Origin: an uncultured Acidimicrobiaceae bacterium
Lineage (GTDB): Bacteria > Actinomycetota > Acidimicrobiia > Acidimicrobiales > UBA10347
Reading direction: 5' to 3'
DNA: 64,000 nt
NCBI GenBank assembly: GCA_905182135.1
Contig: CAJJAG010000006.1
Location: 186,001-250,000 of the forward strand
Shown here: one piece after another, positions 1 to 64,000 of the stretch
Layout: the number at the start of each line of letters is the position of its first letter
Numbering within the stretch: position 1 is the stretch's first letter
Translations under genes and position numbers: made by a program
The notes under the pieces: model-generated
Told to the model about the DNA's origin: nothing
Seen by the model: only the letters and a program-made list of their open reading frames with translations
Databases searched by the model: none

Positions 1-488
1 ACGCCACTCTCGTGCACGAGAAGCCAGCGTTTGGTATCGAGGCCACCAGCGAAGCCCGTGAGCTTGCCGTTAGCACCCACAATGCGATGACACGGAAGCA
101 CAATCGATAATGGGTTTCTGCCGTTGGCAGACCCGACGGCACGGATTGCCCTGGGCCGCCCGATTGCAACGGCTTGCTTGCCATACGTGGACGTTTCGCC
201 ATAGGGGATGTCCGCTAAGGCCTGCCAAGCCTCTCGTTGAAATTCAGTGCCGCGAAGTTCCAACGGCAGGTCAAAGACACGTCGGTCGCCCTCGAAGTAC
301 TCGCCAAGTTGATCCGACGTGCGACGAAGAACCTCATTGCTTCCGTCGGTCGGCTCGACCGCGAACCGGACTCGACCGTCACGCTCCTCGGGCCATAAGA
401 CGGCGATCAATGCTGTGCTCGTCGCTACCAATCCCAGGTCGCCTATGGGACTGCGAATAGTGGTGCGGTACAGACGCGTCGTCATCAT
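1..488 (-). CDS. ogt: Methylated-DNA-[protein]-cysteine S-methyltransferase, cut by the window edge
   Basis: Suicide DNA repair enzyme that moves the methyl group of O6-methylguanine onto its own cysteine. Reading from position 488 to the window edge gives about 162 residues in one open frame. It includes the active-site PCHR (in LPCHRIVGANGK), the preceding RAVGSANGRNP helix segment and the LTGFAGGLDTKRWLL C-terminal signature. Only the last few residues lie outside the window. The start overlaps the stop of the upstream Ada/AlkA gene in an ATGA arrangement (a second ATG follows at 485), which indicates translational coupling in one alkylation-repair operon. The family assignment is secure from the motifs. 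Confidence 0.93.
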   Translation of the reverse strand, partial: MMTTRLYRTTIRSPIGDLGLVATSTALIAVLWPEERDGRVRFAVEPTDGSNEVLRRTSDQLGEYFEGDRRVFDLPLELRGTEFQREAWQALADIPYGETSTYGKQAVAIGRPRAIRAVGSANGRNPLSIVLPCHRIVGANGKLTGFAGGLDTKRWLLVHESG

Positions 489-1921
489 GATGCCGCTTTC
501 AGGGAGGCAGACGCCGCCCAAAGGTGATGGGTGAGATAGCTACGCCACGGGCTTGCAGCCGCGATCATTTCCGGAGTCAAACCCAGCGATAGAGCGGAAC
601 GGTCTGCCACCAGGTCACCCCCAAGAAAAATGTCAGGGTGTCCTAACACTCGCATCGCGATGTAATTGGCGGTCCAAGGTCCAATCCCTTTGACCGTTAC
701 GAGTTCCTTGCGTACTTCGTCTCGGTCTGCGCCAGGGGTCAGTTCCTCCGTGCGTCCGTCAAACAACTCGGCAACAGCGTGGATTGTCTCGGCGGTCCGC
801 TTCGTAAGTCCCATATCAGCCAAGTCCGTTTCCGCAACCTGGGCAGGGGTCGGAAACGGCTGCAAGCGCCCGCTCGATTCCGATGCTCGTTTGACGATAC
901 GACTGGCAAGGGTGCGCGCTGCTGCCACGCTTCGTTGTTGTCCAAGCACGGCAAATACGAGTGTTGCGAATCCGTCGCTGGACCCCGGTGAACGCAAACC
1001 TGGCAATGCACCGATGTACCCGGCTAACGATTTCACCGCAACAAGAGCGGCATCGATATGGGTGGGGTCTGCGTCCAGATCCAGCATGCGGCGGCACTGA
1101 GCAACCGCACCGGCCAGATCCGCCACGTCATCGAGTTCGAGATTGCACTGCACCCACTGTTCCGCTATTTCAAGCACAGCAATGCCATTGCCGTTCTCGA
1201 GCCGGAGAGCTGTAGACAACCTTCCGGCTTCGACGTTGGCGACCCCGGCCACGGTGCGCTTATCAGCCCAGGCAAGGAAGTAATCACCAGCCAATGGGGC
1301 ACGAAACGGCAAGCGAATGCTGAGAGAACCGGGATCGCTGGGTGCCAAATTACGTTTTGCCCGCAGCTCGGTGGGCGTTGCATCAAATACTTCGCGAATG
1401 GTGTCGTTGAACTGCCGCAAGCTTGAGAAACCAGCAGCGAATGCAACATCGGTGAATCGCATCGCGGTTGTCTCGATGAGCGTGCGGGCTGTCTGTGCAC
1501 GTTGTGCCCGAGCCACGGCAAGCGGCGGGGCACCGACGGCTTCAATCATGATGCGACGTAGATGGCGTTCCGTCACCGCTAGATCCAGCGCGAGTTCATT
1601 GACTGTGTGTGTATCGAGATACCCCTGGTTGATCAGCCGCATTGCCCGACCAACCAGATCCTGTCGAACGTTCCACTCCGGTGAACCTGGCGTTGCGTCA
1701 GGCCGACACCGTTTACATGCCCGTAAGCCAGCTCGCTGCGCCGCCGCCGTCGTCAAGAAGAAGTCAACATTCTTGCGCAGTGGGTGAACCGGCGTGGGGC
1801 AGCTTGGTCGACAGTAGATACCGGTGGTGCGCACTCCGACAATGAAAACTCCATCGAATCGGGCGTCACGGCTCTTGAGTGCCCGATAGCGCTGATCGTC
1901 GTCCAAGTCCGCGAGCGTCAT
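485..1921 (-). CDS. alkA: Ada-AlkA fusion: DNA-3-methyladenine glycosylase with regulatory Ada-type N-terminus
   Basis: Excises alkylated bases from DNA; the N-terminal part probably senses methyl phosphotriesters and activates transcription of the repair operon. Domains in order: an Ada zinc domain with Cys 37, 41, 69 and 72 (YCRPSC and CKRC), an AraC-type helix-turn-helix around residues 85-185, then an AlkA N-terminal domain and HhH-GPD glycosylase fold containing GIGPWTANYIAMR and a downstream Asp (GGDLVADRSA) in the catalytic position. I chose the ATG at 1921 because the frame upstream is Arg-rich and unlike the family, although it stays open to about 2134. The gene is followed directly by ogt with a 4-nt overlap. 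About 478 residues, normal for this fusion. Confidence 0.92.
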   Translation of the reverse strand: MTLADLDDDQRYRALKSRDARFDGVFIVGVRTTGIYCRPSCPTPVHPLRKNVDFFLTTAAAQRAGLRACKRCRPDATPGSPEWNVRQDLVGRAMRLINQGYLDTHTVNELALDLAVTERHLRRIMIEAVGAPPLAVARAQRAQTARTLIETTAMRFTDVAFAAGFSSLRQFNDTIREVFDATPTELRAKRNLAPSDPGSLSIRLPFRAPLAGDYFLAWADKRTVAGVANVEAGRLSTALRLENGNGIAVLEIAEQWVQCNLELDDVADLAGAVAQCRRMLDLDADPTHIDAALVAVKSLAGYIGALPGLRSPGSSDGFATLVFAVLGQQRSVAAARTLASRIVKRASESSGRLQPFPTPAQVAETDLADMGLTKRTAETIHAVAELFDGRTEELTPGADRDEVRKELVTVKGIGPWTANYIAMRVLGHPDIFLGGDLVADRSALSLGLTPEMIAAASPWRSYLTHHLWAASASLKAAS

Positions 1922-2321
1922 CCGCCCATCTTGCCTGACAACGAGGCGGACTGCTAGCGGATTTCGGACATACGCATCGAGGAGCCGCCATCGCCATCGG
2001 AGAAATCTTCGTCGGCGAGATCCCGGCGAAGCAGCCATCAGAGGGATTCTCATCGCCTGGGTCGTTGCGCTCGCCGTCACGCTGCAACGAGGCGAGCTAA
2101 GGCCGAGCTCCAGTGACAGACTCGTACCCTTCACAATTGAGCCAGCCCCACGGGCAACGCCAACTACGAGGTCTGTGCGGTACGACCAGTGCGTGTGTGG
2201 CCTTGTTCAGTTTGTTTGCATTGTTCCTCCAAGAACATTGCGTTCGGTACATCATGAGGACCCAACCTTGCAGCAACCTGAACCTTCCTAAACGCTGCAC
2301 CCAGGAACTGAAAGCAGACCG
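1922..2321. other. Intergenic region between divergent alkA and the NTF2-like gene
   Basis: About 400 bp without a credible gene. It must hold the promoters of the leftward alkylation-repair operon and of the rightward NTF2-like gene. I see no clear -10/-35 pair, strong inverted repeat or coding-like frame. The apparent upstream extension of alkA is compositionally unlike a protein of this family. Confidence 0.5.
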
Positions 2322-2711
2322 ATGACGACGACTAGCGAAGACCAATCCACAGTCCTAGCAGCGAACCAACGTTTCTACGACGCCCTCGAAGCCCGCGATA
2401 TGGCGGCCATGAGCGCAGTGTGGGAACAGACCGATGACGTCATATGCGTTCACCCTGGATGGACGATTTTACGGGGCTGGGTCAACGTGGCCGGTTCATG
2501 GGATCGGATCTTGAACGGGCCGGGCCACAATCAGTTCATCTTGACGAACACCTCGGTGCGGGTCGAAGGTGATACGGCCTGGGTGGTACTCGATGAGAAC
2601 CTGATGACCGACGGTCACGCTGGCACTATTGCGTGCACAAACGTATTCCGGCGCGACGGTGACGACTGGCGCATGGTTGTACACCACGGCTCACCGGTAA
2701 TGAGCGGCTGA
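2322..2711 (+). CDS. SnoaL-like / nuclear transport factor 2 fold protein
   Basis: Small (129 aa) cone-fold protein of the NTF2-like superfamily, a scaffold used for isomerases, dehydratases and ligand-binding proteins; its substrate cannot be read from sequence. The pattern is typical: an N-terminal helix beginning at QRFYDALEARD, a Trp-rich VCVHPGW-like segment (here VICVHPGWTILRGW), then strands VRVEGDTAWVVLDENL and the closing VFRRDGDDWRMVVHHGS. This subtype is often annotated as a ketosteroid-isomerase-like or SnoaL_3 protein. It starts with ATG and stands alone; a hairpin follows at about 2752. Family confident, function unknown. Confidence 0.8.
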   Translation: MTTTSEDQSTVLAANQRFYDALEARDMAAMSAVWEQTDDVICVHPGWTILRGWVNVAGSWDRILNGPGHNQFILTNTSVRVEGDTAWVVLDENLMTDGHAGTIACTNVFRRDGDDWRMVVHHGSPVMSG

Positions 2712-2751
2712 AATTAGCTATCGGAACCTGGTCAGAGGACCAAGGATGCGC

Positions 2752-2791
2752 ACCGTTGACGTTGGTCTAGGCGCCCACCGAAGTCAACGGT
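2752..2791 (+). terminator. Hairpin downstream of the NTF2-like gene
   Basis: Perfect 9-bp inverted repeat ACCGTTGAC / GTCAACGGT (2752-2760 and 2783-2791) with an additional inner GGT/ACC pairing. It lies 40 nt after the NTF2-like stop codon. There is no U-run after it, so it is either a factor-dependent terminator or an mRNA-stabilising hairpin. Confidence 0.4.
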
Positions 2792-2954
2792 ATGCACAGC
2801 TAGGCGAGCGATATTTGTTCCCCGTGCAGGGGCAGGCTTGTTTGAACCGTAGATCCGAACGAAACAAGACAGCCACAGGCGGGCGACCCTCTCGGCACAG
2901 AGGGCCATTGAATGAACCCTATGAATGGCCGAATAGATCACTACCGTCAAGAAA

Positions 2955-3386
2955 GTGAATACAACGCAAGAGGCTTCTGCCGTTTCTGTAGAGGAATGCA
3001 ACAAGTTCATCGCTGAGCTCGACTTTGTCGATCCCGTGCCCGTTATCGAGGAGGTTGCGCGAGATTGGGTGATTGCACGTATCCCAACCAATGGGCTACG
3101 GCTACGGCCCGGTGGCTACGTGCCAGGCCCCGTCATGATGAGCGCCGTTGACCTCGTCGCCTGGTTTCTCGTGTTCACCCGAAACGGGTTCACACCAATG
3201 GCGCTCACATGGGAACTCAAAATTAACTTCCTGCGGCCAGCTCACGGCGCCGATCTCATGATCCGCGCCCGGCAAACCAAATTCGGCAAGTTGTGCCACG
3301 CGTCGATCGATCTGCATATGGACGGCGACCCCGACCGCTTGGTCGCCCACGCGACGACGACGTACGTCTTGCCAGCCGACTCCTAA
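2955..3386 (+). CDS. PaaI-family hotdog-fold acyl-CoA thioesterase
   Basis: Hotdog-fold thioesterase of the PaaI/YdiI type, expected to hydrolyse an acyl- or aryl-CoA in the cytoplasm. 143 aa, GTG start preceded by a purine-rich AAGAAAG. Recognisable features are GGYVPGPVMMSAVDLVAWF (the helix carrying the catalytic acidic residue, here D in SAVDL), LTWELKINFLRPA (the central strand) and a final HATTTYVLP strand. No partner gene defines the substrate; it faces the convergent 2-oxoglutarate oxygenase. Alternative: another small-molecule hotdog protein of the same fold. Confidence 0.82.
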   Translation: MNTTQEASAVSVEECNKFIAELDFVDPVPVIEEVARDWVIARIPTNGLRLRPGGYVPGPVMMSAVDLVAWFLVFTRNGFTPMALTWELKINFLRPAHGADLMIRARQTKFGKLCHASIDLHMDGDPDRLVAHATTTYVLPADS

Positions 3387-3566
3387 CGCCTCTACCTCAG
3401 TCCCGGCTGGAGATTCAGGGTCGACGGACACGCCCTTAACAACCAGGCGGATCACCCAGGAGCGTTGCCGAGCACGGAGGACCAAACTTTTCTGCCACGA
3501 GACTGCTGTTCCGTGCGCAAGCTCCTCAAGGCCCCGATCAAACCGGCTAACCGACCCGAATCGACC

Positions 3567-4532
3567 TCAGATGATGTTGGCGACGGCTGTGCTGACTTCG
3601 GCGTTGATATGGCCCACTTGGGTAGTTGGATCAAATCGCGATGGGTTTTCGTCGCTCACGAATGCGGGGAGGGGCGCAATGACTGCGTCGGCATCAAATG
3701 CGTTGAACAGGATCAAGCTGAATCGCTCCCAATCGGTGTCGTTCACCCGATGCCTGGTGGCACGCAACTGGCCGTTCGTCAGCCGCTCGAGCATGTCGCC
3801 GACGATCACGATGAAGCGGTCTTCGAAGACGGGCGGTTCGATCCACTCGTGGTTGCGGGTGAGCAGTTCCAAACCTGGTGCGGTCTGCGACATGAGTGTG
3901 AAAGCTTCGTAGTCCGTGTGGGCGCTGATCCCCACGATGTTCTCGGCGGTGTTGCCTTCGTTTGGCGGGTACCGCAACAACCGCATCATCGACGAGCTCC
4001 GTTCACTCTCGTACTTAGCGAAGGTGTCCGCTGGCAGGCCATACATCTCAGCGAAGGCAACAAACAACTGTCGAGCTGCGGCTCGAGCCGCCAGATACCA
4101 GCCATAGACCGTGTCGTGGAATCCAGGTAGCGCAGTTGGCCACAAATTTGCACCTAGCCCGCCGAACTCGGTGCTCGATTCGCCAGGTAGCTCCATAGCC
4201 AAGTCAAAGGACTCGCAACGAGCGATCGTGCCCGCCTCGTATGCCGGCTCGGTCCCCAGGGGAATCCAGCCGCGTTGCGATCCTCCGCCGAGCTGCAAGG
4301 CGGTTCGTTTGTGCTCATCGTCGAGTGCATGAAACCGACGGGCCTCGGCAAAGACCGCGTCTACCGATGCTTGCGACGGACCGAAGTTGGCAGCATAGAA
4401 GTAACCGACATCTTCAAAAGCAGCCCGAATCTCGGCCAGCGTGCTGGCACGTTTCTGCGATTTTGCGTGGAGGCCTGCAAGGTCGATATCAGGATGCTGC
4501 GAAAGTTGCGGAATCATGACCCCATTACTCAT
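3567..4532 (-). CDS. 2-oxoglutarate/Fe(II)-dependent oxygenase, isopenicillin N synthase family
   Basis: Non-heme iron oxygenase of 321 aa. The facial triad is visible as H205-x-D207 (AHTDYEAF) and H261 (ATRHRV), and the 2-oxoglutarate anchor as R270-x-S272 (RFSLILF). The N-terminal DIOX_N-like part includes AAFEDVGYFYAANFG. Members of this family hydroxylate, desaturate or cyclise small molecules, or make ethylene; the substrate cannot be inferred here. The gene begins a few bases after the stop codon of the SDR, so the two are co-transcribed and may act on the same metabolite. The start ATG at 4532 gives MSNGV; an alternative ATG lies five codons in. Confidence 0.88.
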   Translation of the reverse strand: MSNGVMIPQLSQHPDIDLAGLHAKSQKRASTLAEIRAAFEDVGYFYAANFGPSQASVDAVFAEARRFHALDDEHKRTALQLGGGSQRGWIPLGTEPAYEAGTIARCESFDLAMELPGESSTEFGGLGANLWPTALPGFHDTVYGWYLAARAAARQLFVAFAEMYGLPADTFAKYESERSSSMMRLLRYPPNEGNTAENIVGISAHTDYEAFTLMSQTAPGLELLTRNHEWIEPPVFEDRFIVIVGDMLERLTNGQLRATRHRVNDTDWERFSLILFNAFDADAVIAPLPAFVSDENPSRFDPTTQVGHINAEVSTAVANII

Positions 4533-4535
4533 TGC

Positions 4536-5312
4536 TCATTGCATTGTCCAGCCACCGTCGACTACCACCGTCTGTCCAGTCATGTAGGTCGACGCATCGC
4601 TCGCAAGGAGAAGCAGAGCACCGTCGAGTTCTTCAAGGCGTCCTGGGCGGCGCATCGGGGTTCGTTTGGTGATGTAGCCATAACCACTACTGTCTTCGCC
4701 CATCATCGAGTCGGTTAACTCGGTTGGGAAGTAGCCCGGTGCAATGCAGTTGACTCGAATATTGTGCCGAGACCATTGCCCACTGAGCTCACGGGTCAAC
4801 CCAATAAGGCCGGTCTTACTAGCTACATAGGCCGCCTGATTATTCGGCGCTGACGAGACGAAACTGTGGACCGATGCAATGTTAATGATCGATCCTGGCG
4901 TGGCGTGTTCAATCATCGCGGCCGCTGCCGTTCGCGCCAACAAGAAGCACGAGTTCAGATTGACATCGATAACCGCGGCGAACTCGGCTGCGGTTTCTTC
5001 TTCGGCCTTGACTGGCGCGTCGCTCTTGCCAGCGTTGTTGATCACCACGTCGAGCCGCCCGAACTGTTCATAGGCAGCAGCGACCAAGGCTTTCAAGTCA
5101 TCCTCGTTGGTGACGTCGCAGCGCATAGGCACAACCCCAGCCATTGTCGATGCCAATGTTTCGAGCCGGTCGAGGCGCCGAGCTGCCGCAATCACTCGCA
5201 TGCCACCGGCCGCCAAGGTGCGCACCATGTTCTCGCCAATACCGCTCGACGCGCCTGTCACGATCGCGATACGACCGTCTACATCAAAGATCTCTGAAGC
5301 TATTCGACTCAC
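4536..5312 (-). CDS. Short-chain dehydrogenase/reductase (classical SDR)
   Basis: NAD(P)-dependent oxidoreductase of 258 aa. The cofactor motif TGASSGIG is at residues 19-26, NNAG at 92-95, and the catalytic Tyr162 and Lys166 in YVASK, with a Ser (INIASVHS) upstream. The C-terminal GQTVVVDGGWTMQ is typical of classical SDRs. Arg-rich AAARRLDRLE after the second strand suggests NADP preference. It is first in a two-gene unit with the 2-oxoglutarate oxygenase downstream. It lacks the extra loop of the mycofactocin-coupled SDR subfamily, so I do not link it to the mft cluster. Confidence 0.88.
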   Translation of the reverse strand: MSRIASEIFDVDGRIAIVTGASSGIGENMVRTLAAGGMRVIAAARRLDRLETLASTMAGVVPMRCDVTNEDDLKALVAAAYEQFGRLDVVINNAGKSDAPVKAEEETAAEFAAVIDVNLNSCFLLARTAAAAMIEHATPGSIINIASVHSFVSSAPNNQAAYVASKTGLIGLTRELSGQWSRHNIRVNCIAPGYFPTELTDSMMGEDSSGYGYITKRTPMRRPGRLEELDGALLLLASDASTYMTGQTVVVDGGWTMQ

Positions 5313-5381
5313 ACGCCGAGTCTACGCAGCCCACCAATAGGCAACTGGTGCCAGAGATACATGAGTTATCTCCGCACCCTC

Positions 5382-6155
5382 CTAGCTGTTAGTAGACCAC
5401 CACTGGTCGAGGCGATCCTCGGTTGCAGCGATATCGAGATCCGGCTCGGAACGTTTGAGCTCGAGCAGGAACTTCAGCGCTTGACCGACCGTGGGTCCGG
5501 GACCAACGTCGAATCGATCCATTACCGTTTGGCCATCAATGAGAGGCCGTTCAGCCTTGCGCCGGTCCTGAGCGGCCAAATCAAGAATACGTTCTTCGAT
5601 GGCATCGACGTGGTGATGGAGCTCAAGACGTTTGCGCTGGTTGCGGGTCGTGCAGTCACTGCGGACTAGCTCATTCAAAAGGCCAAGCAGATGACCGGCA
5701 TCGCGGGCGTAACGCCGCACAGCCGAATCGCTCCAACCGGACGCATACCCCTTGAAACGTCCGGAGAGCCGGACCAGTTCGGCGACGTCGCTCACCACAT
5801 CGTCGGGGTACTCAAGCTGGCGCAGCCGCTTCTTTGCCATTTTGGCACCAACGGCCTCGTGGTGACGGAACGTCACACCGTCGTCATCAATCTTGCGGGT
5901 CAGTGGTTTTCCAATGTCGTGGAACAATGCTGCCAAGCGCAGAACCAGGTCGGCGCGCGTCTTCGCCGTCACCGCAATAGTGTGCGCCAGAACATCCTTG
6001 TGTTTATGGATCGGGTCTTGCTCAAGCGCAAGTGCGGGCAGCTCAGGAATGATCTGCGCGGCAACACCCGAGTCGACCAGCGCCCAGAGCGCGTTCAGGC
6101 AATCATCATCGAGCAGGGCTTCGCTCAGGCGATCTCGGGCAACTGCGGCTTCCAT
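5382..6155 (-). CDS. Stand-alone HD domain related to the C-terminal half of CCA-adding enzymes
   Basis: 257 aa metal-dependent HD-superfamily protein. The motif HDIGKP is at residues 79-84 with further His residues at about 58 and in FRHHEAV. The opening ARDRLSEALLD and ALVDSGVAAQIIPELPAL resemble the linker that joins the nucleotidyltransferase head to the HD body in tRNA nucleotidyltransferase / poly(A) polymerase (PcnA/Cca). The head is absent: the same frame has a stop shortly upstream and the next gene runs divergently. It may be a truncated paralogue or an independent phosphohydrolase. The domain call is firm, the function uncertain. Confidence 0.75.
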   Translation of the reverse strand: MEAAVARDRLSEALLDDDCLNALWALVDSGVAAQIIPELPALALEQDPIHKHKDVLAHTIAVTAKTRADLVLRLAALFHDIGKPLTRKIDDDGVTFRHHEAVGAKMAKKRLRQLEYPDDVVSDVAELVRLSGRFKGYASGWSDSAVRRYARDAGHLLGLLNELVRSDCTTRNQRKRLELHHHVDAIEERILDLAAQDRRKAERPLIDGQTVMDRFDVGPGPTVGQALKFLLELKRSEPDLDIAATEDRLDQWWSTNS

Positions 6156-6306
6156 CGCCTGACAGTCTGGTGGATCTCAACCCAGTTTGCACCGAACTTT
6201 CTGTGTGGCTAGCCAGAACACCCAGGCTTCGGCTACCGACGCGCCAACCAAGGGCGTTCGAGCGACGCTGCCCACATTGGGCAACAGCACGACTAACCTC
6301 GGCGTG

Positions 6307-7470
6307 GTGAAAGCACTGCTGTTCGAGCGACGCGAGTCCCGCTACGCGGCGGCAATCCTGACCTCCAAACTCTCTCCTGCCGCCGGCGCACTCGTTGCCC
6401 CCTTGCGTATGGCCGACATCAACGAGCCAGAACTGCCCGGGCCGAGTTGGAAACGGATCACGCCGCTACTCTCCGGGATCTGCGGCAGCGACCTGTCGAC
6501 GCTGTCTGGCCACACGTCGCGGTACTTCGAACCGCTCGTCTCGTTTCCCTTCGTTATGGGTCATGAAGTCGTTGGCCTAACCGAGAACGGCAACCGTGTC
6601 GTTATCGACGCCGTGTTAGGTCATGCCGCACGGGGCGAAGATCTGCCGTTCGAGGGCGCAGCCCCGGCCGACGGATGCGACCACGGACACCTGATCGGCG
6701 GTCATCTCGAAGCAGGCCTGCAGATCGGTTCCTGCGAAAGCACCAGCGGCGGATGGTCAACGTCGATGATTGCTCACGAGAGCCAACTCCACGTCGTGCC
6801 CGAGACAATGAGTGACGAGTCCGCCGTCATGATCGAGCCAACAGCCGGCGGCGTTCACGCTGCGCTGCGAGCCAATGTCGAAGAAGGCCAGACCGTCGTC
6901 GTGCTAGGAGCAGGCACCATTGGCCTGACCATCATTGCGGCACTTCGTGCCCACACAGCTGCCGGGGTAGTCGTCGCAACCGCCAAATACCCCGAGCAAC
7001 GCAAGCTCGCTTCTGAACTCGGTGCGACCATTGTCGTAGAGCCTGGCGAGGTCCGACGCGCCGTGCGGCGAATCACCGGCAGCCGCATGGTTGGCTCCGT
7101 GCTGTCTGGCGGCGCTGACATCGTGATCGATGCAGTCGGCAGCTCTGCGTCACTTGAAGACGCCTTGGCGGTCACCCGTCCCCGTGGCCGCATTGTCGTC
7201 TGCGGCATGCCAGGCGTCGTCGAAATTGACCTAGCACCGTTATGGCATCGTGAGACCGAAATGGTCGGCGCATACGCCTATGGCACCGAAGAACTCGCCA
7301 ACGGCACCCGGGCCCACACCTTTGCCCTGGCTACCGAACTCGTCGAGTCAGCGGGCCTTGACCGCCTGGTTACCGCCACCTATCGACTATCGCAGTATAA
7401 GCAAGCCCTGCGTCATGCCTCTGAGTCCGGTCGGCGTGGCGCTGTAAAGATCGCCTTCGACTTGCGCTAG
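6307..7470 (+). CDS. Zinc-type medium-chain alcohol dehydrogenase without the structural zinc loop
   Basis: About 387 aa MDR-superfamily oxidoreductase. The catalytic zinc ligands are seen as Cys in SGICGSDLS and His-Glu in VMGHEVVG; the nucleotide-binding motif is VVVLGAGTIGLT. The four-Cys structural zinc lobe of classical ADHs is missing (the region reads GHAARGEDLPFEGAAPADG). I chose the GTG at 6307 (VKALLFERR, a usual N-terminal strand); a GTG one codon earlier and a much longer frame back to 6187 are possible. It is divergent from the HD gene and upstream of a methyltransferase. Substrate unknown. Confidence 0.82.
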   Translation: MKALLFERRESRYAAAILTSKLSPAAGALVAPLRMADINEPELPGPSWKRITPLLSGICGSDLSTLSGHTSRYFEPLVSFPFVMGHEVVGLTENGNRVVIDAVLGHAARGEDLPFEGAAPADGCDHGHLIGGHLEAGLQIGSCESTSGGWSTSMIAHESQLHVVPETMSDESAVMIEPTAGGVHAALRANVEEGQTVVVLGAGTIGLTIIAALRAHTAAGVVVATAKYPEQRKLASELGATIVVEPGEVRRAVRRITGSRMVGSVLSGGADIVIDAVGSSASLEDALAVTRPRGRIVVCGMPGVVEIDLAPLWHRETEMVGAYAYGTEELANGTRAHTFALATELVESAGLDRLVTATYRLSQYKQALRHASESGRRGAVKIAFDLR

Positions 7471-7517
7471 TAGCCACCCACTTCCCCACCGCGAGTCGAA
7501 ACACCGGGGTCAGACCC

Positions 7518-8345
7518 ATGGTTCGGGCCCCGTGGGAAACTAGGTCATGCAGGAAGCAGACAGCTCAGCCACGAGCAGAAAGGCGAAGGCGGCCTCCATC
7601 AAAGGACGCACAAACCACTGGCGCTCTTAGGCGTCAAATCCTATGGTTGAGCAATCGGTTAAACCGCGTTTGGAAACTACGTCCTTGGAATGGCTGGGCC
7701 GAGCACTACGACGACAACAACCCGATGATCGCTGCCGAAGAATGCGTCGTTACACCACGGCTAGCTGAGCTGTTCACCCCTGGGGCGGCCGCCCTAGATG
7801 CGGGATGTGACACTGGGCGCCACTCCGCAGCGCTGGCAGACATTAGTTACCACGTCATCGGGACAGATCTGACGCCAGCCATGCTCAACATCGCCAGGGC
7901 CAAAGTCCCTGCCGCCGAATTTCGTGAGGGTCTGTTCGAAAACTTACCCGTGGATGACAATGCCGTCGACCTGGTCACAAGTGCACTCGCTGTGTGCCAT
8001 GCCCTTGATCTCAGCGTTGTCTTCAACGAATTTGCTCGTGTGCTGCGACCAGGAGGTCGTATTCTCCTGTCAGGTCCGCATCCGACCGCTGGCCAGATAG
8101 GCGGGCAAGCGTTCCTCTCAGGAGAAGGATTCGACCTGCCACACGTGCGCAACCATGCGCAACCAATATCGGACTATGTCACCGCAATGACCGGGACCAG
8201 GTTCCACATCGACTCATTGGTCGAGCTCCCCTACGACGCTATGACCCTCGAAATGAACCCTGGTCACAAGTTCTACCCCCAGGTTGTCGACGGGGCACTC
8301 AAAGGCTTGCCGTTCGTCTTAATCTGGGAAGCCACCCTGACCTGA
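7518..8345 (+). CDS. Class I SAM-dependent methyltransferase
   Basis: Methyltransferase_11-type enzyme. Motif I reads LDAGCDTGRHSAAL, followed by the acidic end of strand 2 (VIGTDLTPAML), motif II-like FENLPVDDNAVDLV and the post-motif FNEFARVLRPGGRILLSGP. The first 40 or so residues are Arg/Lys/Gln-rich and not conserved, so translation may begin internally; the core starts near WNGWAEHYDD. The methyl acceptor cannot be predicted. The gene follows the alcohol dehydrogenase by about 50 nt, possibly in the same transcript. Confidence 0.8.
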   Translation: MVRAPWETRSCRKQTAQPRAERRRRPPSKDAQTTGALRRQILWLSNRLNRVWKLRPWNGWAEHYDDNNPMIAAEECVVTPRLAELFTPGAAALDAGCDTGRHSAALADISYHVIGTDLTPAMLNIARAKVPAAEFREGLFENLPVDDNAVDLVTSALAVCHALDLSVVFNEFARVLRPGGRILLSGPHPTAGQIGGQAFLSGEGFDLPHVRNHAQPISDYVTAMTGTRFHIDSLVELPYDAMTLEMNPGHKFYPQVVDGALKGLPFVLIWEATLT

Positions 8346-8536
8346 CAACAGGCCCGATAATCACTGGCCAATCGGTGACCTGTTTGATTGACCAGCAATA
8401 ACTCCTCGGCAGAACAAGACCATCGGGCCCATCGGTGGCGAACAGGACCCCAGCTCAGCGCTCGTCGCTGGTTAGCAACCTTGTGATCGTTGCCCAATGC
8501 TCCCGTAGCCCATCACAGCTCCGCACGGCTTTGACC

Positions 8537-8563
8537 GACCCCAGCGGGTACTGCGGTGGGGTC
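8537..8563 (-). terminator. Hairpin at the 3' end of the VOC gene
   Basis: Perfect 7-bp inverted repeat GACCCCA / TGGGGTC separated by 13 nt. The arm nearer the gene overlaps the stop codon of the leftward VOC gene. It is placed to act as that gene's transcription terminator, though it lacks a long U-run. Confidence 0.45.
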
Positions 8564-8936
8564 ATCCACGAATATTGACTTCGACCCGGACACCGTTGGG
8601 GTCATCGACGAAGATCTGCGATAGCGAGATCTCGGGACGCTCGCTCGTTCGGTACTTCAGTCCACAGTCGTCGAGCACCGAACACATCGCTGCGAAGTCG
8701 CTGCCTTCGAATGCAATGTGGTTGAACGCGCTGCGTTGAGCAAACCGATCGTCCTCGTCGATGAAGTTCAGGTGCACCACGGCGGTATCGCCTAAGAAAA
8801 GCCACGCACCTGGGAAGCCAAAATCTGGTCGATCCTGCGGCCGATTCTCGAGCCCTAGAACGTCCTGGTAGAACGCGACGGTTTCGTCGGGCTTCGATGT
8901 ATCGATGTTGATGTGATCAAGTCCGGTGATTCCCAC
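8562..8936 (-). CDS. VOC-family (glyoxalase/dioxygenase fold) protein
   Basis: 124 aa metal-binding vicinal-oxygen-chelate domain in a single chain. Two βαβββ modules are visible: GLDHINIDTSKPDETVAFY with the first metal-ligand His, and FNHIAFEGSDFAAM with the second, ending with QIFVDDPNGVRVEVNI where a Glu normally ligates metal. Such proteins include glyoxalase I, fosfomycin-resistance enzymes and extradiol dioxygenases; the short length fits a homodimeric lyase or isomerase. Single gene, leftward, ending in a hairpin. Confidence 0.82.
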   Translation of the reverse strand: MGITGLDHINIDTSKPDETVAFYQDVLGLENRPQDRPDFGFPGAWLFLGDTAVVHLNFIDEDDRFAQRSAFNHIAFEGSDFAAMCSVLDDCGLKYRTSERPEISLSQIFVDDPNGVRVEVNIRG

Positions 8937-8970
8937 GCACGTATCCTAGATCAGGACCCTCTGCCCTCGC

Positions 8971-9262
8971 ATGAAAGAGGGACCCCCCCCCCCCCACAAT
9001 CAAGCTCAGCCTGTCTGTTGATGAGGTCCTACACGCGACCCGAGCGGTCCGTAAACGCATTTATTTCGACAAACCCGTTGATCTCTCCGAGAAAGCCTGG
9101 GCGATCTGCGCCACTACCGAAGGCAACGCTGCTGCCGAGTTCAAGGGTGGTCACGCCGGACACACAGCCCAGCAAGCACGGGTTACCAGCTCGGCTGCGT
9201 ATCTGCCCGAGGGTGCTCCCGCTATCCACATTATGTTCGAAGCGATAGCAGCGGTCATCTGA
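8971..9262 (+). pseudogene. Nitroreductase-family remnant behind a C13 tract
   Basis: From 8999 to the TGA at 9260 a stop-free frame reads LSVDEVLHATRAVRKR, the usual N-terminus of FMN-dependent nitroreductases. About 45 codons later it gives VTSSAAYLPEG, a segment that in intact relatives lies much further downstream. Most of the FMN-binding core is missing, so the gene has suffered an internal deletion. No start codon remains in this frame. An ATG at 8971 lies one frame away, separated by 13 consecutive C residues (8983-8995). Assignment rests on the two short conserved segments. Confidence 0.6.
8983..8995 (+). repeat. Homopolymeric C13 tract
   Basis: Thirteen consecutive C residues, by far the longest homopolymer I noticed in the window. 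It lies between an ATG (8971) and the nitroreductase-like frame, which would be joined by a net change of +1 C. Either a slippage site inside a decayed gene or an assembly length error. Confidence 0.85.
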
Positions 9263-9298
9263 GATTCTCCACAAGCGTTCGTGGCGCGCCGCTCTAGC

Positions 9299-10087
9299 TC
9301 ACCATGTGCCCAGGAGATGAGCTGCACTCGTGCCACGATCGACATTCAGATTGACGCCATTCACATAACTTGCCGTACGCTGATCTGCCAGAAACAACAT
9401 GGCGCCAACCATCTCCGCTGGCTCCGCAGGGCGGCCTGCCAACGCCACCGCTCGGTCGATAACATCGTCGCCAACACCTCTACGAAAGTCTTGCGACAGC
9501 TGCGTATTTGTGACACCTGGGCACAGGCTGTTCATCCTGATGTCGAGTTCGGATCGCACCTGTAGCCCGCGCCACATCGTGTAGTACTGCACGGCCTGCT
9601 TCGAGAAGCTGTAGCCATCGCCGACGACGTCGTCATGCACAGACACCCAATCTGCTCCAGCATCAAACGAGTCTGCCAGCATGAGCGCCCGGTGATGATC
9701 CGCATTGTCGGCCCAGGGCCGGCCAGCGGTCGAGGCCACATGTGTGACCGAGCCACCACCAGAGATACGAGGTAGCAGCGCTTCAGTTAAGTGCCTCAGC
9801 CCTAGCCAATTGATCGCCATCACTTCGGCTGGGCTAAACCGACCACCGTTGGGGACACCCGCACAGCTCATCAGCCAATCGACTTCGGGCGGCATGAGCT
9901 CAAGAGCGAGCTCAATCGAGGCACTATCGCCCACGTCACAGTGAACCGCTTGAGTGACCGGTGCTGACACTGGCGCCACGTCGAGCGTGTGGACGTTCGC
10001 ACCTGCCTTCAGCAAGCTGTCGACCACTGCGGCGCCAATGCCCGATGCTGCACCGGTCACCACCACGGTGCGGTCTGACAAATCCAT
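9299..10087 (-). CDS. SDR of the coniferyl-alcohol / 3-alpha-hydroxysteroid dehydrogenase type
   Basis: About 262 aa NAD(P)-dependent dehydrogenase. TVVVTGAASGIG binds the cofactor; MSCAGVP replaces NNAG; the catalytic Ser (VTHVASTAG) and Tyr-x3-Lys (YSFSK) are present. The long insertion before the Tyr, containing AGADWVSVHDD, is typical of the group annotated as coniferyl-alcohol or 3α-hydroxysteroid dehydrogenases. The ATG at 10087 was selected because AGGAAG lies 8-9 nt upstream and VVVTG then falls close to the N-terminus; a longer frame reaches into the divergent amidase. Substrate not determinable. Confidence 0.85.
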   Translation of the reverse strand: MDLSDRTVVVTGAASGIGAAVVDSLLKAGANVHTLDVAPVSAPVTQAVHCDVGDSASIELALELMPPEVDWLMSCAGVPNGGRFSPAEVMAINWLGLRHLTEALLPRISGGGSVTHVASTAGRPWADNADHHRALMLADSFDAGADWVSVHDDVVGDGYSFSKQAVQYYTMWRGLQVRSELDIRMNSLCPGVTNTQLSQDFRRGVGDDVIDRAVALAGRPAEPAEMVGAMLFLADQRTASYVNGVNLNVDRGTSAAHLLGTW

Positions 10088-10185
10088 CCACGTCGCTTCC
10101 TGCATGGCTGCCACATTAGGTGAGAGCGAAGCGATGTCGCGAACAAGCGCCTGCTGCTGCTGTCTCTGACCACTAGCGTCTGGGG

Positions 10186-11658
10186 ATGGACCCTTCGGCT
10201 CTGTCCGCACGAGACGCTCTTCGCCAGATGGCACAAGGTGAGATCACCGCTGTGCAGCTCATGACCGCATGCTTGGCCCAAGTAGACCGGATCGACCCCG
10301 TGGTCAATGCCATGGTTATTCGCAACGATGAGTTGGCCCTCGAACGCGCTGCCAAAGCCGACCTAGAGCGCCAGAGTGGCAGAGCCATTGGTCCTTTGCA
10401 CGGCTTGCCAGTCGCCATCAAAGATCTCCACCCAACCGCCGATATGCCCACAACCTATGGCAGCCCAGCTTTTTCGGACCACCAACCAACACAGGACGCT
10501 GGCATCGTCACCCGCATCAAGGCCGCTGGTGGAATCCCGATCGGCAAAACCAACATCCCCGAGCGAAGCATCGGGGCGAACACCGTGAACCCCTTATTTG
10601 GGGCAACGGGGAACCCCTTTGACCCGACCCTCACATGCGGCGGCTCATCGGGCGGCTCCGGCGTTGCTGTAGCTACCAACATGGCGCCGCTAGCAACAGG
10701 CTCTGACCACGGCGGCAGTGTTCGTATCCCCGCGTGTTACACGGGCGTTGTAGGCCACAGGGCAACACCTGGCATCGTGCCTCACGAGTTGCGATCTATG
10801 GCCCAGACCTATTACAGCGTGCAAGGCCCTATGGCCCGCACAGTCGACGACACAGCCTTGCTGCTATCTGTGATTGCTGACCGTAATACAGGCAACTTTC
10901 CTGGCGATCCAATGATGTTCCCCTTGGATGCGTCGTTGTTCGGCGCGCTCGATCCAATCGATCCGTCCGCGCTACGCATCGCGTTCACCGAGGATCTAGG
11001 AGGCGTGCTGGTGTCCGAGCAAATCCGCCAGACATTCCGGGCACGGATCGAGAAGCTCCAAGACGTCGTGGCCGTGTGCGACCCGCATCCCATCGACCTT
11101 CGGCGGGCACCCGACGTGGACTGGAAAGTCCGCAGCGACATCTTTGTAAGCCAGTACTATCAGGAGGCGTCGAGTTGGACGCCTGACTTCAACCCCAACA
11201 TCCAGGCGTCGTACAACGCTGCGCTCAAAATGCCGATGTACGACATCGCTGTGGCCCGGCAAGTCCAGATGGAACTCAACCAGCAGTTCCAACAAATTTT
11301 CGCTGACTACGACGTGTTGCTCTGCCCGGGCGTAAGCGTGCCGCCATTCCCCTGGACGAACCGCAACCCAACCCATGTCGATGGTGAACCGGTCGACAAC
11401 TACATGGCATGGCTCGCTCTCACCGCATCGTTAACTGTTGTTGGCCACCCGGTCACAGCGCTGCCGTGCGGGCTCGACCCTCAAGGGACTCCCTTTGGTG
11501 TCCAGGTCGTTGGGCCGATGTATCAGGACCACCGCTCACTGAGTGTTGCTTCAGCACTCGAGGCCATCTTCGCTACTGATCCAGACACCGCAAGACCAAT
11601 CCCGAACTTCGATTGGCTCACCCAGCAGACGCCAAACTGCCGCTCCGCCAAGATGTAA
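10186..11658 (+). CDS. Amidase-signature-family hydrolase
   Basis: 490 aa amide hydrolase using the Ser-cisSer-Lys triad. The lysine is in GLPVAIKDLHP, the glycine/serine-rich signature is TCGGSSGGSGVAVATN, and the nucleophile region reads ATGSDHGGSVRIPAC. These place it in the amidase signature family with GatA, fatty-acid amide hydrolase and aryl-amidases. It is not GatA: there are no gatB/gatC neighbours and the C-terminal half resembles general amidases. No signal peptide. Divergent from the SDR at 10087; a PIG-L deacetylase follows after about 60 nt and may share the transcript. Confidence 0.9.
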   Translation: MDPSALSARDALRQMAQGEITAVQLMTACLAQVDRIDPVVNAMVIRNDELALERAAKADLERQSGRAIGPLHGLPVAIKDLHPTADMPTTYGSPAFSDHQPTQDAGIVTRIKAAGGIPIGKTNIPERSIGANTVNPLFGATGNPFDPTLTCGGSSGGSGVAVATNMAPLATGSDHGGSVRIPACYTGVVGHRATPGIVPHELRSMAQTYYSVQGPMARTVDDTALLLSVIADRNTGNFPGDPMMFPLDASLFGALDPIDPSALRIAFTEDLGGVLVSEQIRQTFRARIEKLQDVVAVCDPHPIDLRRAPDVDWKVRSDIFVSQYYQEASSWTPDFNPNIQASYNAALKMPMYDIAVARQVQMELNQQFQQIFADYDVLLCPGVSVPPFPWTNRNPTHVDGEPVDNYMAWLALTASLTVVGHPVTALPCGLDPQGTPFGVQVVGPMYQDHRSLSVASALEAIFATDPDTARPIPNFDWLTQQTPNCRSAKM

Positions 11659-11720
11659 CCGAGGCCGCTGTCTCGGACAGCTACGGCTGGGCCTGTGGTC
11701 ACAGATAACCTGCGCCAGGT

Positions 11721-12446
11721 ATGGAACTGCTCGATCTCACCGATGTCCCCGAACGTGTCCTGGTAGTGGTCGCTCACCCCGACGATATCGACTTCGGTAT
11801 AGCGGGCACCGCTGCGGTCCTCATTGCAGCTGGTAGCCATGTGACCTACGCCCTGTGCACCAGTGGCGAAGCAGGCATCCCCGAAGAGATGGATCGGGCC
11901 GAGCTTGCCGAGGTCCGCGAGCGCGAGCAACGCGCTGCTGCAGCAGAAGTCGGCGTGACCGACGTTCGCTTCTTGGGCCAGCCCGACGGGCATCTCGAAG
12001 CCAACCTCGAGTTGCGCAAGGTCATCAGCCGAGTGATCCGCCAAGTCAAGCCCGATGTTGTAATCACACAAAGCCCCGAGCGGCGCTACGAACGTATCTT
12101 TGGTTCACATCCCGATCATCTGGCATGCGCCGAGGCCACCATCTCGGCCGTCTATCCCGATGCCCGCAATCCGCATGCTCATGTTGAATTGATGGCCGAG
12201 GGCCATGAACCGCACGCTGTCGACTGGATCTGGATCACCCAGGGTCGCAAGCCGAACCTTGCGGTGGACATCACTAACGTCATCGACAAGAAAGTTGCAG
12301 CGCTATCGAGCCACAGCAGCCAGGTCGAGTGGATCGAAGACGTCGACAAGCTGCTTCGTGATTGGGCTGCCACGACGGCTGCAAAGCACGGCGTCGCCGA
12401 GCAGGCACCTCTCATCGAAGCTTTCACCAGAGTCCAAACCCACTAG
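11721..12446 (+). CDS. PIG-L/LmbE-family zinc-dependent N-acetylglucosamine deacetylase
   Basis: 241 aa LmbE-like deacetylase. Zinc motif AHPDDIDFG begins at residue 18 and the second metal site is SHPDHLACAE. The family includes MshB (mycothiol synthesis) and Mca (mycothiol S-conjugate amidase), as well as antibiotic-tailoring enzymes. An Mca/MshB-like role would suit an actinobacterium, but no other mycothiol gene lies nearby, so I leave the symbol blank. It lies between the amidase and a small membrane protein on the same strand. Confidence 0.86.
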   Translation: MELLDLTDVPERVLVVVAHPDDIDFGIAGTAAVLIAAGSHVTYALCTSGEAGIPEEMDRAELAEVREREQRAAAAEVGVTDVRFLGQPDGHLEANLELRKVISRVIRQVKPDVVITQSPERRYERIFGSHPDHLACAEATISAVYPDARNPHAHVELMAEGHEPHAVDWIWITQGRKPNLAVDITNVIDKKVAALSSHSSQVEWIEDVDKLLRDWAATTAAKHGVAEQAPLIEAFTRVQTH

Positions 12447-12490
12447 CGTCGCAACCCCCAAGGCAGCCAGCAACTGAGTAGCCTCAACGC

Positions 12491-12868
12491 GTGACTCTTG
12501 GTGGCATTGCAGCAATCATCGCGGCCGTCGTTGCCGTAACAGCGATTGCGTTCGTCTGGTCCCAGATGATGTCGAATCCCGGCACCATGAGCGACGGCAG
12601 CGTCGGGGCAGTAATGGACGGCGGTGAAGACGTGCGCCGGATCGACTTAGGTACACATACTTATGTCGCGCAGCAGGCCGAAGAGCAACTAAAGGCTGAG
12701 GGCTACAAGTGCCGCACCGTGTCACTTGAACAAGGTGCGTTCGGCATCGGTCTCGGCGACCACCATTACCTGGTCTACAACGCCGAAGACGAGGACCGAG
12801 TTCGCTTGGTAGTCGATGAGCTTCTCGAAGACTCTGGTATCAGCTTCGACGACCTCGGCGATACATGA
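12491..12868 (+). CDS. Small single-pass membrane protein of unknown function
   Basis: 125 aa protein with one N-terminal transmembrane helix (residues 3-24, Ala/Ile/Val-rich) followed by a soluble acidic domain. GTG start. The C-terminal part (EEQLKAEGYKCRTVSL, HHYLVYNAEDEDRVRLVVDE) looks like a small αβ fold with alternating strands and helices, reminiscent of DUF2007-type signal-transducing domains but not firmly assignable. Its last codons overlap the start of the downstream glutamine amidotransferase by 4 nt (ATGA), so the two are translationally coupled. I do not recognise the family. Confidence 0.65.
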   Translation: MTLGGIAAIIAAVVAVTAIAFVWSQMMSNPGTMSDGSVGAVMDGGEDVRRIDLGTHTYVAQQAEEQLKAEGYKCRTVSLEQGAFGIGLGDHHYLVYNAEDEDRVRLVVDELLEDSGISFDDLGDT

Positions 12869-13545
12869 TCATCTTCGTTGACTACGAACACGCTGATCGT
12901 TACAAGGACGGCGGCGGGTCCAATATCCAGGCTGCCCGCACCTGGATCAGCTACCGGCTCGAAGATCTCTCAGGAATGCCTTCACTGCTCGTGCGGTGGG
13001 ATCGCATCAGCCTCGAGCTGTTGGCCAAGATCGACGCGCAAGCTATTTTCATCAGCGGCAACGGCTCTGACCCCTCGCTCTATGACGCTGACGCACTGAC
13101 CCCGCTCTACGAGATTATTCGCGATTCTGGCTTGCCGATTTTTGGCTTCTGCGGTGGTCTTCAGTGCTTGGCTCTGGCCTTGGGGGGAGAACTGAGGTTA
13201 CTAGACATTGCTCCGGACGCCGAAGAATCCGACACACTGAAGAAGTGGCCAAACGGCCATTTCGGCGAGGTCGGTTATCGCCCGATTGAGCTTCTTGGCG
13301 AGCACGAACTGCTTGTCGGCCTCGGCGATGCGCCTGTGTTCCGCCACGCCCACGGGCTACATGTTCCCGAGCCACCTTCGGGGTTTCAGGTTCTCGCTCG
13401 CACCGAGATCACTCCGGTGCAGATCATGGTGAACGATGAGACGCGTATCATCGGCACCCAGTTCCATCCGGAGTACTGGACCGACGAACACCCTGCTGGC
13501 AAGACCCTGATCGAGAACTTCATGCGCTGGTCCAGCCTCATCTAG
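12865..13545 (+). CDS. Class I glutamine amidotransferase-like protein
   Basis: 226 aa GATase1 domain protein. The nucleophile Cys96 sits in GFCGGLQCL, and the His201/Glu203 pair in GTQFHPEYW completes the triad. It is a free-standing domain with no synthetase partner, so it may hydrolyse γ-glutamyl compounds or act as an uncharacterised amidotransferase subunit. It is coupled by an ATGA overlap to the small membrane protein upstream. The N-terminal MIIFVDYEHADRY is not typical of GuaA or PuuD. Family secure, substrate unknown. Confidence 0.83.
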   Translation: MIIFVDYEHADRYKDGGGSNIQAARTWISYRLEDLSGMPSLLVRWDRISLELLAKIDAQAIFISGNGSDPSLYDADALTPLYEIIRDSGLPIFGFCGGLQCLALALGGELRLLDIAPDAEESDTLKKWPNGHFGEVGYRPIELLGEHELLVGLGDAPVFRHAHGLHVPEPPSGFQVLARTEITPVQIMVNDETRIIGTQFHPEYWTDEHPAGKTLIENFMRWSSLI

Positions 13546-13597
13546 CGATCCGGCATAGTCAGCTAACCGACACTGCCTGGGACTATTGCGTCCGTCA

Positions 13598-13960
13598 TTC
13601 GCAGGTTTCGGGTTCCCGCCTGAGGCGTTCTCGCCGATCAGCCGCTGGCACCTGCACTACCAGCTGTGCGATGTCGAAGAACTACCCATCAGAACCAGTA
13701 TCGAGGTGGGCCACGTCACCGACTAGCACTGGTTGCAGTGCTTCACACAAGTGTCGATAAACGGAGCGCGACCGTACCTCCACCCGGTTGGTCGCTCATG
13801 GTTTGTCAATGAAACCTATGTCAAATTTGCTGATGCGTCCCTTACCACCAAGCAGTGCACGAACAATCACGTTGCGCGTGCCCACGTTCAACTCAAGGAG
13901 CGTCTCGGCCCGATGGGCGGACTCGAACACCACCGAACCGAATCTTCTACGGTCCCGCTA
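13598..13960 (+). pseudogene. Degenerate IS6-family transposase
   Basis: One frame from 13598 reads FGFPPEAFSPISRWHLHYQL, then DVEELPIRTSIEVGHVTD, a TAG at 13724, then HWLQCFTQ and GRSWFVNETYVKF. This follows the order of IS6/IS26-type DDE transposases (FPPEVI..RWYLRY, DVEELLAERGIEVDH, RWVQRF, W.VDETYVKV). The first catalytic Asp is changed to Asn (NETY). After KFAD the sequence jumps to a C-terminal NNHVARAHVQLKERL-like part in which the catalytic Glu is Ala, so the middle is deleted. No terminal inverted repeats were seen. Clearly inactive, an old insertion scar. Confidence 0.8.
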
Positions 13961-13978
13961 GGTCCTGAAAGGTTTGGT

Positions 13979-14626
13979 CTACGGCGCGATGCGTTCGATG
14001 TGCCAGGAGCTGTCGCGGTAGACGTAACGCAGGCGGTCGTGGAGCCGACTGGGTCGGCCTTGCCAAAACTCGAACATGACCGGCGCTACGCGGTAGCCGC
14101 CCCAGAACGGCGGGCGAGTTATATCGCCTTCGCCGAAGCGGGCCTGCACATCGAGCACCGCCTTCTCGAGCACCGACGGGTCAGCAATCAGGTCACTCTG
14201 CGGTGATGCCCACGCCCCTAGCTGGCTACCACGAGGACGCGAAGCGAAATAGGCGTCGCTCTCTTCGACGGCGACCCGGGTGACGGTGCCTACGATGCGA
14301 ACTTGACGATGCATGGTGAGCCAGCTGAAGAGCAGGCTCGCCTTGCCGGCTGATTCAAGCTCGGCGGCCTTCGAGCTCTCATAGTTCGTGTAGAACACGA
14401 AACCGCGCTCGTCCACGCCCTTCGCCAACACATTGCGGGCATGAGGCCAGCCGCCCTCATCAACCGTTGCAAGAACCATGGCGTTGGGTTCAAAGACGTC
14501 GTTCTCTACCGCAGCCTCGAACCACAAGCGCCACTGCTCCGTTGGATCGTCGTGCATCGATGCGGTGTCAATGGTGCCCACGTCGTAATGCAAACGAAAC
14601 TCACCCAAGTCCATCCTCACAGTCAA
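13979..14626 (-). CDS. pdxH: Pyridoxamine 5'-phosphate oxidase
   Basis: FMN-dependent oxidation of pyridoxamine or pyridoxine 5'-phosphate to pyridoxal 5'-phosphate. 215 aa, the usual length. Diagnostic segments: NAMVLATVDEGGWPHARNVLAKG, VFYTNYESSKAAELE, LLFSWLTMHRQVRI, YFASRPRGSQLGAWAS and the C-terminal FEFWQGRPSRLHDR. The start at 14626 (MTVRMDLGEF) has an alternative ATG four codons downstream. Its 3' end abuts the IS6 remnant; it is divergent from the fluC genes. Confidence 0.95.
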   Translation of the reverse strand: MTVRMDLGEFRLHYDVGTIDTASMHDDPTEQWRLWFEAAVENDVFEPNAMVLATVDEGGWPHARNVLAKGVDERGFVFYTNYESSKAAELESAGKASLLFSWLTMHRQVRIVGTVTRVAVEESDAYFASRPRGSQLGAWASPQSDLIADPSVLEKAVLDVQARFGEGDITRPPFWGGYRVAPVMFEFWQGRPSRLHDRLRYVYRDSSWHIERIAP

Positions 14627-14669
14627 CCATCACTAACCTCATATCGATGCACCGTTGGGGCGAATACTG

Positions 14670-15251
14670 ATGAGTCGCTTCCGGCTAGACGCTGGCGACC
14701 TACTCGCGATCGCTATCGGCGGCGTGCTCGGCGCTAGTGCGCGTTGGGGCATCACGTTTATATCGACCGACGCCACCACCGGCGATTGGTTTGTCTCTGC
14801 CCCAAACACCTCGCTCACCGCCGGGACGACCATCACCGGATCCGAGTCGGTCGGTGCGGGGCACGCGATCGCATCAGCCAGCGGAATCCCAGTCGACACA
14901 TTGACCGTGAACCTTGTGGGTTGCCTTCTTCTCGGTGCGTTGACCTTATTGCTCATCCGGTCGACCACGACTTCCCGTCGCTTGCTCATCGGCGCTGCCA
15001 CTGGTTTCTGCGGCAGCCTGACCACCTTCTCTGCCTTTGCCGTGGAGGTCGCTTGGCTACTACGGGCTCAACCTGTGTTCGCAAGCAGGCCAGTCGGCGA
15101 GAACGTCCGATTCGACCGCGACGTGCCCGGCTTGGCGCTTTATGTGGTGCTCAGCATCGCCGGCGGAGCAGTCGCCTTTGCAGTCGGCCGCATCCTCGCT
15201 GACCGCTTTGTGGGTTCTGCGCCAAACCCCACAATTGGAGAGCCAGCGTGA
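14670..15251 (+). CDS. fluC: Fluoride efflux channel subunit FluC (CrcB), copy 1
   Basis: Small membrane protein forming half of a Fluc-type fluoride channel. About 193 aa with four predicted helices and a longer than usual periplasmic/loop insertion after helix 1. Conserved segments are GGVLGASARWGI, the pore helix LTVNLVGCLLLG, and the phenylalanine-box region GFCGSLTTFSAF. ATG at 14670 preferred over an upstream TTG at 14655. The second subunit starts 4 nt before its stop (GTGA overlap), as expected for heterodimeric FluC pairs. I saw no convincing fluoride riboswitch upstream. Confidence 0.9.
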   Translation: MSRFRLDAGDLLAIAIGGVLGASARWGITFISTDATTGDWFVSAPNTSLTAGTTITGSESVGAGHAIASASGIPVDTLTVNLVGCLLLGALTLLLIRSTTTSRRLLIGAATGFCGSLTTFSAFAVEVAWLLRAQPVFASRPVGENVRFDRDVPGLALYVVLSIAGGAVAFAVGRILADRFVGSAPNPTIGEPA

Positions 15252-15592
15252 CAGCACTCGCCTTTGTAGTGGTGGCAGCGGTGTTCACGCTGATGCGAGC
15301 CGTTCTCACCTCAGGGCAACCTGTTGACGAGATTCCGTGGCGTACTTTTACGGTGAACATCAGCGGCGCGTTCCTGCTTGGAATCGTCGTCGCCTCTACG
15401 TGGTGGAACAATCCCGTCGTGGCCACCACTGCTGGTCTCGGGTCGCTCACGACCTTCTCCACGGTTGCCGCCGAAGCTGCTTCTCTGCTCGATAATGGCT
15501 GTAAAGGCCGTGCAATGGCCTACGTTGGAATAACTGTGGTTGCCGGCATTGCCGCGGCCTGGTTCGGACTCAGTATCGGAGAAATGTCATGA
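15248..15592 (+). CDS. fluC: Fluoride efflux channel subunit FluC (CrcB), copy 2
   Basis: Second Fluc channel subunit of 114 aa, starting with GTG inside the stop of the first. It keeps FTVNISGAFLLG and AGLGSLTTFSTV, the pore Asn and Phe-box region, within four helices. Paired subunits form the antiparallel dimeric channel in the cytoplasmic membrane. Its TGA overlaps the ATG of the following DsbA-like gene (ATGA at 15589-15592), so three genes form one coupled unit. Confidence 0.9.
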   Translation: MTALAFVVVAAVFTLMRAVLTSGQPVDEIPWRTFTVNISGAFLLGIVVASTWWNNPVVATTAGLGSLTTFSTVAAEAASLLDNGCKGRAMAYVGITVVAGIAAAWFGLSIGEMS

Positions 15593-16218
15593 CCGCACCA
15601 GTTGTACTCGAAGTATTCAGTGACTTTCTTTGACCGTGGTGCCATGTAGGCACCGTGCGTGTCGATGAGCTGAAGCGCCGCATGGGCGACACAATCGAGG
15701 TGCAGTGGAAGAGCTTTCTGCTTCGCACCGAACCCAAGGTCACAACGTTGGAGAAGTTCACGGCCTACACCGAGTCATGGCAACGGCCCGCCGATATGGA
15801 ACCGTCAGCGAAATTCACCACCCCGTGGGCATCAGGCGCTACCCCACCGTCGAGTTCGTTCCCGGCACAAATGGCGTGGAAGGCAAGCGCTCACTTCGGC
15901 GACCAAGCCCAACAGCGATATCACCACGCTCTGCTCGATGCGTACTTCGTGCAGAATCGTGACATCAGCAGCGGGCCCGAGCTCGCACAGATCGCCCACG
16001 AATGCGATATCGACAAAGATGCCTTCGTCGAGTTGTTCACCGAACAGCACGATTCGCTGCGTGAAATGGTCGCTGCCGAACACAACGACGCCATCGGCCG
16101 AGGCATCACTGGAGTTCCAAGCGTCATCGTCAACAACAACGACTTCCCAATTCAAGGCGCTCAAGATGTCGAGAACTATGAGCGGCTAATCGCCCGAGTC
16201 ATCGAACGAGGTCTCTAA
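15589..16218 (+). CDS. DsbA/FrnE-family thiol oxidoreductase with in-frame UGA at the CxxC site: candidate selenoprotein
   Basis: Reading from the ATG at 15589 gives VLEVFSDFL, then TGA at 15631-15633, then PWCHVG and about 195 further codons with no stop. DsbA/FrnE relatives read SDFVCPWCYIG there, so the UGA sits exactly on the first catalytic Cys (residue 15) and Cys18 is kept. The rest is intact and family-like, including GITGVPSVIVNN (the cis-Pro loop) and a total length near 209 aa. The ATG overlaps the fluC stop, giving a coupled start. Calling a GTG at 15655 instead would yield a protein without its active site. Sec insertion is inferred; a nonsense mutation is the alternative. Confidence 0.72.
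15635..15692 (+). promoter_or_regulatory. Candidate SECIS-like stem-loops after the UGA
   Basis: Immediately after the UGA a 9-bp stem (15635-15643 with 15649-15657, seven Watson-Crick and two G-U pairs) closes an ATGTA loop. A second hairpin pairs GTGTCG (15659-15664) with CGACAC (15687-15692) around an inner GC-TGAA-GC. Bacterial SECIS elements lie within the coding region just after UGA. The first loop is closer and the second slightly further than the classical spacing, so this is suggestive only. Confidence 0.35.
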
Positions 16219-16484
16219 TCGGCGGGTTCCGCAACCTCTGGACGAGGGACCTCGTGTGGCGTACAACGCCAGGCGAAGGCTTGGCTGAGCAGCGACGACC
16301 AATACCCAAAGTCGACGCGTCCGAGAGCGCTATTGCCAGCGCTTTCATCAGCAATTACGACGCGCGTGGTGGAAGCAGCGTGTACGTCTGTTTGGGGCCC
16401 ATCTGCGAAGAGTTCACCACCTCATGAGCTACAGGAGTGGCACCAACATTTTTGACTAGGCGGCACCCTTTGGGCCTGAACTCT

Positions 16485-17735
16485 TTAGGCCGGTGGAGCG
16501 ACGGTGTCGAGACCGCAGAACGACCGCAGAACCTCGGGAACGCTAAAGGTGCCGTCGGCCTGCTGGTAATGCTCCATCAGGAACACGAGCATGCGGGCAA
16601 CCGGAATGGCAGTGCCGTTTAGAGTGTGGGCGAACTCTGAGCCATTCTCGGTCTTAACCCGAGTATCCAAGCGGCGTGCCGAGTAGTCCAGGTAATTCGA
16701 ACAGCTCGTGACCTCGCGGTACGCGCCTTCGGATGGAAGCCAGACTTCGCAGTCGTACTTCTTGGCCGCGGCATTACCAAGATCACCTGCGGCGATGTTC
16801 ACGACGCGGTAAGGCAGCTCGAGTTCGTCCAAGATCTCGCGTTCGATCTCGAGCAGCAGTTCGTGCTCGTCCCAGCTCTTGTCGGCGGGCGACCAGATGA
16901 ACATTTCAAGCTTGTCGAACTGATGGACACGAAAGATGCCTCGTGTGTCCTTCCCATAGGTTCCGGCTTCGCGGCGAAAGCAAGTAGAGAACCCGGCGTA
17001 ACGCAGGGGTAGTTTCTCAATGTCAAGCCGGTCCTTGCGGTGCATGCCCGCCAGTGGAACCTCGGCAGTGCCGACCAGGTACAAATCGTCTTCTGGAATG
17101 CCGTACACCTGATGCTGATCGGTCGGGAAGAATCCGGCGTCGATCATCATCTGTTCGCGCACCAACACCGGGGGAACCACCGGGTTGAAACCACGAGCCA
17201 CCAGCTTGCCGAGCGCCCATTGCACAAGGGCAAACTCGATCTGCACCGCGGCGCCAGTGATGTAGGCGAATCGCGAGCCACTTACTTCAGCGCCCAACTC
17301 GTTGTTCACCCAACCAATATGGCGGCCGAAGTCAGCGTGATCCATTGGAGGCGCTTCGGGTGTGCCGCCCACCGTGGCGACAACCGTGCCCTCGTCTTCG
17401 CCGCCATCGGGTACGGACTCATGGGCAGGCAACGGAAGCTGTAAAGCAGCTGCCTTCAGGTCGGCGTCGAGTGCCCCATAGGCCGCTTCTGCCTCAGTCA
17501 GGTCCGCCTTAACTAGTCCCGCTGCTGCGATCTTGGCAGGGCGCTCATCGGGCGAGGCCTTGCCAATCTCCTTGGAGACTGTGTTTGACCGATTCCGCAG
17601 TTCTTCGACTGCCAGTTGCATGTCTCGATGCTTGGAGCTCAGTTCGAGCACTTGGTCAACAAGCGCCGGGTCGGCACCTTTGCGTTCCATGCCGGCGCGG
17701 TACGCCGGGTCGCTGAGTTGCTTGAGGTCAATCAC
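16485..17735 (-). CDS. serS: Seryl-tRNA synthetase
   Basis: Class II aminoacyl-tRNA synthetase charging tRNA-Ser (and tRNA-Sec where present). About 416 aa. The N-terminal coiled-coil arm spans roughly residues 25-105 (LSSKHRDMQLAVEELRNRS). Motif 2 is seen in CFRREAGTYGKDTRGIFR with VHQFDKLEMF, and motif 3 in LNGTAIPVARMLVFLMEHYQ. GTG at 17735 gives the canonical MIDLKQL start; the frame remains open a little further upstream. Single-copy housekeeping gene. Confidence 0.96.
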   Translation of the reverse strand: MIDLKQLSDPAYRAGMERKGADPALVDQVLELSSKHRDMQLAVEELRNRSNTVSKEIGKASPDERPAKIAAAGLVKADLTEAEAAYGALDADLKAAALQLPLPAHESVPDGGEDEGTVVATVGGTPEAPPMDHADFGRHIGWVNNELGAEVSGSRFAYITGAAVQIEFALVQWALGKLVARGFNPVVPPVLVREQMMIDAGFFPTDQHQVYGIPEDDLYLVGTAEVPLAGMHRKDRLDIEKLPLRYAGFSTCFRREAGTYGKDTRGIFRVHQFDKLEMFIWSPADKSWDEHELLLEIEREILDELELPYRVVNIAAGDLGNAAAKKYDCEVWLPSEGAYREVTSCSNYLDYSARRLDTRVKTENGSEFAHTLNGTAIPVARMLVFLMEHYQQADGTFSVPEVLRSFCGLDTVAPPA

Positions 17736-17796
17736 CCGGAAAGCGTACGCGGCGCACGCAGCACTCACTAACCAATTTCGCTATCGACCCAACGAG

Positions 17797-18681
17797 CTAG
17801 AGGCGCGATGCAACGATGGCGTTGGCTATTGCACGCCCGACTGCCTCGAACGCGGCCTCTGCCAAATTGTGTAACTCACCGGATTGCGTCCCGGTAGAGA
17901 CCGCAAAACACATGTCACCATCGAAACTCGTATGTGCCGGGCGCAGGCAGGCGCCATACGCATCGTGGGCTCGCACCAGCAACCGACTGAGTTGATCTCG
18001 TGTCAGTGCAGCATCAGTGGCCAGGACACCCAACGTTGTGTTCTGGTTCGTTGCCGGCGCAACGGCCAGCGGTTCGGCTATCGCTGGTCCGCCGGTTAAC
18101 GGTGTTCCTTCGAGCGAAAAGACATCACCAAGTGCGTTAACAGCAACCAGGGCGGCCACCGTTGCATCGCCTATCCGCACCGCTGCAGAGCCGATACCGC
18201 CAGGGATCTTCTCACCACGCCACTTGCCACAGGTTGCACCGGTGCCCGCTCCAACGAGACCCTGTTGGACCGGTGCATTCGATGCGACGCGAAAGGCGTG
18301 CGCTCCGTCACGCGCTGTTGGCCGCACGTGAGCGGGACCAACGCCCAAGTCGTACAACGCTGCGGCGGGCACGATGGGCACGACCGCCGTGGTCGTCGTA
18401 AAACCGCGACCCTGGGCCTCAAGTTCGGCCATGACGCCATCAGCGCTAGCCAGTCCAAAGGCGCTACCACCGGTGATGACCAGGGCGTTTGCCTGTTCTA
18501 CCGTCATGCCCGAGGACAGCAGTCCGTACTCGCGTGTTGCCGGTGCTGCACCACGAATCTCGCCGGAAACAATGCTTGGTTCCGGAAGCACGATGACGGT
18601 GCAACCCGTCTGAGCTGTCGCGTCGGTGTAGTGACCCACGGTGATACCAGCGATCGCCGTAAGCGTGTTGTTCTCGCTCAC
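17797..18681 (-). CDS. P1-family (DmpA-like) autoprocessing aminopeptidase
   Basis: 294 aa Ntn-type hydrolase of the DmpA/BapA/P1 peptidase family, which self-cleave into α and β chains. Family segments: ITVGHYTD near the N-terminus, GGSAFGLASADGVM, VPAAALYDLG, GAGTGATCGKW and the region NQNTTLGVLATDA, where a Thr/Ser becomes the N-terminal nucleophile of the β chain. Substrates are N-terminal residues of small peptides or β-peptides. It lies just upstream of serS on the minus strand with no obvious functional link. Confidence 0.87.
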   Translation of the reverse strand: MSENNTLTAIAGITVGHYTDATAQTGCTVIVLPEPSIVSGEIRGAAPATREYGLLSSGMTVEQANALVITGGSAFGLASADGVMAELEAQGRGFTTTTAVVPIVPAAALYDLGVGPAHVRPTARDGAHAFRVASNAPVQQGLVGAGTGATCGKWRGEKIPGGIGSAAVRIGDATVAALVAVNALGDVFSLEGTPLTGGPAIAEPLAVAPATNQNTTLGVLATDAALTRDQLSRLLVRAHDAYGACLRPAHTSFDGDMCFAVSTGTQSGELHNLAEAAFEAVGRAIANAIVASRL

Positions 18682-18808
18682 GTAATCAGTGTAGAAGACA
18701 GCGCCCAGCGCAACGAAGTACGCCCAGGACCACCGTCCAATCCAGTCCGTCCAACAGCTGTTGTTCGCCCAGAGCTAGGTTGATTCGACCATGCAGACCA
18801 GCCGCCGA

Positions 18809-19444
18809 TTAGGCCCTATGACTGCTTACCTCAGCGAAAGACACGACCCAGGGACCGGCCTCGAGGTTGCTCGACGTTGTCGGCTGAGGGGAATACGGTG
18901 ACGTGTCACTCACGGTGTGAAGTGTCGCTGTTAGTGCGTCGAGTCCGACAATATCGATCCGCATTCCCAATGTCCGAAGATGCACGATTATCGGCAAAAG
19001 GTCCGGATCTACCGCCAGTTCTACGTCGATCGCGACGATGATGTGTGCCGGGTCAATACCACTCGCCCGCACTACTGCGTGACACACCGGGACGAGCCCG
19101 GTGAGCATCTCAGCTGATGGAACTGCAATACGAACTGCGAGACCCCCACCATTGACAGCGACGGTGTCGACGACGTCGATGATAAACGCTTCCATGACAG
19201 CGCGGCCCAGACCCATCGCTGACACGCGTGCGTGGTGAGGCCACAATGCAAGTAGCTCACCACTTCTAAGTGCCCACCACGAGGCTGCCTCAACAACATC
19301 AGATCCACCGTCGGAACGGAGGCGGTAGCGGGTGACGATATCACCAAGCTCGAGGTCGGCCCCACGCCCGGTTAGGTGAAGCGGTATCGAGGGTTTCGGT
19401 CCGACGTACCCAGCAAACCAGGAAGCGACATGCCGAGCTATCAT
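18809..19444 (-). pseudogene. Degenerate EAL-like domain (3' part of a split gene)
   Basis: 211-codon frame with the shape of an EAL phosphodiesterase: WWALRSGELLALWPHHARV and GLGRAVMEAFIIDVVD resemble the early helices, IIVAIDVELAVDPDLLPIIVHLRTLGMRID resembles the late part (LRxLGV..xLDDFG). The EAL signature itself and the metal-binding acidic residues are not conserved, so it cannot hydrolyse c-di-GMP in the usual way. The frame overlaps the upstream PAS-like frame by about 100 nt in another phase, which points to a frameshift within one original gene. Confidence 0.5.
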
Positions 19445-19742
19445 CGTCGAGAATTGGGTTGATCATGACCTCATCGCTCGACGACGCTGCGGGTCGAAAA
19501 GCGATCGACCGATGTTCTTCGATGGCTTGAGCACACGCCTGATCGAACCGATCAGAAGAATCAGCGGTCAAGATGCGGCGGATTGGCCGCTCGAAGAACA
19601 ACGATGGCATGCGCTCAAACGGAATCAAGCTGCCATCAGGGTTGACGCGAATGGCAATCGAATCAGTTCCCAGCACGCGACGCAGCGGTGCCAGATCTGA
19701 TATTCGCAGCGGATCTGCCGCCGACTGGATGATTTCACTCAC
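19341..19742 (-). pseudogene. PAS-like fragment (5' part of the split PAS-EAL gene)
   Basis: 133-codon frame beginning with ATG. SLFFERPIRRILTADSSDRFDQ and ACRFLVCWVRRTE have the spacing of a PAS sensory domain followed by its closing strand. The C-terminal tail (ASPNRAWGRPRAW) is out of character, and coding-like sequence continues in another phase in the EAL-like frame. Most simply, a single PAS-EAL signalling protein has been broken by a frameshift around 19350-19440. Alternatively two overlapping genes are expressed, which would be an unusually long overlap. Confidence 0.45.
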
Positions 19743-19919
19743 CTAACTCAATCGTCCAAAGAATACGGCTTATGAGTCATCCGGTTCACAAACCTTTGAA
19801 GCGACCTATGAGGCCAACCTGGTCTCCTTCCTCGTCGACGACAAAGGGCCTAGATCCTTAACTCCGAAAGCAGCTTCAGCCCTATTAGCCAGCCGTTACC
19901 TTCGCTGTAACCATGGCGC

Positions 19920-20843
19920 CTATTTCGAAATTGGTTCGCCAGCACGTTCCAAGACTGACGGGACAGTCTGGGAGGTCACATCGCTCTCGTCACTGTCACC
20001 ACCAGAGACCGGTGCACCTAAGACATCGCCATCACCCGGGCGCAGCCCACTTTCGTTCCGGTTCACCCACCGGAAGAACAAGAAAGTAATGATCGCCCAA
20101 ATATAGAACCCACCGCCGAGTTTCATGATTAGGCCTGCGGCTTGTTGATCAGCAACCGCGCTGATCCCCCAAAGGCGAACATCATGGTTGTAGACCCGGT
20201 AAAGCGGATTCTCAGCGACGGTCAGAAATGCTCCCGGCACCGTTGGCAACACCGAGTTCAGGAACAGGAAGATCATCTGGCCCGGATAGGTCGCTCGCAG
20301 CTCGGGCAAAGGGCTCACCACCGGCATCCACATGAGCAGGGCACCGGTAAACACAGAAAGGTGCACGACGTAGTGGAAGACTCCGTTCTCGATCGAGAAG
20401 TTCACTACTGGCTTCAGATGTGTCACCGCGATGAGCACGTTGAAGAGGACGGCGGCAACGACAGGGCGCGTAAACCGGCGAACCCAGACGCCACTGCTGC
20501 CATCGGTGCTCACAATCAAACGCGCGAGCCACTCGGGAACCGACAGCAAGAACAACGGCGGGATCACGAGCGTGATCAGCATGTGCTGGATCATGTGCGC
20601 GCCGTAGAGGTATTCCTCACTGATGTCGTGCATGGGCCAATCACTGGCCGCCCACAACAGCAACACCGCAGCGGTGAAGCAGACCTTCTGCCGGCGCCCA
20701 ACTACCGGCTCGCCTTGAGCGACGGCTTTGGGACCAAGAACTCGAGTCACCCAATAGCCGAAACCGACTATCACCACGATGATGAACCACACCTCAGGGT
20801 GTGGTTGGAACCGCCAGATATCGGTATCGGCGGCCAAGAACAT
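19920..20843 (-). CDS. ctaG: Cytochrome c oxidase assembly factor, CtaG (caa3-type) family
   Basis: 307 aa polytopic membrane protein of the Caa3_CtaG family, needed to assemble the CuA/caa3 oxidase. Six to seven helices are visible. Conserved His-containing segments include HPEVWFIIVV, SDWPMHDISEEYLYGAHMIQHMLI and FHYVVHLSVFTGALLMWMPV. It has an acidic Ser/Asp-rich cytoplasmic tail. Last gene of the eight-gene minus-strand cox operon, starting 3 nt after the subunit IV gene. Confidence 0.9.
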   Translation of the reverse strand: MFLAADTDIWRFQPHPEVWFIIVVIVGFGYWVTRVLGPKAVAQGEPVVGRRQKVCFTAAVLLLWAASDWPMHDISEEYLYGAHMIQHMLITLVIPPLFLLSVPEWLARLIVSTDGSSGVWVRRFTRPVVAAVLFNVLIAVTHLKPVVNFSIENGVFHYVVHLSVFTGALLMWMPVVSPLPELRATYPGQMIFLFLNSVLPTVPGAFLTVAENPLYRVYNHDVRLWGISAVADQQAAGLIMKLGGGFYIWAIITFLFFRWVNRNESGLRPGDGDVLGAPVSGGDSDESDVTSQTVPSVLERAGEPISK

Positions 20844-20845
20844 CG

Positions 20846-21175
20846 CTAACCAAGTCCGAAGAGGTCAAAGGCCAAGAAGAAAATGGTGTACACACCTATG
20901 GCCAAGACCAGACCTCCGATGAACAGATAGCGGAACCACGGCGTGTCGTACTTCAAATGCATGAAGTACGCCGCGACCATCACGAACTTGATGATCATCA
21001 GAACGGTCAGGGACAGAAAAAGAAACCAGCGTGGAACGCTGTCTTCGACGAAATAGGTACCAACTTCGAACGCCGTAAACAGCGCAAGAATGGCCGCGAT
21101 CTTCAGATAGAAGAGATCGCTTGGGTGGTGGTCGTCGTGCGCATCTACTGCGGCATCGACAGCGGTGTCAGTCAT
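20846..21175 (-). CDS. Cytochrome c oxidase subunit IV
   Basis: 109 aa membrane subunit of the heme-copper oxidase (COX4 of the caa3/Pro-type group). After a His/Asp-rich N-terminus (HDDHHPSDLFYLKIAA) come three helices: the first around AILALFTAFEVGTYF, the second SLTVLMIIKFVMVAAYFMHL with the hallmark AYFMHLKYD, and the third VLAIGVYTIFFLAFD. It sits between ctaE and ctaG, as in other actinobacterial operons. Confidence 0.9.
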   Translation of the reverse strand: MTDTAVDAAVDAHDDHHPSDLFYLKIAAILALFTAFEVGTYFVEDSVPRWFLFLSLTVLMIIKFVMVAAYFMHLKYDTPWFRYLFIGGLVLAIGVYTIFFLAFDLFGLG

Positions 21176-21185
21176 CGAGAAGCCT

Positions 21186-21884
21186 CTATTGCGGGAAGAG
21201 ATAGACGATAGTGAAGATCAGAATCCACACGACGTCAACGAAGTGCCAGTACAAGCCGACGATTTCAACAGTCTCGGCCTTGTCGCTGTTCAAGCGGCCT
21301 TGCTTGTGCATGATGTAGGTCGCCAACAACATGACGATGCCTATGGACACGTGCACGCCGTGGAAACCAGTCAGGGTGAAGAACGCCGAACCGAAGATGT
21401 TTGTCGAGTAGCCGAGGCCCTTTTCAACGAACTCGGTGAACTCGTAAATCTGACCAGCAATGAACACAGACCCGAGTGCAGCGGTAGTCAGCGTCCAGAT
21501 CCGGAAGCTGCGGTACTCGCTGCGTCGGATCGCCGAAAGTGCGAGCACCATCGTCAAGGAGCTACCAAGCAAGATAAATGAGGAGATCGACGTGAACGGA
21601 ATATCGAACACGCCCTCGCCGTCTTCGCCACCGAAACGAGGGCCGATATTGCGACCGTCCTGTTCGAATGGCGCCAGGTTCGCTGCGAAGTCGTTGAAGC
21701 GTTCCTTGTAGAGGAGATAGGTAGATATGAGTGCACCGAACAGCAAACACTCGCTGCCAAGGAACGCCCACATCAACAACTTGTTGTTGGAGATGCCCGT
21801 GGTCGTGCCGTGCTCAACAGTGTGCTCGGTAACCGTTTCAGTGGCCTCAGCAGGTGTTGCCTCAGACAGTTTTGAATCAGCCAA
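21186..21884 (-). CDS. ctaE: Cytochrome c oxidase subunit III
   Basis: About 232 aa. Helical subunit packed against subunit I. Diagnostic stretches are KLLMWAFLGSECLLFGALI, FTLTGFHGVHVSIGI and IVGLYWHFVDVVWILIFT. Start chosen at TTG 21884 because GAAGGAG lies a few bases upstream and the protein then begins MADSKLSEA; it overlaps the end of ctaD by 8 nt. A longer frame upstream lies within ctaD and is not credible. Confidence 0.92.
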   Translation of the reverse strand: MADSKLSEATPAEATETVTEHTVEHGTTTGISNNKLLMWAFLGSECLLFGALISTYLLYKERFNDFAANLAPFEQDGRNIGPRFGGEDGEGVFDIPFTSISSFILLGSSLTMVLALSAIRRSEYRSFRIWTLTTAALGSVFIAGQIYEFTEFVEKGLGYSTNIFGSAFFTLTGFHGVHVSIGIVMLLATYIMHKQGRLNSDKAETVEIVGLYWHFVDVVWILIFTIVYLFPQ

Positions 21885-23883
21885 CGGAGGCTCCTTCGTC
21901 AGCAGCATCAGCCGAAGCGTCTGCATCGTGATCGTCGTCATGGCCATGATCAGCGTGGCCGTGTGCGGCTTCGGGATCGTCGGCAGGTTCAAGGGCCCAG
22001 CCCAGGAAACCAGCAAGGAACAAGGCGCCTGCAGGAATCATCAGCCAGAAGGTATAGATGACCGAATAACCGATCACAGGCAGCGATAAGGACAGCACGA
22101 GCGGCCAATACGAGGGTGACGGCAGATGTACGTCTGTCGCACTTCCATCTTGAGCGATGTCTGCGGGATAGGCCTTGCGTACGATCTTGCCTTCCTCGTT
22201 CTCACCCCACTTGCGGTGCCACCAGTCGTCCTGGAACTCGACAGTGGGTTCAACATCGAAGTTGTGTACCGGCGTTGGAGAGGCTGTGGACCATTCCAGG
22301 CTGCGAGCGTCCCATGGATCGGGACCGACCTCAACAGGGTTCCGCTTGGCACTTCGAGCCGAGAGCCAGATATTTATCAGAAATGCCAGGGTGCCAAATG
22401 CGATCACGAAGGCACCAGCCGAAACAATGCCGTTCCAGAAGCCGAAGCCATCTTCCTTGGCGTAGCTCTGGTGGCGACGGGCCATGCCCTGGAGTCCAAG
22501 CACATGCATAGGTCCAAAAGTCATGTTGAAGCCGATCAGCATGAGCCAGAAGTTGATCTTGCCCCACTTCTCGCTCAGCTTGTAGCCAAAGACTTTAGGC
22601 CACCAGAAGTAGAAGCCAGAGAACATCCCGAGCAGAGAGCCACCAAAGATCACATAGTGGAAGTGAGCCACGATGTAGTACGTGTCGGTTTGTTGGGTAT
22701 CTGATGGGGCAACCGCGTGGGTAACCCCGGACAGCCCGCCGATAGTGAACATGGCGATAACGCCGCAAGCAAACAACATCGGCGTGTTGAAACGCAACCT
22801 GCCGCCCCACATAGTGGCGAGCCAGTTCAGAATCTTCACACCAGTCGGCACGGCAATGAACATGGTCGACAGGGAGAACGCAGCTACGGAAATTTCACCG
22901 ACACCTGACACAAACATATGGTGGGCCCAAACGCCCCAGCCCATGAAGCCAATGGCGATACCGCTACCAACCATGAACGGGTAGCCAAAGATTGGCTTGC
23001 GGCTGAAGGTCGGGATGACCTCCGAGATGATGCCGAAGGCGGGCAAGATCAGGATGTAGACCTCAGGGTGGCCGAAGATCCAGAACAAGTGCTGCCACAG
23101 CAGCGGACTGCCACCCTGTTCCACATTGAAGAAGTTCGCACCGAAACTACGGTCGAAGGTAAGGAGGAATAGTGCAATGGTGATCACTGGAACGGCGAAC
23201 AACAGCAGGAACTGCGTTACGAGAAGCATCCAGGTCAAAACCGGCATCTTCAATAGGCTCATACCCGGCGCTCGCATGTTGAGCACAGTGACGATCAGGT
23301 TGATCGCCGATACCAGCGATGCGATACCCACAATCTGCAAACCAATGGCATAGAAATCCATACCGCTGCCTGGGGCGAAGGTCACCGACGTGTTCGGCGC
23401 ATAGGCAAACCAACCACCGGCGGGGGCGCCACCCAGGAACCATGACGTGTTCAGGAAAATTGCACCCGCAAGCCAACACCAGAAACTGAAAGCGTTCAGG
23501 CGTGGAAAGGCAACGTCGCGAGCACCGACTTGAAGCGGCAAAAGATAGTTCGCAAACGCCGCTGCCATAGGCATGATCACTAGGAAGACCATGGTCACGC
23601 CATGCATGGTGAAGACTTGGTTGTACAGCGACTCGGACAAGAACTGCCCGTCAGGCGCCGCGAGCTGGATTCGGATCATCAGCGCTTCGACGCCACCGAA
23701 CAAGAAGAAGAACAGCGAACCAACGCCGTACATGATGCCGATCTTTTTATGATCGACTGTGGTGAACCAGCTTGCCCAACCGACGTCACTCTGGGGCCTT
23801 GTAAGTGCACCGAGGGGCCGTGCAGCAACCTTGGTGACAGCGCCAGCTTCAAGTGCTAGCGGGCGGTCTTCAGTGATTGCCAT
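21877..23883 (-). CDS. ctaD: Cytochrome c oxidase subunit I (catalytic)
   Basis: 668 aa catalytic subunit reducing O2 to water and pumping protons. All metal ligands are visible: heme a His94 (FTMHGV), CuB His272 with Tyr276 in GHPEVYILIL, CuB His321-His322 (WAHHMF), heme a3 His407 and heme a His409 (AHFHYVIFGG). It carries a long C-terminal extension ending in a His/Asp-rich tail (HGHADHGHDDDHDADA), perhaps metal-binding. Gene order ctaC-ctaD-ctaE-coxIV-ctaG marks the functional oxidase. Confidence 0.97.
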   Translation of the reverse strand: MAITEDRPLALEAGAVTKVAARPLGALTRPQSDVGWASWFTTVDHKKIGIMYGVGSLFFFLFGGVEALMIRIQLAAPDGQFLSESLYNQVFTMHGVTMVFLVIMPMAAAFANYLLPLQVGARDVAFPRLNAFSFWCWLAGAIFLNTSWFLGGAPAGGWFAYAPNTSVTFAPGSGMDFYAIGLQIVGIASLVSAINLIVTVLNMRAPGMSLLKMPVLTWMLLVTQFLLLFAVPVITIALFLLTFDRSFGANFFNVEQGGSPLLWQHLFWIFGHPEVYILILPAFGIISEVIPTFSRKPIFGYPFMVGSGIAIGFMGWGVWAHHMFVSGVGEISVAAFSLSTMFIAVPTGVKILNWLATMWGGRLRFNTPMLFACGVIAMFTIGGLSGVTHAVAPSDTQQTDTYYIVAHFHYVIFGGSLLGMFSGFYFWWPKVFGYKLSEKWGKINFWLMLIGFNMTFGPMHVLGLQGMARRHQSYAKEDGFGFWNGIVSAGAFVIAFGTLAFLINIWLSARSAKRNPVEVGPDPWDARSLEWSTASPTPVHNFDVEPTVEFQDDWWHRKWGENEEGKIVRKAYPADIAQDGSATDVHLPSPSYWPLVLSLSLPVIGYSVIYTFWLMIPAGALFLAGFLGWALEPADDPEAAHGHADHGHDDDHDADASADAADEGASVG

Positions 23884-23886
23884 GGG

Positions 23887-25230
23887 TTACTCAGCCCCTT
23901 CGTATTCGAGATTCGTAAGGAACTCGACCAGGTTGTCAACGTCTTCAGCAGACAAGGCTGTGAATGGCGTCATGCCTCGCTGTCCGCTTGGACTATCCCA
24001 AGCGTTGGCCTTCTGTTCGGGCGCATTCACGATCCACGCTTCAAGTGCACCTCGGTTGAGAGTGCCTTCACTGGCCAGATCGATGTAACGCTCTGCGTCA
24101 GGATTTTTGTATAGCTCAAATATGCCACCAGCAAAGGTCGAGCGGCTCTGTAGATGAGTCAGGTTCGGCGCCGCACCAGCTACCTGAGTCTGCTTGTCGA
24201 TGTAACGAACCGGCGGTTGATTAAGTACGTCTGCGAGGTCGTCGCCGACGCCGACGTTCGAGTAAAGGGCGAAGTCATCAATCGATCCATCTTCATAGTG
24301 CGAAGTAAGACCATTGATGACGTGGCAAGACGCACACTGGTTATTGAAAACTTCCCAACCAGCGAACTCGGCAGTGCCTTCTGTGGGCAGCACCGCATCA
24401 CGTTGCTGGGTCGCGGCCCATTCTTGCCATTCGTCAAGCGGGAGGCCGACCGCAAACTTCTCCATGTACGCATGCGAGAATCCGCAAAACTCGGTGCATT
24501 CACCGGGGAATCGGCCAGCGTTGCCAGCCTCAATGGTCCACGGGCTGTAGCGACCAGGAACGGCGTCGCGCTTGCCGTTCAGCGTCGGGATCCAGAACGA
24601 GTGGATGACGTCGCGGCTAGTAACTCGCAGCCGAATTTCTTCACCAACGGGCAAGACAAGCTCGTTGGCCGTCACGATGTCGGGGATTCCGTCGTCGTCG
24701 AGGTGGTACTGGAATTCCCACCACCATTGCTGACCAACAACTACAACTTCTTGGATCTGGCGATCCTCATTGGCCGACACATCGTCAAGCTCAAAGAGTA
24801 AACCGAGGGTGAAAAAGGCAATAACCGCCATGATCACGGTCGGCAAGATCGTCCACCCAATTTCCAGGCGTGTGTTGCCATGGATCTGCTCGGGGAACTC
24901 TTCGTCGGGGTAGACCTGTGACTCGTCTTCGGGCGCCTTTACCCTGAACTGTTTAGCCATGTACAAAATGGCGCCTTGAACCAGCACAAAGATCACGCCG
25001 GCGGCAAGGAGTAACCACACCAGGAAGTTGTCGAGCTTTTCGGCGATTGGGCTTTCGGGGTCCATCGTCGACAAATGGCGATCACCACAACCTGCGAGCA
25101 ACAACGACAGACCAACAACCGTCAACAAACCGTTGCGACGGCTCACAAATCGACGTGGCGGCGTGGCCTGCGATGATTCCACTTCGGTTGTTTCTGGCTG
25201 GGGCGTATGCAACTTCATCAACATTCTCAT
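23887..25230 (-). CDS. ctaC: Cytochrome c oxidase subunit II with fused cytochrome c domain (caa3 type)
   Basis: 447 aa lipoprotein: lipobox LLLAGCGD with Cys48, two transmembrane helices, then a cupredoxin CuA domain. CuA ligands lie in VIHSFW and ECTEFCGFSHAYM. A C-terminal class I cytochrome c follows with CASCH and a distal Met (GMTPF region). Electrons therefore enter from a donor through the attached heme c to CuA. The N-terminus before the lipobox is long and Arg-rich. It overlaps the preceding membrane-protein gene by ATGA. Confidence 0.94.
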   Translation of the reverse strand: MRMLMKLHTPQPETTEVESSQATPPRRFVSRRNGLLTVVGLSLLLAGCGDRHLSTMDPESPIAEKLDNFLVWLLLAAGVIFVLVQGAILYMAKQFRVKAPEDESQVYPDEEFPEQIHGNTRLEIGWTILPTVIMAVIAFFTLGLLFELDDVSANEDRQIQEVVVVGQQWWWEFQYHLDDDGIPDIVTANELVLPVGEEIRLRVTSRDVIHSFWIPTLNGKRDAVPGRYSPWTIEAGNAGRFPGECTEFCGFSHAYMEKFAVGLPLDEWQEWAATQQRDAVLPTEGTAEFAGWEVFNNQCASCHVINGLTSHYEDGSIDDFALYSNVGVGDDLADVLNQPPVRYIDKQTQVAGAAPNLTHLQSRSTFAGGIFELYKNPDAERYIDLASEGTLNRGALEAWIVNAPEQKANAWDSPSGQRGMTPFTALSAEDVDNLVEFLTNLEYEGAE

Positions 25231-26066
25231 TCGCCTTCAATAGTACTTTCTGCGCTGTGCCCGTCGTCGAGTTCATCTGCATGATGTCCAAGACGGGGTT
25301 CTACGACAGCTGACACAATGCCGAGTCCAATCACCGCAATGGCGACGATGCCGACGATGGCTCCCATGGTGCGTCGCCCAACCTGTGGGCGGAATACAGC
25401 GAGCACCGCTACAGCCAAAATAAGCACAGAGATAACACCAGCGATAATGACCGCCGCATTACCGGTTGCCCACAGCAACATGCGAGATACCGACAGTGCA
25501 AGGACCGCTCCAAGTGCCAGGCCGAGCACCGGAATTTCGAACGAAGCACCAACCCGGTCACGCAGGGCAAGGTTGGTCGTTGGGTCGCCCGTTGAACGGT
25601 CAGCCCATGAAGTGAGCGCCCATTCAATGGCGACGGCTGAGAGCAGAACAAGGCCAATGATCCAGAACGCCTTCGTTTCCATGACCAAACCAATAAGCAA
25701 CACGCCAAGACCGACTGCGGTCGTTGCAGGCCACCAACTTGGGGCGGTAGGACGTTGCGCAAGAGGCATGACCGAAGGCGTATCGCCAAGTTCGGCAACC
25801 GATTCGACGTCGGCGTCGCGGAAAGCCACAACGGTACTGCCGAGCAATGCCGCAGACATCGACATGAAGATCAGCACCATGAAGCCGCTAGCAGCGCCGA
25901 CGTCACCTTTCCAGCCAAGACTGACCAGGCCGATGATCGCGTTGCGGTCAACGAAGCCGAAATAGTCAGGGCCAGTGGCATCGCCGGACGAGAGCCCGTA
26001 GATGAAGGCGCCGAAGAGCCCGAGTGCGGCGAGGCCGCCGAAGAGTTTGAATCCTGGTGTGAACAC
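25227..26066 (-). CDS. Polytopic membrane protein of the cox operon, unassigned
   Basis: 279 aa with about seven hydrophobic helices and an acidic tail (HHADELDDGHSAES). The middle part, from SWWPATTAVGLGVLLIG through WALTSWADR, resembles the small actinobacterial oxidase subunit CtaF (P.S.WP..., ending in a Trp-rich loop), but the flanking helices do not. It lies between the COX3-like gene and ctaC, overlapping ctaC by 4 nt, so it is certainly co-translated with the oxidase. Possibly an accessory or fused subunit IV-like protein; not firmly recognised. Confidence 0.6.
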   Translation of the reverse strand: MFTPGFKLFGGLAALGLFGAFIYGLSSGDATGPDYFGFVDRNAIIGLVSLGWKGDVGAASGFMVLIFMSMSAALLGSTVVAFRDADVESVAELGDTPSVMPLAQRPTAPSWWPATTAVGLGVLLIGLVMETKAFWIIGLVLLSAVAIEWALTSWADRSTGDPTTNLALRDRVGASFEIPVLGLALGAVLALSVSRMLLWATGNAAVIIAGVISVLILAVAVLAVFRPQVGRRTMGAIVGIVAIAVIGLGIVSAVVEPRLGHHADELDDGHSAESTIEGE

Positions 26067-26072
26067 TGCTGC

Positions 26073-26738
26073 CTACTTGGTGATGAAGATCAGGATCCAG
26101 ATGATGAAATACAGCCCGACCATGGCGTACCAGAAGGTCGCAGCTGAAGCGACAACATCAACATGGTCTTTGGTATCGCTACTGGCCAGCGCTCGGAAGG
26201 CGGCAAAGGCCAGCAAACACATAGCCACAATGATCATGGCGACGTGTGATGCGGTAATTGTGTAGATCAAGGTTGCGGCCGACGAGCCGCTGGTGTCATC
26301 GATCACCAAGCCAAGCTGCTTCCACTGGAAGACGACCTGGTTGATGACTGCAGCGCCGAACATGGCCTGGGTGGCCAAGGCCAATAGGCCGTGCCGGCGA
26401 TCGCTGCGTTTGAAGCTGTACACCGCCCACTGCATGGTGATGCACGACATGAGCAATGTCCACGTCATGATCGTTGGTGCTGTCAGTTCGACCTGCGCCG
26501 AATCTGGAATCCAAGAGCTAACACGTTCGCCCGCAGCGGCCAAGCCGTCTTGCTCGAGCTTCCAAGTGTTGCGGGACGAGACATAGGCGCCGAATAGGCC
26601 ACCGAAGTACATCACCCAGATTGCGGTGAACGCTGCAGTGCCAATCTGCAAGGTGCGCTTACGAGGGACAAACGGGGCTGGTGCCTCGCTGACTACGGCA
26701 TGCGCTAGGTCAGTGGGCGAGAACGTGGTTCCGCTCAT
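26073..26738 (-). CDS. COX3-like paralogue paired with the inactive COX1 paralogue
   Basis: 221 aa membrane protein with five helices, resembling heme-copper oxidase subunit III in layout: IGTAAFTAIWVMYFGGLFGAYVSSR, then IMTWTLLMSCITMQWAVYSFKR, QAMFGAAVINQVVFQW and a final MVGLYFIIWILIFI that matches the last helix of CtaE (HFVDVVWILIFT). The conserved GFHGVHV and YWHFVD histidines are not preserved (TASHVAM, YAMVGLY). Its ATG overlaps the stop of the COX1-like gene. Likely a divergent subunit III that partners the inactive subunit I. Confidence 0.65.
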   Translation of the reverse strand: MSGTTFSPTDLAHAVVSEAPAPFVPRKRTLQIGTAAFTAIWVMYFGGLFGAYVSSRNTWKLEQDGLAAAGERVSSWIPDSAQVELTAPTIMTWTLLMSCITMQWAVYSFKRSDRRHGLLALATQAMFGAAVINQVVFQWKQLGLVIDDTSGSSAATLIYTITASHVAMIIVAMCLLAFAAFRALASSDTKDHVDVVASAATFWYAMVGLYFIIWILIFITK

Positions 26739-28531
26739 GCTGATGCCCCTTCTGCGTAGGGATCTTGGAAGTCTTCATCGAGCAATGGCGCTTCGGAGGT
26801 CACAATAAATGGACCGTCAAAGTTGCCAGCCGGAGGCGGCGATTCACTAAGCCATTCGAGCGTGTGGCCACCAACAGGGTTCCGGTTGTCGATATCTTCA
26901 TTGTCGTCATCGCTACCAAAGAACACCGCGACCGGGACAGCGAGCAATACCAGACCAAAGCCTGCAAGGACGCCAAATGAGCCGATCAGGCTGATCAAGT
27001 TCAGAACCTCAACACCGTCACGGGCGACGTAGTCGGGGTCCCTAGCGAAATCAGGCTGCTCGAGGAAGCCGCTGACGGCATCAGGCAGCGCCGATGCCAT
27101 TGCTCCGCCAAGAAGCGACAGGCCCGCAACCATGCCGAGGCCCGCAGGCAGACGGCGGCCAAAGATCTTGGATGCCCAATAGAAGAGTCCAGCAACACCG
27201 GCGAGCAGGCCGGCTATTAACGCGAGTTGCACCATGGCGCCAGACACCGAGGTAGCAGCGATCTCGTCGAACGTATCGCCAAGCCATCCTTCGAGGTCGC
27301 TCAGAAATTCCCAGCCATCACCAGATCCAGAGCCAGAACCTTGGAAGAAGCCAACGATGCTGTTCAAGAATCCAACAAGTGGGGCTAGCAAGCTGTCGAG
27401 AACTCGCACGGCTGCGAGTGCCCCTGCGGTGAGCAACGCGACAAGCGACATGACCGACAAGGCAAGGTGCGCAGACATGACTGGCGCTCGTCCGGCTGCT
27501 TTCGCGGTGACTGCGCAGCAGCCAAGGAAGGCAAGAATCGGCAGTATCAGCGTGATCGATCCGACCACGTAGAGCCAGGTGGTGTTGGCATTGGGGTTGA
27601 AGAAAGTTTGGGCGTACGCCCCGAAGCTCAACGCACCAAAGGCGCCAATAGCGACCATGGCCATGTCGTAGTTTTTCAGGCGACGGCGAAATGCAACTGG
27701 CACGGTTTCACCAAGAATGCCCAGCACGGGGATGGCGAAGGCGAAGACTTGTGGTTGGTCAAAGATCCAATTGATCTGCTCATAGAGGTGCTCGCCACCG
27801 AAGCTCTGGGCGGCTTCGCCCCGGGCGTCGATCCACATGACCATCAGATTCGAGAAGAGAACAGGCAGCGAGAGAAGCCAAACGCTGGCGGCGACCAGCA
27901 TGGACCAAGTGAACAGCGGCACGTTGTAGAGCGACATGCCCTTGCTTCGCTCGGTGAAGATCGTGGTGATGATCACGAGCGAGGCAATTAGCAATGACAG
28001 CACTACTGCAGCCATTGCCAGCATCGAAAGCTGTGTCGCCTGACTAACAGTTGCGCCACTGCGGTCAACAAGACCGCCATCCATGGCCCAAGATACGATC
28101 ATGATTGCGCCAGCGACGACCCACGACCACAGCGCTGCGGCAGCAGCTCGTGGGAAGGCCAGCGATGGCGCGCCGATCTGCAACGGCACCATGACCATCG
28201 CAATACCGATAAGCAGCGGGACCACGAACAAGAACACCAAGCTGACTCGGTGCATCGAGAACCATTGCTCGTAGGTCGTCAAGCTGGTGAAGACCGCAAC
28301 GCTGTCTGTGTCGACTCGCTCGATGCGGACCAGCACATCGGCGACCAGTGTGAACAAACCAAAGAGCAGGGACCCGAGGATCCAGAGTCGACCAATGACC
28401 TTGTGGTCACCGCTCGACACACTGTCGGCGAGGATGTTCTTGGGGAGCCGTTGATAGACCGCTGGGGCCATTGCCTCGCGCACCGCTACGGGTGCCGCCG
28501 AGGCGTCGGGCTCGATTTCAGTGATTGTCAT
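26735..28531 (-). CDS. COX1-like heme-copper oxidase paralogue lacking catalytic ligands
   Basis: 598 aa, recognisably homologous to ctaD in its first half (FSMHRVSLVFLFVVP and VPLQIGAPSLAFPR align with CtaD). The heme a ligand His94 is kept, but CtaD HPEVY is here QPQVF (259-263), the CuB pair HH is QT (308-309), and the HFHY segment is replaced by a SGAMV-like stretch. Thus CuB, the cross-linked Tyr, the proton-path Glu and heme a3 ligands are all lost. It cannot be a terminal oxidase; a structural or assembly role is inferred. First gene of the operon, strongly expressed position. Confidence 0.8.
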   Translation of the reverse strand: MTITEIEPDASAAPVAVREAMAPAVYQRLPKNILADSVSSGDHKVIGRLWILGSLLFGLFTLVADVLVRIERVDTDSVAVFTSLTTYEQWFSMHRVSLVFLFVVPLLIGIAMVMVPLQIGAPSLAFPRAAAAALWSWVVAGAIMIVSWAMDGGLVDRSGATVSQATQLSMLAMAAVVLSLLIASLVIITTIFTERSKGMSLYNVPLFTWSMLVAASVWLLSLPVLFSNLMVMWIDARGEAAQSFGGEHLYEQINWIFDQPQVFAFAIPVLGILGETVPVAFRRRLKNYDMAMVAIGAFGALSFGAYAQTFFNPNANTTWLYVVGSITLILPILAFLGCCAVTAKAAGRAPVMSAHLALSVMSLVALLTAGALAAVRVLDSLLAPLVGFLNSIVGFFQGSGSGSGDGWEFLSDLEGWLGDTFDEIAATSVSGAMVQLALIAGLLAGVAGLFYWASKIFGRRLPAGLGMVAGLSLLGGAMASALPDAVSGFLEQPDFARDPDYVARDGVEVLNLISLIGSFGVLAGFGLVLLAVPVAVFFGSDDDNEDIDNRNPVGGHTLEWLSESPPPAGNFDGPFIVTSEAPLLDEDFQDPYAEGASA

Positions 28532-28646
28532 GCGAAGTGCAGTTCGTAAGAGTTGATGAAAGTGCTAATGGGCACGAGTGCCACTACCGATGCTAGGCAC
28601 GGAGCGGAGCGCTAGCGGGGGACCGCTGCACGCTGCACTCTAGCGA

Positions 28647-28688
28647 GCGAAACCGAGCTTGTTCAAAACCGCACAAGCGAGATTTCGC
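28647..28688 (-). terminator. Hairpin between ctaB and the cox operon
   Basis: Two-part inverted repeat: GCGAAA/TTTCGC outer (28647-28652, 28683-28688) and CTTGT/ACAAG inner, loop of 10 nt. It lies 39 nt downstream of the leftward ctaB stop, so it can terminate ctaB. On the opposite strand it is followed by TTTTT (28692-28696). The remaining 115 bp up to the COX1-like start must contain the cox promoter. Confidence 0.5.
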
Positions 28689-28726
28689 ACTGTTTTTCGC
28701 GGAGCGGCTGTCGTCCTGTCGCATAG

Positions 28727-29641
28727 CTAGACCAGTTGATCGACGGCCATTGCTCCAAAGAGCAGGACGATATAGGTAATAGACCAACCAAACAGTGCCA
28801 TTGCTGGCCCCGGTTGAGGGTCGCGGGCTACCCGAATTGCGTACCCGAGGAACACTGCGCCTAACACAACAGCGGACGATATATAGATGACGCCCATGTC
28901 GGCAACTGGCCCAAATACGAGAGTAAGAGCCCACAAAAGGACGGTGTAAATCACGATGCGACGAGTCACCGTGGCCAGATTGGCGACAACGGGCAGCATC
29001 GGGACATCAGCCGCCTTGTAGTCATCCTTGTACTTGATCGCCAATGCCCAGAAATGAGGAGGCGTCCAGTAAAAGATGATGGCGAACATTACGATGGGGG
29101 CCCAGTTGCGGCCCTCTGTCAGATCTAACGAGTTTGTCACTGCAGTCCAACCGACCAAGACCGGCACCGCCCCAGCGGCGCCACCAATGACAATATTGCT
29201 GGCCGAGCGACGCTTGAGCCACAAGGTGTAGACGAAGACGTAGAACAGCATCGCCGATACCGCAAGTACAGCGCTAAGCAAATTTACGAAGTACCACAGG
29301 AAGACAAAGGCAATTGCTTCCAGGGTCAGGGCAAATACCAATGCTTCGGTCGGCTGCACCACGCCAGTAACCAGCGGACGTCCTTTGGTGCGGTCCATGA
29401 TCGCGTCAATATCGCGATCGACGTACATATTTACTGCGTTAGCACCGCCAGCGGCCAGAGTGCCACCGACCACAGTTGCGATGATGAGCCAGAGTCCTGG
29501 CCACCCCTGCTTGGCTACGATCATGGCGGGCACGGTCTCGACAAGCAGCAGTTCGATGATGCGGGGCTTAGTAAGCGCCACGAAACCTTTGATACGGGTG
29601 CCGCTACTCGCTGGTTCCGTCGTTTCCAGCACCGTTGCCAT
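28727..29641 (-). CDS. ctaB: Protoheme IX farnesyltransferase (heme O synthase)
   Basis: UbiA-type membrane prenyltransferase converting heme B to heme O, the precursor of heme A. About 304 aa with nine helices. The prenyl-PP sites are NMYVDRDIDAIMDRTKGRPL and the second Asp motif around KYKDDYKAADVPML; FYWTPPHFWALA is a heme O synthase signature. ATG at 29641 gives MATVLETTEP. It lies upstream of and in the same direction as the cox operon and works with ctaA at 34.7 kb. A divergent spacer of about 230 bp separates it from the next gene. Confidence 0.94.
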   Translation of the reverse strand: MATVLETTEPASSGTRIKGFVALTKPRIIELLLVETVPAMIVAKQGWPGLWLIIATVVGGTLAAGGANAVNMYVDRDIDAIMDRTKGRPLVTGVVQPTEALVFALTLEAIAFVFLWYFVNLLSAVLAVSAMLFYVFVYTLWLKRRSASNIVIGGAAGAVPVLVGWTAVTNSLDLTEGRNWAPIVMFAIIFYWTPPHFWALAIKYKDDYKAADVPMLPVVANLATVTRRIVIYTVLLWALTLVFGPVADMGVIYISSAVVLGAVFLGYAIRVARDPQPGPAMALFGWSITYIVLLFGAMAVDQLV

Positions 29642-29877
29642 CGTGTCCGATGCTAACCGTGTCGGCGGGTATCGCGAGCCTTGCCAGCGGCCTTCTTTTG
29701 CGGTCTTTTGCCCGGTTCGAAAACGTAAGGGTTGTGTTCCAACACTTCTCGGCCCATCTCGTAGCAACCCTCGATGGACTCCCTGTCGCATGGGGACTCC
29801 GGCATCATCGCCTATTTAGCTCGAACAGGATCGTAAAACGCAGCGAGCGATCCGGCCTACCGGGCATACTCGGTGGC

Positions 29878-31341
29878 GTGAATGCAGCTATCGCACGGGC
29901 GCTCGTCGCTGGCAGTTCAGCCGCAGTGTTGGTGCTCGAAATTTTGGCCGGCCGATTGCTAGCTCCTTATGTTGGCGTGTCGCTCGAGACCTTCACTGGC
30001 ATTATCGGCATTGTGCTGGCCGGTATCGCAACTGGTGCCTGGGCAGGCGGTGCAATTGCTGATCAACGAGATGCGACTCCCCTCATCGGAGCGGCGCTAG
30101 CAATTGGTGGTGGGCTCACCTGGCTTGCACTTCCAATCCTCAGCGCCTTTGGCCCACAGTTTGGCGATGGCACGGTGGCGATCATCATTTTGAGCACCGC
30201 TGCGCTGTTTCTACCTGCTGCGGTTCTTACCGCAGTCTCCCCCATGGTCGCCAAGCTACGTCTCGCCAGTCTCGAAGATACTGGCGCGGTCGTTGGCGGG
30301 CTGTCCGCAGCGGGAACGCTCGGAGCGCTCGCCGGCACCTTTATTACCGGTTTCGTTTTGGTCTCAGCTCTGCCGACTCGGGCCACCGTGTTGGCACTTG
30401 GTGCGGTGCTCGTGCTGGCCGGAGCGATCGCCCATGGCTACTTCACCAAGAAGATGCCAACAACAAGTGCGGTGGTTCTGCTGTTCGCAGCGATAGCACT
30501 CGGGGCGACATCGACCCGGCCCTGCGAACACGAAACCAGTTACTTCTGCGCCAACATCGTGGCGGACGAAGACAACGCTTCAGGAAAGAGCTTGTATCTG
30601 GACGGAATCCGACATGCCTTTATCGACCTTGACGATCCAACATTCCTTGACATTCGCTACATCCGGTTATTCGCTCAGATTGCCGACGTGTTGCCCGAGG
30701 GCCCACTCGACACCTTGCACATTGGCGGTGGCGGTTTCTCGTTCCCCCGATACCTGCAACACGAGCGTCCTGACAGCAACGAGACCGTTCTCGAGATTGA
30801 CGCGGCACTAGTTGACCTCGTGGAAGCCGAACTCGGGTTGGTGCAGAGCGATTCATTCCGAGTTCAGGTTGGTGATGCACGCTTGGCGCTTGGCGAGATG
30901 GACGACGGCCAGTTCGATCTGGTGATCGGCGATGCATTTGCGAGTCGATCGGTCCCGTGGCATCTGACGACCAAAGAATTCTTGGGCGAGGTCGACCGCG
31001 TTCTGACCGCCGACGGCATTTATGTGATGAACGTGATCGACGGTGGCTCCTTCGACTTCGCTCGAGCCGAAGTTGGCACCCTCATGCAGGTGTTCACGAA
31101 TGTCCAGGTGATCATTCCTCCCGGCGGCCTGCCTGAGCGTGGCGTAGCCAACGCAGTTCTTATTGCGTCGCAGTCAGAGCTTCCTGCGTTTGAAATCCAT
31201 GCTGCTGACGGCATCTTGCTCAGCCCTTCCGCCCGGGTCGGAGAAGACCGCATCTCAGACGACTCCGAAACAGCGCAGTTCTGGGGCGGCGCCGAGTCGT
31301 TGCGCGATGACTTTGCCCCTGTCGACCAACTTCAGGAATAG
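29878..31341 (+). CDS. Membrane-anchored spermidine-synthase-like protein
   Basis: About 487 aa, GTG start. The N-terminal half has seven or so MFS/SpeE-type transmembrane helices (VLEILAGRLLAPYVGVSLETF and GAIADQRDATPLIGA are typical). The C-terminal half is a Rossmann aminopropyltransferase-like domain with LHIGGGGFSFPRYL, ETVLEIDAALVDL and DLVIGDAFASRSVP. Such fused proteins are annotated as spermidine synthases, but the polyamine-binding residues are often lost and the substrate is unknown. Stand-alone gene, divergent from ctaB. Confidence 0.82.
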   Translation: MNAAIARALVAGSSAAVLVLEILAGRLLAPYVGVSLETFTGIIGIVLAGIATGAWAGGAIADQRDATPLIGAALAIGGGLTWLALPILSAFGPQFGDGTVAIIILSTAALFLPAAVLTAVSPMVAKLRLASLEDTGAVVGGLSAAGTLGALAGTFITGFVLVSALPTRATVLALGAVLVLAGAIAHGYFTKKMPTTSAVVLLFAAIALGATSTRPCEHETSYFCANIVADEDNASGKSLYLDGIRHAFIDLDDPTFLDIRYIRLFAQIADVLPEGPLDTLHIGGGGFSFPRYLQHERPDSNETVLEIDAALVDLVEAELGLVQSDSFRVQVGDARLALGEMDDGQFDLVIGDAFASRSVPWHLTTKEFLGEVDRVLTADGIYVMNVIDGGSFDFARAEVGTLMQVFTNVQVIIPPGGLPERGVANAVLIASQSELPAFEIHAADGILLSPSARVGEDRISDDSETAQFWGGAESLRDDFAPVDQLQE

Positions 31342-31398
31342 CCGCCACCGGGTATGGCCCAACAACGTCTCGCGTTCAGATACCTGTGAGCACTCAAT

Positions 31399-31444
31399 TG
31401 TTCCTCAGGGAACCACAACTCTGTTCCTCAGGGAACCACAACTC
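31399..31444. repeat. Two tandem 23-bp repeats with internal dyad
   Basis: The 23-mer starting TGTTCCTCAGGGAACC occurs twice head to tail (31399-31421, 31422-31444). Each copy contains the dyad GTTCC-TCA-GGGAAC. They lie between the convergent spermidine-synthase-like gene and zwf. Possible roles: tandem protein-binding sites or weak terminators; also could be a simple duplication. Confidence 0.7.
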
Positions 31445-31488
31445 CCGTCTCTCGCACGGAACTGCGACAAAGCAAGATCCTCTACAAC

Positions 31489-32847
31489 TCAGGTCATCGG
31501 GCTGATCGCGTTGGCTTCTGGTGGCCCCCAACCCCCACGACTGTATTGCAATACCGGGTCGCCCTTGTCGAGCAGCGTGTCGACGATGCGCCATGACTGT
31601 TCGACACCATCTTGGTGAGCAAACAAACGAGCGTCGCCGTCGAGAGCATCCCCAATCAAACGCTCGTACGGATCTGGCCCGGAGCCGCCGAGAGCTTCGC
31701 CGTAGTCGACCGACAAGTCAACCGGCGCCGACACCATCTCGTCGCCAGGAGTCTTGGCCTGCATAGTCAAGGTGATGGCATTGTCTGGCTTCATACGGAA
31801 TCGCAGGATGCTCGATCCAGCCATCTTGTCGGCGCCTCCAAACATCGCAGTTGGTGGTGGACGGAACTCGATGACGGCCTCGGTAATGGTCTCTGCCATC
31901 GCCTTACCGGCACGAATTGCGAACGGCACACCGCTCCAGCGCCATGAGTCGATGAATAACTCCATGGCTACGAACGTCTCGGTCTGTGAGTTGGGTGCGA
32001 CCCCCGCCTCGTCTAGGTAACCCAGGTACTGACCGCGTACAGATCGGGTCGGGTCGCCGGCACGCATGGCGCGTAGCACCTTGACCTTTTCAACACGAAG
32101 CGAATCGGCAGCCTCGTCAATCGGTGGCTCCATCGCCAGCAATGCGATCATCTGAAGCAGGTGATTCTGCACTACATCGCGAATTGCACCGACCTCGTCA
32201 TAGAAGCCACCACGGCCGGCAATGTCGAATGATTCGGCCATGGTGATCGTGACCCGACTGATGTGATGACGGTTCCAGACACCTTCGAGCATTGCGTTCG
32301 CAAAACGGAAAACGAGCAAATTCATGACCGCTTCCTTGCCCAGGAAATGATCGATGCGATAGATCGAGTCTTCGGGGAAGTGGCGATGAAGTATCTCGTT
32401 GAGCTCTTTTGCTGAACCAAGGTCGCGCCCAAACGGCTTCTCAACCACGATGCGGCCCCGATCAAGCCCCGCGCCAGCAAGGCCAGTCGCGACATCGTCG
32501 AACAATGCAGGCGGGATCGCTAGGAACGACACCGGCACTGGCTCGCTATCACCGACCACCTCGGCGAGTCGTTCGTAGGTCTCGGACCCTGTGTAGTCAC
32601 CCTGGACATAGGTGATACGGCTCACCAGGTCCTCGACGTGAGCCGATTCGTGGTGTGCAAGCGCTTCACGGACTCGTGCGCGGATCGTCTTGTCGTTACC
32701 TTCGCTGCGAGCTACTCCGATCACACGAGGCCGGATGCCGTCCACAGTCAGTTCATACAGGGCAGGAAACAGCTTCTTGTAGGCCAAATCACCGGTGATC
32801 CCGAATAAAATCAGGGTATTCGAACGGTCTTTCATTGGCGAATTCAT
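31489..32847 (-). CDS. zwf: Glucose-6-phosphate 1-dehydrogenase
   Basis: First step of the oxidative pentose-phosphate pathway, giving NAD(P)H and 6-phosphogluconolactone. About 452 aa. Cofactor motif FGITGDLAYKKL; the active-site signature RIDHFLGKE and the upstream EKPFGRDL are intact. ATG 32847 was preferred because GGAAGG lies 7-8 nt upstream; the frame extends further upstream without similarity. A hydrolytic lactonase (pgl) is not visible here. gnd lies directly upstream, so the two steps are co-expressed. Confidence 0.95.
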   Translation of the reverse strand: MNSPMKDRSNTLILFGITGDLAYKKLFPALYELTVDGIRPRVIGVARSEGNDKTIRARVREALAHHESAHVEDLVSRITYVQGDYTGSETYERLAEVVGDSEPVPVSFLAIPPALFDDVATGLAGAGLDRGRIVVEKPFGRDLGSAKELNEILHRHFPEDSIYRIDHFLGKEAVMNLLVFRFANAMLEGVWNRHHISRVTITMAESFDIAGRGGFYDEVGAIRDVVQNHLLQMIALLAMEPPIDEAADSLRVEKVKVLRAMRAGDPTRSVRGQYLGYLDEAGVAPNSQTETFVAMELFIDSWRWSGVPFAIRAGKAMAETITEAVIEFRPPPTAMFGGADKMAGSSILRFRMKPDNAITLTMQAKTPGDEMVSAPVDLSVDYGEALGGSGPDPYERLIGDALDGDARLFAHQDGVEQSWRIVDTLLDKGDPVLQYSRGGWGPPEANAISPMT

Positions 32848-32881
32848 GCTTCTGCCTTCCAACGGCCTTGGTGCACATCGC

Positions 32882-33898
32882 TCATCCTTCGGGAACCTTT
32901 TTCTCATGGTGGCCACCAAAGCCAGCCCGCATTGCCGACAGCACCTTGCTGGCGAACTCATCCTGACTGCGGCTAGCAAATCGGGAGGTCAACGAGGCGT
33001 TGATGACCGGGGCCGGAACCGCCAGGTCAATCGCTGCTTGTGCGGTCCATCGACCTTCGCCAGAATCGCTCACATGACCACTGTATTCGGCGAGTTCGGG
33101 GCTCATAGCGAGCGCCTCGGCCGTCAGGTCCACGAGCCATGACGAGATCACGCTGCCGCGCCGCCATACCTCGGCGACAGCACCAACGTCGATGTCGTAT
33201 TCGTAATATTTCCCATCGCGCATCGGGGTGGTCTCGGCGTCCTCATCGTGCAAGACCCGGCCCAGGTCCGCCTGCTCAAGCACCCCAAGCCCTTCAGCGA
33301 TGGCCGCCATCATCCCGTACTCGATGCCGTTGTGCACCATCTTCACAAAATGGCCAGCGCCGCTTGGCCCGCAGTGCAACCAGCCAGCCTCGCCTGGGCG
33401 AACCGGGCCATCGTTCGTGCGTTCGGCAGACTCGATACCTGGTGAGAGATCTTCGAAGATCGGTGTGAGGTGCTCGATAGCGGCATCGGGCCCGCCGATC
33501 ATCAGACTGAAGCCGCGTTCGAGGCCATGCACGCCGCCACTGGTGCCGATGTCGACGACATATACGCCGGTCGGCGCGAGTTCTTCAGCCAGATCAACGT
33601 CATCTCGCCAGTTGCTATTGCCACCGTCAATCACCATGTCGCCAGGTTCGAGCAGTGCCGCTACCTCGCGCACGACTGAGCCAGCAAACGCCGCCGGGAC
33701 CATGACCCAGACGGCCCGTGGTGCCACCATCTGGTTAACGAGTTCTTCGAGCGAGCCAGCCCCGATGGCACCAGCTTCGACGATGCCTGCAACCGCGTCG
33801 ACATTTCGGTCATAGCCGAAACACTCGTGGCCCGCCCGCTGCAATCTCTGCACCAGGCCGTTGCCCATGCGTCCCAATCCGACCATTCCAAGTTGCAT
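32882..33898 (-). CDS. gnd: 6-phosphogluconate dehydrogenase (decarboxylating), short NAD-type
   Basis: Oxidative decarboxylation of 6-phosphogluconate to ribulose 5-phosphate. 338 aa, matching the short GndA/YqeC-type rather than the 470-aa enterobacterial form. Features: GMVGLGRMGNGLVQRL, VIDGGNSNWRDD, DIGTSGGVHGLERG and HCGPSGAGHFVKMVHNGIEYGMM with the catalytic Lys. It is 34 nt upstream of zwf on the same strand; zwf and gnd form a two-gene pentose-phosphate unit. Confidence 0.95.
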   Translation of the reverse strand: MQLGMVGLGRMGNGLVQRLQRAGHECFGYDRNVDAVAGIVEAGAIGAGSLEELVNQMVAPRAVWVMVPAAFAGSVVREVAALLEPGDMVIDGGNSNWRDDVDLAEELAPTGVYVVDIGTSGGVHGLERGFSLMIGGPDAAIEHLTPIFEDLSPGIESAERTNDGPVRPGEAGWLHCGPSGAGHFVKMVHNGIEYGMMAAIAEGLGVLEQADLGRVLHDEDAETTPMRDGKYYEYDIDVGAVAEVWRRGSVISSWLVDLTAEALAMSPELAEYSGHVSDSGEGRWTAQAAIDLAVPAPVINASLTSRFASRSQDEFASKVLSAMRAGFGGHHEKKVPEG

Positions 33899-34028
33899 GG
33901 TCCGAGGCTAGAAGGATCGGCAGCTGGGCGCGTCCAGAAGTCCCAAAGCCGACGTTTCTGTTCCTGGCGCGGATTCCCCTCGAGGAGCGCACACCAAGAG
34001 CACCCGGCCAGAGCGCTACCTTCCGACT

Positions 34029-34662
34029 GTGCCATTTGAGGCCCTCAATCAACGAGCGGTTACATCAGTCGCCACACAGTCCTTCGTGAACGGCGCGGCC
34101 TTCGCCTCGTTCATCCCTCGCCTCCCCGAGATCCGAGGCAGCATCGATGTCTCGACCGGAGTTCTCGGCGCTCTGATGCCCACGTCGAGGAGAAGACGGT
34201 CTCGGCCGACGGTAACTCCCTGACGAACCGACTGTCATTGATCTTGCTCACCGCTAGTGGCGCGTTCGCAATTTCAGCCGAACTGGTATCGAACGACTGG
34301 GCGACGTTCCGGCTGGCTGGCGACCTTGGCATGTCTGTTGGCTTCCCTGGAATCGGATTCGTCGAGTTCGCCTCGGCTATCACGATCGATCGATTCAGTG
34401 GTGACATGCTCCAGCTGCGATTCAGTCGCGAATGACTGGCCTACGGCTCGGTCATCGCTACCACCGTTGGCCTAGCCGCATTAACTGCTGGCGCTCGCTT
34501 CAGCGGGTTACTTCTTCCAGCCGCGATTGGAGATTTAGCACCACTTCTCTGTTAATTAGAACAGCCACTGGGATCATCGCGATCCCTAGTGCGCTCGTGT
34601 TTGGGGCGCTTACTTTCTGTTCGTTGGACCGAGGAAACGCCTGGCTAAAGCAGGCAAACTGA
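34029..34662 (+). pseudogene. Decayed MFS transporter
   Basis: A GTG-initiated frame gives VATQSFVNGAAFASFIPRLPEIRGSI, the first helix and loop of MFS exporters, then breaks after about 50 codons. From about 34224 another frame supplies late-half helices (FAISAELVSNDWATFRL, FASAITIDRFSGD), interrupted by TGA at 34433 and continuing LAYGSVIATTVGLAALTAG before another stop; a third phase ends GIIAIPSALVFGALTF. The central helices are missing. It is a remnant, lying directly before ctaA. Confidence 0.7.
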
Positions 34663-34666
34663 GGGC

Positions 34667-35581
34667 GTGACTCCCGCCCGCTATCGACAGGTCACGGGAA
34701 TGGCACTTATGGCGCTGGCGGTCATTGTGGTCACCGGTACGGCCGTGCGACTGACCGAATCGGGTCTCGGTTGCAGCGATTGGCCCACGTGTGAGAAGGA
34801 TCAACTGATAGCCGACTTCTCGCTGCATCCGATGATCGAGTTCATCAACCGTGTCTTCACCGGGTTTGTGGCGGTTGCCGTGGTAATTGCCGTACTCGGA
34901 TCGTTGTTTCGCAAACCCCGAAGAGCCGACTTGACCTGGCTTTCGCTGGGCTTGGTTGCCGGAGTAATCGGCCAGATCTTCCTGGGCGCGTTTGTGGTCA
35001 AGTCACACCTGAACCCGTGGCTGGTCCTGAATCACTTCCTGCTCTCGATGGTGCTCGTGGCCAACGCAACTGTTCTGCACGCCCGCGCCGGATATGACCC
35101 TGTGCCACCACCCAGTACCCGGCGACACTACCGATGGCCAATCACTGGCCTGACAATTGCAACGATCATTGCCGGCACATTCGTGACCGGATCCGGCCCC
35201 CATACCGGAAGCTACGACGGTGACAATATCGACCGGTTGCCGTTCGACGTACCCGACATCGCTCGGGTACATGGCGGCATCGTCATCGCTCTCGTCCTGG
35301 TCGTGATCACCACTATTTGGCACCTAAATAGGACCGGCGCACCGCGCGCAGAACAATGGCGCGGTCGGCTCGTACTGGCGTCGCTGATCATGCAAGCCGG
35401 GATCGGATACACCCAGTACTTCACCGGCGTACCAGTACTGCTGGTCGGTTTCCATATTCTCGGAGCGACAGTGACTTGGATCGCCGTCCTGTGGTTCCAC
35501 CTGGATCTGTCACCCGAACCCGATGAACTTGGTGACAAACGTGGCATGTTGGCCGACGAACCTTCCATACTGGTGCTATGA
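34667..35581 (+). CDS. ctaA: Heme A synthase
   Basis: Membrane protein oxidising the C8 methyl of heme O to give heme A for the caa3 oxidase. 304 aa, eight helices, GTG start. The extracellular Cys pair (Cys36 and Cys42, [10 protein letters not shown]) typical of Gram-positive CtaA is present, as are heme-ligand His residues in [27 protein letters not shown] and GFHILGA. Its stop overlaps the clpS start by 4 nt. Separated from the cox operon and ctaB by about 5 kb of sugar-phosphate genes. Confidence 0.94.
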
Positions 35582-35871
35582 CAGCGCCGGTCACCACCCC
35601 GACTGAAAAGGTCGACGCCGATATGGCTATCGATCCTGACCGGCCGTGGATTGTTCTCGTGTGGAATGACCCCATCAATCTGATGAGCTACGTCACCCAC
35701 GTGCTGCAAAAGCTCTTTGGTTACGACCAGGAGAAGGCGACCAAACTCATGATGGACGTTCACGAAAAGGGTCGTGCAGTCGTCTCGAATGGCCCGCGCG
35801 AGAAGTGCGAACTCGACGTGTTCCGACTGCACGAGCACGGCCTATGGGCCACGCTCAGCCAAGACGACTGA
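35578..35871 (+). CDS. clpS: ATP-dependent Clp protease adaptor ClpS
   Basis: 97 aa N-degron adaptor delivering substrates to ClpAP/ClpCP. Core motif [21 protein letters not shown] holds the N-end-rule pocket (NDP, then the hydrophobic M/V positions), followed by [21 protein letters not shown] and the closing LWATLSQDD. It overlaps the ctaA stop (ATGA) and is followed by a DUF2017 gene, an arrangement common in actinobacteria. Confidence 0.95.
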
Positions 35872-35892
35872 CATCAACAAGAATCGATACCA

Positions 35893-36357
35893 GTGGCTCT
35901 CTCCTTTCGCCGTAACGGCGACGGCTCGTTCGGCGTCACGCTGCCGATGCACGACCGTTCTCTGCTCGAAGCACTCGTGCCGCAGATGCGCGAACTGATC
36001 GAGCACCACGACCCAGACACGTGGCGACTCTTCCCGAACCCCTATCCGAAACATGAGAAGGCTGCCGACGAATACGCCGAACTAATCGGCGACGATCTCA
36101 AGGACGGCCATCTGGCGGCACTTGACACCGTGATCGAGACACTCGACTCGAAGCGACTCGACGAAGACCAGATGGTGTCCTGGATGCACGCCATCAACCA
36201 TCTGCGAATATTCATGGGCACCCGACTTGGGGTGACCGAAGAGAGCGACTTCGACGACTTCGACACCGACGAAGGCTTGGCCCTGTTCGAAATGTACAGC
36301 TACTTAGGTCATGTACTCGAGCTCATAGTGCGAGCGGTTTCAGGTAATGAGTACTGA
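35893..36357 (+). CDS. DUF2017-family protein
   Basis: 154 aa acidic α-helical protein starting with GTG. The recognisable parts are DTWRLFPNPYPKHEKAADEY, then a helix with LIGDDLKDGHLAALDTV and the C-terminal DDFDTDEGLALFEMYSYLG. It follows clpS by about 20 nt, the usual place for DUF2017 in actinobacteria, which suggests a link to ClpS-dependent proteolysis, though its function is not known. Its last codons overlap the downstream phosphatase. Confidence 0.88.
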   Translation: MALSFRRNGDGSFGVTLPMHDRSLLEALVPQMRELIEHHDPDTWRLFPNPYPKHEKAADEYAELIGDDLKDGHLAALDTVIETLDSKRLDEDQMVSWMHAINHLRIFMGTRLGVTEESDFDDFDTDEGLALFEMYSYLGHVLELIVRAVSGNEY

Positions 36358-37129
36358 ACGCCGCCCCGCCGCAGACCTCTTGCTTTTTGCACAGGAACTT
36401 GTCACTGCAGCGGGCGAATTAACCCAGACTTACTTCCGTTCGGCCGACCTAGAAATCATCGCCAAAGAGGACGGTTCACCGGTAACCGCAGCCGACCAGG
36501 GAGCGGAACGCCTGATCCGCGACGCCATTGCGGCAGAGTTCCCTGACGACGCCATCTTGGGCGAAGAATACGGTGCGACCGAGGCTGCCTCGGGACGCCA
36601 GTGGGTTATCGATCCAATCGACGGCACCAAGGCGTTCACCGCCGGTGTCCCATTGTATTCGAACCTGCTCGCGGTGATCGACGACGGCGTTCCTGTGCTC
36701 GGTGTGCTGAATCTGCCGGCAATTGGCGAGATGCTCTCCGCAGTTGTTGGCCATGGCGCCACCTGCAATGGCGAGACGATCCGAGTGAACAACAAGCAGT
36801 CACTGCAGGGCTCCTACGTTATGACCAGCAGCGTACGATATTGGCCCGAGCCATTCCTGCAGCGGGTGCTCGATCAGGACATCATTCTGCGCACCTGGGG
36901 CGACGCTTATGGCTACGCCATGGTGGCAACCGGCCGAGCCGACGCCATGATCGACCCCCGGGCCAACCTCTGGGACGTTGCGCCGATCGGCGTGATCCTG
37001 TCCGAGGCCGGCGGGACTTTCACCGACCTACAGGGCAACGCCCAGGTCACTGCCGGCAACGGTATTGGAACCAACGGGGTGCTACACGACGCGTTCCGTA
37101 GCACCTTTCCCGCCGAAGGCTGGCGCTAG
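36347..37129 (+). CDS. Inositol-monophosphatase-family phosphatase, possibly histidinol-phosphatase
   Basis: 260 aa Mg-dependent, lithium-sensitive-type phosphatase. Metal-site motifs are ILGEEYG, WVIDPIDGTKAF and the late WDVAPIGVILSEAGG. The short substrate-binding region with RTWGDAYGYAMVATGRADAMID resembles HisN-type histidinol-phosphatases more than classical IMPase or CysQ, so histidine synthesis is the best guess. It starts 11 nt before the end of the DUF2017 gene, so it is translationally linked to the clpS unit. Confidence 0.85.
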   Translation: MSTERRPAADLLLFAQELVTAAGELTQTYFRSADLEIIAKEDGSPVTAADQGAERLIRDAIAAEFPDDAILGEEYGATEAASGRQWVIDPIDGTKAFTAGVPLYSNLLAVIDDGVPVLGVLNLPAIGEMLSAVVGHGATCNGETIRVNNKQSLQGSYVMTSSVRYWPEPFLQRVLDQDIILRTWGDAYGYAMVATGRADAMIDPRANLWDVAPIGVILSEAGGTFTDLQGNAQVTAGNGIGTNGVLHDAFRSTFPAEGWR

Positions 37130-37309
37130 AGCCAGTCACCAGGCCGTTGGGGTCTGACCACACAGTTCCGCTGCTGACTCTGCGCTGTGCCGCCAAAGCT
37201 CGATGTTCAGAGCGCTCGCCACAAGCCTGATCCGCTATGGGCGGGTCGCGTGCGCGACGATGGGGCGGTGATTGAAGGAATTGACAAGTTCGTAAGTGGC
37301 CCCACATTC

Positions 37310-37918
37310 ATGACGAGTTGGGTTGAGCTAGCAGCCGAACTCGGACTCGACGCTGGACCCGCAAACGACATCGGATTTGACTTGGCGGCGTGTCACACTG
37401 AACCGCACCGGCGCTACCACACAATGGAGCACATCACGGCCGTGCTCCGCCATCTCGACAATCTGCACGCAGCCACGCCGACTGCCAAGCTTGCCGCCTT
37501 CTTCCACGATGCGGTGTATGACCCGAAACGAACAGACAACGAAGCACAGAGTGCCGAGCTCGCACGCGAAGTCTTGGGAGCAGTCGAGCGTCCCGAGGCC
37601 GACGACGTAGCCGCCATAGTGCTAGCCACGGCGAAACATGAGCTTCCTGCCGATGCCCCACGCGAGACAGCGGCGTTCCTCGACGCCGATCTTGCGATCC
37701 TGGCGGCGCAAGCCGACGTGTACGACCTGTATGCGCAGAACGTGCGTGCCGAATATAGCCACATCTCGAACGCCGACTTCTGTTCTGGGCGCGCTGCGAT
37801 ACTCAAAGGTTTCTTGCTGCGAGACCGCCTCTATTTCACCACCGCTGGCCAGGCCCACTTCGAAGCCCCCGCCCGCGCCAACCTCCGACGCGAAATCGCA
37901 AAGCTGACATCTCTCTGA
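37310..37918 (+). CDS. HD-superfamily metal-dependent phosphohydrolase
   Basis: About 202 aa. It belongs to the group of predicted HD hydrolases with the N-terminal RRYHTMEHI signature and FFHDAVYDP (HD), then conserved LDADLAILAA, YNVR-like AQNVRAEYSH and ILKGFLLRDRLYFT. Members are often called N-methyl-D-aspartate receptor NMDAR2C-like or HD domain proteins; the substrate is unknown. ATG 37310 (MTSWVELAAEL) is the likely start since the frame upstream (from 37187) is Arg/Asp-rich without similarity. Confidence 0.82.
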   Translation: MTSWVELAAELGLDAGPANDIGFDLAACHTEPHRRYHTMEHITAVLRHLDNLHAATPTAKLAAFFHDAVYDPKRTDNEAQSAELAREVLGAVERPEADDVAAIVLATAKHELPADAPRETAAFLDADLAILAAQADVYDLYAQNVRAEYSHISNADFCSGRAAILKGFLLRDRLYFTTAGQAHFEAPARANLRREIAKLTSL

Positions 37919-38018
37919 CCGTCAAAGCGCACCTCTCGCTCACTACCTGACCACCACCCAGCTGCCCGCGCTGAGTACGATCAGATCACCACCACTATCC
38001 GCGCAGATAGGACACACC

Positions 38019-39497
38019 ATGAGGGTTGAACAACACGCAACAGTCGACCATGCGTTGCCACCTGGCGATAGTCACCCCTACCGCACCGGTGTATGGCAAC
38101 CCCAGGTCAATCAATATGACGCGTTCTATGAGCCCGGCGACGTCGACATCGTTGGTGAGATCCCAACGGACCTCGAAGGCGTGTACCTGCGCAATACCGA
38201 GACCGCATTGTTCGAGCCCATCAAGCGTTACCACCCCTTCGACGGTGACGCCCTGATGCACTCCATCTCGTTCGAAGGCGGCAGTGCCCGGTACTCGAAC
38301 CGATTCATCGAGACCGATGGCTTCCTCGCGGAACAGCAAGCCAAACAGAGCCTGTGGGCCGGTATTACCGAACACCCCTCGAACGCGGTTGCAGATCATG
38401 GCTGGGGGGCACGCACCATGATGAAGGACAACGCCAGCACCGACGTTGTCGTGCACGGCGGGAAGGCGTTCGCCAGCTTCTACCAATGCGGCGAACTGTA
38501 CTCATTTGACCCTCGCACCCTTGAGCCACAGGGCAAGGCAACCTGGGATGGCCACTTCCCAACCGAGGGTGTGTCGGCGCATTGCAAGGTGGATGAGCAC
38601 ACGGGCGAGTTGCTGTTCTTCAACTATCACCAGAATGCCCCGTACATGCATTACGGGGTGGTCGACCGCACTGGAACTGTCACTAATTACGCCGAAATTC
38701 CCCTGCCCGGACCGCGACTCCCGCACGATCTTGCCTTCACTGAGAACTACACGATCCTAAACGACCTGCCTCTCGGATGGGACGAGCAAGCCCTTGCCGA
38801 CGGCTGGTTCTCAAACAAGTTCTGGCGAGATCTGCCGAGCCGGTTCGCGGTGATTCCTCGCCACGGAAGCACCGCCGACATTCAGTGGTTCGAGGCTGAC
38901 CCAACGTTCGTTCTGCACTGGGCAAACGCGTACGAAGACGGCGACGAGATCGTGTTGGACGGCTATTTCCAGCACAACCCAACGGCCAGCGGCGTCGAGC
39001 GTTTCACCGGCGACCTCAAAGGATTCGAAACGCTCGACATGAACGTGCTCCAGGCTCGCGCCCACCGCTGGCGCTTTAACCTAGTCACGGGTGCAACTTC
39101 CGAAGAGTCGCTGAGCGACCGCTGCGCCGAGTTCCCCATGATCAATGGGCGCCACGCTGGTCGGCATCATCGCTATATCTATGAGGCACGCTGCACTCAC
39201 GGTCTCTTTGCCTTCGACGCGTTGATCAAACACGACGTCGATGCTGGAACCGAGACCCTCATCGAGTTCGACGACGGCGTTTTTGTCAGCGAAACGGTCA
39301 TGGCGCCACGGACCGGGTCGACCGCCGAAGACGACGGCTACTTGGTGACCTTCACCAGCAATATGAACACCAACGAATCACATTGCGTGATCTTGGACGC
39401 AGCCGACCCGGCCTCCGAGCCTGTCGCACAAATCCGCCTACCGGAGCGAATCAGCAGTGGCACCCATTCGACCTGGGCCCCACTTACCGACCTGTAG
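38019..39497 (+). CDS. Carotenoid cleavage oxygenase family protein
   Basis: 492 aa seven-bladed β-propeller Fe(II) oxygenase cleaving carotenoids, apocarotenoids or stilbene-like alkenes. The four iron-ligand histidines fall in VSAHCKVDE, PHDLAFTEN, LHWANAYEDGDE and SSGTHSTWAP. N-terminal landmarks are YEPGDVDIVGEIPTDLEGVYLRN and HPFDGDALMHSISF. No membrane segment. It stands alone, and no carotenoid-biosynthetic genes are in the window, so the substrate is open. Confidence 0.9.
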   Translation: MRVEQHATVDHALPPGDSHPYRTGVWQPQVNQYDAFYEPGDVDIVGEIPTDLEGVYLRNTETALFEPIKRYHPFDGDALMHSISFEGGSARYSNRFIETDGFLAEQQAKQSLWAGITEHPSNAVADHGWGARTMMKDNASTDVVVHGGKAFASFYQCGELYSFDPRTLEPQGKATWDGHFPTEGVSAHCKVDEHTGELLFFNYHQNAPYMHYGVVDRTGTVTNYAEIPLPGPRLPHDLAFTENYTILNDLPLGWDEQALADGWFSNKFWRDLPSRFAVIPRHGSTADIQWFEADPTFVLHWANAYEDGDEIVLDGYFQHNPTASGVERFTGDLKGFETLDMNVLQARAHRWRFNLVTGATSEESLSDRCAEFPMINGRHAGRHHRYIYEARCTHGLFAFDALIKHDVDAGTETLIEFDDGVFVSETVMAPRTGSTAEDDGYLVTFTSNMNTNESHCVILDAADPASEPVAQIRLPERISSGTHSTWAPLTDL

Positions 39498-39527
39498 CTT
39501 CAGGCCGTAATTGCTTCTCAGTCCCGG

Positions 39528-40355
39528 TTACCCCGGGTACCAGAAACCGCCGGCGGTGCCGAGACCTGTAAACGCGCCAACGCTTGGCCCTATGCGATAT
39601 CGCACGATCTCAACAACATCGGAACGATCGACGAGCTGTGCTTCAAGCCCTTCGTAGTACTGCATGGCAGACTCGTCAGCGATGCCGAGAGCGACGCGAA
39701 TCGGAGCCCCGTCAAGATGCATCGTCTCGGCCAGGAGTCGAGTGATTTCGGTGACATCAGTGCTAGCGCCGACCGACACGAAGCTGCCGTCAGGCCCCCC
39801 ACGAAAAACGTCAATACCCGTAGCCGAAGCGTTGAAGTCCATTCGTCCGCTGGCCTTCAATAGTTCGGCGGCACCCAGTGCCGTCACACTGTACAAATTA
39901 TCTGCAAGGCCTTCGGCCTCAGCGATTGCCTTGTCGACCGAGCCGCCTTCTTCGAGTACCTGTGCAGCTCGCCAAACACAGCAGCTGACGCCGAACGAAA
40001 GCGTTCGGCTATCAACCAAGCGAATATCCGCGTCGACCATGCCTGCTGCGATCCGAGCACTGTTCAGCGTCCCGGACAATGACTCGCCGACATGGACAGA
40101 AATAATTTGATCATGTCCTGCGTCGATGCATGCTTCATATATCTCCACGAACGCGCCTGGGCTTGGCTGGCTGGTCGTAACTTCTGGGGTTCCATGGGCA
40201 AATAGGTCATAAAAGCCGTCAGCGTCGAGATCAACACCTTCGCGGTAGTTGATGCCGTTGACCATGATGGGAATGGGAACGACCCGAATGCCGTAGCGAA
40301 CCCGCAACGATTCAGGAAGCTGTGAGTTCGAGTCAGTGACCAGTGCGGGGGGCAT
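39528..40355 (-). CDS. DegV-family fatty-acid-binding protein
   Basis: About 275 aa. Members bind a fatty acid in a two-domain fold and act as FakB partners of the fatty-acid kinase FakA. Typical segments: ALVTDSNSQLPESL (TDS motif), VPIPIMVNGINYREG, TSQPSPGAFVEIYE, ISVHVGESLSGTLNSARIA and VDSRTLSFGVS. Near the C-terminus RYRIGPSVGAFTGLGTAG matches the closing signature (GPVIGTHTGPG-like). ATG at 40355 used; a TTG lies two codons upstream. Convergent with the carotenoid oxygenase. No fakA seen. Confidence 0.88.
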   Translation of the reverse strand: MPPALVTDSNSQLPESLRVRYGIRVVPIPIMVNGINYREGVDLDADGFYDLFAHGTPEVTTSQPSPGAFVEIYEACIDAGHDQIISVHVGESLSGTLNSARIAAGMVDADIRLVDSRTLSFGVSCCVWRAAQVLEEGGSVDKAIAEAEGLADNLYSVTALGAAELLKASGRMDFNASATGIDVFRGGPDGSFVSVGASTDVTEITRLLAETMHLDGAPIRVALGIADESAMQYYEGLEAQLVDRSDVVEIVRYRIGPSVGAFTGLGTAGGFWYPG

Positions 40356-40448
40356 TAACAAGGAACGGACTCACCATCGTTGAATATTTCGCGACACCTA
40401 AAAGAAAGCTTTAGCGCTCCGGATCGAGTGGGCCTTACTCAAGAGGCC

Positions 40449-41057
40449 TTACTCAAAAGGCGGTGCTGGCGGCGTTCGGTTGGCCTCAACGCTAAAACGG
40501 TACACGATGGCAGCGCTCGACGCCGCAGCGGCTAGCGGCATTGATGGCCCTGCACGCGGCGCCCACAGGTTTGGCAAGCCATGCCGAGCCCACACCCAGC
40601 CGAGCCCTGTCCAAAGCCCGCAGGTTGCGGCGACCGTGGCGACCGGCTTGTCCTTCCAGAAGTCACTCTTTGCTGCCACCGCACCAAGTGCGACCTCGAC
40701 AGGCAGATAAGCCGGAAAGGTCGCGAGCATCTGGCCCAGGCTCGCGGCCACACCCTTACCGCCACGGAAGCCACTGTTTACAGGGAAACAGTGGCCGAGA
40801 ACCGCAGCCGAAGCAGCCACGTTTGCGCCTGACTCACCCGCAAGGGAGCGGCCGATAGCACCCGCTAAAAGTGCCTTACCCATGTCCATAGCAAAGACCG
40901 TCGCGCCGGCCCGCTTGCCCAACAAATTCGTAATATTCGCCGCGCCCGGATTACCGGAACCAGAGCACCGAGGGTCAAGGCCCTTCGCTACGATGTCAGC
41001 AGACGGCAGAAGCCCCGCCAAATATCCAATGGCAGCGGCGCCAAGCGTTGACAACAT
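40449..41057 (-). CDS. plsY: Acyl-phosphate:glycerol-3-phosphate acyltransferase
   Basis: Membrane acyltransferase making lysophosphatidic acid from acyl phosphate. 202 aa, about seven hydrophobic segments. The three PlsY cytosolic motifs are recognisable: LLPSADIVAKGLDPRCSGSGNPGAANI (motif 1), GHCFPVNSGFRGGKGVAA (motif 2) and a weaker motif 3 near YRFSVEANR. The motif-1 Ser and Arg and the GGKGV loop are intact. Its neighbours (DegV and a DedA remnant) also touch lipid metabolism. Confidence 0.9.
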   Translation of the reverse strand: MLSTLGAAAIGYLAGLLPSADIVAKGLDPRCSGSGNPGAANITNLLGKRAGATVFAMDMGKALLAGAIGRSLAGESGANVAASAAVLGHCFPVNSGFRGGKGVAASLGQMLATFPAYLPVEVALGAVAAKSDFWKDKPVATVAATCGLWTGLGWVWARHGLPNLWAPRAGPSMPLAAAASSAAIVYRFSVEANRTPPAPPFE

Positions 41058-41060
41058 TTC

Positions 41061-41165
41061 TCAGGCGGCACCGAGTTCGACGTCGACCTCGGTGCCGTTG
41101 CGATGGCGATACCGGCGCTCGATCTCGATGAGGCCGGTGACGCTGAGCGCCGTCACTAGGAGCAA
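41061..41165 (-). other. Possible small ORF just upstream of plsY
   Basis: A frame starting at TTG 41165 (or GTG 41156) encodes about 31-34 residues including GLIEIERRYRHRNGTEVDV and ends 3 nt before the plsY start. Codon use looks coding, and the frame is the one that precedes it as the 3' end of the DedA remnant (TAA at 41184-41186). Not recognised; it may be a leader peptide or the tail of a decayed gene. Confidence 0.3.
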
Positions 41166-41183
41166 CCTGCCGCGTTTGTCGAT

Positions 41184-41493
41184 TTAGGGCACAGCCTTAG
41201 GTATCTTCTCATCGCCGTTACCATTCTTGCGGCCGAGCATTCGAGTCACCCTATGGTGACACCGCTTATCCAATATATAGGCGATTGAGTCGCCGAAGAA
41301 TGCGCCTGCGGCACCCATAAAGATGATCGTCGACGCCCCCAATGATAACCGTCGACTCGCTGGGAACAATCGGCGCTATTGAGTCCAGTAGCGCTCTAGC
41401 GAGCACCACCAATACGAACCACCAACGAGTCGAGAAATCACCCAACCATTCGGTCAGGCCGTTCAGAATGTCGAACGCTCCCGAAGCAACCAT
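41184..41493 (-). pseudogene. DedA-family membrane protein remnant
   Basis: Two overlapping frames supply successive parts of a DedA/SNARE-associated protein: one gives WWFVLVVLARALLDSIAPIVPSES, the N-terminal helix and the PVPSE-like motif; the other gives FMGAAGAFFGDSIAYILDKR, the conserved G..GD..GY.IGRR motif. A frameshift around 41310-41370 separates them and the C-terminal helices are absent. Inactive flippase-like gene in a lipid-related neighbourhood. Confidence 0.7.
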
Positions 41494-41675
41494 CGCCGCT
41501 CAAACTACTGCGTATAAGCCACAAAGTCGGCCTTCTGGAACGGCGGAATCACCGACCCAAACATCCCCTCTTGCCGAATTCGATGGGGTCGGTGCGCTAG
41601 CCGGTCCGAGCCTGCTCAACGAATCCCAGCTACGAGGGTCGCCCAAGCGCTCGGGAGGCAGTTTCAAAACGAACA

Positions 41676-41703
41676 ATTCCGGGCGGCCAAGGCCACCCGG
41701 AAT
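41676..41703 (-). terminator. Rho-independent-type terminator after tRNA-Glu
   Basis: ATTCCGGG / CCCGGAAT inverted repeat with an inner GGCC/GGCC pairing. It lies 13 nt beyond the 3' end of the leftward tRNA-Glu and is followed on that strand by a T-rich stretch (TTGTTCGTTTTG). Confidence 0.75.
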
Positions 41704-41715
41704 CATTGTTTTGTG

Positions 41716-41788
41716 TACCCCGTACGGGATTTGAACCCGTGTTACCGGCGTGAAAGGCCAGCGTCCTAGGCCGCTGGACGAACGGGGC
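41716..41788 (-). tRNA. tRNA-Glu (anticodon TTC)
   Basis: Cloverleaf folds with acceptor GCCCCGT / ACGGGGT, the D-arm CCAGCGGCCTAGG, anticodon loop CTTTCAC and T-arm ACGGGTTCAAATCCCGT. CCA is not encoded. The discriminator is A. Transcribed leftward, followed by a hairpin terminator. Confidence 0.95.
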
Positions 41789-41915
41789 CCTGTTCCCCGA
41801 AGGGAGCGGCCATCACTGTATCAACCCGGCAACAAAGCTCCATCAGAGAATTGATGAAATTCGGTAGCAAACTCTGGGTGGTCTTTGCGATTCAACCGGT
41901 AAGGTTTTCCCCCGA

Positions 41916-41990
41916 GGTCCTGTGGTGCAGTTTGGAGTGCACGCCGCCCTGTCAAGGCGGAGGTCGCGAGTTCAAATCTCGTCAGGACCG
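41916..41990 (+). tRNA. tRNA-Asp (anticodon GTC)
   Basis: Acceptor GGTCCTG / CAGGACC with discriminator G, D-arm GTGCAGTTTGGAGTGCAC, anticodon stem-loop CCGCCCTGTCAAGGCGG and T-arm GCGAGTTCAAATCTCGT. Transcribed rightward about 50 nt before tRNA-Phe; probably one transcript. Confidence 0.96.
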
Positions 41991-42041
41991 CTTAACCCAT
42001 TCGAAACTGAGATCGGCTTTTAGCCGAAACCAGGATCGGGG

Positions 42042-42114
42042 GGTCGGGTAGCTCAGTTGGCAGAGCGACCGCCTGAAAAGCGGTAGGTCACCGGATCGAC
42101 GCCGGTCCCGACCA
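42042..42114 (+). tRNA. tRNA-Phe (anticodon GAA)
   Basis: Acceptor GGTCGGG / CCCGACC, discriminator A, D-arm GCTCAGTTGGCAGAGC, anticodon stem-loop ACCGCCTGAAAAGCGGT, T-arm CCGGATCGACGCCGG. Followed by CTCTTTTTCTTC, a T-rich end suitable for termination. Confidence 0.96.
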
Positions 42115-42142
42115 CTCTTTTTCTTCGCCTCGCGTGAAGTCA

Positions 42143-42180
42143 TCACCAAAGACAAAGGCTCGTCACCAAAGACAAAGGCT
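42143..42180. repeat. Direct repeat of 18 bp downstream of tRNA-Phe
   Basis: TCACCAAAGACAAAGGCT occurs twice with a 20-nt period (42143-42160, 42163-42180). It lies about 30 nt beyond tRNA-Phe. It does not repeat the tRNA 3' end, so it is not an obvious attachment site. Confidence 0.75.
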
Positions 42181-42276
42181 GCGCTTGCGACCTGTGGAGG
42201 ACCGTTTCTTCCACGCTCGGCGAGAGACCACGACCAGGGGCCAGAGCACGCATTCTCTTTCCCTGAATGGGCTTCT

Positions 42277-42306
42277 CAGCTACGGCAACGAGTGATGCCG
42301 TAGCTG
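42277..42306. promoter_or_regulatory. Perfect 11-bp inverted repeat
   Basis: CAGCTACGGCA, 8-nt loop, TGCCGTAGCTG, an uninterrupted 11-bp stem. It sits in the 290-bp gap between tRNA-Phe and the lipoprotein remnant. No U-run follows on either side, so it is a protein-binding dyad or a weak terminator. It is the longest perfect hairpin stem I noted in the window. Confidence 0.6.
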
Positions 42307-42404
42307 GATCAAACTGGACCCGATCCAATGACGCATCCCTTTATGTAGTGAAGCTCGATTAATGCAGTGACGCTGGATCGCTCAGTAGTCACCGTCTTCA
42401 ATCA

Positions 42405-42880
42405 ATGCCGTTTCCGCACCGTCTTCGAGCCCTAGCCTCAGTCTTTTGGTACCAGCGATTCTGGCATCAGCATGCGTCGCCAGCCTCGACCCCACCAACA
42501 GCGAGGGTGGGTCAAGCATCCGCCAAGCCCAATCTTCTGAGAACAAGTCCGACAAGGATGGGCACGACGAGGAACCATCGCCCAAAGGCTCAGCTGATGG
42601 CGCAGTCACTGATGCATCGGCAACCCCCGCGAGCTAGCACTCACCATGGCCCACGAGTTCAGCCAAGCGTTCACGGCAACGTCACCGCAGATCGAACGCT
42701 TCTCCGATCGAGACACGTGCCAAACCTTGTTCAACGGCGAGCAACGATGCTGGCATCTTTGGGCCCTACGCCGCAAGCGGCCCCGAAGAAGACTTCGCCG
42801 AAGCCTTCTCTGCATCCGTCTTCCGGCTCGATCCGGATGTACTGCTGCGGTGCAACGAGGTAGGCGCCATCGCCATGTAA
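42405..42880 (+). pseudogene. Lipoprotein with metallopeptidase-like domain, frameshifted
   Basis: Signal peptide pieces lie in two phases: MPFPHRLRALASVF, then LLVPAILASACVASLD with a lipobox-like Cys. An acidic Ser-rich linker follows to a TAG. Another frame contains MAHEFSQAF, where zincins have HExxH, and a third reads GPYAASGPEEDFAEAFSASVF, matching the downstream Glu-ligand helix of extracellular zinc peptidases. The second zinc His is changed to Gln. At least two frameshifts and a stop: a decayed secreted lipoprotein peptidase. Confidence 0.55.
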
Positions 42881-42988
42881 GTCCAGATCGACCTTGCCGA
42901 GCGACCGAACAGCTGCCCGATTCCCCATACCCATCAATTCGCGACTAAGTTTAGTCACCTACACCGCACTTCCACTTGGGGGAACACC

Positions 42989-44143
42989 ATGCAAACTCGT
43001 GCAGCCATTCTTGATGGCGCCGGCCAAGACTGGAAGGTCGAAACCATCACCCTCGATCCCCCTAAGGCGGGCGAGGTTGTACTCGAACTTGTTGGTTCTG
43101 GTCTGTGCCACAGCGACGAACACATGGTGACCGGTGACATGGTCATGCCGACCGAAATCACCGATGAGCTCGGTATCCAGCAGTTCCCGATCATCGGGGG
43201 CCATGAAGGCGCAGGCCGTGTGGTCGAAGTCGGTCCCGGTGTCACCACCCTCGAGGTCGGCGATCATGTAGTGCTCGGCTTCATCCCATCGTGTGGCCGC
43301 TGCCCATCCTGCGCCAGGGGCCAGCAGAACCTATGCGACATGGGTGCAGTACTACTGGCTGGTCGCCAGATCTCCGACATGACAGCCCGCCATCATCGCG
43401 CCGACGGCAGCGATCTCGGCATCATGTGCTGCATCGGCACCTTCTCGGAAGTCACCGTGGTCAACGAAGCCAGCTGCATAAAGATCGAAAAGGACATCCC
43501 ACTCGACAAGGCCGCTCTTGTGGGCTGTGGTGTCACCACCGGTTGGGGTTCGGCGACCTATGCAGCCGATGTCAAGTCCGGCGAGACCGTCGTCATCGTC
43601 GGCTGCGGTGGTGTTGGCATGAACGCCGTACAAGGCGCAGCCATGGCTGGTGCAGCGAACGTAATCGCCGTCGACCCAGTCGAATTTAAACGAGAACAAG
43701 CACAGGTATTCGGTGCAACGCACACTGCCTCTTCGCTCGAAGAAGCCACGGCACTCGTCATGGATCTGACCTGGGGCGCTATGGCTGACAAGGCCATCAT
43801 CACTGTTGGCGAAGGTCGCGGCCACCTCATCGCTCCAACCATGGCGATCATTGGCAAGGGCGGACGCGTCGTACACACCTCTGTCGCCAACATCAACGAC
43901 ACCGAAGTCACCATGAGCCTGTTTGATCTCACACTCATGCAGAAAGAACTCGTCGGCTCGATCTTTGGTTCAGCAAATCCACGGCGCGATATTCCTCGCC
44001 TACTTCGCATGTACCAGAACGGTCAGCTGAAACTTGACGAGCTCATCACCAACACCTACGACCTGGATGACATCAACGTCGGCTATCAGGCCATGCGTGA
44101 CGGTGAGAACATCCGCGGCATGCTCATGTACGACCACGGCTAG
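42989..44143 (+). CDS. NDMA-dependent (mycofactocin-linked) alcohol dehydrogenase
   Basis: 384 aa zinc nicotinoprotein of the NDMA-dependent alcohol dehydrogenase group, whose tightly bound NADH is thought to be re-oxidised via mycofactocin rather than by exchange. Catalytic zinc: Cys40 (GSGLCHSDEH) and His72-Glu73 (GGHEGAG). Structural zinc: Cys102, 105, 108, 116 (SCGRCPSC, LCDMG). Nucleotide site VIVGCGGVGMNAV. Group-like traits are the loop LLAGRQISDMTARHH and IMCCIGTFSEVTVVN. GGGGG lies 7 nt before the ATG. The mft genes at 53-59 kb are the expected partners; a MoxR/VWA pair follows. Confidence 0.9.
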   Translation: MQTRAAILDGAGQDWKVETITLDPPKAGEVVLELVGSGLCHSDEHMVTGDMVMPTEITDELGIQQFPIIGGHEGAGRVVEVGPGVTTLEVGDHVVLGFIPSCGRCPSCARGQQNLCDMGAVLLAGRQISDMTARHHRADGSDLGIMCCIGTFSEVTVVNEASCIKIEKDIPLDKAALVGCGVTTGWGSATYAADVKSGETVVIVGCGGVGMNAVQGAAMAGAANVIAVDPVEFKREQAQVFGATHTASSLEEATALVMDLTWGAMADKAIITVGEGRGHLIAPTMAIIGKGGRVVHTSVANINDTEVTMSLFDLTLMQKELVGSIFGSANPRRDIPRLLRMYQNGQLKLDELITNTYDLDDINVGYQAMRDGENIRGMLMYDHG

Positions 44144-44197
44144 TCCGGGTAGTCCGCCTTTCGCTCGTTCCTCGCGAAACCCTGTCCGGGTAGTCCG
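44143..44197. repeat. Imperfectly spaced 14-bp direct repeat after the alcohol dehydrogenase
   Basis: GTCCGGGTAGTCCG appears at 44143-44156 and 44184-44197, 41 nt apart, starting in the stop codon of the alcohol dehydrogenase. Meaning unknown; perhaps a small duplication. The following 120 bp should carry the promoter of the MoxR gene. Confidence 0.6.
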
Positions 44198-44316
44198 GTC
44201 CTCGGTCCCGGCAAGCGGGTTGTCTTGGCCCTGAGCGAGTTAGGTACTCCCAGGTTTCGGCGAGCAGGGAACGCTATAGGTACACCACGTTCCTTGTTTG
44301 TCAAGAAAGACATCAA

Positions 44317-45219
44317 ATGACCAATCCTGAATTCGGCATTGCGTTGGTTGACGCTGCTAGTGCAAATGTCGTCGGACGACGACGTGAAATCGAACTTGTT
44401 GTCGCAGCGCTTGCTTCAGCCCGACACATCCTGCTCGAAGGGCCACCCGGCACCGGGAAGTCGACGTTGCTACGAGCGGTCGCCGAACACGCGGGACAGC
44501 GACTAGTTTTCGTCGAAGGTAACGCCGAGCTCACACCAGCTCGACTTGCCGGCCACTTCGACCCCGCACAGGTACTGTCGCAGGGTTACATCGAGGACGT
44601 CTACATCGACGGTCCGCTCATCGACGCACTGCGAAATGGCGGCTTGTTGTACGTCGAAGAGATCAACCGAGTTCCCGAAGAGACACTCAATTTGCTCGTC
44701 ACCGTGATGAGCGAGGCCGAGCTAACAGTGCCACGGCTGGGCCGCATCCAGGCACATCCGAACTTCCGGCTCGTGGCGGCAATGAACCCATTCGATGCCG
44801 TTGGAACCGCCCGTATCGCCGGCGCTATCTACGACCGTGTTAACCGTGTCTCGGTCGACTACCAATCCGAGGCCGACGAGCAGGCCATCGTGGCCCGAGA
44901 AGCTCCCGCCACTCCTATTGCGCTCGCTGAGCGAGCGGTACGTTGTGTTCGCACCACCCGCAACCATCCGGACATCAGGATCGGCTCGTCGATTCGTGGC
45001 GCTATCGACCTGGTCATGCTTGCCGAACAGCTCGGCAATCTGCGCGGCGCCACGTGCCTCGACAACGAGTGCGGCCTCGACGCTGCTAAAGCATCTCTTA
45101 GCGGCCGTGTTCGCATGCATGAATCCAGCGGCCGCAGCCCCGAAGAAGTCGTCGCTGAGATCTGGAAGCTGAGCGGCCTGTCGCCCGACGAGGTTGACGA
45201 GGACTCGGGAAAAGCGTAA
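44317..45219 (+). CDS. MoxR-family AAA+ ATPase
   Basis: 300 aa AAA+ chaperone-type ATPase. Walker A is GPPGTGKS (residues 42-49), Walker B LLYVEEINR, sensor 1 around LVAAMNPFDAVGT, and the arginine finger region GAIYDRVNRV. MoxR proteins work with VWA proteins to insert metals or cofactors, as in methanol dehydrogenase, CO dehydrogenase and Mg-chelatase systems. Immediately followed by a VWA gene. Lying beside the mycofactocin-linked dehydrogenase, it may mature that enzyme (inference). Confidence 0.9.
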   Translation: MTNPEFGIALVDAASANVVGRRREIELVVAALASARHILLEGPPGTGKSTLLRAVAEHAGQRLVFVEGNAELTPARLAGHFDPAQVLSQGYIEDVYIDGPLIDALRNGGLLYVEEINRVPEETLNLLVTVMSEAELTVPRLGRIQAHPNFRLVAAMNPFDAVGTARIAGAIYDRVNRVSVDYQSEADEQAIVAREAPATPIALAERAVRCVRTTRNHPDIRIGSSIRGAIDLVMLAEQLGNLRGATCLDNECGLDAAKASLSGRVRMHESSGRSPEEVVAEIWKLSGLSPDEVDEDSGKA

Positions 45220-45320
45220 GCCCTGGTGGGGGCGTCCTTGATCCATCACGAACTCTCGAAGGTGATGATGCGCGCACCCAGCTCGACGAGGAGCAACGCC
45301 AAACCACACCTCGGCGTGAC

Positions 45321-46172
45321 TTGGCCAAAAATGAAGGCTTCGACGAGATGTCGCCCGAGGTCGGCGAGCTGGACATCGAGTCGACCGAGCACATGCTCAC
45401 GACCGACACCGACATTGCGCTCAGCACACTGTCAGCAATGGCGTCAGCCACTGACGAACGCCTGCGAGCGCTAGCCCAACAACTCGCCGCCCGAGTCATC
45501 GTCGACCTTGCCGCCACAACACCAAGCCACGCACGCGGTGTCGGCCGCATGCGATCTATGCCGATGAGCGATGCCGGTGGCGATATCGACATCGACGGCA
45601 GCACCGAGGCGCTGCTCATGGCCAAGGCGGCTAACCATCCACCTAGCGTCGACGATCTGCGCATGCATGCTTGGACCCGGCCAGACGCTGCACTGGCGAT
45701 CCTGATCGACCGCAGCGGGTCCATGACCGGCGACAGGTTGGCGATCGCTGCCGTCGCGGCCGCTGCCGCAGCCCAACGAACCGAGACCGACTACTGCGTG
45801 GTTGCCTTCAGCGACAAGGCAATCGTAATTAAGGGCATCGGTCAGCCCCGACCAGTCGAAGACGTAATCAACGACGTGCTTCGCCTTCGTGGATTCGGGC
45901 CCACTGATCTTTCACTTGCCTTTCGTACTGCCCAGAGCCAGCTCGCCCGCAGCAATGCGAGCCGGCAGCGAACCATCATCTTGTCCGACTGTCGACCGAC
46001 CGAAGGTGGACCACCAGAACGTCAGGCCGCAGTTCTCGAACAACTCGCAATCCTTGCGCCCGCTGACGACTGCGAAGATGCCGAAGCCTTTGCTGCTGCG
46101 GTCGGTGCCAAGTGGGCAAAGCTTGCTGGCCCGACCGACGTTCCAGCGGCATTCGCTCTGATCGCCGACTAG
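45321..46172 (+). CDS. VWA-domain protein, partner of the MoxR ATPase
   Basis: About 283 aa. The von Willebrand A domain has an intact metal-ion-dependent adhesion site: ILIDRSGSMTG (DxSxS), Thr in GFGPTDLSLAF and the Asp in IILSDCRPTEGG. The N-terminal region includes a helical MoxR-interacting part and a Met/Asp-rich linker. Start uncertain: TTG at 45321 or ATG at 45348; the frame is open back to 45198 with coding-like content but no other start codon. Together with the upstream ATPase it resembles BchI/BchD- or CoxD/CoxE-type maturation pairs. Confidence 0.85.
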   Translation: MAKNEGFDEMSPEVGELDIESTEHMLTTDTDIALSTLSAMASATDERLRALAQQLAARVIVDLAATTPSHARGVGRMRSMPMSDAGGDIDIDGSTEALLMAKAANHPPSVDDLRMHAWTRPDAALAILIDRSGSMTGDRLAIAAVAAAAAAQRTETDYCVVAFSDKAIVIKGIGQPRPVEDVINDVLRLRGFGPTDLSLAFRTAQSQLARSNASRQRTIILSDCRPTEGGPPERQAAVLEQLAILAPADDCEDAEAFAAAVGAKWAKLAGPTDVPAAFALIAD

Positions 46173-46421
46173 TTCCAAAACTCACCCAGCTGATCTACAT
46201 GTGCCAGACGCCCGGGCACAACGAGTGTCGCTCTCGCCCTCAGACAGCATGCGGGCAAGGAACGCGCCGAAATGTGGACTGCCCGCACTTGTTGACCTCT
46301 GCCCGTTCCCGCCAGGCGATCATGCTGATCGGGGGTTCGTTCAGAACCGACCCGTTGACCGAGCGCACCACGACACATAATGAGATCCGCTCGAACGCAC
46401 ATCTACCTGTTACCTGTGCGC

Positions 46422-47900
46422 TTAAGTCCCGCAGAAGGTTTTGAAGCCGTTCTCGAAGCCGTCCGGAGCGGGTTTAGCAAATCGTTCCAATCCATCGCGC
46501 TCGACGAACGGGTCGGTGACCACACGCAGAAGCTCCTGGAACGGCACCATGTCGCCTTTGGTGGCCGCATTCAATGCTTGATCCACAAGATGGTTACGAG
46601 GGATATAGACGGGGTTCGCCGCATCCATCAAGTCCGCTGCCTGGCTCAATTCCGTGCCCTGAGCGGCTAATCGTGAGCGCCAGCGTGTCACCCAGTGAGC
46701 GGCGATCAGATTCTCGGCACCAAAGACTGGCTCGGCAGCCTGGTCACGGAGCAACGCCGCCAGCGACCGGAAGGTGCTGGTGTAGTCCAGCTGTGAGGTT
46801 TGCATCAGTGACAGGAGCTCGTCAAAGAAGTCGCCGTCGCTGTCTTTTGCCACCACGATTCCCAACTTGGCTCGCATACCAGCAACCCAATGGGACCGAT
46901 ACCGGTCGTCGAATCCGTTGAGCGCTGAAGTCAACGCCTCGGCCGCGACATCAAAGTCCTCGTTGACTAAGGACACCAACGTCTCAGCAAGTCGAGTCAG
47001 GTTCCAGGTCGTGATGTGGGGCTGATTGCCGTAGGCATAACGCCCTGCATGATCAATTGAACTAAAGACCGTTGCCGGGTCGTAGCGGTCCATGAAGGCG
47101 CATGGCCCGTAGTCGATACCTTCACCCGAGATCGTCACGTTGTCGGTGTTCATCACACCATGGATAAAGCCGAACAGCATCCACTGCGCGATCAGACCAG
47201 CCTGTTTGTCGAGCACGGCCTCGAAGAAGGCCAAGTAGGGCTGCTCGGCGTCGAGCACCTGCCGATAATGCCGATCAATCGAATAGTCGACGAGCTTCTT
47301 AAACGCGTCGTTGTCACCTGCGCGGGCCGAATACTCAAACGTTCCAACTCGGAGATGACTCGATGCCACGCGTGTCAGCACCGCACCAGGTTCCATACCT
47401 TCACGGGCGATCTCTTCGCCGGTAACAGCGACTGCCAGCGCCCGAGTGGTGGGCACTCCTAGTGCGTGCATAGCTTCCGCAATGACAAACTCACGCAACA
47501 TTGGACCCAGCGTGGCCTTGCCATCACCGCCCCGGGACAACGGTGTGCGTCCGGAGCCTTTTAGGTGGAGATCGCGACGGTGCCCATTGCAATCGAGCAC
47601 TTCGCCGAGTAGAACAGCTCGGCCATCACCTAGCCGAGGCGAGTAGCCCCCGAACTGATGCCCGGCATAGACCATGGCTACAGGCGTGGCACCCACCGGG
47701 AGGGTGTTGCCGGAAAAGATCGACGCGCCACCAGGCCCATCCAGGCCATCAGCATCGACACCGAGTTCCTGGGCGAGCTCACTGTTCATCACAACGAGCG
47801 AAGGGGCCGGGACCTCGTCGGGTTGCCAGGCAACCACTAGCTCCTTGAGCTCGCGGGCGTAGGTGTTGTCAAAATCGAAGAGGGCACTGACGGCTGTCAC
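46422..47900 (-). CDS. selO: SelO-family protein AMPylase (YdiU)
   Basis: 492 aa pseudokinase that transfers AMP to Ser/Thr/Tyr of target proteins, with a role in redox stress. Signature segments: YAGHQFGGYSPRLGDGRAVLLGE, LKGSGRTPLSRGGDGKATLG (nucleotide-binding) and FGFIHGVMNTDNVTISGEGIDYGP with the metal-binding Asn/Asp. The C-terminus ends FCGT, the Cys form of the site where some eukaryotic SelOs have Sec. GTG start overlaps the stop of the truncated msrB by 4 nt. Part of an msrA-msrB'-selO cluster. Confidence 0.93.
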   Translation of the reverse strand: MTAVSALFDFDNTYARELKELVVAWQPDEVPAPSLVVMNSELAQELGVDADGLDGPGGASIFSGNTLPVGATPVAMVYAGHQFGGYSPRLGDGRAVLLGEVLDCNGHRRDLHLKGSGRTPLSRGGDGKATLGPMLREFVIAEAMHALGVPTTRALAVAVTGEEIAREGMEPGAVLTRVASSHLRVGTFEYSARAGDNDAFKKLVDYSIDRHYRQVLDAEQPYLAFFEAVLDKQAGLIAQWMLFGFIHGVMNTDNVTISGEGIDYGPCAFMDRYDPATVFSSIDHAGRYAYGNQPHITTWNLTRLAETLVSLVNEDFDVAAEALTSALNGFDDRYRSHWVAGMRAKLGIVVAKDSDGDFFDELLSLMQTSQLDYTSTFRSLAALLRDQAAEPVFGAENLIAAHWVTRWRSRLAAQGTELSQAADLMDAANPVYIPRNHLVDQALNAATKGDMVPFQELLRVVTDPFVERDGLERFAKPAPDGFENGFKTFCGT

Positions 47901-48160
47901 GAGGGTGACTCCTGGTCGGAATAGAGCGACACACGATCGTCTCCGGTCTCACTCGCAAACGATGGATATCGGTTTCGCGAGTCGTACTTGTCGTTGCTGG
48001 CGAAGAGGTCCAGTTCACACACCACACAGCGATACACGCCAGGTGTCTTCGTATCCCGGTCCTCGCCCGAGAAGGCTCGTTCGGTGCTTGCGCTCTGGGT
48101 CACCTTGCACTGCTCGAGAGCCAGTCGGGCGCGGAGCTCAGCATCGGAGGAATCCGTCAT
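47897..48160 (-). pseudogene. Truncated methionine-R-sulfoxide reductase (MsrB N-terminal half)
   Basis: 87 aa. It starts like MsrB (LRARLALEQCKVTQSASTER, TKTPGVYRCVVCELDLF) with the first zinc CxxC, then YPSF and DRVSLYS, and stops. Normal MsrB is about 130-150 aa and continues with the second CxxC and the catalytic Cys (RYCVNSASL-type), which are missing. So it cannot reduce methionine sulfoxide. The remaining frame is clean and its stop is coupled to selO by GTGA, so translation may still be needed for selO expression. Confidence 0.78.
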
Positions 48161-48234
48161 AACGTCTCTCCTTCAACGGTGGGAGTGGTGAATCTGTGCT
48201 GTGTTCCGTTGTGCCCAGGCCGGACACAACAGCG

Positions 48235-48864
48235 TTAAGAATAGGAGACCTGGCAGAAGCCGTGATTGCAGTAACCGCCGGGGTTCTTGGCTAAGTACTG
48301 CTGATGGTAATCCTCGGCGTAGTACCAGTCGCCAACGGGCGCCAGCTCGGTGGTGATATCGCCAAAATTGCCCTCGTTCAGCTTGGCCTGATACTGATCG
48401 CGGCTAGCAAGTGCGGTTGCGGCCTGCTCAAGTGAGTTCGTGTAGACCGCCGAGCGGTACTGGCTGCCAACATCATTGCCCTGACCCATGAACTGCACGG
48501 GGTCATGGTTCTCCCAGAAAACCTTGAACAGATCATCCAGGCTCACCAAGATTGGATCGAACACAATAAGTACAGCCTCGGTGTGGCCCGTCATCGAGGT
48601 GCACGTCTCTTCGTACGTAGGGTTCGGCGTGCTACCGCCGGCATAACCAGCAGCGGTCGTGTAAACACCAGGCATCTGCCAGAAGAACCGTTCGGCTCCC
48701 CAGAAGCAGCCCATGCCAACAACGAGTGTGTCCATGCCATCCGGCCAGGGCCCTTCGAGTGGGCTGCCAAGCACAAAATGGGCGTCCGGCACCGGAACTG
48801 GAGTTGGGCGACCAGGCATGCAGTCTTCGGGTGCTGGAGGAGGTGCGGGCTTGCGACGAAACAT
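48235..48864 (-). CDS. msrA: Peptide-methionine (S)-S-oxide reductase
   Basis: Repairs methionine-S-sulfoxide in proteins. 209 aa. Catalytic Cys53 in [12 protein letters not shown]; other landmarks [46 protein letters not shown] and [10 protein letters not shown]. Resolving cysteines 199 and 204 lie near the C-terminus (GYCNHGFC). Leftward, upstream of the MsrB fragment and selO. A short palindrome lies just before it. Confidence 0.94.
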
Positions 48865-48881
48865 TGTCTCTCCTAACTAGT

Positions 48882-48896
48882 GCCTCCATTGGAGGC
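48882..48896. promoter_or_regulatory. Palindrome upstream of msrA
   Basis: GCCTCCA-T-TGGAGGC, a 7-bp dyad about 18 nt before the msrA start codon on the minus strand. Position suits an operator or a 5'-UTR hairpin that could sequester the ribosome site (the right arm contains GGAGG in the direction opposite to msrA). No regulator gene nearby. Confidence 0.35.
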
Positions 48897-49137
48897 TGGT
48901 TGTACATCCCCTTCTACCACCGTCCGCCTCAAGCGACATACAGATCGGTTGGGGATAAACAAAGTAGACGAACGAGACAACACTCAGTTCACTAAGAACC
49001 TTCCATTCTTGGCCAACTTTTCCCGTTAGAAATATTTGGTGACGAGTGAATAGGCGGACGCTCCTCATTACTTCCAGTCCATTACTTCCTAGGTACCCAA
49101 TGAAATGCAGTAGCTTCATCAAAGCAGCGGGAGATCC

Positions 49138-50664
49138 ATGACCTATACACAAGGCGACATCAGCCAGCAACTCGTCGACACTTCTGTGTGGAGCGATCAA
49201 GATCTGGCCGACCATGGCATCCCTGTCTTCGATGTGCCGTTTGTGTCTGTCGGCGGCGGCATCGGATCGTTTTCGATGGTCGACACCCTGCGCATCGCTG
49301 GTGTCACGGTCGACCAAATTCGTGTCGTCTCTGACCTAGAACGCCCTTCACAGACCTACGAGTATTTGGCTGGCAATAGCCAGATCCGCACGGACCATCG
49401 CCTTCGCAGCGATTCGAGCTCGGTCATCGATTGCATTTGGGGTTGGCCCGGTTATGCACTCCGCGAGGCCTGGGGCAAAAAGACACCGAGCGTTGCTATA
49501 CAAGTCTTCCTTGAGCCGGTGGCTGCTGATTACTACACCCCAAAGGCCGGTCAGGTCTATGAATCTATCAACCGCGAGGCAGCGCGAATTTCGTGGAGTC
49601 AGATGCTCACCCAAGGGGTCGTGCGCCATGTTCGCCGTCGCAATCATGGTGACTACTTTGTGTTGTTCACTCCCCCGACCGGCTCCGCAAGCACCAAACG
49701 GATAGCTTTCAGAACTCGTTTCGTACATATGGCCGTTGGTTATCCCGGTGTCCGGTTCTTGGACGACCTCCAGCAGTATCGCCAGCAACACAATGACTAT
49801 CAGCGGGTCGTCAACGCGTATGAACCGCATGATCATGTCTATGCCGAAATGCGCCACCGACCGTGCACCGTGCTCGTCCGCGGCGCTGGCATTGTCGCCA
49901 GCCGCGTGCTGCAACGATTGATCGACGACCGAGACCAGCACGGCGCAGAAACCACAATTGTTCATCTCTTCCGCAACTATCCCACGGGGCCCCAGGGCAA
50001 GAAGGCAACGTTTCGTCGTCCCGCATCGAAAGGGTGGGTCTATCAGGGGTTCAACTTCCCCAAGGCAGCGTGGGGTGGGCAGATGCGTGATCATCTCGAA
50101 TCGCTCGAAGGTAAGGATCGGCGTGATTTCATCGACGCAATCGGCGGCACGAATACCGCACCTCGTAAAGACTGGCGCGAACAGCTAGACCGGGGCGAGG
50201 CTGAAGGTTTCTATCTGCAGGGTCGAGGCCAGGTGCAGTCAGTTGTGCCATCCCCTGATAGCCGCCAGATTCGTACGGTCGTGGGTGGCGGCAACGGCGT
50301 ACCAACGACCCAGTACGACGCCGATTTCATCATCGACGCGACTGGCCTCGAAGCAAACATCGAAGAACACCGAGTCGTCATGGACCTGTTGCGCCACGGT
50401 GGCGCCGGCAAAAATGTCAAGGGGCGCCTCGACGTAGCACGAGACTTCCGCGTCCGTGGCACTGACAACGGCGAAGGGCGCATCTATGCGTCGGGTTCGA
50501 TGACCCTAGGCGGCTACTACGCCGGTGTGGACTCCTTCCTGGGGCTGCAATACGCTGCCTTGCGAATCCACGACAACCTGGTCAGTGCAGGCTTCGGCCG
50601 CCGGATTGGGCCTGGCCGCTCCATCTCACAATGGTGGAAATGGGCCAGAAACACCGCTCTATGA
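49138..50664 (+). CDS. FAD/NAD(P)-binding oxidoreductase of unknown specificity
   Basis: 508 aa. N-terminal dinucleotide motif VPFVSVGGGIGSFSMVDTL (GGGIGS) binds FAD; a second Rossmann-like motif TVLVRGAGIVASRVLQRL lies near residue 245; a late ATG-like segment FIIDATGLEAN and IYASGSMTLGGYYAGVDSFLG closes the flavin fold. The layout resembles two-dinucleotide-binding flavoproteins (monooxygenase or reductase type), but I do not recognise the subfamily. ATG start. The following small membrane-protein gene begins 13 nt downstream, so the pair may form a membrane-associated redox unit. Confidence 0.7.
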   Translation: MTYTQGDISQQLVDTSVWSDQDLADHGIPVFDVPFVSVGGGIGSFSMVDTLRIAGVTVDQIRVVSDLERPSQTYEYLAGNSQIRTDHRLRSDSSSVIDCIWGWPGYALREAWGKKTPSVAIQVFLEPVAADYYTPKAGQVYESINREAARISWSQMLTQGVVRHVRRRNHGDYFVLFTPPTGSASTKRIAFRTRFVHMAVGYPGVRFLDDLQQYRQQHNDYQRVVNAYEPHDHVYAEMRHRPCTVLVRGAGIVASRVLQRLIDDRDQHGAETTIVHLFRNYPTGPQGKKATFRRPASKGWVYQGFNFPKAAWGGQMRDHLESLEGKDRRDFIDAIGGTNTAPRKDWREQLDRGEAEGFYLQGRGQVQSVVPSPDSRQIRTVVGGGNGVPTTQYDADFIIDATGLEANIEEHRVVMDLLRHGGAGKNVKGRLDVARDFRVRGTDNGEGRIYASGSMTLGGYYAGVDSFLGLQYAALRIHDNLVSAGFGRRIGPGRSISQWWKWARNTAL

Positions 50665-50677
50665 GAAAGACCGTTCT

Positions 50678-51121
50678 ATGACCCCAACGCTCTCTGGCCG
50701 CATTCAGTCGCGCATCGTTTTGCTGGGTACTGTCGGCATCGTCTGGACGCTTCTAATCGGCCTGGTTGTGCCTCGCCCTGAAGGGGCAGCCGTGTACAAG
50801 GGACTTTTCACCGCACTGCTGATTGTTGCCGTGGTCGGCATTGTCTGGGAACTGATTTACCACGTGCTGCAGCAATACCGCTGGGAGAAAGACTGGCCGA
50901 CAGTATTTGGTCTGGTCCTCGCAATTCCCGAAGGCATCGTGGCCTGGGCGCTGCTACAGAACGGCGTGCCGTGGGATGCCCGCCCCGTGCAGGCCAGCAC
51001 GTTCTTGACCATGTTCATCACGTTATGGATCCTGATCTGGGCCATTACGAATGGCCCACTCCAGATCCTGTTCCTTCGCTGGCGCTACCGCGGCGGCCGC
51101 TTCATCGGTGGCTGGGGGTAG
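50678..51121 (+). CDS. Small four-helix membrane protein
   Basis: 147 aa with about four transmembrane segments (IVLLGTVGIVWTLLIGLVV, TALLIVAVVGIVWELIYHVLQ, FGLVLAIPEGIVAWALLQ, ASTFLTMFITLWILIWAITN) and an Arg/Gly C-terminus (WRYRGGRFIGGW). It has no recognisable enzymatic motif. ATG 50678 lies 13 nt after the flavoprotein stop; co-transcription is likely. Function unknown. Confidence 0.65.
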   Translation: MTPTLSGRIQSRIVLLGTVGIVWTLLIGLVVPRPEGAAVYKGLFTALLIVAVVGIVWELIYHVLQQYRWEKDWPTVFGLVLAIPEGIVAWALLQNGVPWDARPVQASTFLTMFITLWILIWAITNGPLQILFLRWRYRGGRFIGGWG

Positions 51122-51231
51122 TGCATCCAGCGGTTCAACTCATCTCTCGCCGAACCGCTGTCTTCAAGCCTCCCGGCCCAGGATCCGAACATGCCACCGA
51201 TGGATACGACAGGTCAGACCCTGATGCACAT

Positions 51232-51870
51232 TTAGGAAAGTTCGACGATGCCGTTGGGGGTTTCAATGGTGGCAGTGAGTTGTGCGGGGCCGACAGCGAA
51301 ATCGATCGCATCGCTGAGCCCAAGACCAGAAATCACCTCTGCCACTCGAGGGTCAGGGTTGCACACCAAAAGCTTCACGAGTGAACCCATTGCAGGCAGG
51401 GACGAAGCCGGACTTAGACCCCCAAGCCAGTCAATGGCGAATGGTAGAGCTCCGTCTAGGCCATGAGCGGTGTCGCCGCCAGTGGTGAGTTCCCATTCGA
51501 GTAGTTCACCATCGGGCTTCCTGCGACTCACCGCAAGCTGAATCCCAGGATTGAAACCAGCACTGCGGACGACACTGGCGAGATCGTCGAGTGACTCGTC
51601 GCCAACGGTATGCACGGCATAGGCGACGAGCTTGGGGCCGTCGAGATCATCGATCCCAAAGCCACGAGGACGCTCCGGGTTTGGCTGGTTGGAATCAACC
51701 CCAATGATCTCAAAATAGGTTCGGTCATCGAACGTGAGCAATGTGTTGTGTGTACCCCGACCCTCGTGAGCCCCACCAACGACAGCCATGGCTCCGGTCA
51801 GTTCGTGGATGATGCGAGTGCCTTCGGCGACATCGGGGCAGGCGAAGACGATGTGATCCAGTTCGGCCAT
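51232..51870 (-). CDS. VOC-fold protein (glyoxalase-like domain)
   Basis: About 212 aa. Opens with MAELDHIVFACPDVAEGTRII, the first β-strand of a glyoxalase_3-type domain with a metal-ligand-like His, then GGAHEGRGTHNTLLTFDDRTYFEII and a second module ending IETPNGIVEL. Length and the GxGTHN motif fit the VOC_like/glyoxalase-3 proteins found in many actinobacteria. The ATG at 51870 was chosen; the longer frame upstream runs into the DinB gene. Coupled to the DinB gene, whose stop lies 4 nt upstream. Confidence 0.8.
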   Translation of the reverse strand: MAELDHIVFACPDVAEGTRIIHELTGAMAVVGGAHEGRGTHNTLLTFDDRTYFEIIGVDSNQPNPERPRGFGIDDLDGPKLVAYAVHTVGDESLDDLASVVRSAGFNPGIQLAVSRRKPDGELLEWELTTGGDTAHGLDGALPFAIDWLGGLSPASSLPAMGSLVKLLVCNPDPRVAEVISGLGLSDAIDFAVGPAQLTATIETPNGIVELS

Positions 51871-51874
51871 CAGC

Positions 51875-52408
51875 TCAACCGTCGATCTGTTGGCGGGCAT
51901 CCCACAGATGGTGCTCGACCTCGTGCAGCATGTAGCGCGCCAGCGACTCCACAGTGAAGCGTTCTCCATCACTGCGGATGCCTTCATTCTGCCATTCATC
52001 ACCGTTAACACGATCAAGAAGGTCGGCATATTTGCCCGCGGAGGATGCAAGGTCATAGGCAACCTTGGCTGGATCCTGTTTGGCGTAGTCGCTCTTGACC
52101 GCTTCTTCTTCCTGGTCCCAGTCTGTGAACGTCGGCGGCTTGCGCTTTTTCAACATCTGTCGTGTGCGCTCATCAAAGAGCTTGACCACATCGCTCACGT
52201 GGCAGCCATACTGCAGCGGCGTCCAAATCCGATCGTCACCATCGCGCAAGCGGGACACGGCCGAGCCGCGGCCAAGCGTTTCCCGCCACGCACCACCGAC
52301 TCCGCGAATACGCCCACCAAGCTCGTCGCGCTCTAACGCGTCAGCCTGATAGCCGCAGTGGTCGCACGGTCGCTCGAGCACCCAAGTCCAATCATCATCA
52401 ACACCCAT
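51875..52408 (-). CDS. DinB-family four-helix protein
   Basis: 177 aa DinB/YfiT-type metal-binding helical bundle. In actinobacteria this fold covers mycothiol-dependent and related transferases. Metal-ligand candidates: His in QYGCHVSDVVKLFDERT and HEVEHHLWDARQQ near the C-terminus (HxxxHH-type). The N-terminal CDHCGYQADALERDEL has a Cys pair. It is first in a two-gene unit with the VOC protein. Substrate unknown; a thiol-transfer role is possible. Confidence 0.8.
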   Translation of the reverse strand: MGVDDDWTWVLERPCDHCGYQADALERDELGGRIRGVGGAWRETLGRGSAVSRLRDGDDRIWTPLQYGCHVSDVVKLFDERTRQMLKKRKPPTFTDWDQEEEAVKSDYAKQDPAKVAYDLASSAGKYADLLDRVNGDEWQNEGIRSDGERFTVESLARYMLHEVEHHLWDARQQIDG

Positions 52409-52897
52409 AACCTCACCATAGAACGACTACACGAGCAGGACGATTCGCTTAAGGAACTCCCCAAAATCAACCGCCCGATTCAATGTCCAGGTTGCCATCC
52501 ATAACCACCGCAAAGCGATTTCCTCATAGGCCATCGATGCGGTTCTTGTCCTTCCAAGCACCTTCCTTATGACATTGCTACCCGGTCACCGAGATGAACT
52601 TTGAGGTGGACACGTAGATGCCCAGTTCTATGGGCTCGGTGTCAACGGAGAACTAATGGGTTCCCGTGCCAATGGGTTCCCGTGCCAATGGGTTCCCGTG
52701 CCAATGGTCTTGTCGCCGCAAGTTTCTCTTTGCCCGAACGGCCGATTGAGTACTGCCCTCCTTAACCGACCTGGACGTCAAATCTTTGGGCCAGCGTGCT
52801 CCAAATTTTCTGCTTGCAAGGCAATGTTTCAAGGCCGCATCGCCCGACTATTACCCACATTTACCGACGCGTCGAGAAGCTGGCATTACGAGAAATT
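52409..52897. other. Intergenic region with 16-bp tandem repeat
   Basis: About 490 bp with no credible gene between the DinB and NUDIX genes (the NUDIX operon ends here). The only structure is the 16-bp tandem repeat at 52655-52707. A long plus-strand open frame crosses the repeat and runs antisense into the NUDIX gene, but its content is not protein-like. Confidence 0.55.
52655..52707. repeat. 16-bp tandem repeat, 3.3 copies
   Basis: AATGGGTTCCCGTGCC repeated exactly three times (52655-52670, 52671-52686, 52687-52702) plus AATGG. Each unit holds a GGG-TT-CCC mini-dyad. Perfect copies suggest recent expansion, so copy number may vary between strains. Confidence 0.9.
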
Positions 52898-53413
52898 TCA
52901 CGACGGGTCGGCCTCGCTCTCGGTGATGTCGATGACGAGTGGATCCACCGATCCGCCGAACTCGAGGACTCGGTCGACCAGGCCGGCAAGGCCTTCCGGC
53001 ACGATCTTTTCATTTGAAGCATGGATTTCGGCCGGCGTGAACCAACGCATGTCGACAATGCCCTCACCCCACAAATCGTCTTTTTCCAGCGCCGGGGCAA
53101 GCGGAAAGTCATGGCAAGGGACCAGGCGAATCTCGTCTTGTTGGCCTCCGTAGCCAAGCGCGACACTTGGGCCGCGTTGGGTGCGGCTGCAGACGACCGG
53201 CCCAATGAATGGGTCAGCTAGCCCAGTCTCTTCTAAGAGCTCTCGTCGCAAGGCGGTCTCGGTGTCTTCGCCTTCTTCGATGCCTCCACCGGGAAGCACC
53301 CAACCGGTCCAACCGCTGTGCTCAATGTGGAGCTTGACCATGAGCACGCGATCAGAATGATCAATCATGAGTGCTCGGACTGCTCGACGCAGCGGGAGTG
53401 GGGGTTCAGTCAT
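52898..53413 (-). CDS. NUDIX hydrolase coupled to mftF
   Basis: 171 aa. Full Nudix box GGGIEEGEDTETALRRELLEETG matches GX5EX7REUXEEXGU. It should hydrolyse a nucleoside diphosphate linked to another moiety, such as a sugar nucleotide or oxidised nucleotide. Start ATG 53413 lies 8 nt inside the end of mftF, so it is translated from the same mRNA. A role in turnover of the sugar nucleotide used by MftF is possible but unproven; housecleaning of oxidised nucleotides is equally likely. Confidence 0.88.
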   Translation of the reverse strand: MTEPPLPLRRAVRALMIDHSDRVLMVKLHIEHSGWTGWVLPGGGIEEGEDTETALRRELLEETGLADPFIGPVVCSRTQRGPSVALGYGGQQDEIRLVPCHDFPLAPALEKDDLWGEGIVDMRWFTPAEIHASNEKIVPEGLAGLVDRVLEFGGSVDPLVIDITESEADPS

Positions 53414-54833
53414 CGTGCCTCGCACTGATTCGGATACTTGGCAGCAAAGCAGCAACCGAGCGAGACCCCAAGACGCCCGACCATACCCCGGCGCAGTAGG
53501 AGCCATGATCGATCACTCGCATTGCAGTGTGAGTGATCGGATCCAGGGCGGGGCGTGCACAAATCCAGTCGACCAAGGCAGGAACGATGAGTGCCGCAGC
53601 GAGTGCCGAGCGAGTGCGGCGAGAAAAAAGTAACAGAGGCCCCCACGAGCGGGTGGCAGCGACGGCCAGTCCGTTCACGGCATACTTGTGAGTCATCGCG
53701 GTAAGCCGCAGAGCTTCTTCATTCGGTGCATCGACCTTGCCAGTGAGTTTGCGAGCCAAAGGAATCACACCAGCGACTGCTGCTAGCGCCCCAACGCTGC
53801 GCAAACCTCGTCCACCGAACAGCAGCGCAAGCGTGGTCGTGACGGTCGCGACGGGCAGCTGTAGCGGCGATACCTTGTCGCCGTGGCGAGAAGCCAGCGA
53901 TGCGGCCGACGAACCATAAGAGAAACGCTGGCGGGCGAACGCCGCAAGCGACAAACGGTTGCGGTGCTCGACGACCGCTCCAGGTTCATACCGGACAAGA
54001 TGGCCATCGTGGATAATGCGCCACACCATGTCGACATCTTCGCCGTAGCGCATCGCCTCGTCGAAGCCGCCGGCTTGTTCGAGTACTTCGGTGCGCACGG
54101 CCAGCATCGCCGATGGCACATAGGAGATTCGTGTCCCGGGGTAGACAATTGCGGCGTCGCCACCCATATCGAGCGGCGAGTTGTGTGATTCGTACGCCGC
54201 CAGCGGACTGCGACCAGCCCTCGCCCGTACCCGAGGCGCAACAACGGCAACACCCGGATCGTCGAAGTGCCCCAAGATACGCTGGACCGCCCCTGCACGG
54301 GACTCAACGTCGGCGTCCACGAACACGATCACGCTCGGGCGGCGAGTGACGTCCCCGCAGGCCGTCACGCTGCGCCAGCCAGTGTTGCGGGCTGCGGCTG
54401 GACCACGGTTTTGGTCGTGACGCAGGAGTTCGGCTGCATAGCGTTCGCTCACTGCTGCGATCGCAATGCTGTTAGGAGAAGCGTCGTCGACAACGATGAT
54501 CTGTTCGTTAGGATGGTCTCGCCGCAAAGATCTGAGCAGTTCCTCTAGGCCAACAATGTCCTCGAAAACGGGCACCACGAAGGTGACCGTAGGAAGCGGT
54601 TCGACACCCGGTGCCACCGGATGCACCATGCCACCACGAATCAATTGGGTACGCAGCTGCTCAGCTTCTTGCGAGATGGGTCCTGGCTCGCCAGCAAGCC
54701 AACGATCTAGCAGCTCAGCACCGGCGGAAGACAAACGGACCACTCGAAATGGCGAGCCTCCAATAAGTGCGGTACCGTTGGACACGCGTCGGACGTTGGC
54801 GTCAACTTCCAATCGCACCTGTTGCATCGCCAC
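53406..54833 (-). CDS. mftF: Mycofactocin glycosyltransferase MftF
   Basis: 475 aa. The N-terminal 75 residues (VRRVSNGTALIGGSPFRVVRLS) are the mycofactocin-specific lead domain; then a GT2 family GT-A fold: TVTFVVPVFEDIVGLEELLRSL, IIVVDDASPN, RGPAAARNTGWR and IVFVDADVES (DxD-like). The C-terminal part is hydrophobic. The MftF family adds an oligoglucose chain to premycofactocin. It is transcribed away from mftABC; only 28 bp separate the start codons of mftF and mftA, leaving little room for two normal promoters. Start could be two codons later (second ATG). Confidence 0.92.
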   Translation of the reverse strand: MAMQQVRLEVDANVRRVSNGTALIGGSPFRVVRLSSAGAELLDRWLAGEPGPISQEAEQLRTQLIRGGMVHPVAPGVEPLPTVTFVVPVFEDIVGLEELLRSLRRDHPNEQIIVVDDASPNSIAIAAVSERYAAELLRHDQNRGPAAARNTGWRSVTACGDVTRRPSVIVFVDADVESRAGAVQRILGHFDDPGVAVVAPRVRARAGRSPLAAYESHNSPLDMGGDAAIVYPGTRISYVPSAMLAVRTEVLEQAGGFDEAMRYGEDVDMVWRIIHDGHLVRYEPGAVVEHRNRLSLAAFARQRFSYGSSAASLASRHGDKVSPLQLPVATVTTTLALLFGGRGLRSVGALAAVAGVIPLARKLTGKVDAPNEEALRLTAMTHKYAVNGLAVAATRSWGPLLLFSRRTRSALAAALIVPALVDWICARPALDPITHTAMRVIDHGSYCAGVWSGVLGSRSVAALLPSIRISARHDD

Positions 54834-54861
54834 GCACTCACGTTAACCCCGGGGGATTCCC

Positions 54862-54972
54862 ATGGAACCAAAGACCGAACCTGAAGCAACTGCTGTCGAA
54901 GAAGAAACACTCGTCCAAGAAGAACTGCTCGTCGAAGAAATTTCCATCGATGGCATGTGCGGCGTCTACTAG
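54862..54972 (+). CDS. mftA: Mycofactocin precursor peptide MftA
   Basis: 36-residue ribosomal precursor, too short for most gene calls. It is rich in Glu (MEPKTEPEATAVEEETLV...) and ends IDGMCGVY, the conserved MftA C-terminus whose Val-Tyr is decarboxylated and cross-linked by MftC and later trimmed to the redox-active AHDP core. A GGGGG ribosome site lies 7-8 nt before the ATG. mftB begins 6 nt after its stop. Confidence 0.96.
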   Translation: MEPKTEPEATAVEEETLVQEELLVEEISIDGMCGVY

Positions 54973-54978
54973 ACGGCC

Positions 54979-55332
54979 ATGACGAGTGGGACCGCCAGCG
55001 CCGATATCGGAGAAAAGTCGACGGCGGACTGCCCTGTCACGTTCGACTCGTCAAGCAAGTGGGAGCGCAGCGCCAAGATTGGGCTTCGATCTGAGCCCTT
55101 CGGCGCTTTGGCGTACCACTTCGATACCCGACGGCTCGTCTTCCTCAAATCCACCACGCTGGTCGACTTAGTCGAAGGTCTGGTTGATCATGAATCGGCT
55201 GACGCTGCGATCGAAGCGATCGTGGAACCTGCCGATGACCGCAGCCGCCGTGCCCACGTGTTGGCTTTGACCTCACTCGCCGAAGCTGGCGTCATCGAAC
55301 CTGTCACCCCCGCTATCTCATCCGTTGGGTAA
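54979..55332 (+). CDS. mftB: Mycofactocin precursor-binding chaperone MftB
   Basis: 117 aa PqqD-like RiPP recognition element that binds MftA and presents it to MftC. The diagnostic stretch is LRSEPFGALAYHFDTRRLVFLKS, then a helical part ending SLAEAGVIEPV. The N-terminal 20 residues are less conserved. Lies 6 nt after mftA and 3 nt before mftC; the three are clearly one transcript. Confidence 0.93.
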   Translation: MTSGTASADIGEKSTADCPVTFDSSSKWERSAKIGLRSEPFGALAYHFDTRRLVFLKSTTLVDLVEGLVDHESADAAIEAIVEPADDRSRRAHVLALTSLAEAGVIEPVTPAISSVG

Positions 55333-55335
55333 CTC

Positions 55336-56508
55336 ATGACCGCGATTCACACTCCCCTGACCCTCACGCCGAAGCCTGTAGCAGTGCCTCCGCTCGTTGA
55401 GCAGCTCAAAGGCGGCCTGGACGCACCGATCTGTTTGACCTGGGAGCTCACCTACGCTTGCAATCTGGCGTGTGTCCATTGCTTGAGTTCATCTGGCCGC
55501 CGTGATCCCAAGGAACTCACGACTGCCGAGGCGCTTGCCGTGGTCGACGAGCTCGCCGACCTGCAGGTGTTCTATGTGAACCTTGGCGGCGGCGAACCAA
55601 TGATCCGCAAGGACTTCCTGGACATTGTTGATCATGCGGTCGGCCGCAACGTCGGCGTCAAGTTCTCGACCAATGGCTATTACATCGATCAGCAAGCCGC
55701 CGAGCGTTTCGCTGCGACCGACCTACTCGATATTCAGATTTCGCTAGATGGGTTCGATGCGGCCACCAACGATGCCGTGCGCGGACCCGGTTCCTGGGAA
55801 GCAGCTCGTCGAGCAATGGACAACCTCGCTGCGGCGAACTTCGGTGAGTTCAAAATTTCAATCGTAGCGACACGCCATAATGTCGCCCAGCTCGACGACT
55901 ACAAGAAGATGGCCGACGAGTACGGCGCACAACTGCGGGTCACCCGGTTACGTCCGTCTGGTCGCGGCGTGGACTCGTACCAGGACTTGCGACTCACCCA
56001 TCCACAACAGCAAGACATCTTCCGCTGGATCATCGATCACCCGGACGTGCTGACCGGTGATTCGTTCTTCCATCTGAACGCACTGGGCACCAACACCGGC
56101 GAAACGCTGCCTGGCCTGAGCATGTGTGGCGCTGGCCGCATTGTCTGTCTAATCGACCCGATCGGCGATGTCTACGCTTGTCCATTCGTGATCCACGACG
56201 AATTCATGGCTGGCAATGTGCGCGACGCCGGCGGGTTCGCATCAGTCTGGCGTGAATCTGAGTTGTTCGCTGAACTGCGCCAACCCGGCGCCGCTGGCGC
56301 CTGTGCCTCATGCAATGCCTACGACGCGTGCGGCGGTGGTTGTATGGCAGCCAAGTTCTTCACCGGTATCCCGCTCGATGGCCCTGACCCGGACTGTGTA
56401 CTCGGCCATGCCGACGAAGCCGTGGCTGCTGCCAATGCGGCTGGCATCGTCCCGCAACCGTCGCAAGATCACTCTCGCCCAGTCCGCATCGGCGCCAGGC
56501 CTTCCTGA
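55336..56508 (+). CDS. mftC: Mycofactocin radical SAM maturase MftC
   Basis: 390 aa radical SAM/SPASM enzyme that oxidatively decarboxylates the C-terminal Tyr of MftA and forms a Val-Tyr C-C bond. The cluster-binding cysteines 42, 46 and 49 (ACNLACVHCLS) bind the 4Fe-4S that reduces SAM; GGGEPMIRKDF is the SAM-binding motif. SPASM auxiliary-cluster cysteines lie in SMCGAGRIVCLIDPIGD, YACPF and CASCNAYDACGGGC. Length and motifs are normal. A hairpin follows within 10 nt of the stop. Confidence 0.96.
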   Translation: MTAIHTPLTLTPKPVAVPPLVEQLKGGLDAPICLTWELTYACNLACVHCLSSSGRRDPKELTTAEALAVVDELADLQVFYVNLGGGEPMIRKDFLDIVDHAVGRNVGVKFSTNGYYIDQQAAERFAATDLLDIQISLDGFDAATNDAVRGPGSWEAARRAMDNLAAANFGEFKISIVATRHNVAQLDDYKKMADEYGAQLRVTRLRPSGRGVDSYQDLRLTHPQQQDIFRWIIDHPDVLTGDSFFHLNALGTNTGETLPGLSMCGAGRIVCLIDPIGDVYACPFVIHDEFMAGNVRDAGGFASVWRESELFAELRQPGAAGACASCNAYDACGGGCMAAKFFTGIPLDGPDPDCVLGHADEAVAAANAAGIVPQPSQDHSRPVRIGARPS

Positions 56509-56517
56509 GCACAGCTC

Positions 56518-56543
56518 GTGCGGTTGGCGCCTGCAAACCGCAC
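56518..56543 (+). terminator. Hairpin terminator of mftABC
   Basis: Perfect 8-bp inverted repeat GTGCGGTT / AACCGCAC with a 10-nt loop, 9 nt after the mftC stop. No strong U-run. It separates mftABC from the TauD-like gene. Confidence 0.55.
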
Positions 56544-56671
56544 CACGCATGCGAGTTCTACCGCATTCCAAACACCAATGTTATCTAGTCCGCCATGGCC
56601 GCGGGCAACCGGACAACGGCTTTGGCGACAGACACCTGTTCGGTGCAAGCTGATCATGCAAGACTCAGAGC

Positions 56672-57472
56672 ATGATTGAGATTTCGAAGTTCGGCGCTCC
56701 GCTCGGTGGCCTCGTGCACGGGGTCGACCTCAGATCGCTCGATGATGTTGAGTTCGCCGCGATTCAGGCAGCGTTTGCTGAGCATCTTGTGCTGGCGTTC
56801 CCCGGCCAAGATTTGACAATCGACGAGCAACTGGCGTTCGCTCGCCGGTGGGGTCAACTGCAGAAGCACCCCTATTACCGCGGAGCTGACTATCCCGAGC
56901 TTATGCGGCTCGACAACCAGGGCAAGGCCAAGGATCCGAACGAGCACTGGCATAGCGACATGAGCTACGAGCCAACACCGCCGAAGATCACCATGCTGTA
57001 CGCACTGGAAGCACCCGCTATTGGTGGCGACACTGCCTTCGCTAATCAACACGTTGCTTTCAACGAACTTTCAAACAGCCTGCAAGAACAACTGCGAGCC
57101 CTGAACGCCGTCCACACCGCCGAAGGGCTCGCTCGCCTCTACAAGCGCGATCCAGCCGACGCTCCTCAATCAATACACCCGGTGATACGTCGCCATGAAG
57201 ACCGGGGCGACGACGCTCTCTATGTATGTCGTGCCTTCACGACCAAGTTCGAAGGCTGGCGCCCCACCGAGAGCCAAGGCCTGCTGCACTTTCTGTTCGA
57301 ACACTCGGCTCGCCCTGACTTTCAAGCCCGACACCAGTGGAACGCTGGTGACTTGGTCATGTGGGACAATCGTTCGGTCCTGCACTACGCCGTGCATGAC
57401 CATGGCGATGACGCCCGCACCATCCATCGCGTCCAGGTCCAAGGCGATACGTCGCTCTCGCTCATTTCATGA
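56672..57472 (+). CDS. TauD/TfdA-family 2-oxoglutarate dioxygenase
   Basis: 266 aa Fe(II)/2OG dioxygenase. Facial triad HxD in EHWHSDMSYEPTPPK and the distal His in SVLHYAVHDHGDDARTIHR, with the Arg (RTIHR) binding 2-oxoglutarate. The N-terminal ISKFGAPLGGLVHGVDL is typical of TauD/TfdA. It lies between mftC and mftE inside the mycofactocin cluster, on the same strand as mftABC but after a hairpin. Such enzymes are not a standard mft component, so it may be a client enzyme or simply a neighbour. Confidence 0.9.
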   Translation: MIEISKFGAPLGGLVHGVDLRSLDDVEFAAIQAAFAEHLVLAFPGQDLTIDEQLAFARRWGQLQKHPYYRGADYPELMRLDNQGKAKDPNEHWHSDMSYEPTPPKITMLYALEAPAIGGDTAFANQHVAFNELSNSLQEQLRALNAVHTAEGLARLYKRDPADAPQSIHPVIRRHEDRGDDALYVCRAFTTKFEGWRPTESQGLLHFLFEHSARPDFQARHQWNAGDLVMWDNRSVLHYAVHDHGDDARTIHRVQVQGDTSLSLIS

Positions 57473-57617
57473 CCAAACAAATGGCTACTCGTCGGCCATC
57501 TGTGCGTCGCAACGTGCAGGTCACTGACAGATCGGTTCCAGCAGTCGTCAGCCGATGCCAGACCCTCTATCCGTCTTAGCCAGTAACCAGTTGTGATGCG
57601 CTGGTTGTACATGCAAC

Positions 57618-58274
57618 TCAGGCCAGCATCGTCACCAGGTCAGCGATCAATGTTGCGAGGAGCTCCTGGCCTTCGGCGGCGGTCGCTCCGGTGGGGTCGC
57701 CAAGAACTCCATTAGCCGAGACGGCGGCTACGCCGCCAGACCGTAAATCTTTAATGATGTCGCGAAGCGGTGCGGTGCTCCCAGGTTCGGCCGCGTCGAG
57801 CTTCACCGTGTCAGGAGCAATCCTCAGCATCAACGACGTCTCGGTTCGACCCGCATGAGCATCACCTCCAGGAAGTGATGGTGACCATGAACTGACGTCG
57901 TGGCCTTCGGCCCGGAGTTGCGTGACAGCTTTGGTCACGCCATCGCTGTTGCCCCCATGCCCGTTCACTAACACGACCTGGCGGAAGGTCGACGAGGCCG
58001 AGCGGACGAGTTCGACAAGGACAAGATGCAGCGCTTCGGTGCCTATCGACAAGGTGCCAGCGAACGCCTGATGCTCGCCGCTCGATCCATACGCAAGTAC
58101 CGGCGCCACGGTTACCTGGGGTACCGCTGTAGCGGCACCAGACGCAATCGCTTCGGCGATTCTGGCATCGGTGTCCATTGGTAGGTGTGGGCCGTGCTGT
58201 TCGGTTGAACCAAGCGGAACCACTAGCAGTGACTCTCTATCGACTTCCGGCCATACCAGTTTTGCCAACTCCAC
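57618..58274 (-). CDS. mftE: Mycofactocin peptidase MftE (creatininase fold)
   Basis: 218 aa creatininase-family metallopeptidase that releases the C-terminal Val-Tyr-derived dipeptide (AHDP) from modified MftA. Metal ligands: VPLGSTEQHGPHLPMDTD, the NGHGGNSDG loop and DAHAGRTETSLML. The last segment (HAGRTETS) is characteristic of MftE. Unusually, it is inverted relative to mftABC and mftD; divergent from mftD with 77 bp between start codons. Confidence 0.93.
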   Translation of the reverse strand: MELAKLVWPEVDRESLLVVPLGSTEQHGPHLPMDTDARIAEAIASGAATAVPQVTVAPVLAYGSSGEHQAFAGTLSIGTEALHLVLVELVRSASSTFRQVVLVNGHGGNSDGVTKAVTQLRAEGHDVSSWSPSLPGGDAHAGRTETSLMLRIAPDTVKLDAAEPGSTAPLRDIIKDLRSGGVAAVSANGVLGDPTGATAAEGQELLATLIADLVTMLA

Positions 58275-58351
58275 GGAACGAACGCTAGCGGCCCATCACC
58301 AATGCGTCGGCCAGTGTCCGACACCAGCCGCTCGACGCCTAGGCTCTCGTC

Positions 58352-59521
58352 GTGGCTAACCCGTGGTTTGAAACTGTTGCTGTCGCCAAGGCACGCTCTA
58401 AGAAGCGACTTCCTCGTTCGGTCTATGGCGCCATCGTGGCCGGGGCCGAAGCTGGCATTTCGCGGGACGATAATCTATCGGCCTTCGACCAACTCGGGCT
58501 GCGTCCCGTCACCGCTGGCCAACACGCGCGCCGCGAGATGTCGACCACGATCATGGGCCAGCCAGCATCGATGCCGGTGATGATCTCGCCAACCGGGGTG
58601 CAGGCCGTTCACCCCGAAGGTGAAGTTGCCGTAGCTCGCGCGACCGCGGCGCGGGGCGTGCCCATGGGACTCAGTTCGTTCGGCAGCAAGCCGCTCGAAG
58701 ACGTAATCGAGGCCAACTCACAAACCTTCTTCCAGATCTACTGGGCGGGCGACCGCGACAGCATGAGTGCCCGCATGGAACGAGCTCGCAAGGCCGGTGC
58801 CGCTGGCATGATTTTGACACTTGACTGGTCGTTCTCGCACGGACGCGACTGGGGCAGCCCGTCAATCCCTGAAAAAATCGACCTGAGGACAGCCATCAAG
58901 CACGCCCCCGACGTTCTGACTCGCCCCCAATGGCTCATGAGCTGGCTCAGAACCAAGCAACTACCCGATTTAGGTGTCCCTAACTTTCCAACCGGCGGAG
59001 CGCCTGTCCCCGGATTCTTCGAGGCCTACGGCACGTGGATGGCCACGCCACCTCCTAGCTGGCACGACATCGCCGGGCTCATCGAAGAATGGGGCGGCGA
59101 GTTTATGGTTAAGGGCATCGGACGACCTGATGAAGCCAAGCGCGCTGTACAAGCCGGCGCAACTGCAATCTCTGTCTCGAACCATGGGGGCAACAACATC
59201 GATAGCTCGCCGGCACCTATTCGAGTCCTTCCTGAAGTTGTCGACGCGGTGGGCAGCGAAATCCAAGTCATCATGGATGGCGGCATCCGCCGTGGATCTG
59301 ACGTCGTTAAGGCACTGGCCTTTGGCGCTGAGGCCGTCATGATCGGCCGCGCTTACCTGTGGGGCCTTGCGGCAAACGGTCAGACTGGAGTCGAGAACGT
59401 GCTCGACATTCTGCGCAGCGGTATGGACGCAACGATGCTCGGTATGGGAAAATCCGGCATCGCCGACCTGTCCCCCGACGACATCAGCACCCCTCGCGAC
59501 TTCTTCCCGCCTCGCATCTGA
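58352..59521 (+). CDS. mftD: Mycofactocin FMN-dependent oxidase MftD
   Basis: 389 aa α-hydroxy-acid oxidase-like flavoprotein that oxidatively deaminates AHDP to the redox-active PMFT. Opening NPWFETVAVAKARSKKRLP and AIVAGAEAGISRDDNL match MftD. FMN-site segments: ISPTGVQAVHPEGE, FFQIYWAGDR, FMVKGIGRPDEAKRA, SVSNHGGNNID (catalytic His) and IMDGGIRRGSDVVKAL. GTG start. A strong hairpin follows the stop. Confidence 0.95.
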   Translation: MANPWFETVAVAKARSKKRLPRSVYGAIVAGAEAGISRDDNLSAFDQLGLRPVTAGQHARREMSTTIMGQPASMPVMISPTGVQAVHPEGEVAVARATAARGVPMGLSSFGSKPLEDVIEANSQTFFQIYWAGDRDSMSARMERARKAGAAGMILTLDWSFSHGRDWGSPSIPEKIDLRTAIKHAPDVLTRPQWLMSWLRTKQLPDLGVPNFPTGGAPVPGFFEAYGTWMATPPPSWHDIAGLIEEWGGEFMVKGIGRPDEAKRAVQAGATAISVSNHGGNNIDSSPAPIRVLPEVVDAVGSEIQVIMDGGIRRGSDVVKALAFGAEAVMIGRAYLWGLAANGQTGVENVLDILRSGMDATMLGMGKSGIADLSPDDISTPRDFFPPRI

Positions 59522-59524
59522 TAT

Positions 59525-59551
59525 CGCAACGACGACCTGGTCGCCGTTGCG
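59525..59551 (+). terminator. Hairpin terminator after mftD
   Basis: Near-perfect inverted repeat: CGCAACG-A-CGACC / GGTCG-C-CGTTGCG, 12 pairs with one mismatch, 4 nt after the mftD stop. A short TTGT follows. Confidence 0.7.
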
Positions 59552-59621
59552 TTGTCCACCGAAAGAAAAAGCAGGCTAACACGATGCAACCGTCCGTTCG
59601 GCAGAGAATTAGCCTTTCGGA

Positions 59622-60881
59622 GTGAGCGAACACGTCAAGGTTCCCCACGAGATCAAGCTGCTGCTTGGCGCCTTAGCGTGCGGCACGTTCGCCTTCTCGG
59701 TGTTAGCCACCGTTATTGGTCTCCAGGTTTTCGCAATCACCGACAGCGAGCGCGATCTCGGACTCGTCGGACTGGCACAGTTCGTGCCGATCCTTTTGCT
59801 ATCGCCGTTCACCGGTACCATCGCCGACCGCTTCGACAGGCGACGCGTATTCGGAGCAGGCCTGATCATCACCATCGCTGCAACGTTTGGACTGATGGCT
59901 TATGCAGCCACTAACCCCACGAGTGTGCTGCCCATTTTTTTGTTGTTAGCCGTCAACGGTGTCGGCCGAGCGGTCGGCACGCCAGCCAGCCGGGCATTGC
60001 CGATCGATCTGGCCCCAGATGGAGCGCTCGAACGCATCATTGCCCTACGGTCACTCACTTTCCAGATTGCGTTGATCGTGGGGCCATTGGTTGGAGCATT
60101 CGCCAACAAAGTCTCACACGTGCTCCCCTACGTGCTGGTCGTGATTGCCCAGGTCCTGGCGATTCTGGTTCTGGCCGGTATCTCCAAGCCTGCGACCGCG
60201 AAGTTGGAGTCCGTTGCAGGACCTCGCCAAGCAATTCGAGATGCGGTTGAAGGTCTGCGGTTCATACGCCGAAACCAAATCGTCTTTGGTGCAATCTCAC
60301 TCGACTTGTTTGCCGTCCTTTTCGGCGGCGCCGTCGCCTTACTTCCCGCAATAGTCGACAAGCGCCTCGGCATAGAAGACGTCGACCTTGGCGTTGGCAT
60401 ACTACGGGCTGCCACCGCTGCAGCTGCAGCCTTGGCAGCGCTCGTGCTCTCTATCCGGCCACTCACTCGCAGGGCGGGACCCACGCTGTTCGCCATGATC
60501 GCAATCTTCGGCCTGGCCACGATCGTTCTTGGGTTCACCAGGAGCTTTCTCGTCGCAGCCTTGGCCGTTGCAGTGCTAAGCGCAACCGATCAGGTGAGTG
60601 TCTTTATTCGAGCAAGCATCGTTCCGCTCGCTACGCCAGAATCCATGCGCGGGCGCGTGCTCGCAGTGGAGAACGTGTTCATTGGCGGATCAAATGAACT
60701 GGGCGCCTACGAATCGGGCGAGACCGCAGCATGGTGGGGCCTTGCCCCGGCAGTGGTGATCGGAGGTATCGGGACGCTCCTGGTAGTCGGCGTCAGCTGG
60801 TTTGTATTCCCTGCGCTGCGCGCTGTCGACCGTTTCTCCGACGTCAAACCAGTCCTTGGCACCGAACCCATACCCAAATAG
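59622..60881 (+). CDS. MFS exporter (EntS/MFS_3-like)
   Basis: 419 aa, twelve helices. GTG start. Motif A appears as GTIADRFDRRRVFG between helices 2 and 3, and family-3-type stretches are ASRALPIDLAPDGALERIIAL and MRGRVLAVENVFIGGSNELGAYESG. This subfamily includes the enterobactin exporter and other small-molecule effluxers. It follows mftD after a terminator-like hairpin and could export a mycofactocin-related metabolite, but that is speculation. Confidence 0.88.
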   Translation: MSEHVKVPHEIKLLLGALACGTFAFSVLATVIGLQVFAITDSERDLGLVGLAQFVPILLLSPFTGTIADRFDRRRVFGAGLIITIAATFGLMAYAATNPTSVLPIFLLLAVNGVGRAVGTPASRALPIDLAPDGALERIIALRSLTFQIALIVGPLVGAFANKVSHVLPYVLVVIAQVLAILVLAGISKPATAKLESVAGPRQAIRDAVEGLRFIRRNQIVFGAISLDLFAVLFGGAVALLPAIVDKRLGIEDVDLGVGILRAATAAAAALAALVLSIRPLTRRAGPTLFAMIAIFGLATIVLGFTRSFLVAALAVAVLSATDQVSVFIRASIVPLATPESMRGRVLAVENVFIGGSNELGAYESGETAAWWGLAPAVVIGGIGTLLVVGVSWFVFPALRAVDRFSDVKPVLGTEPIPK

Positions 60882-61005
60882 GGCCACGCCCGGAACCAGC
60901 GACACCACGAGACGATTCACCACAAATGCCTACCAGCCCATCGATACGTGGACCGAAACTTGAGACTCTGGGTGTCAAGTTTGCGTGCTCGCTCGTCGCC
61001 TCTGT

Positions 61006-61344
61006 CTAGCTGAAGAGGTTGTTGGCATCCATGGTGACCAGGATCACAAGCATCACAATGATGCCGGCGTTGAGTGCGCTGACCAGCCATTTGTATTTGT
61101 GGTCAGCCCGATGGAAGCGCCGGATGCTGAACATATTCGCCACGATCGCAATGGTTCCTACGACCAAGCCGATCGATGAACCAATACCAGACGTGATACC
61201 CACGATCGGAAAAACAAACGGGAAGATCACATACGTAAGTAAACAACGGATTCCTGAGATCAGGATCGACTGGCTAAAAAGCCGCTCAGGCTGATCAGCG
61301 ACATCGGCAGAACTGCTGTTGGTATCGACGTCGGCTACGGCCAC
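61006..61344 (-). CDS. Conserved small membrane protein
   Basis: 112 aa. Soluble N-terminus of about 25 residues, then three hydrophobic segments: GIRCLLTYVIFPFVFPIVG, IGLVVGTIAIVANMFSI and SALNAGIIVMLVILVTMD, with a basic FHRADHKYKW loop. I know it as a hypothetical actinobacterial membrane protein without known function. It is downstream of the two-part flavoprotein in the opposite orientation to the MFS gene. Confidence 0.7.
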   Translation of the reverse strand: MAVADVDTNSSSADVADQPERLFSQSILISGIRCLLTYVIFPFVFPIVGITSGIGSSIGLVVGTIAIVANMFSIRRFHRADHKYKWLVSALNAGIIVMLVILVTMDANNLFS

Positions 61345-61384
61345 AAATCTACGCTATCTGCTGAATCGGATCGGCTCGGCTCGC

Positions 61385-63130
61385 CTACCAGTATTCCTCA
61401 AAATGGATGTTACCTGGATCGCCTCGGCGGTCAAGCTTGAAACCTCGTTTGGTCAATAGTTCGACCACCCCCTTGGCCTCAGGCCATTCCTCAGGGTCGC
61501 CTTCGGGCAGCCCAATCATGGACGGATTGCCGCACAGGAAAACGTCCGTCGTGTCGGGGTCCAGTTCGATGCCGTAGTGACTTGACAGCATGCCCTTGCT
61601 GACTACATCTTGCAGGTACGTCTTGGGGAAGTCAGGCTCACGAGTTGGCAACGGCAGGTAGTGATAGTTGGGATACCTGGCGTCGAGCTTCTCGTGCTCA
61701 CTGCGGTAGCCCAGGTCATCCCACTGTCGCACCGTCACAGCCGACACCATGGGGCCGTGATGGCCCTTGCGCAGCAATTCTGTGACCATGGCATTGTGCG
61801 GTGCTTCGCCGGTTCCTGTCGAGAAGAAGATGCACGTGCGAGACGGGTCGACAACCGGCGCCAGCGTGTAGCGCCCAGCGACCTTGGAGCCGAGGAAGAT
61901 ACGGTCACCGGGCCGCTTGAGGGCTAGACGAGGTGTCAGCCCAGGAACGTTGTCGTCGGTTGGCGCAACCAGCACAATGTAGAACTCAAGCTCATCGCCG
62001 GTGGCATAGTCGGACAGGTAGCCGTTCCCGTCGAACATAGGGCTCGATATCGAGTACGACCGGCGGATCATTTTCAGCCATTTATCATCGAGGCCTGGAT
62101 CGGTCGCGTCATCGATGCGCGATTCCCAAAAGCCCAGTCCGAGCGTGGCGTACTGTCCAGGAAGGTGCGATGTATCGCCATGATCGGGGCGAATCTTAAG
62201 TCGCCACAGATCAGAGTGCGTTGGCTCAAACACTGTGATGGTGGCGTTGTAAAAGTGCTCGGCGAGTTCGTCAGCCAGCGTCGTGTCGCGGCTCCATGAC
62301 CGCACGCCATACGGCTCGACAACAGCGTCAGGGAAACGGGCCGCAGCGACCGACGGCCAGAGGTCCGGACCGAACGCACCGTGCATGTCAATTTCTTCGG
62401 CCTTACCCGAGAACAACCAGACTGCGTCGGACGCCTTGGCAGCATCGGTTACACCGAGAGACACCAGGTCAGCTGGGGCACGGCTGCTCGCAAAGACGAT
62501 GTGGTCGAACTCAAGGTCCGGGGTTCGTCGATCGGCAAAGTACGCCATTGGGAACCCGTCGCGCTCGCCGATCGCGTTGGGGGTCGAACGGTAGAGCACC
62601 GTTGCTCGGCGTTCGCGCTCAAGCGTGGCCAGCATCTCGCCGGCTACTGGTGACAGGCGAGCAGGGTCTAGGCCGTCGGCGGCGAGCACGACGTTGGCCC
62701 CAGCGGCGGCAAGCTGGGCACTCACTTCGACCGCATGATCAGACACGCCGATAACCATCACATCTGCATCACCAACACTCGCTGGCAGATTATCAACGGT
62801 TACTCGTTCGTTGGACGCAACCTCGATTGGTGGGGCCGATTCGTGCAGATAGGTTCGTTCGCCGATGATGACGGCGCGGGCTTTGCGGCGACGGCGATTA
62901 CTTTGGACGATGACCATGCCATCGTCGTCAATATCGATCAGCGTGACCATTTCGCCATAACCGATACCAAGATCATTACGGCTAATGACCTCGGGCATCA
63001 GCACCGAGTCACCCCGATCCATAATGTGCACCCGCTTGACCCCGGCGCGAGCCGCCGCCTCGGCGACGGAGAGTCCGCCAGCGGTCGCTCCAATCACGAT
63101 CAGGTCATGGGTCGTGGTGTCTTCTGCCAT
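61385..63130 (-). CDS. Two-part flavoprotein: thioredoxin-reductase-like domain fused to ferredoxin-NADP reductase
   Basis: 581 aa. Residues 1-290 form a two-dinucleotide-binding domain (DLIVIGATAGGLSVAEAAAR, then DADVMVIGVSDHAVEV) but with no redox CxxC. Residues 295-581 are a plant-type/bacterial FNR: FAD motif RRSYSISSP, NADP motif FFSTGTGEAPHN, FLCGNPSMIG and the C-terminal aromatic Tyr-Trp end (HFEEYW). Electrons could pass between NADPH, two flavins and a ferredoxin. ATG 63130 was chosen; a TTG-initiated frame extends 20 codons upstream. Such a fusion is unusual. Partner ferredoxin not in the window. Confidence 0.82.
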   Translation of the reverse strand: MAEDTTTHDLIVIGATAGGLSVAEAAARAGVKRVHIMDRGDSVLMPEVISRNDLGIGYGEMVTLIDIDDDGMVIVQSNRRRRKARAVIIGERTYLHESAPPIEVASNERVTVDNLPASVGDADVMVIGVSDHAVEVSAQLAAAGANVVLAADGLDPARLSPVAGEMLATLERERRATVLYRSTPNAIGERDGFPMAYFADRRTPDLEFDHIVFASSRAPADLVSLGVTDAAKASDAVWLFSGKAEEIDMHGAFGPDLWPSVAAARFPDAVVEPYGVRSWSRDTTLADELAEHFYNATITVFEPTHSDLWRLKIRPDHGDTSHLPGQYATLGLGFWESRIDDATDPGLDDKWLKMIRRSYSISSPMFDGNGYLSDYATGDELEFYIVLVAPTDDNVPGLTPRLALKRPGDRIFLGSKVAGRYTLAPVVDPSRTCIFFSTGTGEAPHNAMVTELLRKGHHGPMVSAVTVRQWDDLGYRSEHEKLDARYPNYHYLPLPTREPDFPKTYLQDVVSKGMLSSHYGIELDPDTTDVFLCGNPSMIGLPEGDPEEWPEAKGVVELLTKRGFKLDRRGDPGNIHFEEYW

Positions 63131-63497
63131 GGTCCAGTCTCCCACAAGCCACCCAGAGCGCTTCCATGCACAAGCTGAAAGAACAGCCAATCATTGCGCC
63201 TGCCGAAATTCTTAGCACCCTGGAGTGTCAAAAACTCATTAGCGAGATCCCAAAGAACAACGCCCAGTCCTGAGGTACGAAGTCGCCGTCGTCATCTGCC
63301 GTTACTCCGGGGAAGATCTTGGTGCACCGTGTTTTCACAGGTCGGCCCTAACGATCTTGGATCCCTTAGCGGACAGGGTTCAGCCACGAGCGCTGATCCG
63401 CTGCTACGCACACACTGCCTCCGTCAAATTTCCAACGGCCCTAGCAGTCAAGTCCGCTTGTCCCGCTCTCGACGGCCCAGCAAGCTAACCCGTTGCG
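63131..63497. other. Intergenic region without recognised gene
   Basis: About 367 bp between the leftward aldose epimerase (stop at 63498) and the flavoprotein start. One plus-strand frame from about 63267 is open for about 70 codons but lacks a start or any resemblance I recognise. It probably contains the flavoprotein promoter. Confidence 0.5.
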
Positions 63498-64000
63498 CTA
63501 GGCCGTGAAGGTGAAAGTAGTTGAGGCGTGATATTCCTCAACCGGGCGCACGATGCAGTCACCGAAGTCAGGGCGGTTTGGAGTGTCGGGAAGGCATTGA
63601 GTTTCAAGTGCGATCCCACGACACCCCGCATCTAGATGTTGCCCGGTATAGGTCTGCAAGCCGATCTGGTTTGTGGTCAAGTCGATGCGACGACCTGACT
63701 CGTGCCAGAGTGACGCGCTGATCATGGCCTTTTGATCCAACACGAAGCAATGGTCATAGCCTCCTGCGTCAACCACGTCAGCGAGCGAGCGTTTGTCGTT
63801 GCAGTTGAACCGAGTTCCGCTGACAGCCACCGGCGGACCTGGGACTGGGATGTTGTCTGCATCGACCTCAACATAGGTAGACGCGGCAACGGTGAGCTCG
63901 TGCCCGTCGAGCATGCCGTCGCCGGCCAGGTTCCAATACACATGATTGGTCATGTTCAGCGGGGTGGGCTCGTCGACAGTGGCCCGATAGTCAATCGACA
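63498..64000 (-). CDS. Aldose 1-epimerase (galactose mutarotase), 5' end outside the window
   Basis: C-terminal 167 residues of a GalM-type β-sandwich mutarotase; the open frame continues to the window edge. LNMTNHVYWNLAG is the conserved catalytic-His segment (usual form LTNHSYFNLAG), preceded by YRATVDEPTP; the catalytic base Glu near the C-terminus is in VRPVEEYHASTTF. The internal ATG at 63953 is a Met of that motif, not the start. Interconverts α- and β-anomers of hexoses. Confidence 0.9.
   Translation of the reverse strand, partial: SIDYRATVDEPTPLNMTNHVYWNLAGDGMLDGHELTVAASTYVEVDADNIPVPGPPVAVSGTRFNCNDKRSLADVVDAGGYDHCFVLDQKAMISASLWHESGRRIDLTTNQIGLQTYTGQHLDAGCRGIALETQCLPDTPNRPDFGDCIVRPVEEYHASTTFTFTA

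Follow-up and report, generated by a model that had tools for sequence, protein, structure and literature searches.

In the window, the 64,000-nucleotide stretch of DNA from an uncultured Acidimicrobiaceae bacterium that we analysed, a gene with an in-frame UGA lies directly behind two fluC genes on the plus strand. The first of these, fluC1 (14655–15251, start uncertain; Pfam CRCB, E 1.6e-17), belongs to the CrcB/fluoride channel family, as does fluC2 (15248–15592; Pfam CRCB, E 4.9e-18). The UGA-containing gene, which we read as encoding a DsbA/FrnE-like selenoprotein of 209 residues with a UPWC active site, extends from 15589 to 16218. Its ATG overlaps the fluC2 stop TGA at 15590–15592 (ATGA), and a GGAG at 15578–15581, 7 nt before the ATG, is the likely ribosome-binding site. 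From this start the frame reads MTAPVVLEVFSDFL-UGA-PWCHVG, with the TGA at 15631–15633 as codon 15. The following CCG TGG TGC (15634–15642) supplies PWC, the rest of the UxxC motif with the resolving Cys18, and 194 codons downstream of the UGA are open up to the TAA at 16216–16218. Pfam DSBA covers residues 7–201 of the read-through protein (E 1.3e-25); the PF01323 domain and a Sec codon at the first UxxC position are thus both present in this gene.

Mechanical ORF calling starts the gene at GTG 15655, and the active site is lost. The initial annotation had predicted this loss, and had placed the UGA at the first Cys of a CPWC motif with Cys18 intact and the proper start upstream at ATG 15589; the sequence bears out each of these points. 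Since gene callers for which UGA is nothing but a stop cut the gene and drop its catalytic residue, this enzyme, which is spread across the order, is likely misannotated.

Two fluC genes in tandem immediately precede the Sec gene in the window (14655–15592) and at L018, L019, L032, L036 and L055, in three families, and a pyridoxamine-oxidase-like gene lies divergently upstream of the pair. The initial annotation had described the selenoprotein gene as coupled to fluC. This holds in the window and in families f1, f26 and f52, where fluC adjoins the Sec gene, whereas in the other carrier families no fluC was detected next to it and the neighbours differ. The adjacency in three families and the ATGA overlap in the window could indicate a selenoprotein whose job is tied specifically to fluoride export through FluC rather than to general disulfide chemistry. 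However, in most other families no fluC could be detected beside the Sec gene, and a candidate fluoride riboswitch in the window was dropped, as the Rfam matches there are tRNAs only. We consider such a dedicated job unlikely; the linkage is real but confined to three families, so it does not define the group and is unfit as a basis for function.

Conservation of the UGA codon among homologues

Among 59 relatives searched, 10 genomes (the window's own included) have the gene, and every copy contains a single internal TGA. When 397 genomes of the same order were searched with a profile, 59 full-length copies and one split copy were recovered, again all with one TGA, and a search of the phylum added one more orthologue (L095) and five more distant copies in family f86, all carrying TGA. 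Every fetched sequence was checked at the codon aligned to residue 15 of the window protein. It is TGA in 65/65 sequences of the two UGA-bearing clades, none of which has another in-frame stop within the family match, and TGC or TGT in all 15 homologues without a stop. With 65/65 agreeing, a chance occurrence of the TGA can be dismissed. The close orthologues with the UGA (n=60, 59 of them besides the window copy) span about ten family-level groups. In the alignment, S11, D12, L14, P16, W17 and C18 are invariant.

The exchange of UGA for Cys codons, which the initial annotation had proposed to look for, appears only between groups: orthologues have TGA throughout, and the nearest Cys homologues have TGC or TGT in the same column. 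Profile scores split sharply: UGA copies from the order reach E 1e-70 or better, Cys homologues about 1e-32 or worse. Among the 397 genomes sampled, the orthologous group yielded no Cys version. A protein search of genome contigs gave only two weak matches, both Cys, and plasmid records gave only weak DsbA matches, the best at 30% identity. A maximum-likelihood tree separates all 65 Sec rows from the rest by a single branch with good support; as long branches meet there, according to a program warning, this leaves a single origin of Sec unproved.

Downstream of the UGA, the window copy compared with three relatives of the same genus gives dN of 0.32–0.44 against dS of 1.3–2.3, the latter near saturation. 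A low dN relative to dS is what a translated part under purifying selection would show.

The more distant DsbA-like genes of family f86 (L100–L104, genus g264) carry the UGA at the same codon (UPWCYIGQVAAD) and have their own hairpin downstream. This group may be a separate Sec lineage.

The hairpin downstream of the UGA

With the RNA numbered from the U of the UGA as position 1, a hairpin common to the 60 close orthologues has its stem at 16–23/29–36 and its loop at 24–28, of the form NGUNC, in which G25, U26 and C28 are invariant. In the window this putative SECIS hairpin occupies 15646–15666 of the plus strand, with the 5' arm at 15646–15653, the loop (CGUGC) at 15654–15658 and the 3' arm at 15659–15666. 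Within the first 48 nt, covariation is strongest for 24-27, which spans the loop, and for 21-31 and 22-30 in the stem. Positions 24, 27 and 21 (the last in the Gly21 codon) are all third codon positions, so the covarying changes are largely synonymous.

The covariation score is 0.345, compared with a shuffled mean of 0.176 (none of 500 shuffles reaches the observed value) and a maximum of 0.106 when the register is slid. As a null, we also recoded the sequences, drawing synonymous codons according to the usage of each. Paired cells amount to 92.5% in the observed sequences vs 64.5% (sd 1.5) after recoding, and the hairpin energy is -8.9 vs -1.4 (sd 0.26) kcal/mol. Pairing and energy far beyond this null show selection on the RNA as well as on the protein. 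In this register the Cys homologues reach 57% paired cells, and only one of them has the GU in the loop.

The wobble pair 24/27 (15654 and 15657 in the window) shows the strongest covariation, with the combinations CG, AU, GU, GC and UA within the NGUNC loop. Its two positions are too close to each other for an ordinary hairpin pair. Meanwhile, the GUN codon that supplies the loop GU encodes Val23, which is present in 64/65 Sec forms; 11/13 Cys forms have Arg there. The RNA of the hairpin seems to dictate this residue.

The published bSECIS model describes a loop of 3–9 nt with a G in the first two loop positions, 16–37 nt from the UGA, and a stem of 4–16 bp with a minimum free energy of at most -7.5 kcal/mol (PMC13188914). 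The family hairpin fits this model, with a 5-nt loop, a spacing of 20 nt, an 8-bp stem and a median of -9.3 kcal/mol; 41/60 orthologues lie at or below -7.5 kcal/mol. The window's own copy is weaker than most of its relatives. It has an A18-G34 mismatch and, at -5.1 kcal/mol, fails the published energy criterion; it keeps the loop, the spacing and the five inner pairs. Its minimum-energy fold is a competing hairpin (8–13 with 19–24; loop AUGUA) about 10 nt from the UGA. The fold that the initial annotation had suggested seeking after the UGA is therefore conserved and covarying in the family, but weak in the window itself.

Selenocysteine machinery and the proposed decoding of the UGA

The initial annotation had noted that Sec incorporation needs Sel machinery, which is not encoded in the window. 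The host assembly (2.36 Mb, 8 contigs, rated 60% complete) contains most of it: selB scores above the curated cut-off, selA, named by sequence and position without family scoring, lies directly upstream with a 4-base overlap, and a tRNA-Sec scores 69.7 bits, with the anticodon tca (UCA) according to ARAGORN. A selD gene was not found in this about 60% complete assembly. It is present in 15/17 genomes checked that carry the Sec gene, among them every one of the 12 with a completeness of 90% or more, so its absence here is best ascribed to the incomplete assembly. In every carrier where it was found (15 relatives), the selD copy has one internal TGA, and SelD itself is probably a selenoprotein throughout the group of carriers. 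Within the order sample, tRNA-Sec occurs in 55/60 carriers vs 180/337 non-carriers (Fisher p 3e-9, uncorrected for relatedness); each of the five carriers that lack it has a completeness below 90%.

The host genome also encodes a molybdopterin oxidoreductase (L106, G000:C3:125638-126915, minus strand) whose gene contains a single internal TGA, within the motif NRT-U-HAPSVVGL; a GGUCU-loop hairpin comes after it. The NRT-U-HAP context is the classic Sec site of formate dehydrogenase. L106 is a formate dehydrogenase-type selenoprotein, the second UGA protein of the host genome.

The window gene itself was put forward in the initial annotation as a candidate DsbA-like selenoprotein, and the conserved TGA, the presence of selB and tRNA-Sec and the conserved, covarying SECIS-like hairpin all support this. 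We infer that Sec is incorporated, and put the probability that the gene is a real selenoprotein of the DsbA-like (UxxC) kind at about 0.95. Three other ways of reading the codon were weighed against it. That the UGA is a real stop, with a functional product starting at GTG 15655 and lacking the active site, would agree with the gene caller's ORF. However, protein-level conservation extends over the UPWC motif and the codons that precede the UGA, presence of the gene tracks tRNA-Sec, and the hairpin is conserved at synonymous sites, which together make a genuine stop highly unlikely. An equally slim chance attaches to decoding as another amino acid, by general reassignment or near-cognate readthrough. 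Readthrough would also keep the frame open, and we found nothing that positively supports it; UGA still terminates genes here, including fluC2 and several orthologues of the Sec gene, and the genome has selA, selB, tRNA-Sec and a second UGA protein at a classic Sec site. Least probable of all is a nonsense mutation, pseudogene or sequencing error: TGC or TGT needs a single substitution to become TGA and an isolated case would look alike, but 60/60 close orthologues, drawn from about ten family-level groups, share the TGA and are free of other in-frame stops, the part behind the UGA is under purifying selection, and a TGA common to independent genomes rejects both pseudogene and sequencing error, as the initial annotation had expected from a copy without further decay.

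On the preferred selenoprotein reading, SelB and Sec-tRNA(UCA) would decode the UGA at 15631 as selenocysteine, directed by the hairpin at 15646–15666.

Fold, predicted function and known relatives

An AlphaFold model with Cys in place of Sec gives a confident DsbA fold (mean pLDDT 94.2, pTM 0.90). With its first strand already at residues 5–11, the protein can hold no signal peptide and is therefore probably cytoplasmic. In the PDB, the closest match by sequence is FrnE of Deinococcus radiodurans (E 7e-23); among the matches by fold are FrnE, SCO1869, YjbH, kappa-class GST and DsbM, a cytosolic disulfide reductase. FrnE is reported to be a cytoplasmic disulfide reductase/isomerase, the loss of which causes sensitivity to diamide and cadmium (PMC8945050). 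Because the fold is FrnE/DsbM-like without a signal peptide, we predict by analogy, and with moderate confidence, that the window protein acts as a cytosolic selenol-disulfide reductase or isomerase.

The product would thus be a cytoplasmic FrnE/DsbM-like enzyme of the thioredoxin fold with the active site Sec15-Pro-Trp-Cys18. If it works as CxxC enzymes of the same fold do, the Sec15 selenolate may attack a disulfide or another oxidised substrate, yielding a mixed selenenylsulfide that Cys18 would resolve, and a cellular thiol system may then reduce the Sec15-Cys18 bond again.

FrnE (DR_0659 of D. radiodurans; PDB 5cnw/5cp1) resembles the window protein in sequence, fold (TM 0.79), CPWC-type site and predicted cytoplasmic location, but has Cys in place of Sec. 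The D. radiodurans protein is also about 50 residues longer and ends in a C-terminal CxxxxC (PMC8945050), which the 209-residue window protein lacks. This regeneration motif is found in many FrnE proteins and missing from some (PMC8945050), so it does not strictly define the subfamily. Judged by sequence and model, the window protein would belong to the FrnE subfamily, with a predicted cytoplasmic DsbA fold, a CPWC-type motif and FrnE as its closest match. SCO1869 (3gl5), a related cytoplasmic protein with Cys rather than Sec, is among the best fold matches. DsbM of Pseudomonas aeruginosa (5hfg/5hfi) is likewise cytosolic and has the same fold (TM about 0.73), but it shares about 18% identity and was crystallised with glutathione.

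DsbA-like UxxC selenoproteins (COG2761/PF01323) were first reported from Sargasso Sea data in 2005 (PMC1088965). They appear with counts of 41 and 45 in the table of a 2016 survey (PMC5029168), and DsbA-like form 1 selenoproteins are listed in a 2026 review (PMC13188914). The window protein is like form 1 in its PF01323 domain, its Sec at the first position of UxxC, the SECIS-like hairpin just downstream and the widespread Cys homologues. The window clade, by contrast, apparently contains only Sec forms, in at least 59 genomes of one order, and its NGUNC-loop hairpin has a clear covariation record. It is a tentative and rather doubtful idea that this FrnE-like clade stands apart from the DsbA-like selenoproteins already published, serves a dedicated substrate on which Cys fails and, in three families, is linked to the tandem fluC pair. 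The type of selenoprotein, then, has been known since 2005 but is little studied, and the lineage in the window is apparently Sec-only. The SECIS of this clade is unusually well documented by covariation, including the two synonymous wobble sites 24 and 27, and since no Cys version was found in the clade, it offers a good test of what Sec does beyond Cys.

Follow-up and report, generated by a model that had tools for sequence, protein, structure and literature searches.

Few catalytic proteins are as well conserved as COX1. The window, by which we mean the whole 64,000-nucleotide stretch of DNA analysed here from an uncultured Acidimicrobiaceae bacterium, encodes two proteins of this family within one run of genes. 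One is the catalytic subunit of a caa3 oxidase and has all of its ligands. The other, which we call COX1', has lost CuB and the paired heme ligands. The genes concerned are as follows.

28727-29791, minus strand: CtaB (heme o synthase), named by eye from its sequence and place; the start may be overlong.
26735-28531, minus strand: COX1', a COX1-like protein of 598 aa with an ATG start; Pfam COX1 (PF00115), 9.4e-43.
26073-26738, minus strand: COX3', a COX3-like protein of 221 aa; Pfam COX3 (PF00510), 7.7e-8.
25227-26066, minus strand: orf279, the third cassette gene, a putative subunit IV of the CtaF-like type, extended by further helices at its C-terminus.
23887-25230, minus strand: CtaC, subunit II of the active caa3 oxidase, fused to a cytochrome c; Pfam finds the COX2 and cytochrome c domains.
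21877-23883, minus strand: CtaD, the active COX1 with all ligands and a CtaF-like C-terminal hairpin.
21186-22016, minus strand: CtaE, the active COX3; the listed start is overlong and the real one is probably near the CtaD stop.
20846-21175, minus strand: COX4, prokaryotic subunit IV (Pfam).
19920-20843, minus strand: CtaG, caa3 assembly factor (Pfam).

On the minus strand the order is ctaB, COX1', COX3', orf279, ctaC, ctaD, ctaE, COX4 and ctaG, and CtaC is the sole subunit II gene of this run. From COX1' onward the genes are separated by spacers or overlaps of a few bases. COX1' and COX3' overlap by 4 nt, the COX3' start lying within the COX1' stop, and orf279 and ctaC share another 4 nt (25227-25230). 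Judging from this spacing, the genes are probably co-transcribed; a promoter scan returned nothing exceeding chance. The original prediction had described a full-length, intact COX1-like gene joined to a COX3-like gene by overlapping codons and standing beside true caa3 genes. All of this holds, and Pfam confirms CtaC, CtaD, CtaE, COX4 and CtaG. However, the pair does not head the operon, since ctaB is the first gene, 195 nt upstream of COX1'. Nor is it only a pair: both genes are real, but the third cassette gene, orf279, had been missed.

COX1' aligns with the CtaD of the window at 26% identity over 589 columns (BLASTP, E 5e-45). The likeness, first described for the N-terminal half, runs well past it and includes the C-terminal LEW..PP..NF tail; the DHK and AFPR motifs are also shared. 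Against this background of homology over most of its length and a common operon, COX1' differs from CtaD, an A-type heme-copper oxidase subunit of the caa3/aa3 kind (PF00115), in lacking CuB, the paired heme ligands, the D and K channels and the propionate arginine pair. In the alignment HPEVY has become QPQVF and HH has become QT, as originally described, so that the CuB histidine triad reads Q, Q, T; HFHY, originally described as gone, has become MVQL. At the positions of D132, N139, K362, E286 and Y288 the protein has S, A, F, Q and F (we take these residue numbers and roles, with those of T359 and R481, from the Rhodobacter enzyme). Among the heme-ligand positions only H94 is present, the equivalents of H421 and H419 being Q and M. 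H94 had been regarded as a kept ligand. The histidine is there in the window and in G003, but G001, G002 and G004 carry Gln; because three of the four genus mates differ in this way, the residue is incidental and not a meaningful retained ligand. The assignment of the 12-helix COX1 fold to COX1' rests on sequence homology. All 34 aligned members match Pfam COX1, and the window protein reaches 208 bits against a cut-off of 670.75 for the NCBIfam CtaD_CoxA model. AlphaFold models built from few alignment rows gave a pLDDT of 39 for COX1' and 43 for orf279.

The two companions of COX1' are also oxidase-like. COX3' scores 32.9 bits against the Pfam COX3 cut-off of 23.8. The conserved acidic residue of subunit III (E90) is acidic in all 25 CtaE rows, whereas of the 24 valid COX3' rows a single one has an acidic residue there, an Asp. 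The orf279 protein of the window has no Pfam match, and PF12270 is matched by 3 of 18 family members (best E 0.0013). Its N-terminal half resembles the CtaF-type proteins found at aa3 loci (hhalign E 9e-7, probability 91%), and its hairpin resembles the C-terminus of caa3 CtaD (E 1.9e-7). At the profile level, and at that level only, orf279 would belong to CtaF/subunit IV; it differs from CtaF, the actinobacterial subunit IV (PF12270), in its additional C-terminal helices. Since orf279 aligns with both the CtaF-type proteins and the CtaD hairpin, the cassette looks like a set of oxidase subunits I, III and IV minus subunit II. In the window, a CtaF-like (PF12270) hairpin is itself fused to the C-terminus of the caa3 CtaD (21877-22212).

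To describe the distribution of the cassette, stretches from relatives were fetched and every COX1 was classed by its ligands. A COX1-family match to COX1', canonical CtaD among them, was present in 40 of 41 related genomes, and full-length COX1' was present in 37 distinct genomes with 22 family codes; two frameshifted ORFs (L056) and two fragments (L071 and L086) were excluded from these counts. The order ctaB, COX1', COX3', orf279, ctaC, ctaD, ctaE, COX4 was found in 32/32 Acidimicrobiales caa3 operons with visible upstream DNA, and ctaG ends it wherever the fetched stretch extends that far. These operons comprise the window, 20 loci and 11 further loci. They include one (L084) in which COX1' is a 179-aa fragment at a contig end with ctaB out of view, which counts for presence only, and one (L042) in which other genes separate orf279 from ctaC; L078, which begins within the cassette, and L065 and L055, whose upstream DNA is out of view, were left out. 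The caa3 genes follow the cassette in every visible operon of the order, but one genome, G028, has COX1' without them.

In other orders of the class, none of 13 caa3 operons with at least 4 kb visible carries the cassette upstream of ctaC (L070, L086, L121-L130 and L132; L120 and L131 end too close to ctaC). A class-wide draw of 119 genomes gave strong CtaD matches in 20 Acidimicrobiales and 38 other genomes, and the ten Acidimicrobiales genomes of this draw without a caa3 CtaD match were likewise without orf279. In a phylum-level profile search with 34 COX1' rows, the best 15 matches were all Acidimicrobiales (463 to 644 bits), and the best match outside the order scored 457 bits. No COX1' was present among the 20 top-listed matches from outside the order, all 20 of which have all six ligands. 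In a search of plasmids, no record spanned 80% of COX1' in one place, and all were below 60% identity. Within this sample, the cassette is an addition made by one order, the Acidimicrobiales.

The family also records how the cofactors were lost. No relative has all of the ligands in this gene, in agreement with the original prediction, and heme histidines survive in a few basal members. The CuB triad is present in 0/37 COX1' proteins, as are the equivalents of D132, N139, K362 and R481, and that of T359 is present in one; the classes were defined by ligands, which makes the CuB counts for the canonical class circular but does not touch the counts of channel residues and arginine. Among the 30 heme-less members, one keeps the E286 equivalent, and at the Tyr288 position 14 have Tyr and 12 have Phe. 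Two COX1' members (L035 and L042) keep the low-spin His pair. In L038 all three heme histidines are present and CuB is gone. L043-L046 likewise have the three heme histidines (H94 and both of HxH), and in 4/4 the first CuB position is occupied by Arg, in a WLFGRPEVY-like motif; it is possible from these residues that they are heme proteins without CuB. All four have a second Arg at the D132 position. On a tree computed without the ligand columns, COX1' forms one side of a branch with a support of 100/100. Loss of CuB needs one change on this tree, loss of the low-spin His pair one, and loss of the high-spin His four. Because the loss of CuB is a single change and the members with heme histidines branch closest to the canonical side, CuB was most likely lost first and the hemes afterwards.

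What replaced the CuB ligands is also patterned. Of the 30 heme-less members, 25 have Gln in the first CuB-His column and 22 have it in the second. Only six of 514 scored columns have a Gln majority, and three of these are former active-site positions. Gln is thus favoured at the former CuB sites but not fixed, since the tree requires 6 changes for its states at the first position and 8 for those at the second.

The sequences are under constraint. For the window and G002, the relative closest to it, dN/dS (NG86) was 0.066 for COX1', 0.082 for COX3' and 0.102 for orf279, and for the same genome pair 0.037 for CtaD, 0.084 for CtaC, 0.091 for CtaG and 0.119 for CtaE, all of them rough figures with dS between 0.76 and 1.66. 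The COX1'/COX3' pair of the window is under purifying selection. Trees of 25 genomes put the rate of COX1' at 2.4 times that of CtaD, close to the rates of CtaC and COX4. When scaled to CtaD, the conservation of COX1' peaks in the C-tail (0.80), loop II-III (0.76) and loop IV-V (0.69), all of which presumably face the cytoplasm, and is lowest in helices VII and VIII (0.35 and 0.30). Distances correlate with those of CtaD at 0.87 for COX1', 0.84 for COX3' and 0.88 for orf279, and at 0.82, 0.79 and 0.84 when CtaB is removed as a partial correlation. Together with the tight linkage to caa3, this covariation suggests that the cassette is coupled to CtaD; it is a weak test because the undoubted partners CtaE (0.50) and COX4 (0.57) correlate less with CtaD than the cassette proteins do. 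A search of CtaD for order-specific residues gave three diagnostic positions only (Q118, N164 and L240) and thus no patch that would mark a docking site.

We propose that COX1', COX3' and orf279 descend from a copy of an oxidase core without subunit II, which would have been turned into a metal-free pseudo-oxidase module by losing CuB first and the low-spin heme ligands later. In the membrane, next to the active CtaC-CtaD-CtaE-COX4 oxidase, the module would serve as its non-catalytic partner in a stabilising, dimer-forming or docking role, and the Gln residues in place of the CuB histidines may hold the emptied core together. The original prediction had named a structural or regulatory subunit as one possibility; its occurrence together with caa3 and a rate that covaries with that of CtaD favour this, and the contact itself is presumed. 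The truncated orf279 of G028, which has no ctaC-ctaG block, also speaks for the partnership; the intact COX1' and COX3' of that genome, the weakness of the covariation test and the missing docking patch on CtaD speak against it. Passages of one published account (PMC6853902) describe a comparable case in cytochrome bd, in which CydA and CydB are related by a pseudo-twofold that probably goes back to gene duplication, CydB is a heme-free homologous sister, and ubiquinone occupies heme positions in CydB. As far as those passages go, CydB resembles COX1' in being a sister subunit without the hemes of its catalytic paralogue. It belongs to an unrelated family, however; COX1' also has its own copies of subunits III and IV, and a COX1'-CtaD heterodimer is hypothetical. 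On the proposal that the module is kept as a metal-free, subunit-II-less partner of caa3, in the manner of CydB to CydA, our judgement is evenly balanced. We hold more tentatively, and with some doubt, the wider reading that these are order-wide metal-free pseudo-oxidases, in which a I-III-IV set lost CuB and then the hemes, became an obligate non-catalytic half of the caa3 complex and turned its Gln-lined former active site into a new structural or ligand site.

Several other explanations have to be weighed against this partnership. The cassette might have a separate function, in which the emptied core binds or senses a new ligand such as a quinone, a lipid, a gas or another small molecule and the basal members are perhaps working heme proteins without CuB. 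The heme histidines and Arg of the four basal members, the three heme histidines of L038, the concentration of Gln-majority columns at the former active site and the persistence of COX1' without caa3 in G028 all favour such a role, as does the quinone that follows the heme path in CydB, according to the same passages (PMC6853902). We consider it unlikely all the same: COX1' has no recognised ligand-binding domain, its linkage to caa3 is otherwise strict, and in the heme-less family helices VI-X, which hold the active site, rank near the bottom when conservation is compared with that of CtaD. Slightly less probable still is an assembly role, in which the three proteins would act transiently, as a template or placeholder either for CtaE and COX4 or for the loading of CtaD with heme and copper, and would stay outside the mature oxidase. 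This fits the site of the cassette, which has ctaB on one side and on the other the oxidase genes, ending in ctaG, and it fits the metal-free state and the better preservation of the two loops and the C-tail; but a chaperone made of three copied subunits would be large, and all 13 caa3 operons from the other orders manage without it.

The remaining two explanations are far less probable. One is a relic channel through which protons or ions still pass or leak, along the lines of the proton/ion-translocating relic originally suggested; homology to a proton pump speaks for it. We regard it as very improbable, given that the D-channel Asp and Asn and the K-channel Lys were lost throughout the family along with the ligands, and the K-channel Thr and the catalytic Glu in all but one of the members counted for each. 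Neutral decay, with COX1' as a dead gene awaiting deletion, is the hardest to credit. It could call on the faster rate of COX1', on an apparent frameshift near a contig end in G029 and on the truncated orf279 of G028, but it is opposed by the low dN/dS of COX1', by open full-length frames in 37 genomes and by the tree, on which CuB is already absent at the root of the COX1' sample. The original view that this is a maintained copy and not decay was borne out by the order-wide presence, the dN/dS values of the pair, the constant gene order and the uniform absence of CuB.

If the reading of a metal-free branch is true, those basal members that combine heme ligands with an Arg at the CuB site would be living intermediates, and living species would provide an ordered series of cofactor loss. 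A COX1 scaffold retained after the loss of its metals would also show its worth without chemistry. Searches of open-licence literature turned up no account of a COX1 paralogue without metals. For annotation there is a practical warning: COX1' passes the Pfam COX1 cut-off, so that counts of COX1 matches overstate the number of oxidases in genomes that carry it.

Three loci depart from the common arrangement. In G028 (L033, 1-7400) the ctaC-ctaG block is absent from its place, apparently by deletion; COX1' and COX3' are intact and orf279 is truncated by an in-frame stop. The closest canonical COX1 in this genome, which is 99% complete, has 39% identity to the CtaD of the window. The locus can be read as decay begun after the loss of the partner or as independence of COX1', in a draft with 6% contamination. 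The remnant of ctaB, COX1', COX3' and truncated orf279 adjoins ABC-transporter-like genes. In G029 (L056, 7234-8711) COX1' extends over two frames near the contig end, by a frameshift or a draft error. In G033 (L042, 8327-11065) the genes between orf279 and ctaC resemble, by eye, those of a metal ABC transporter, with an ATPase, a permease and a binding lipoprotein.
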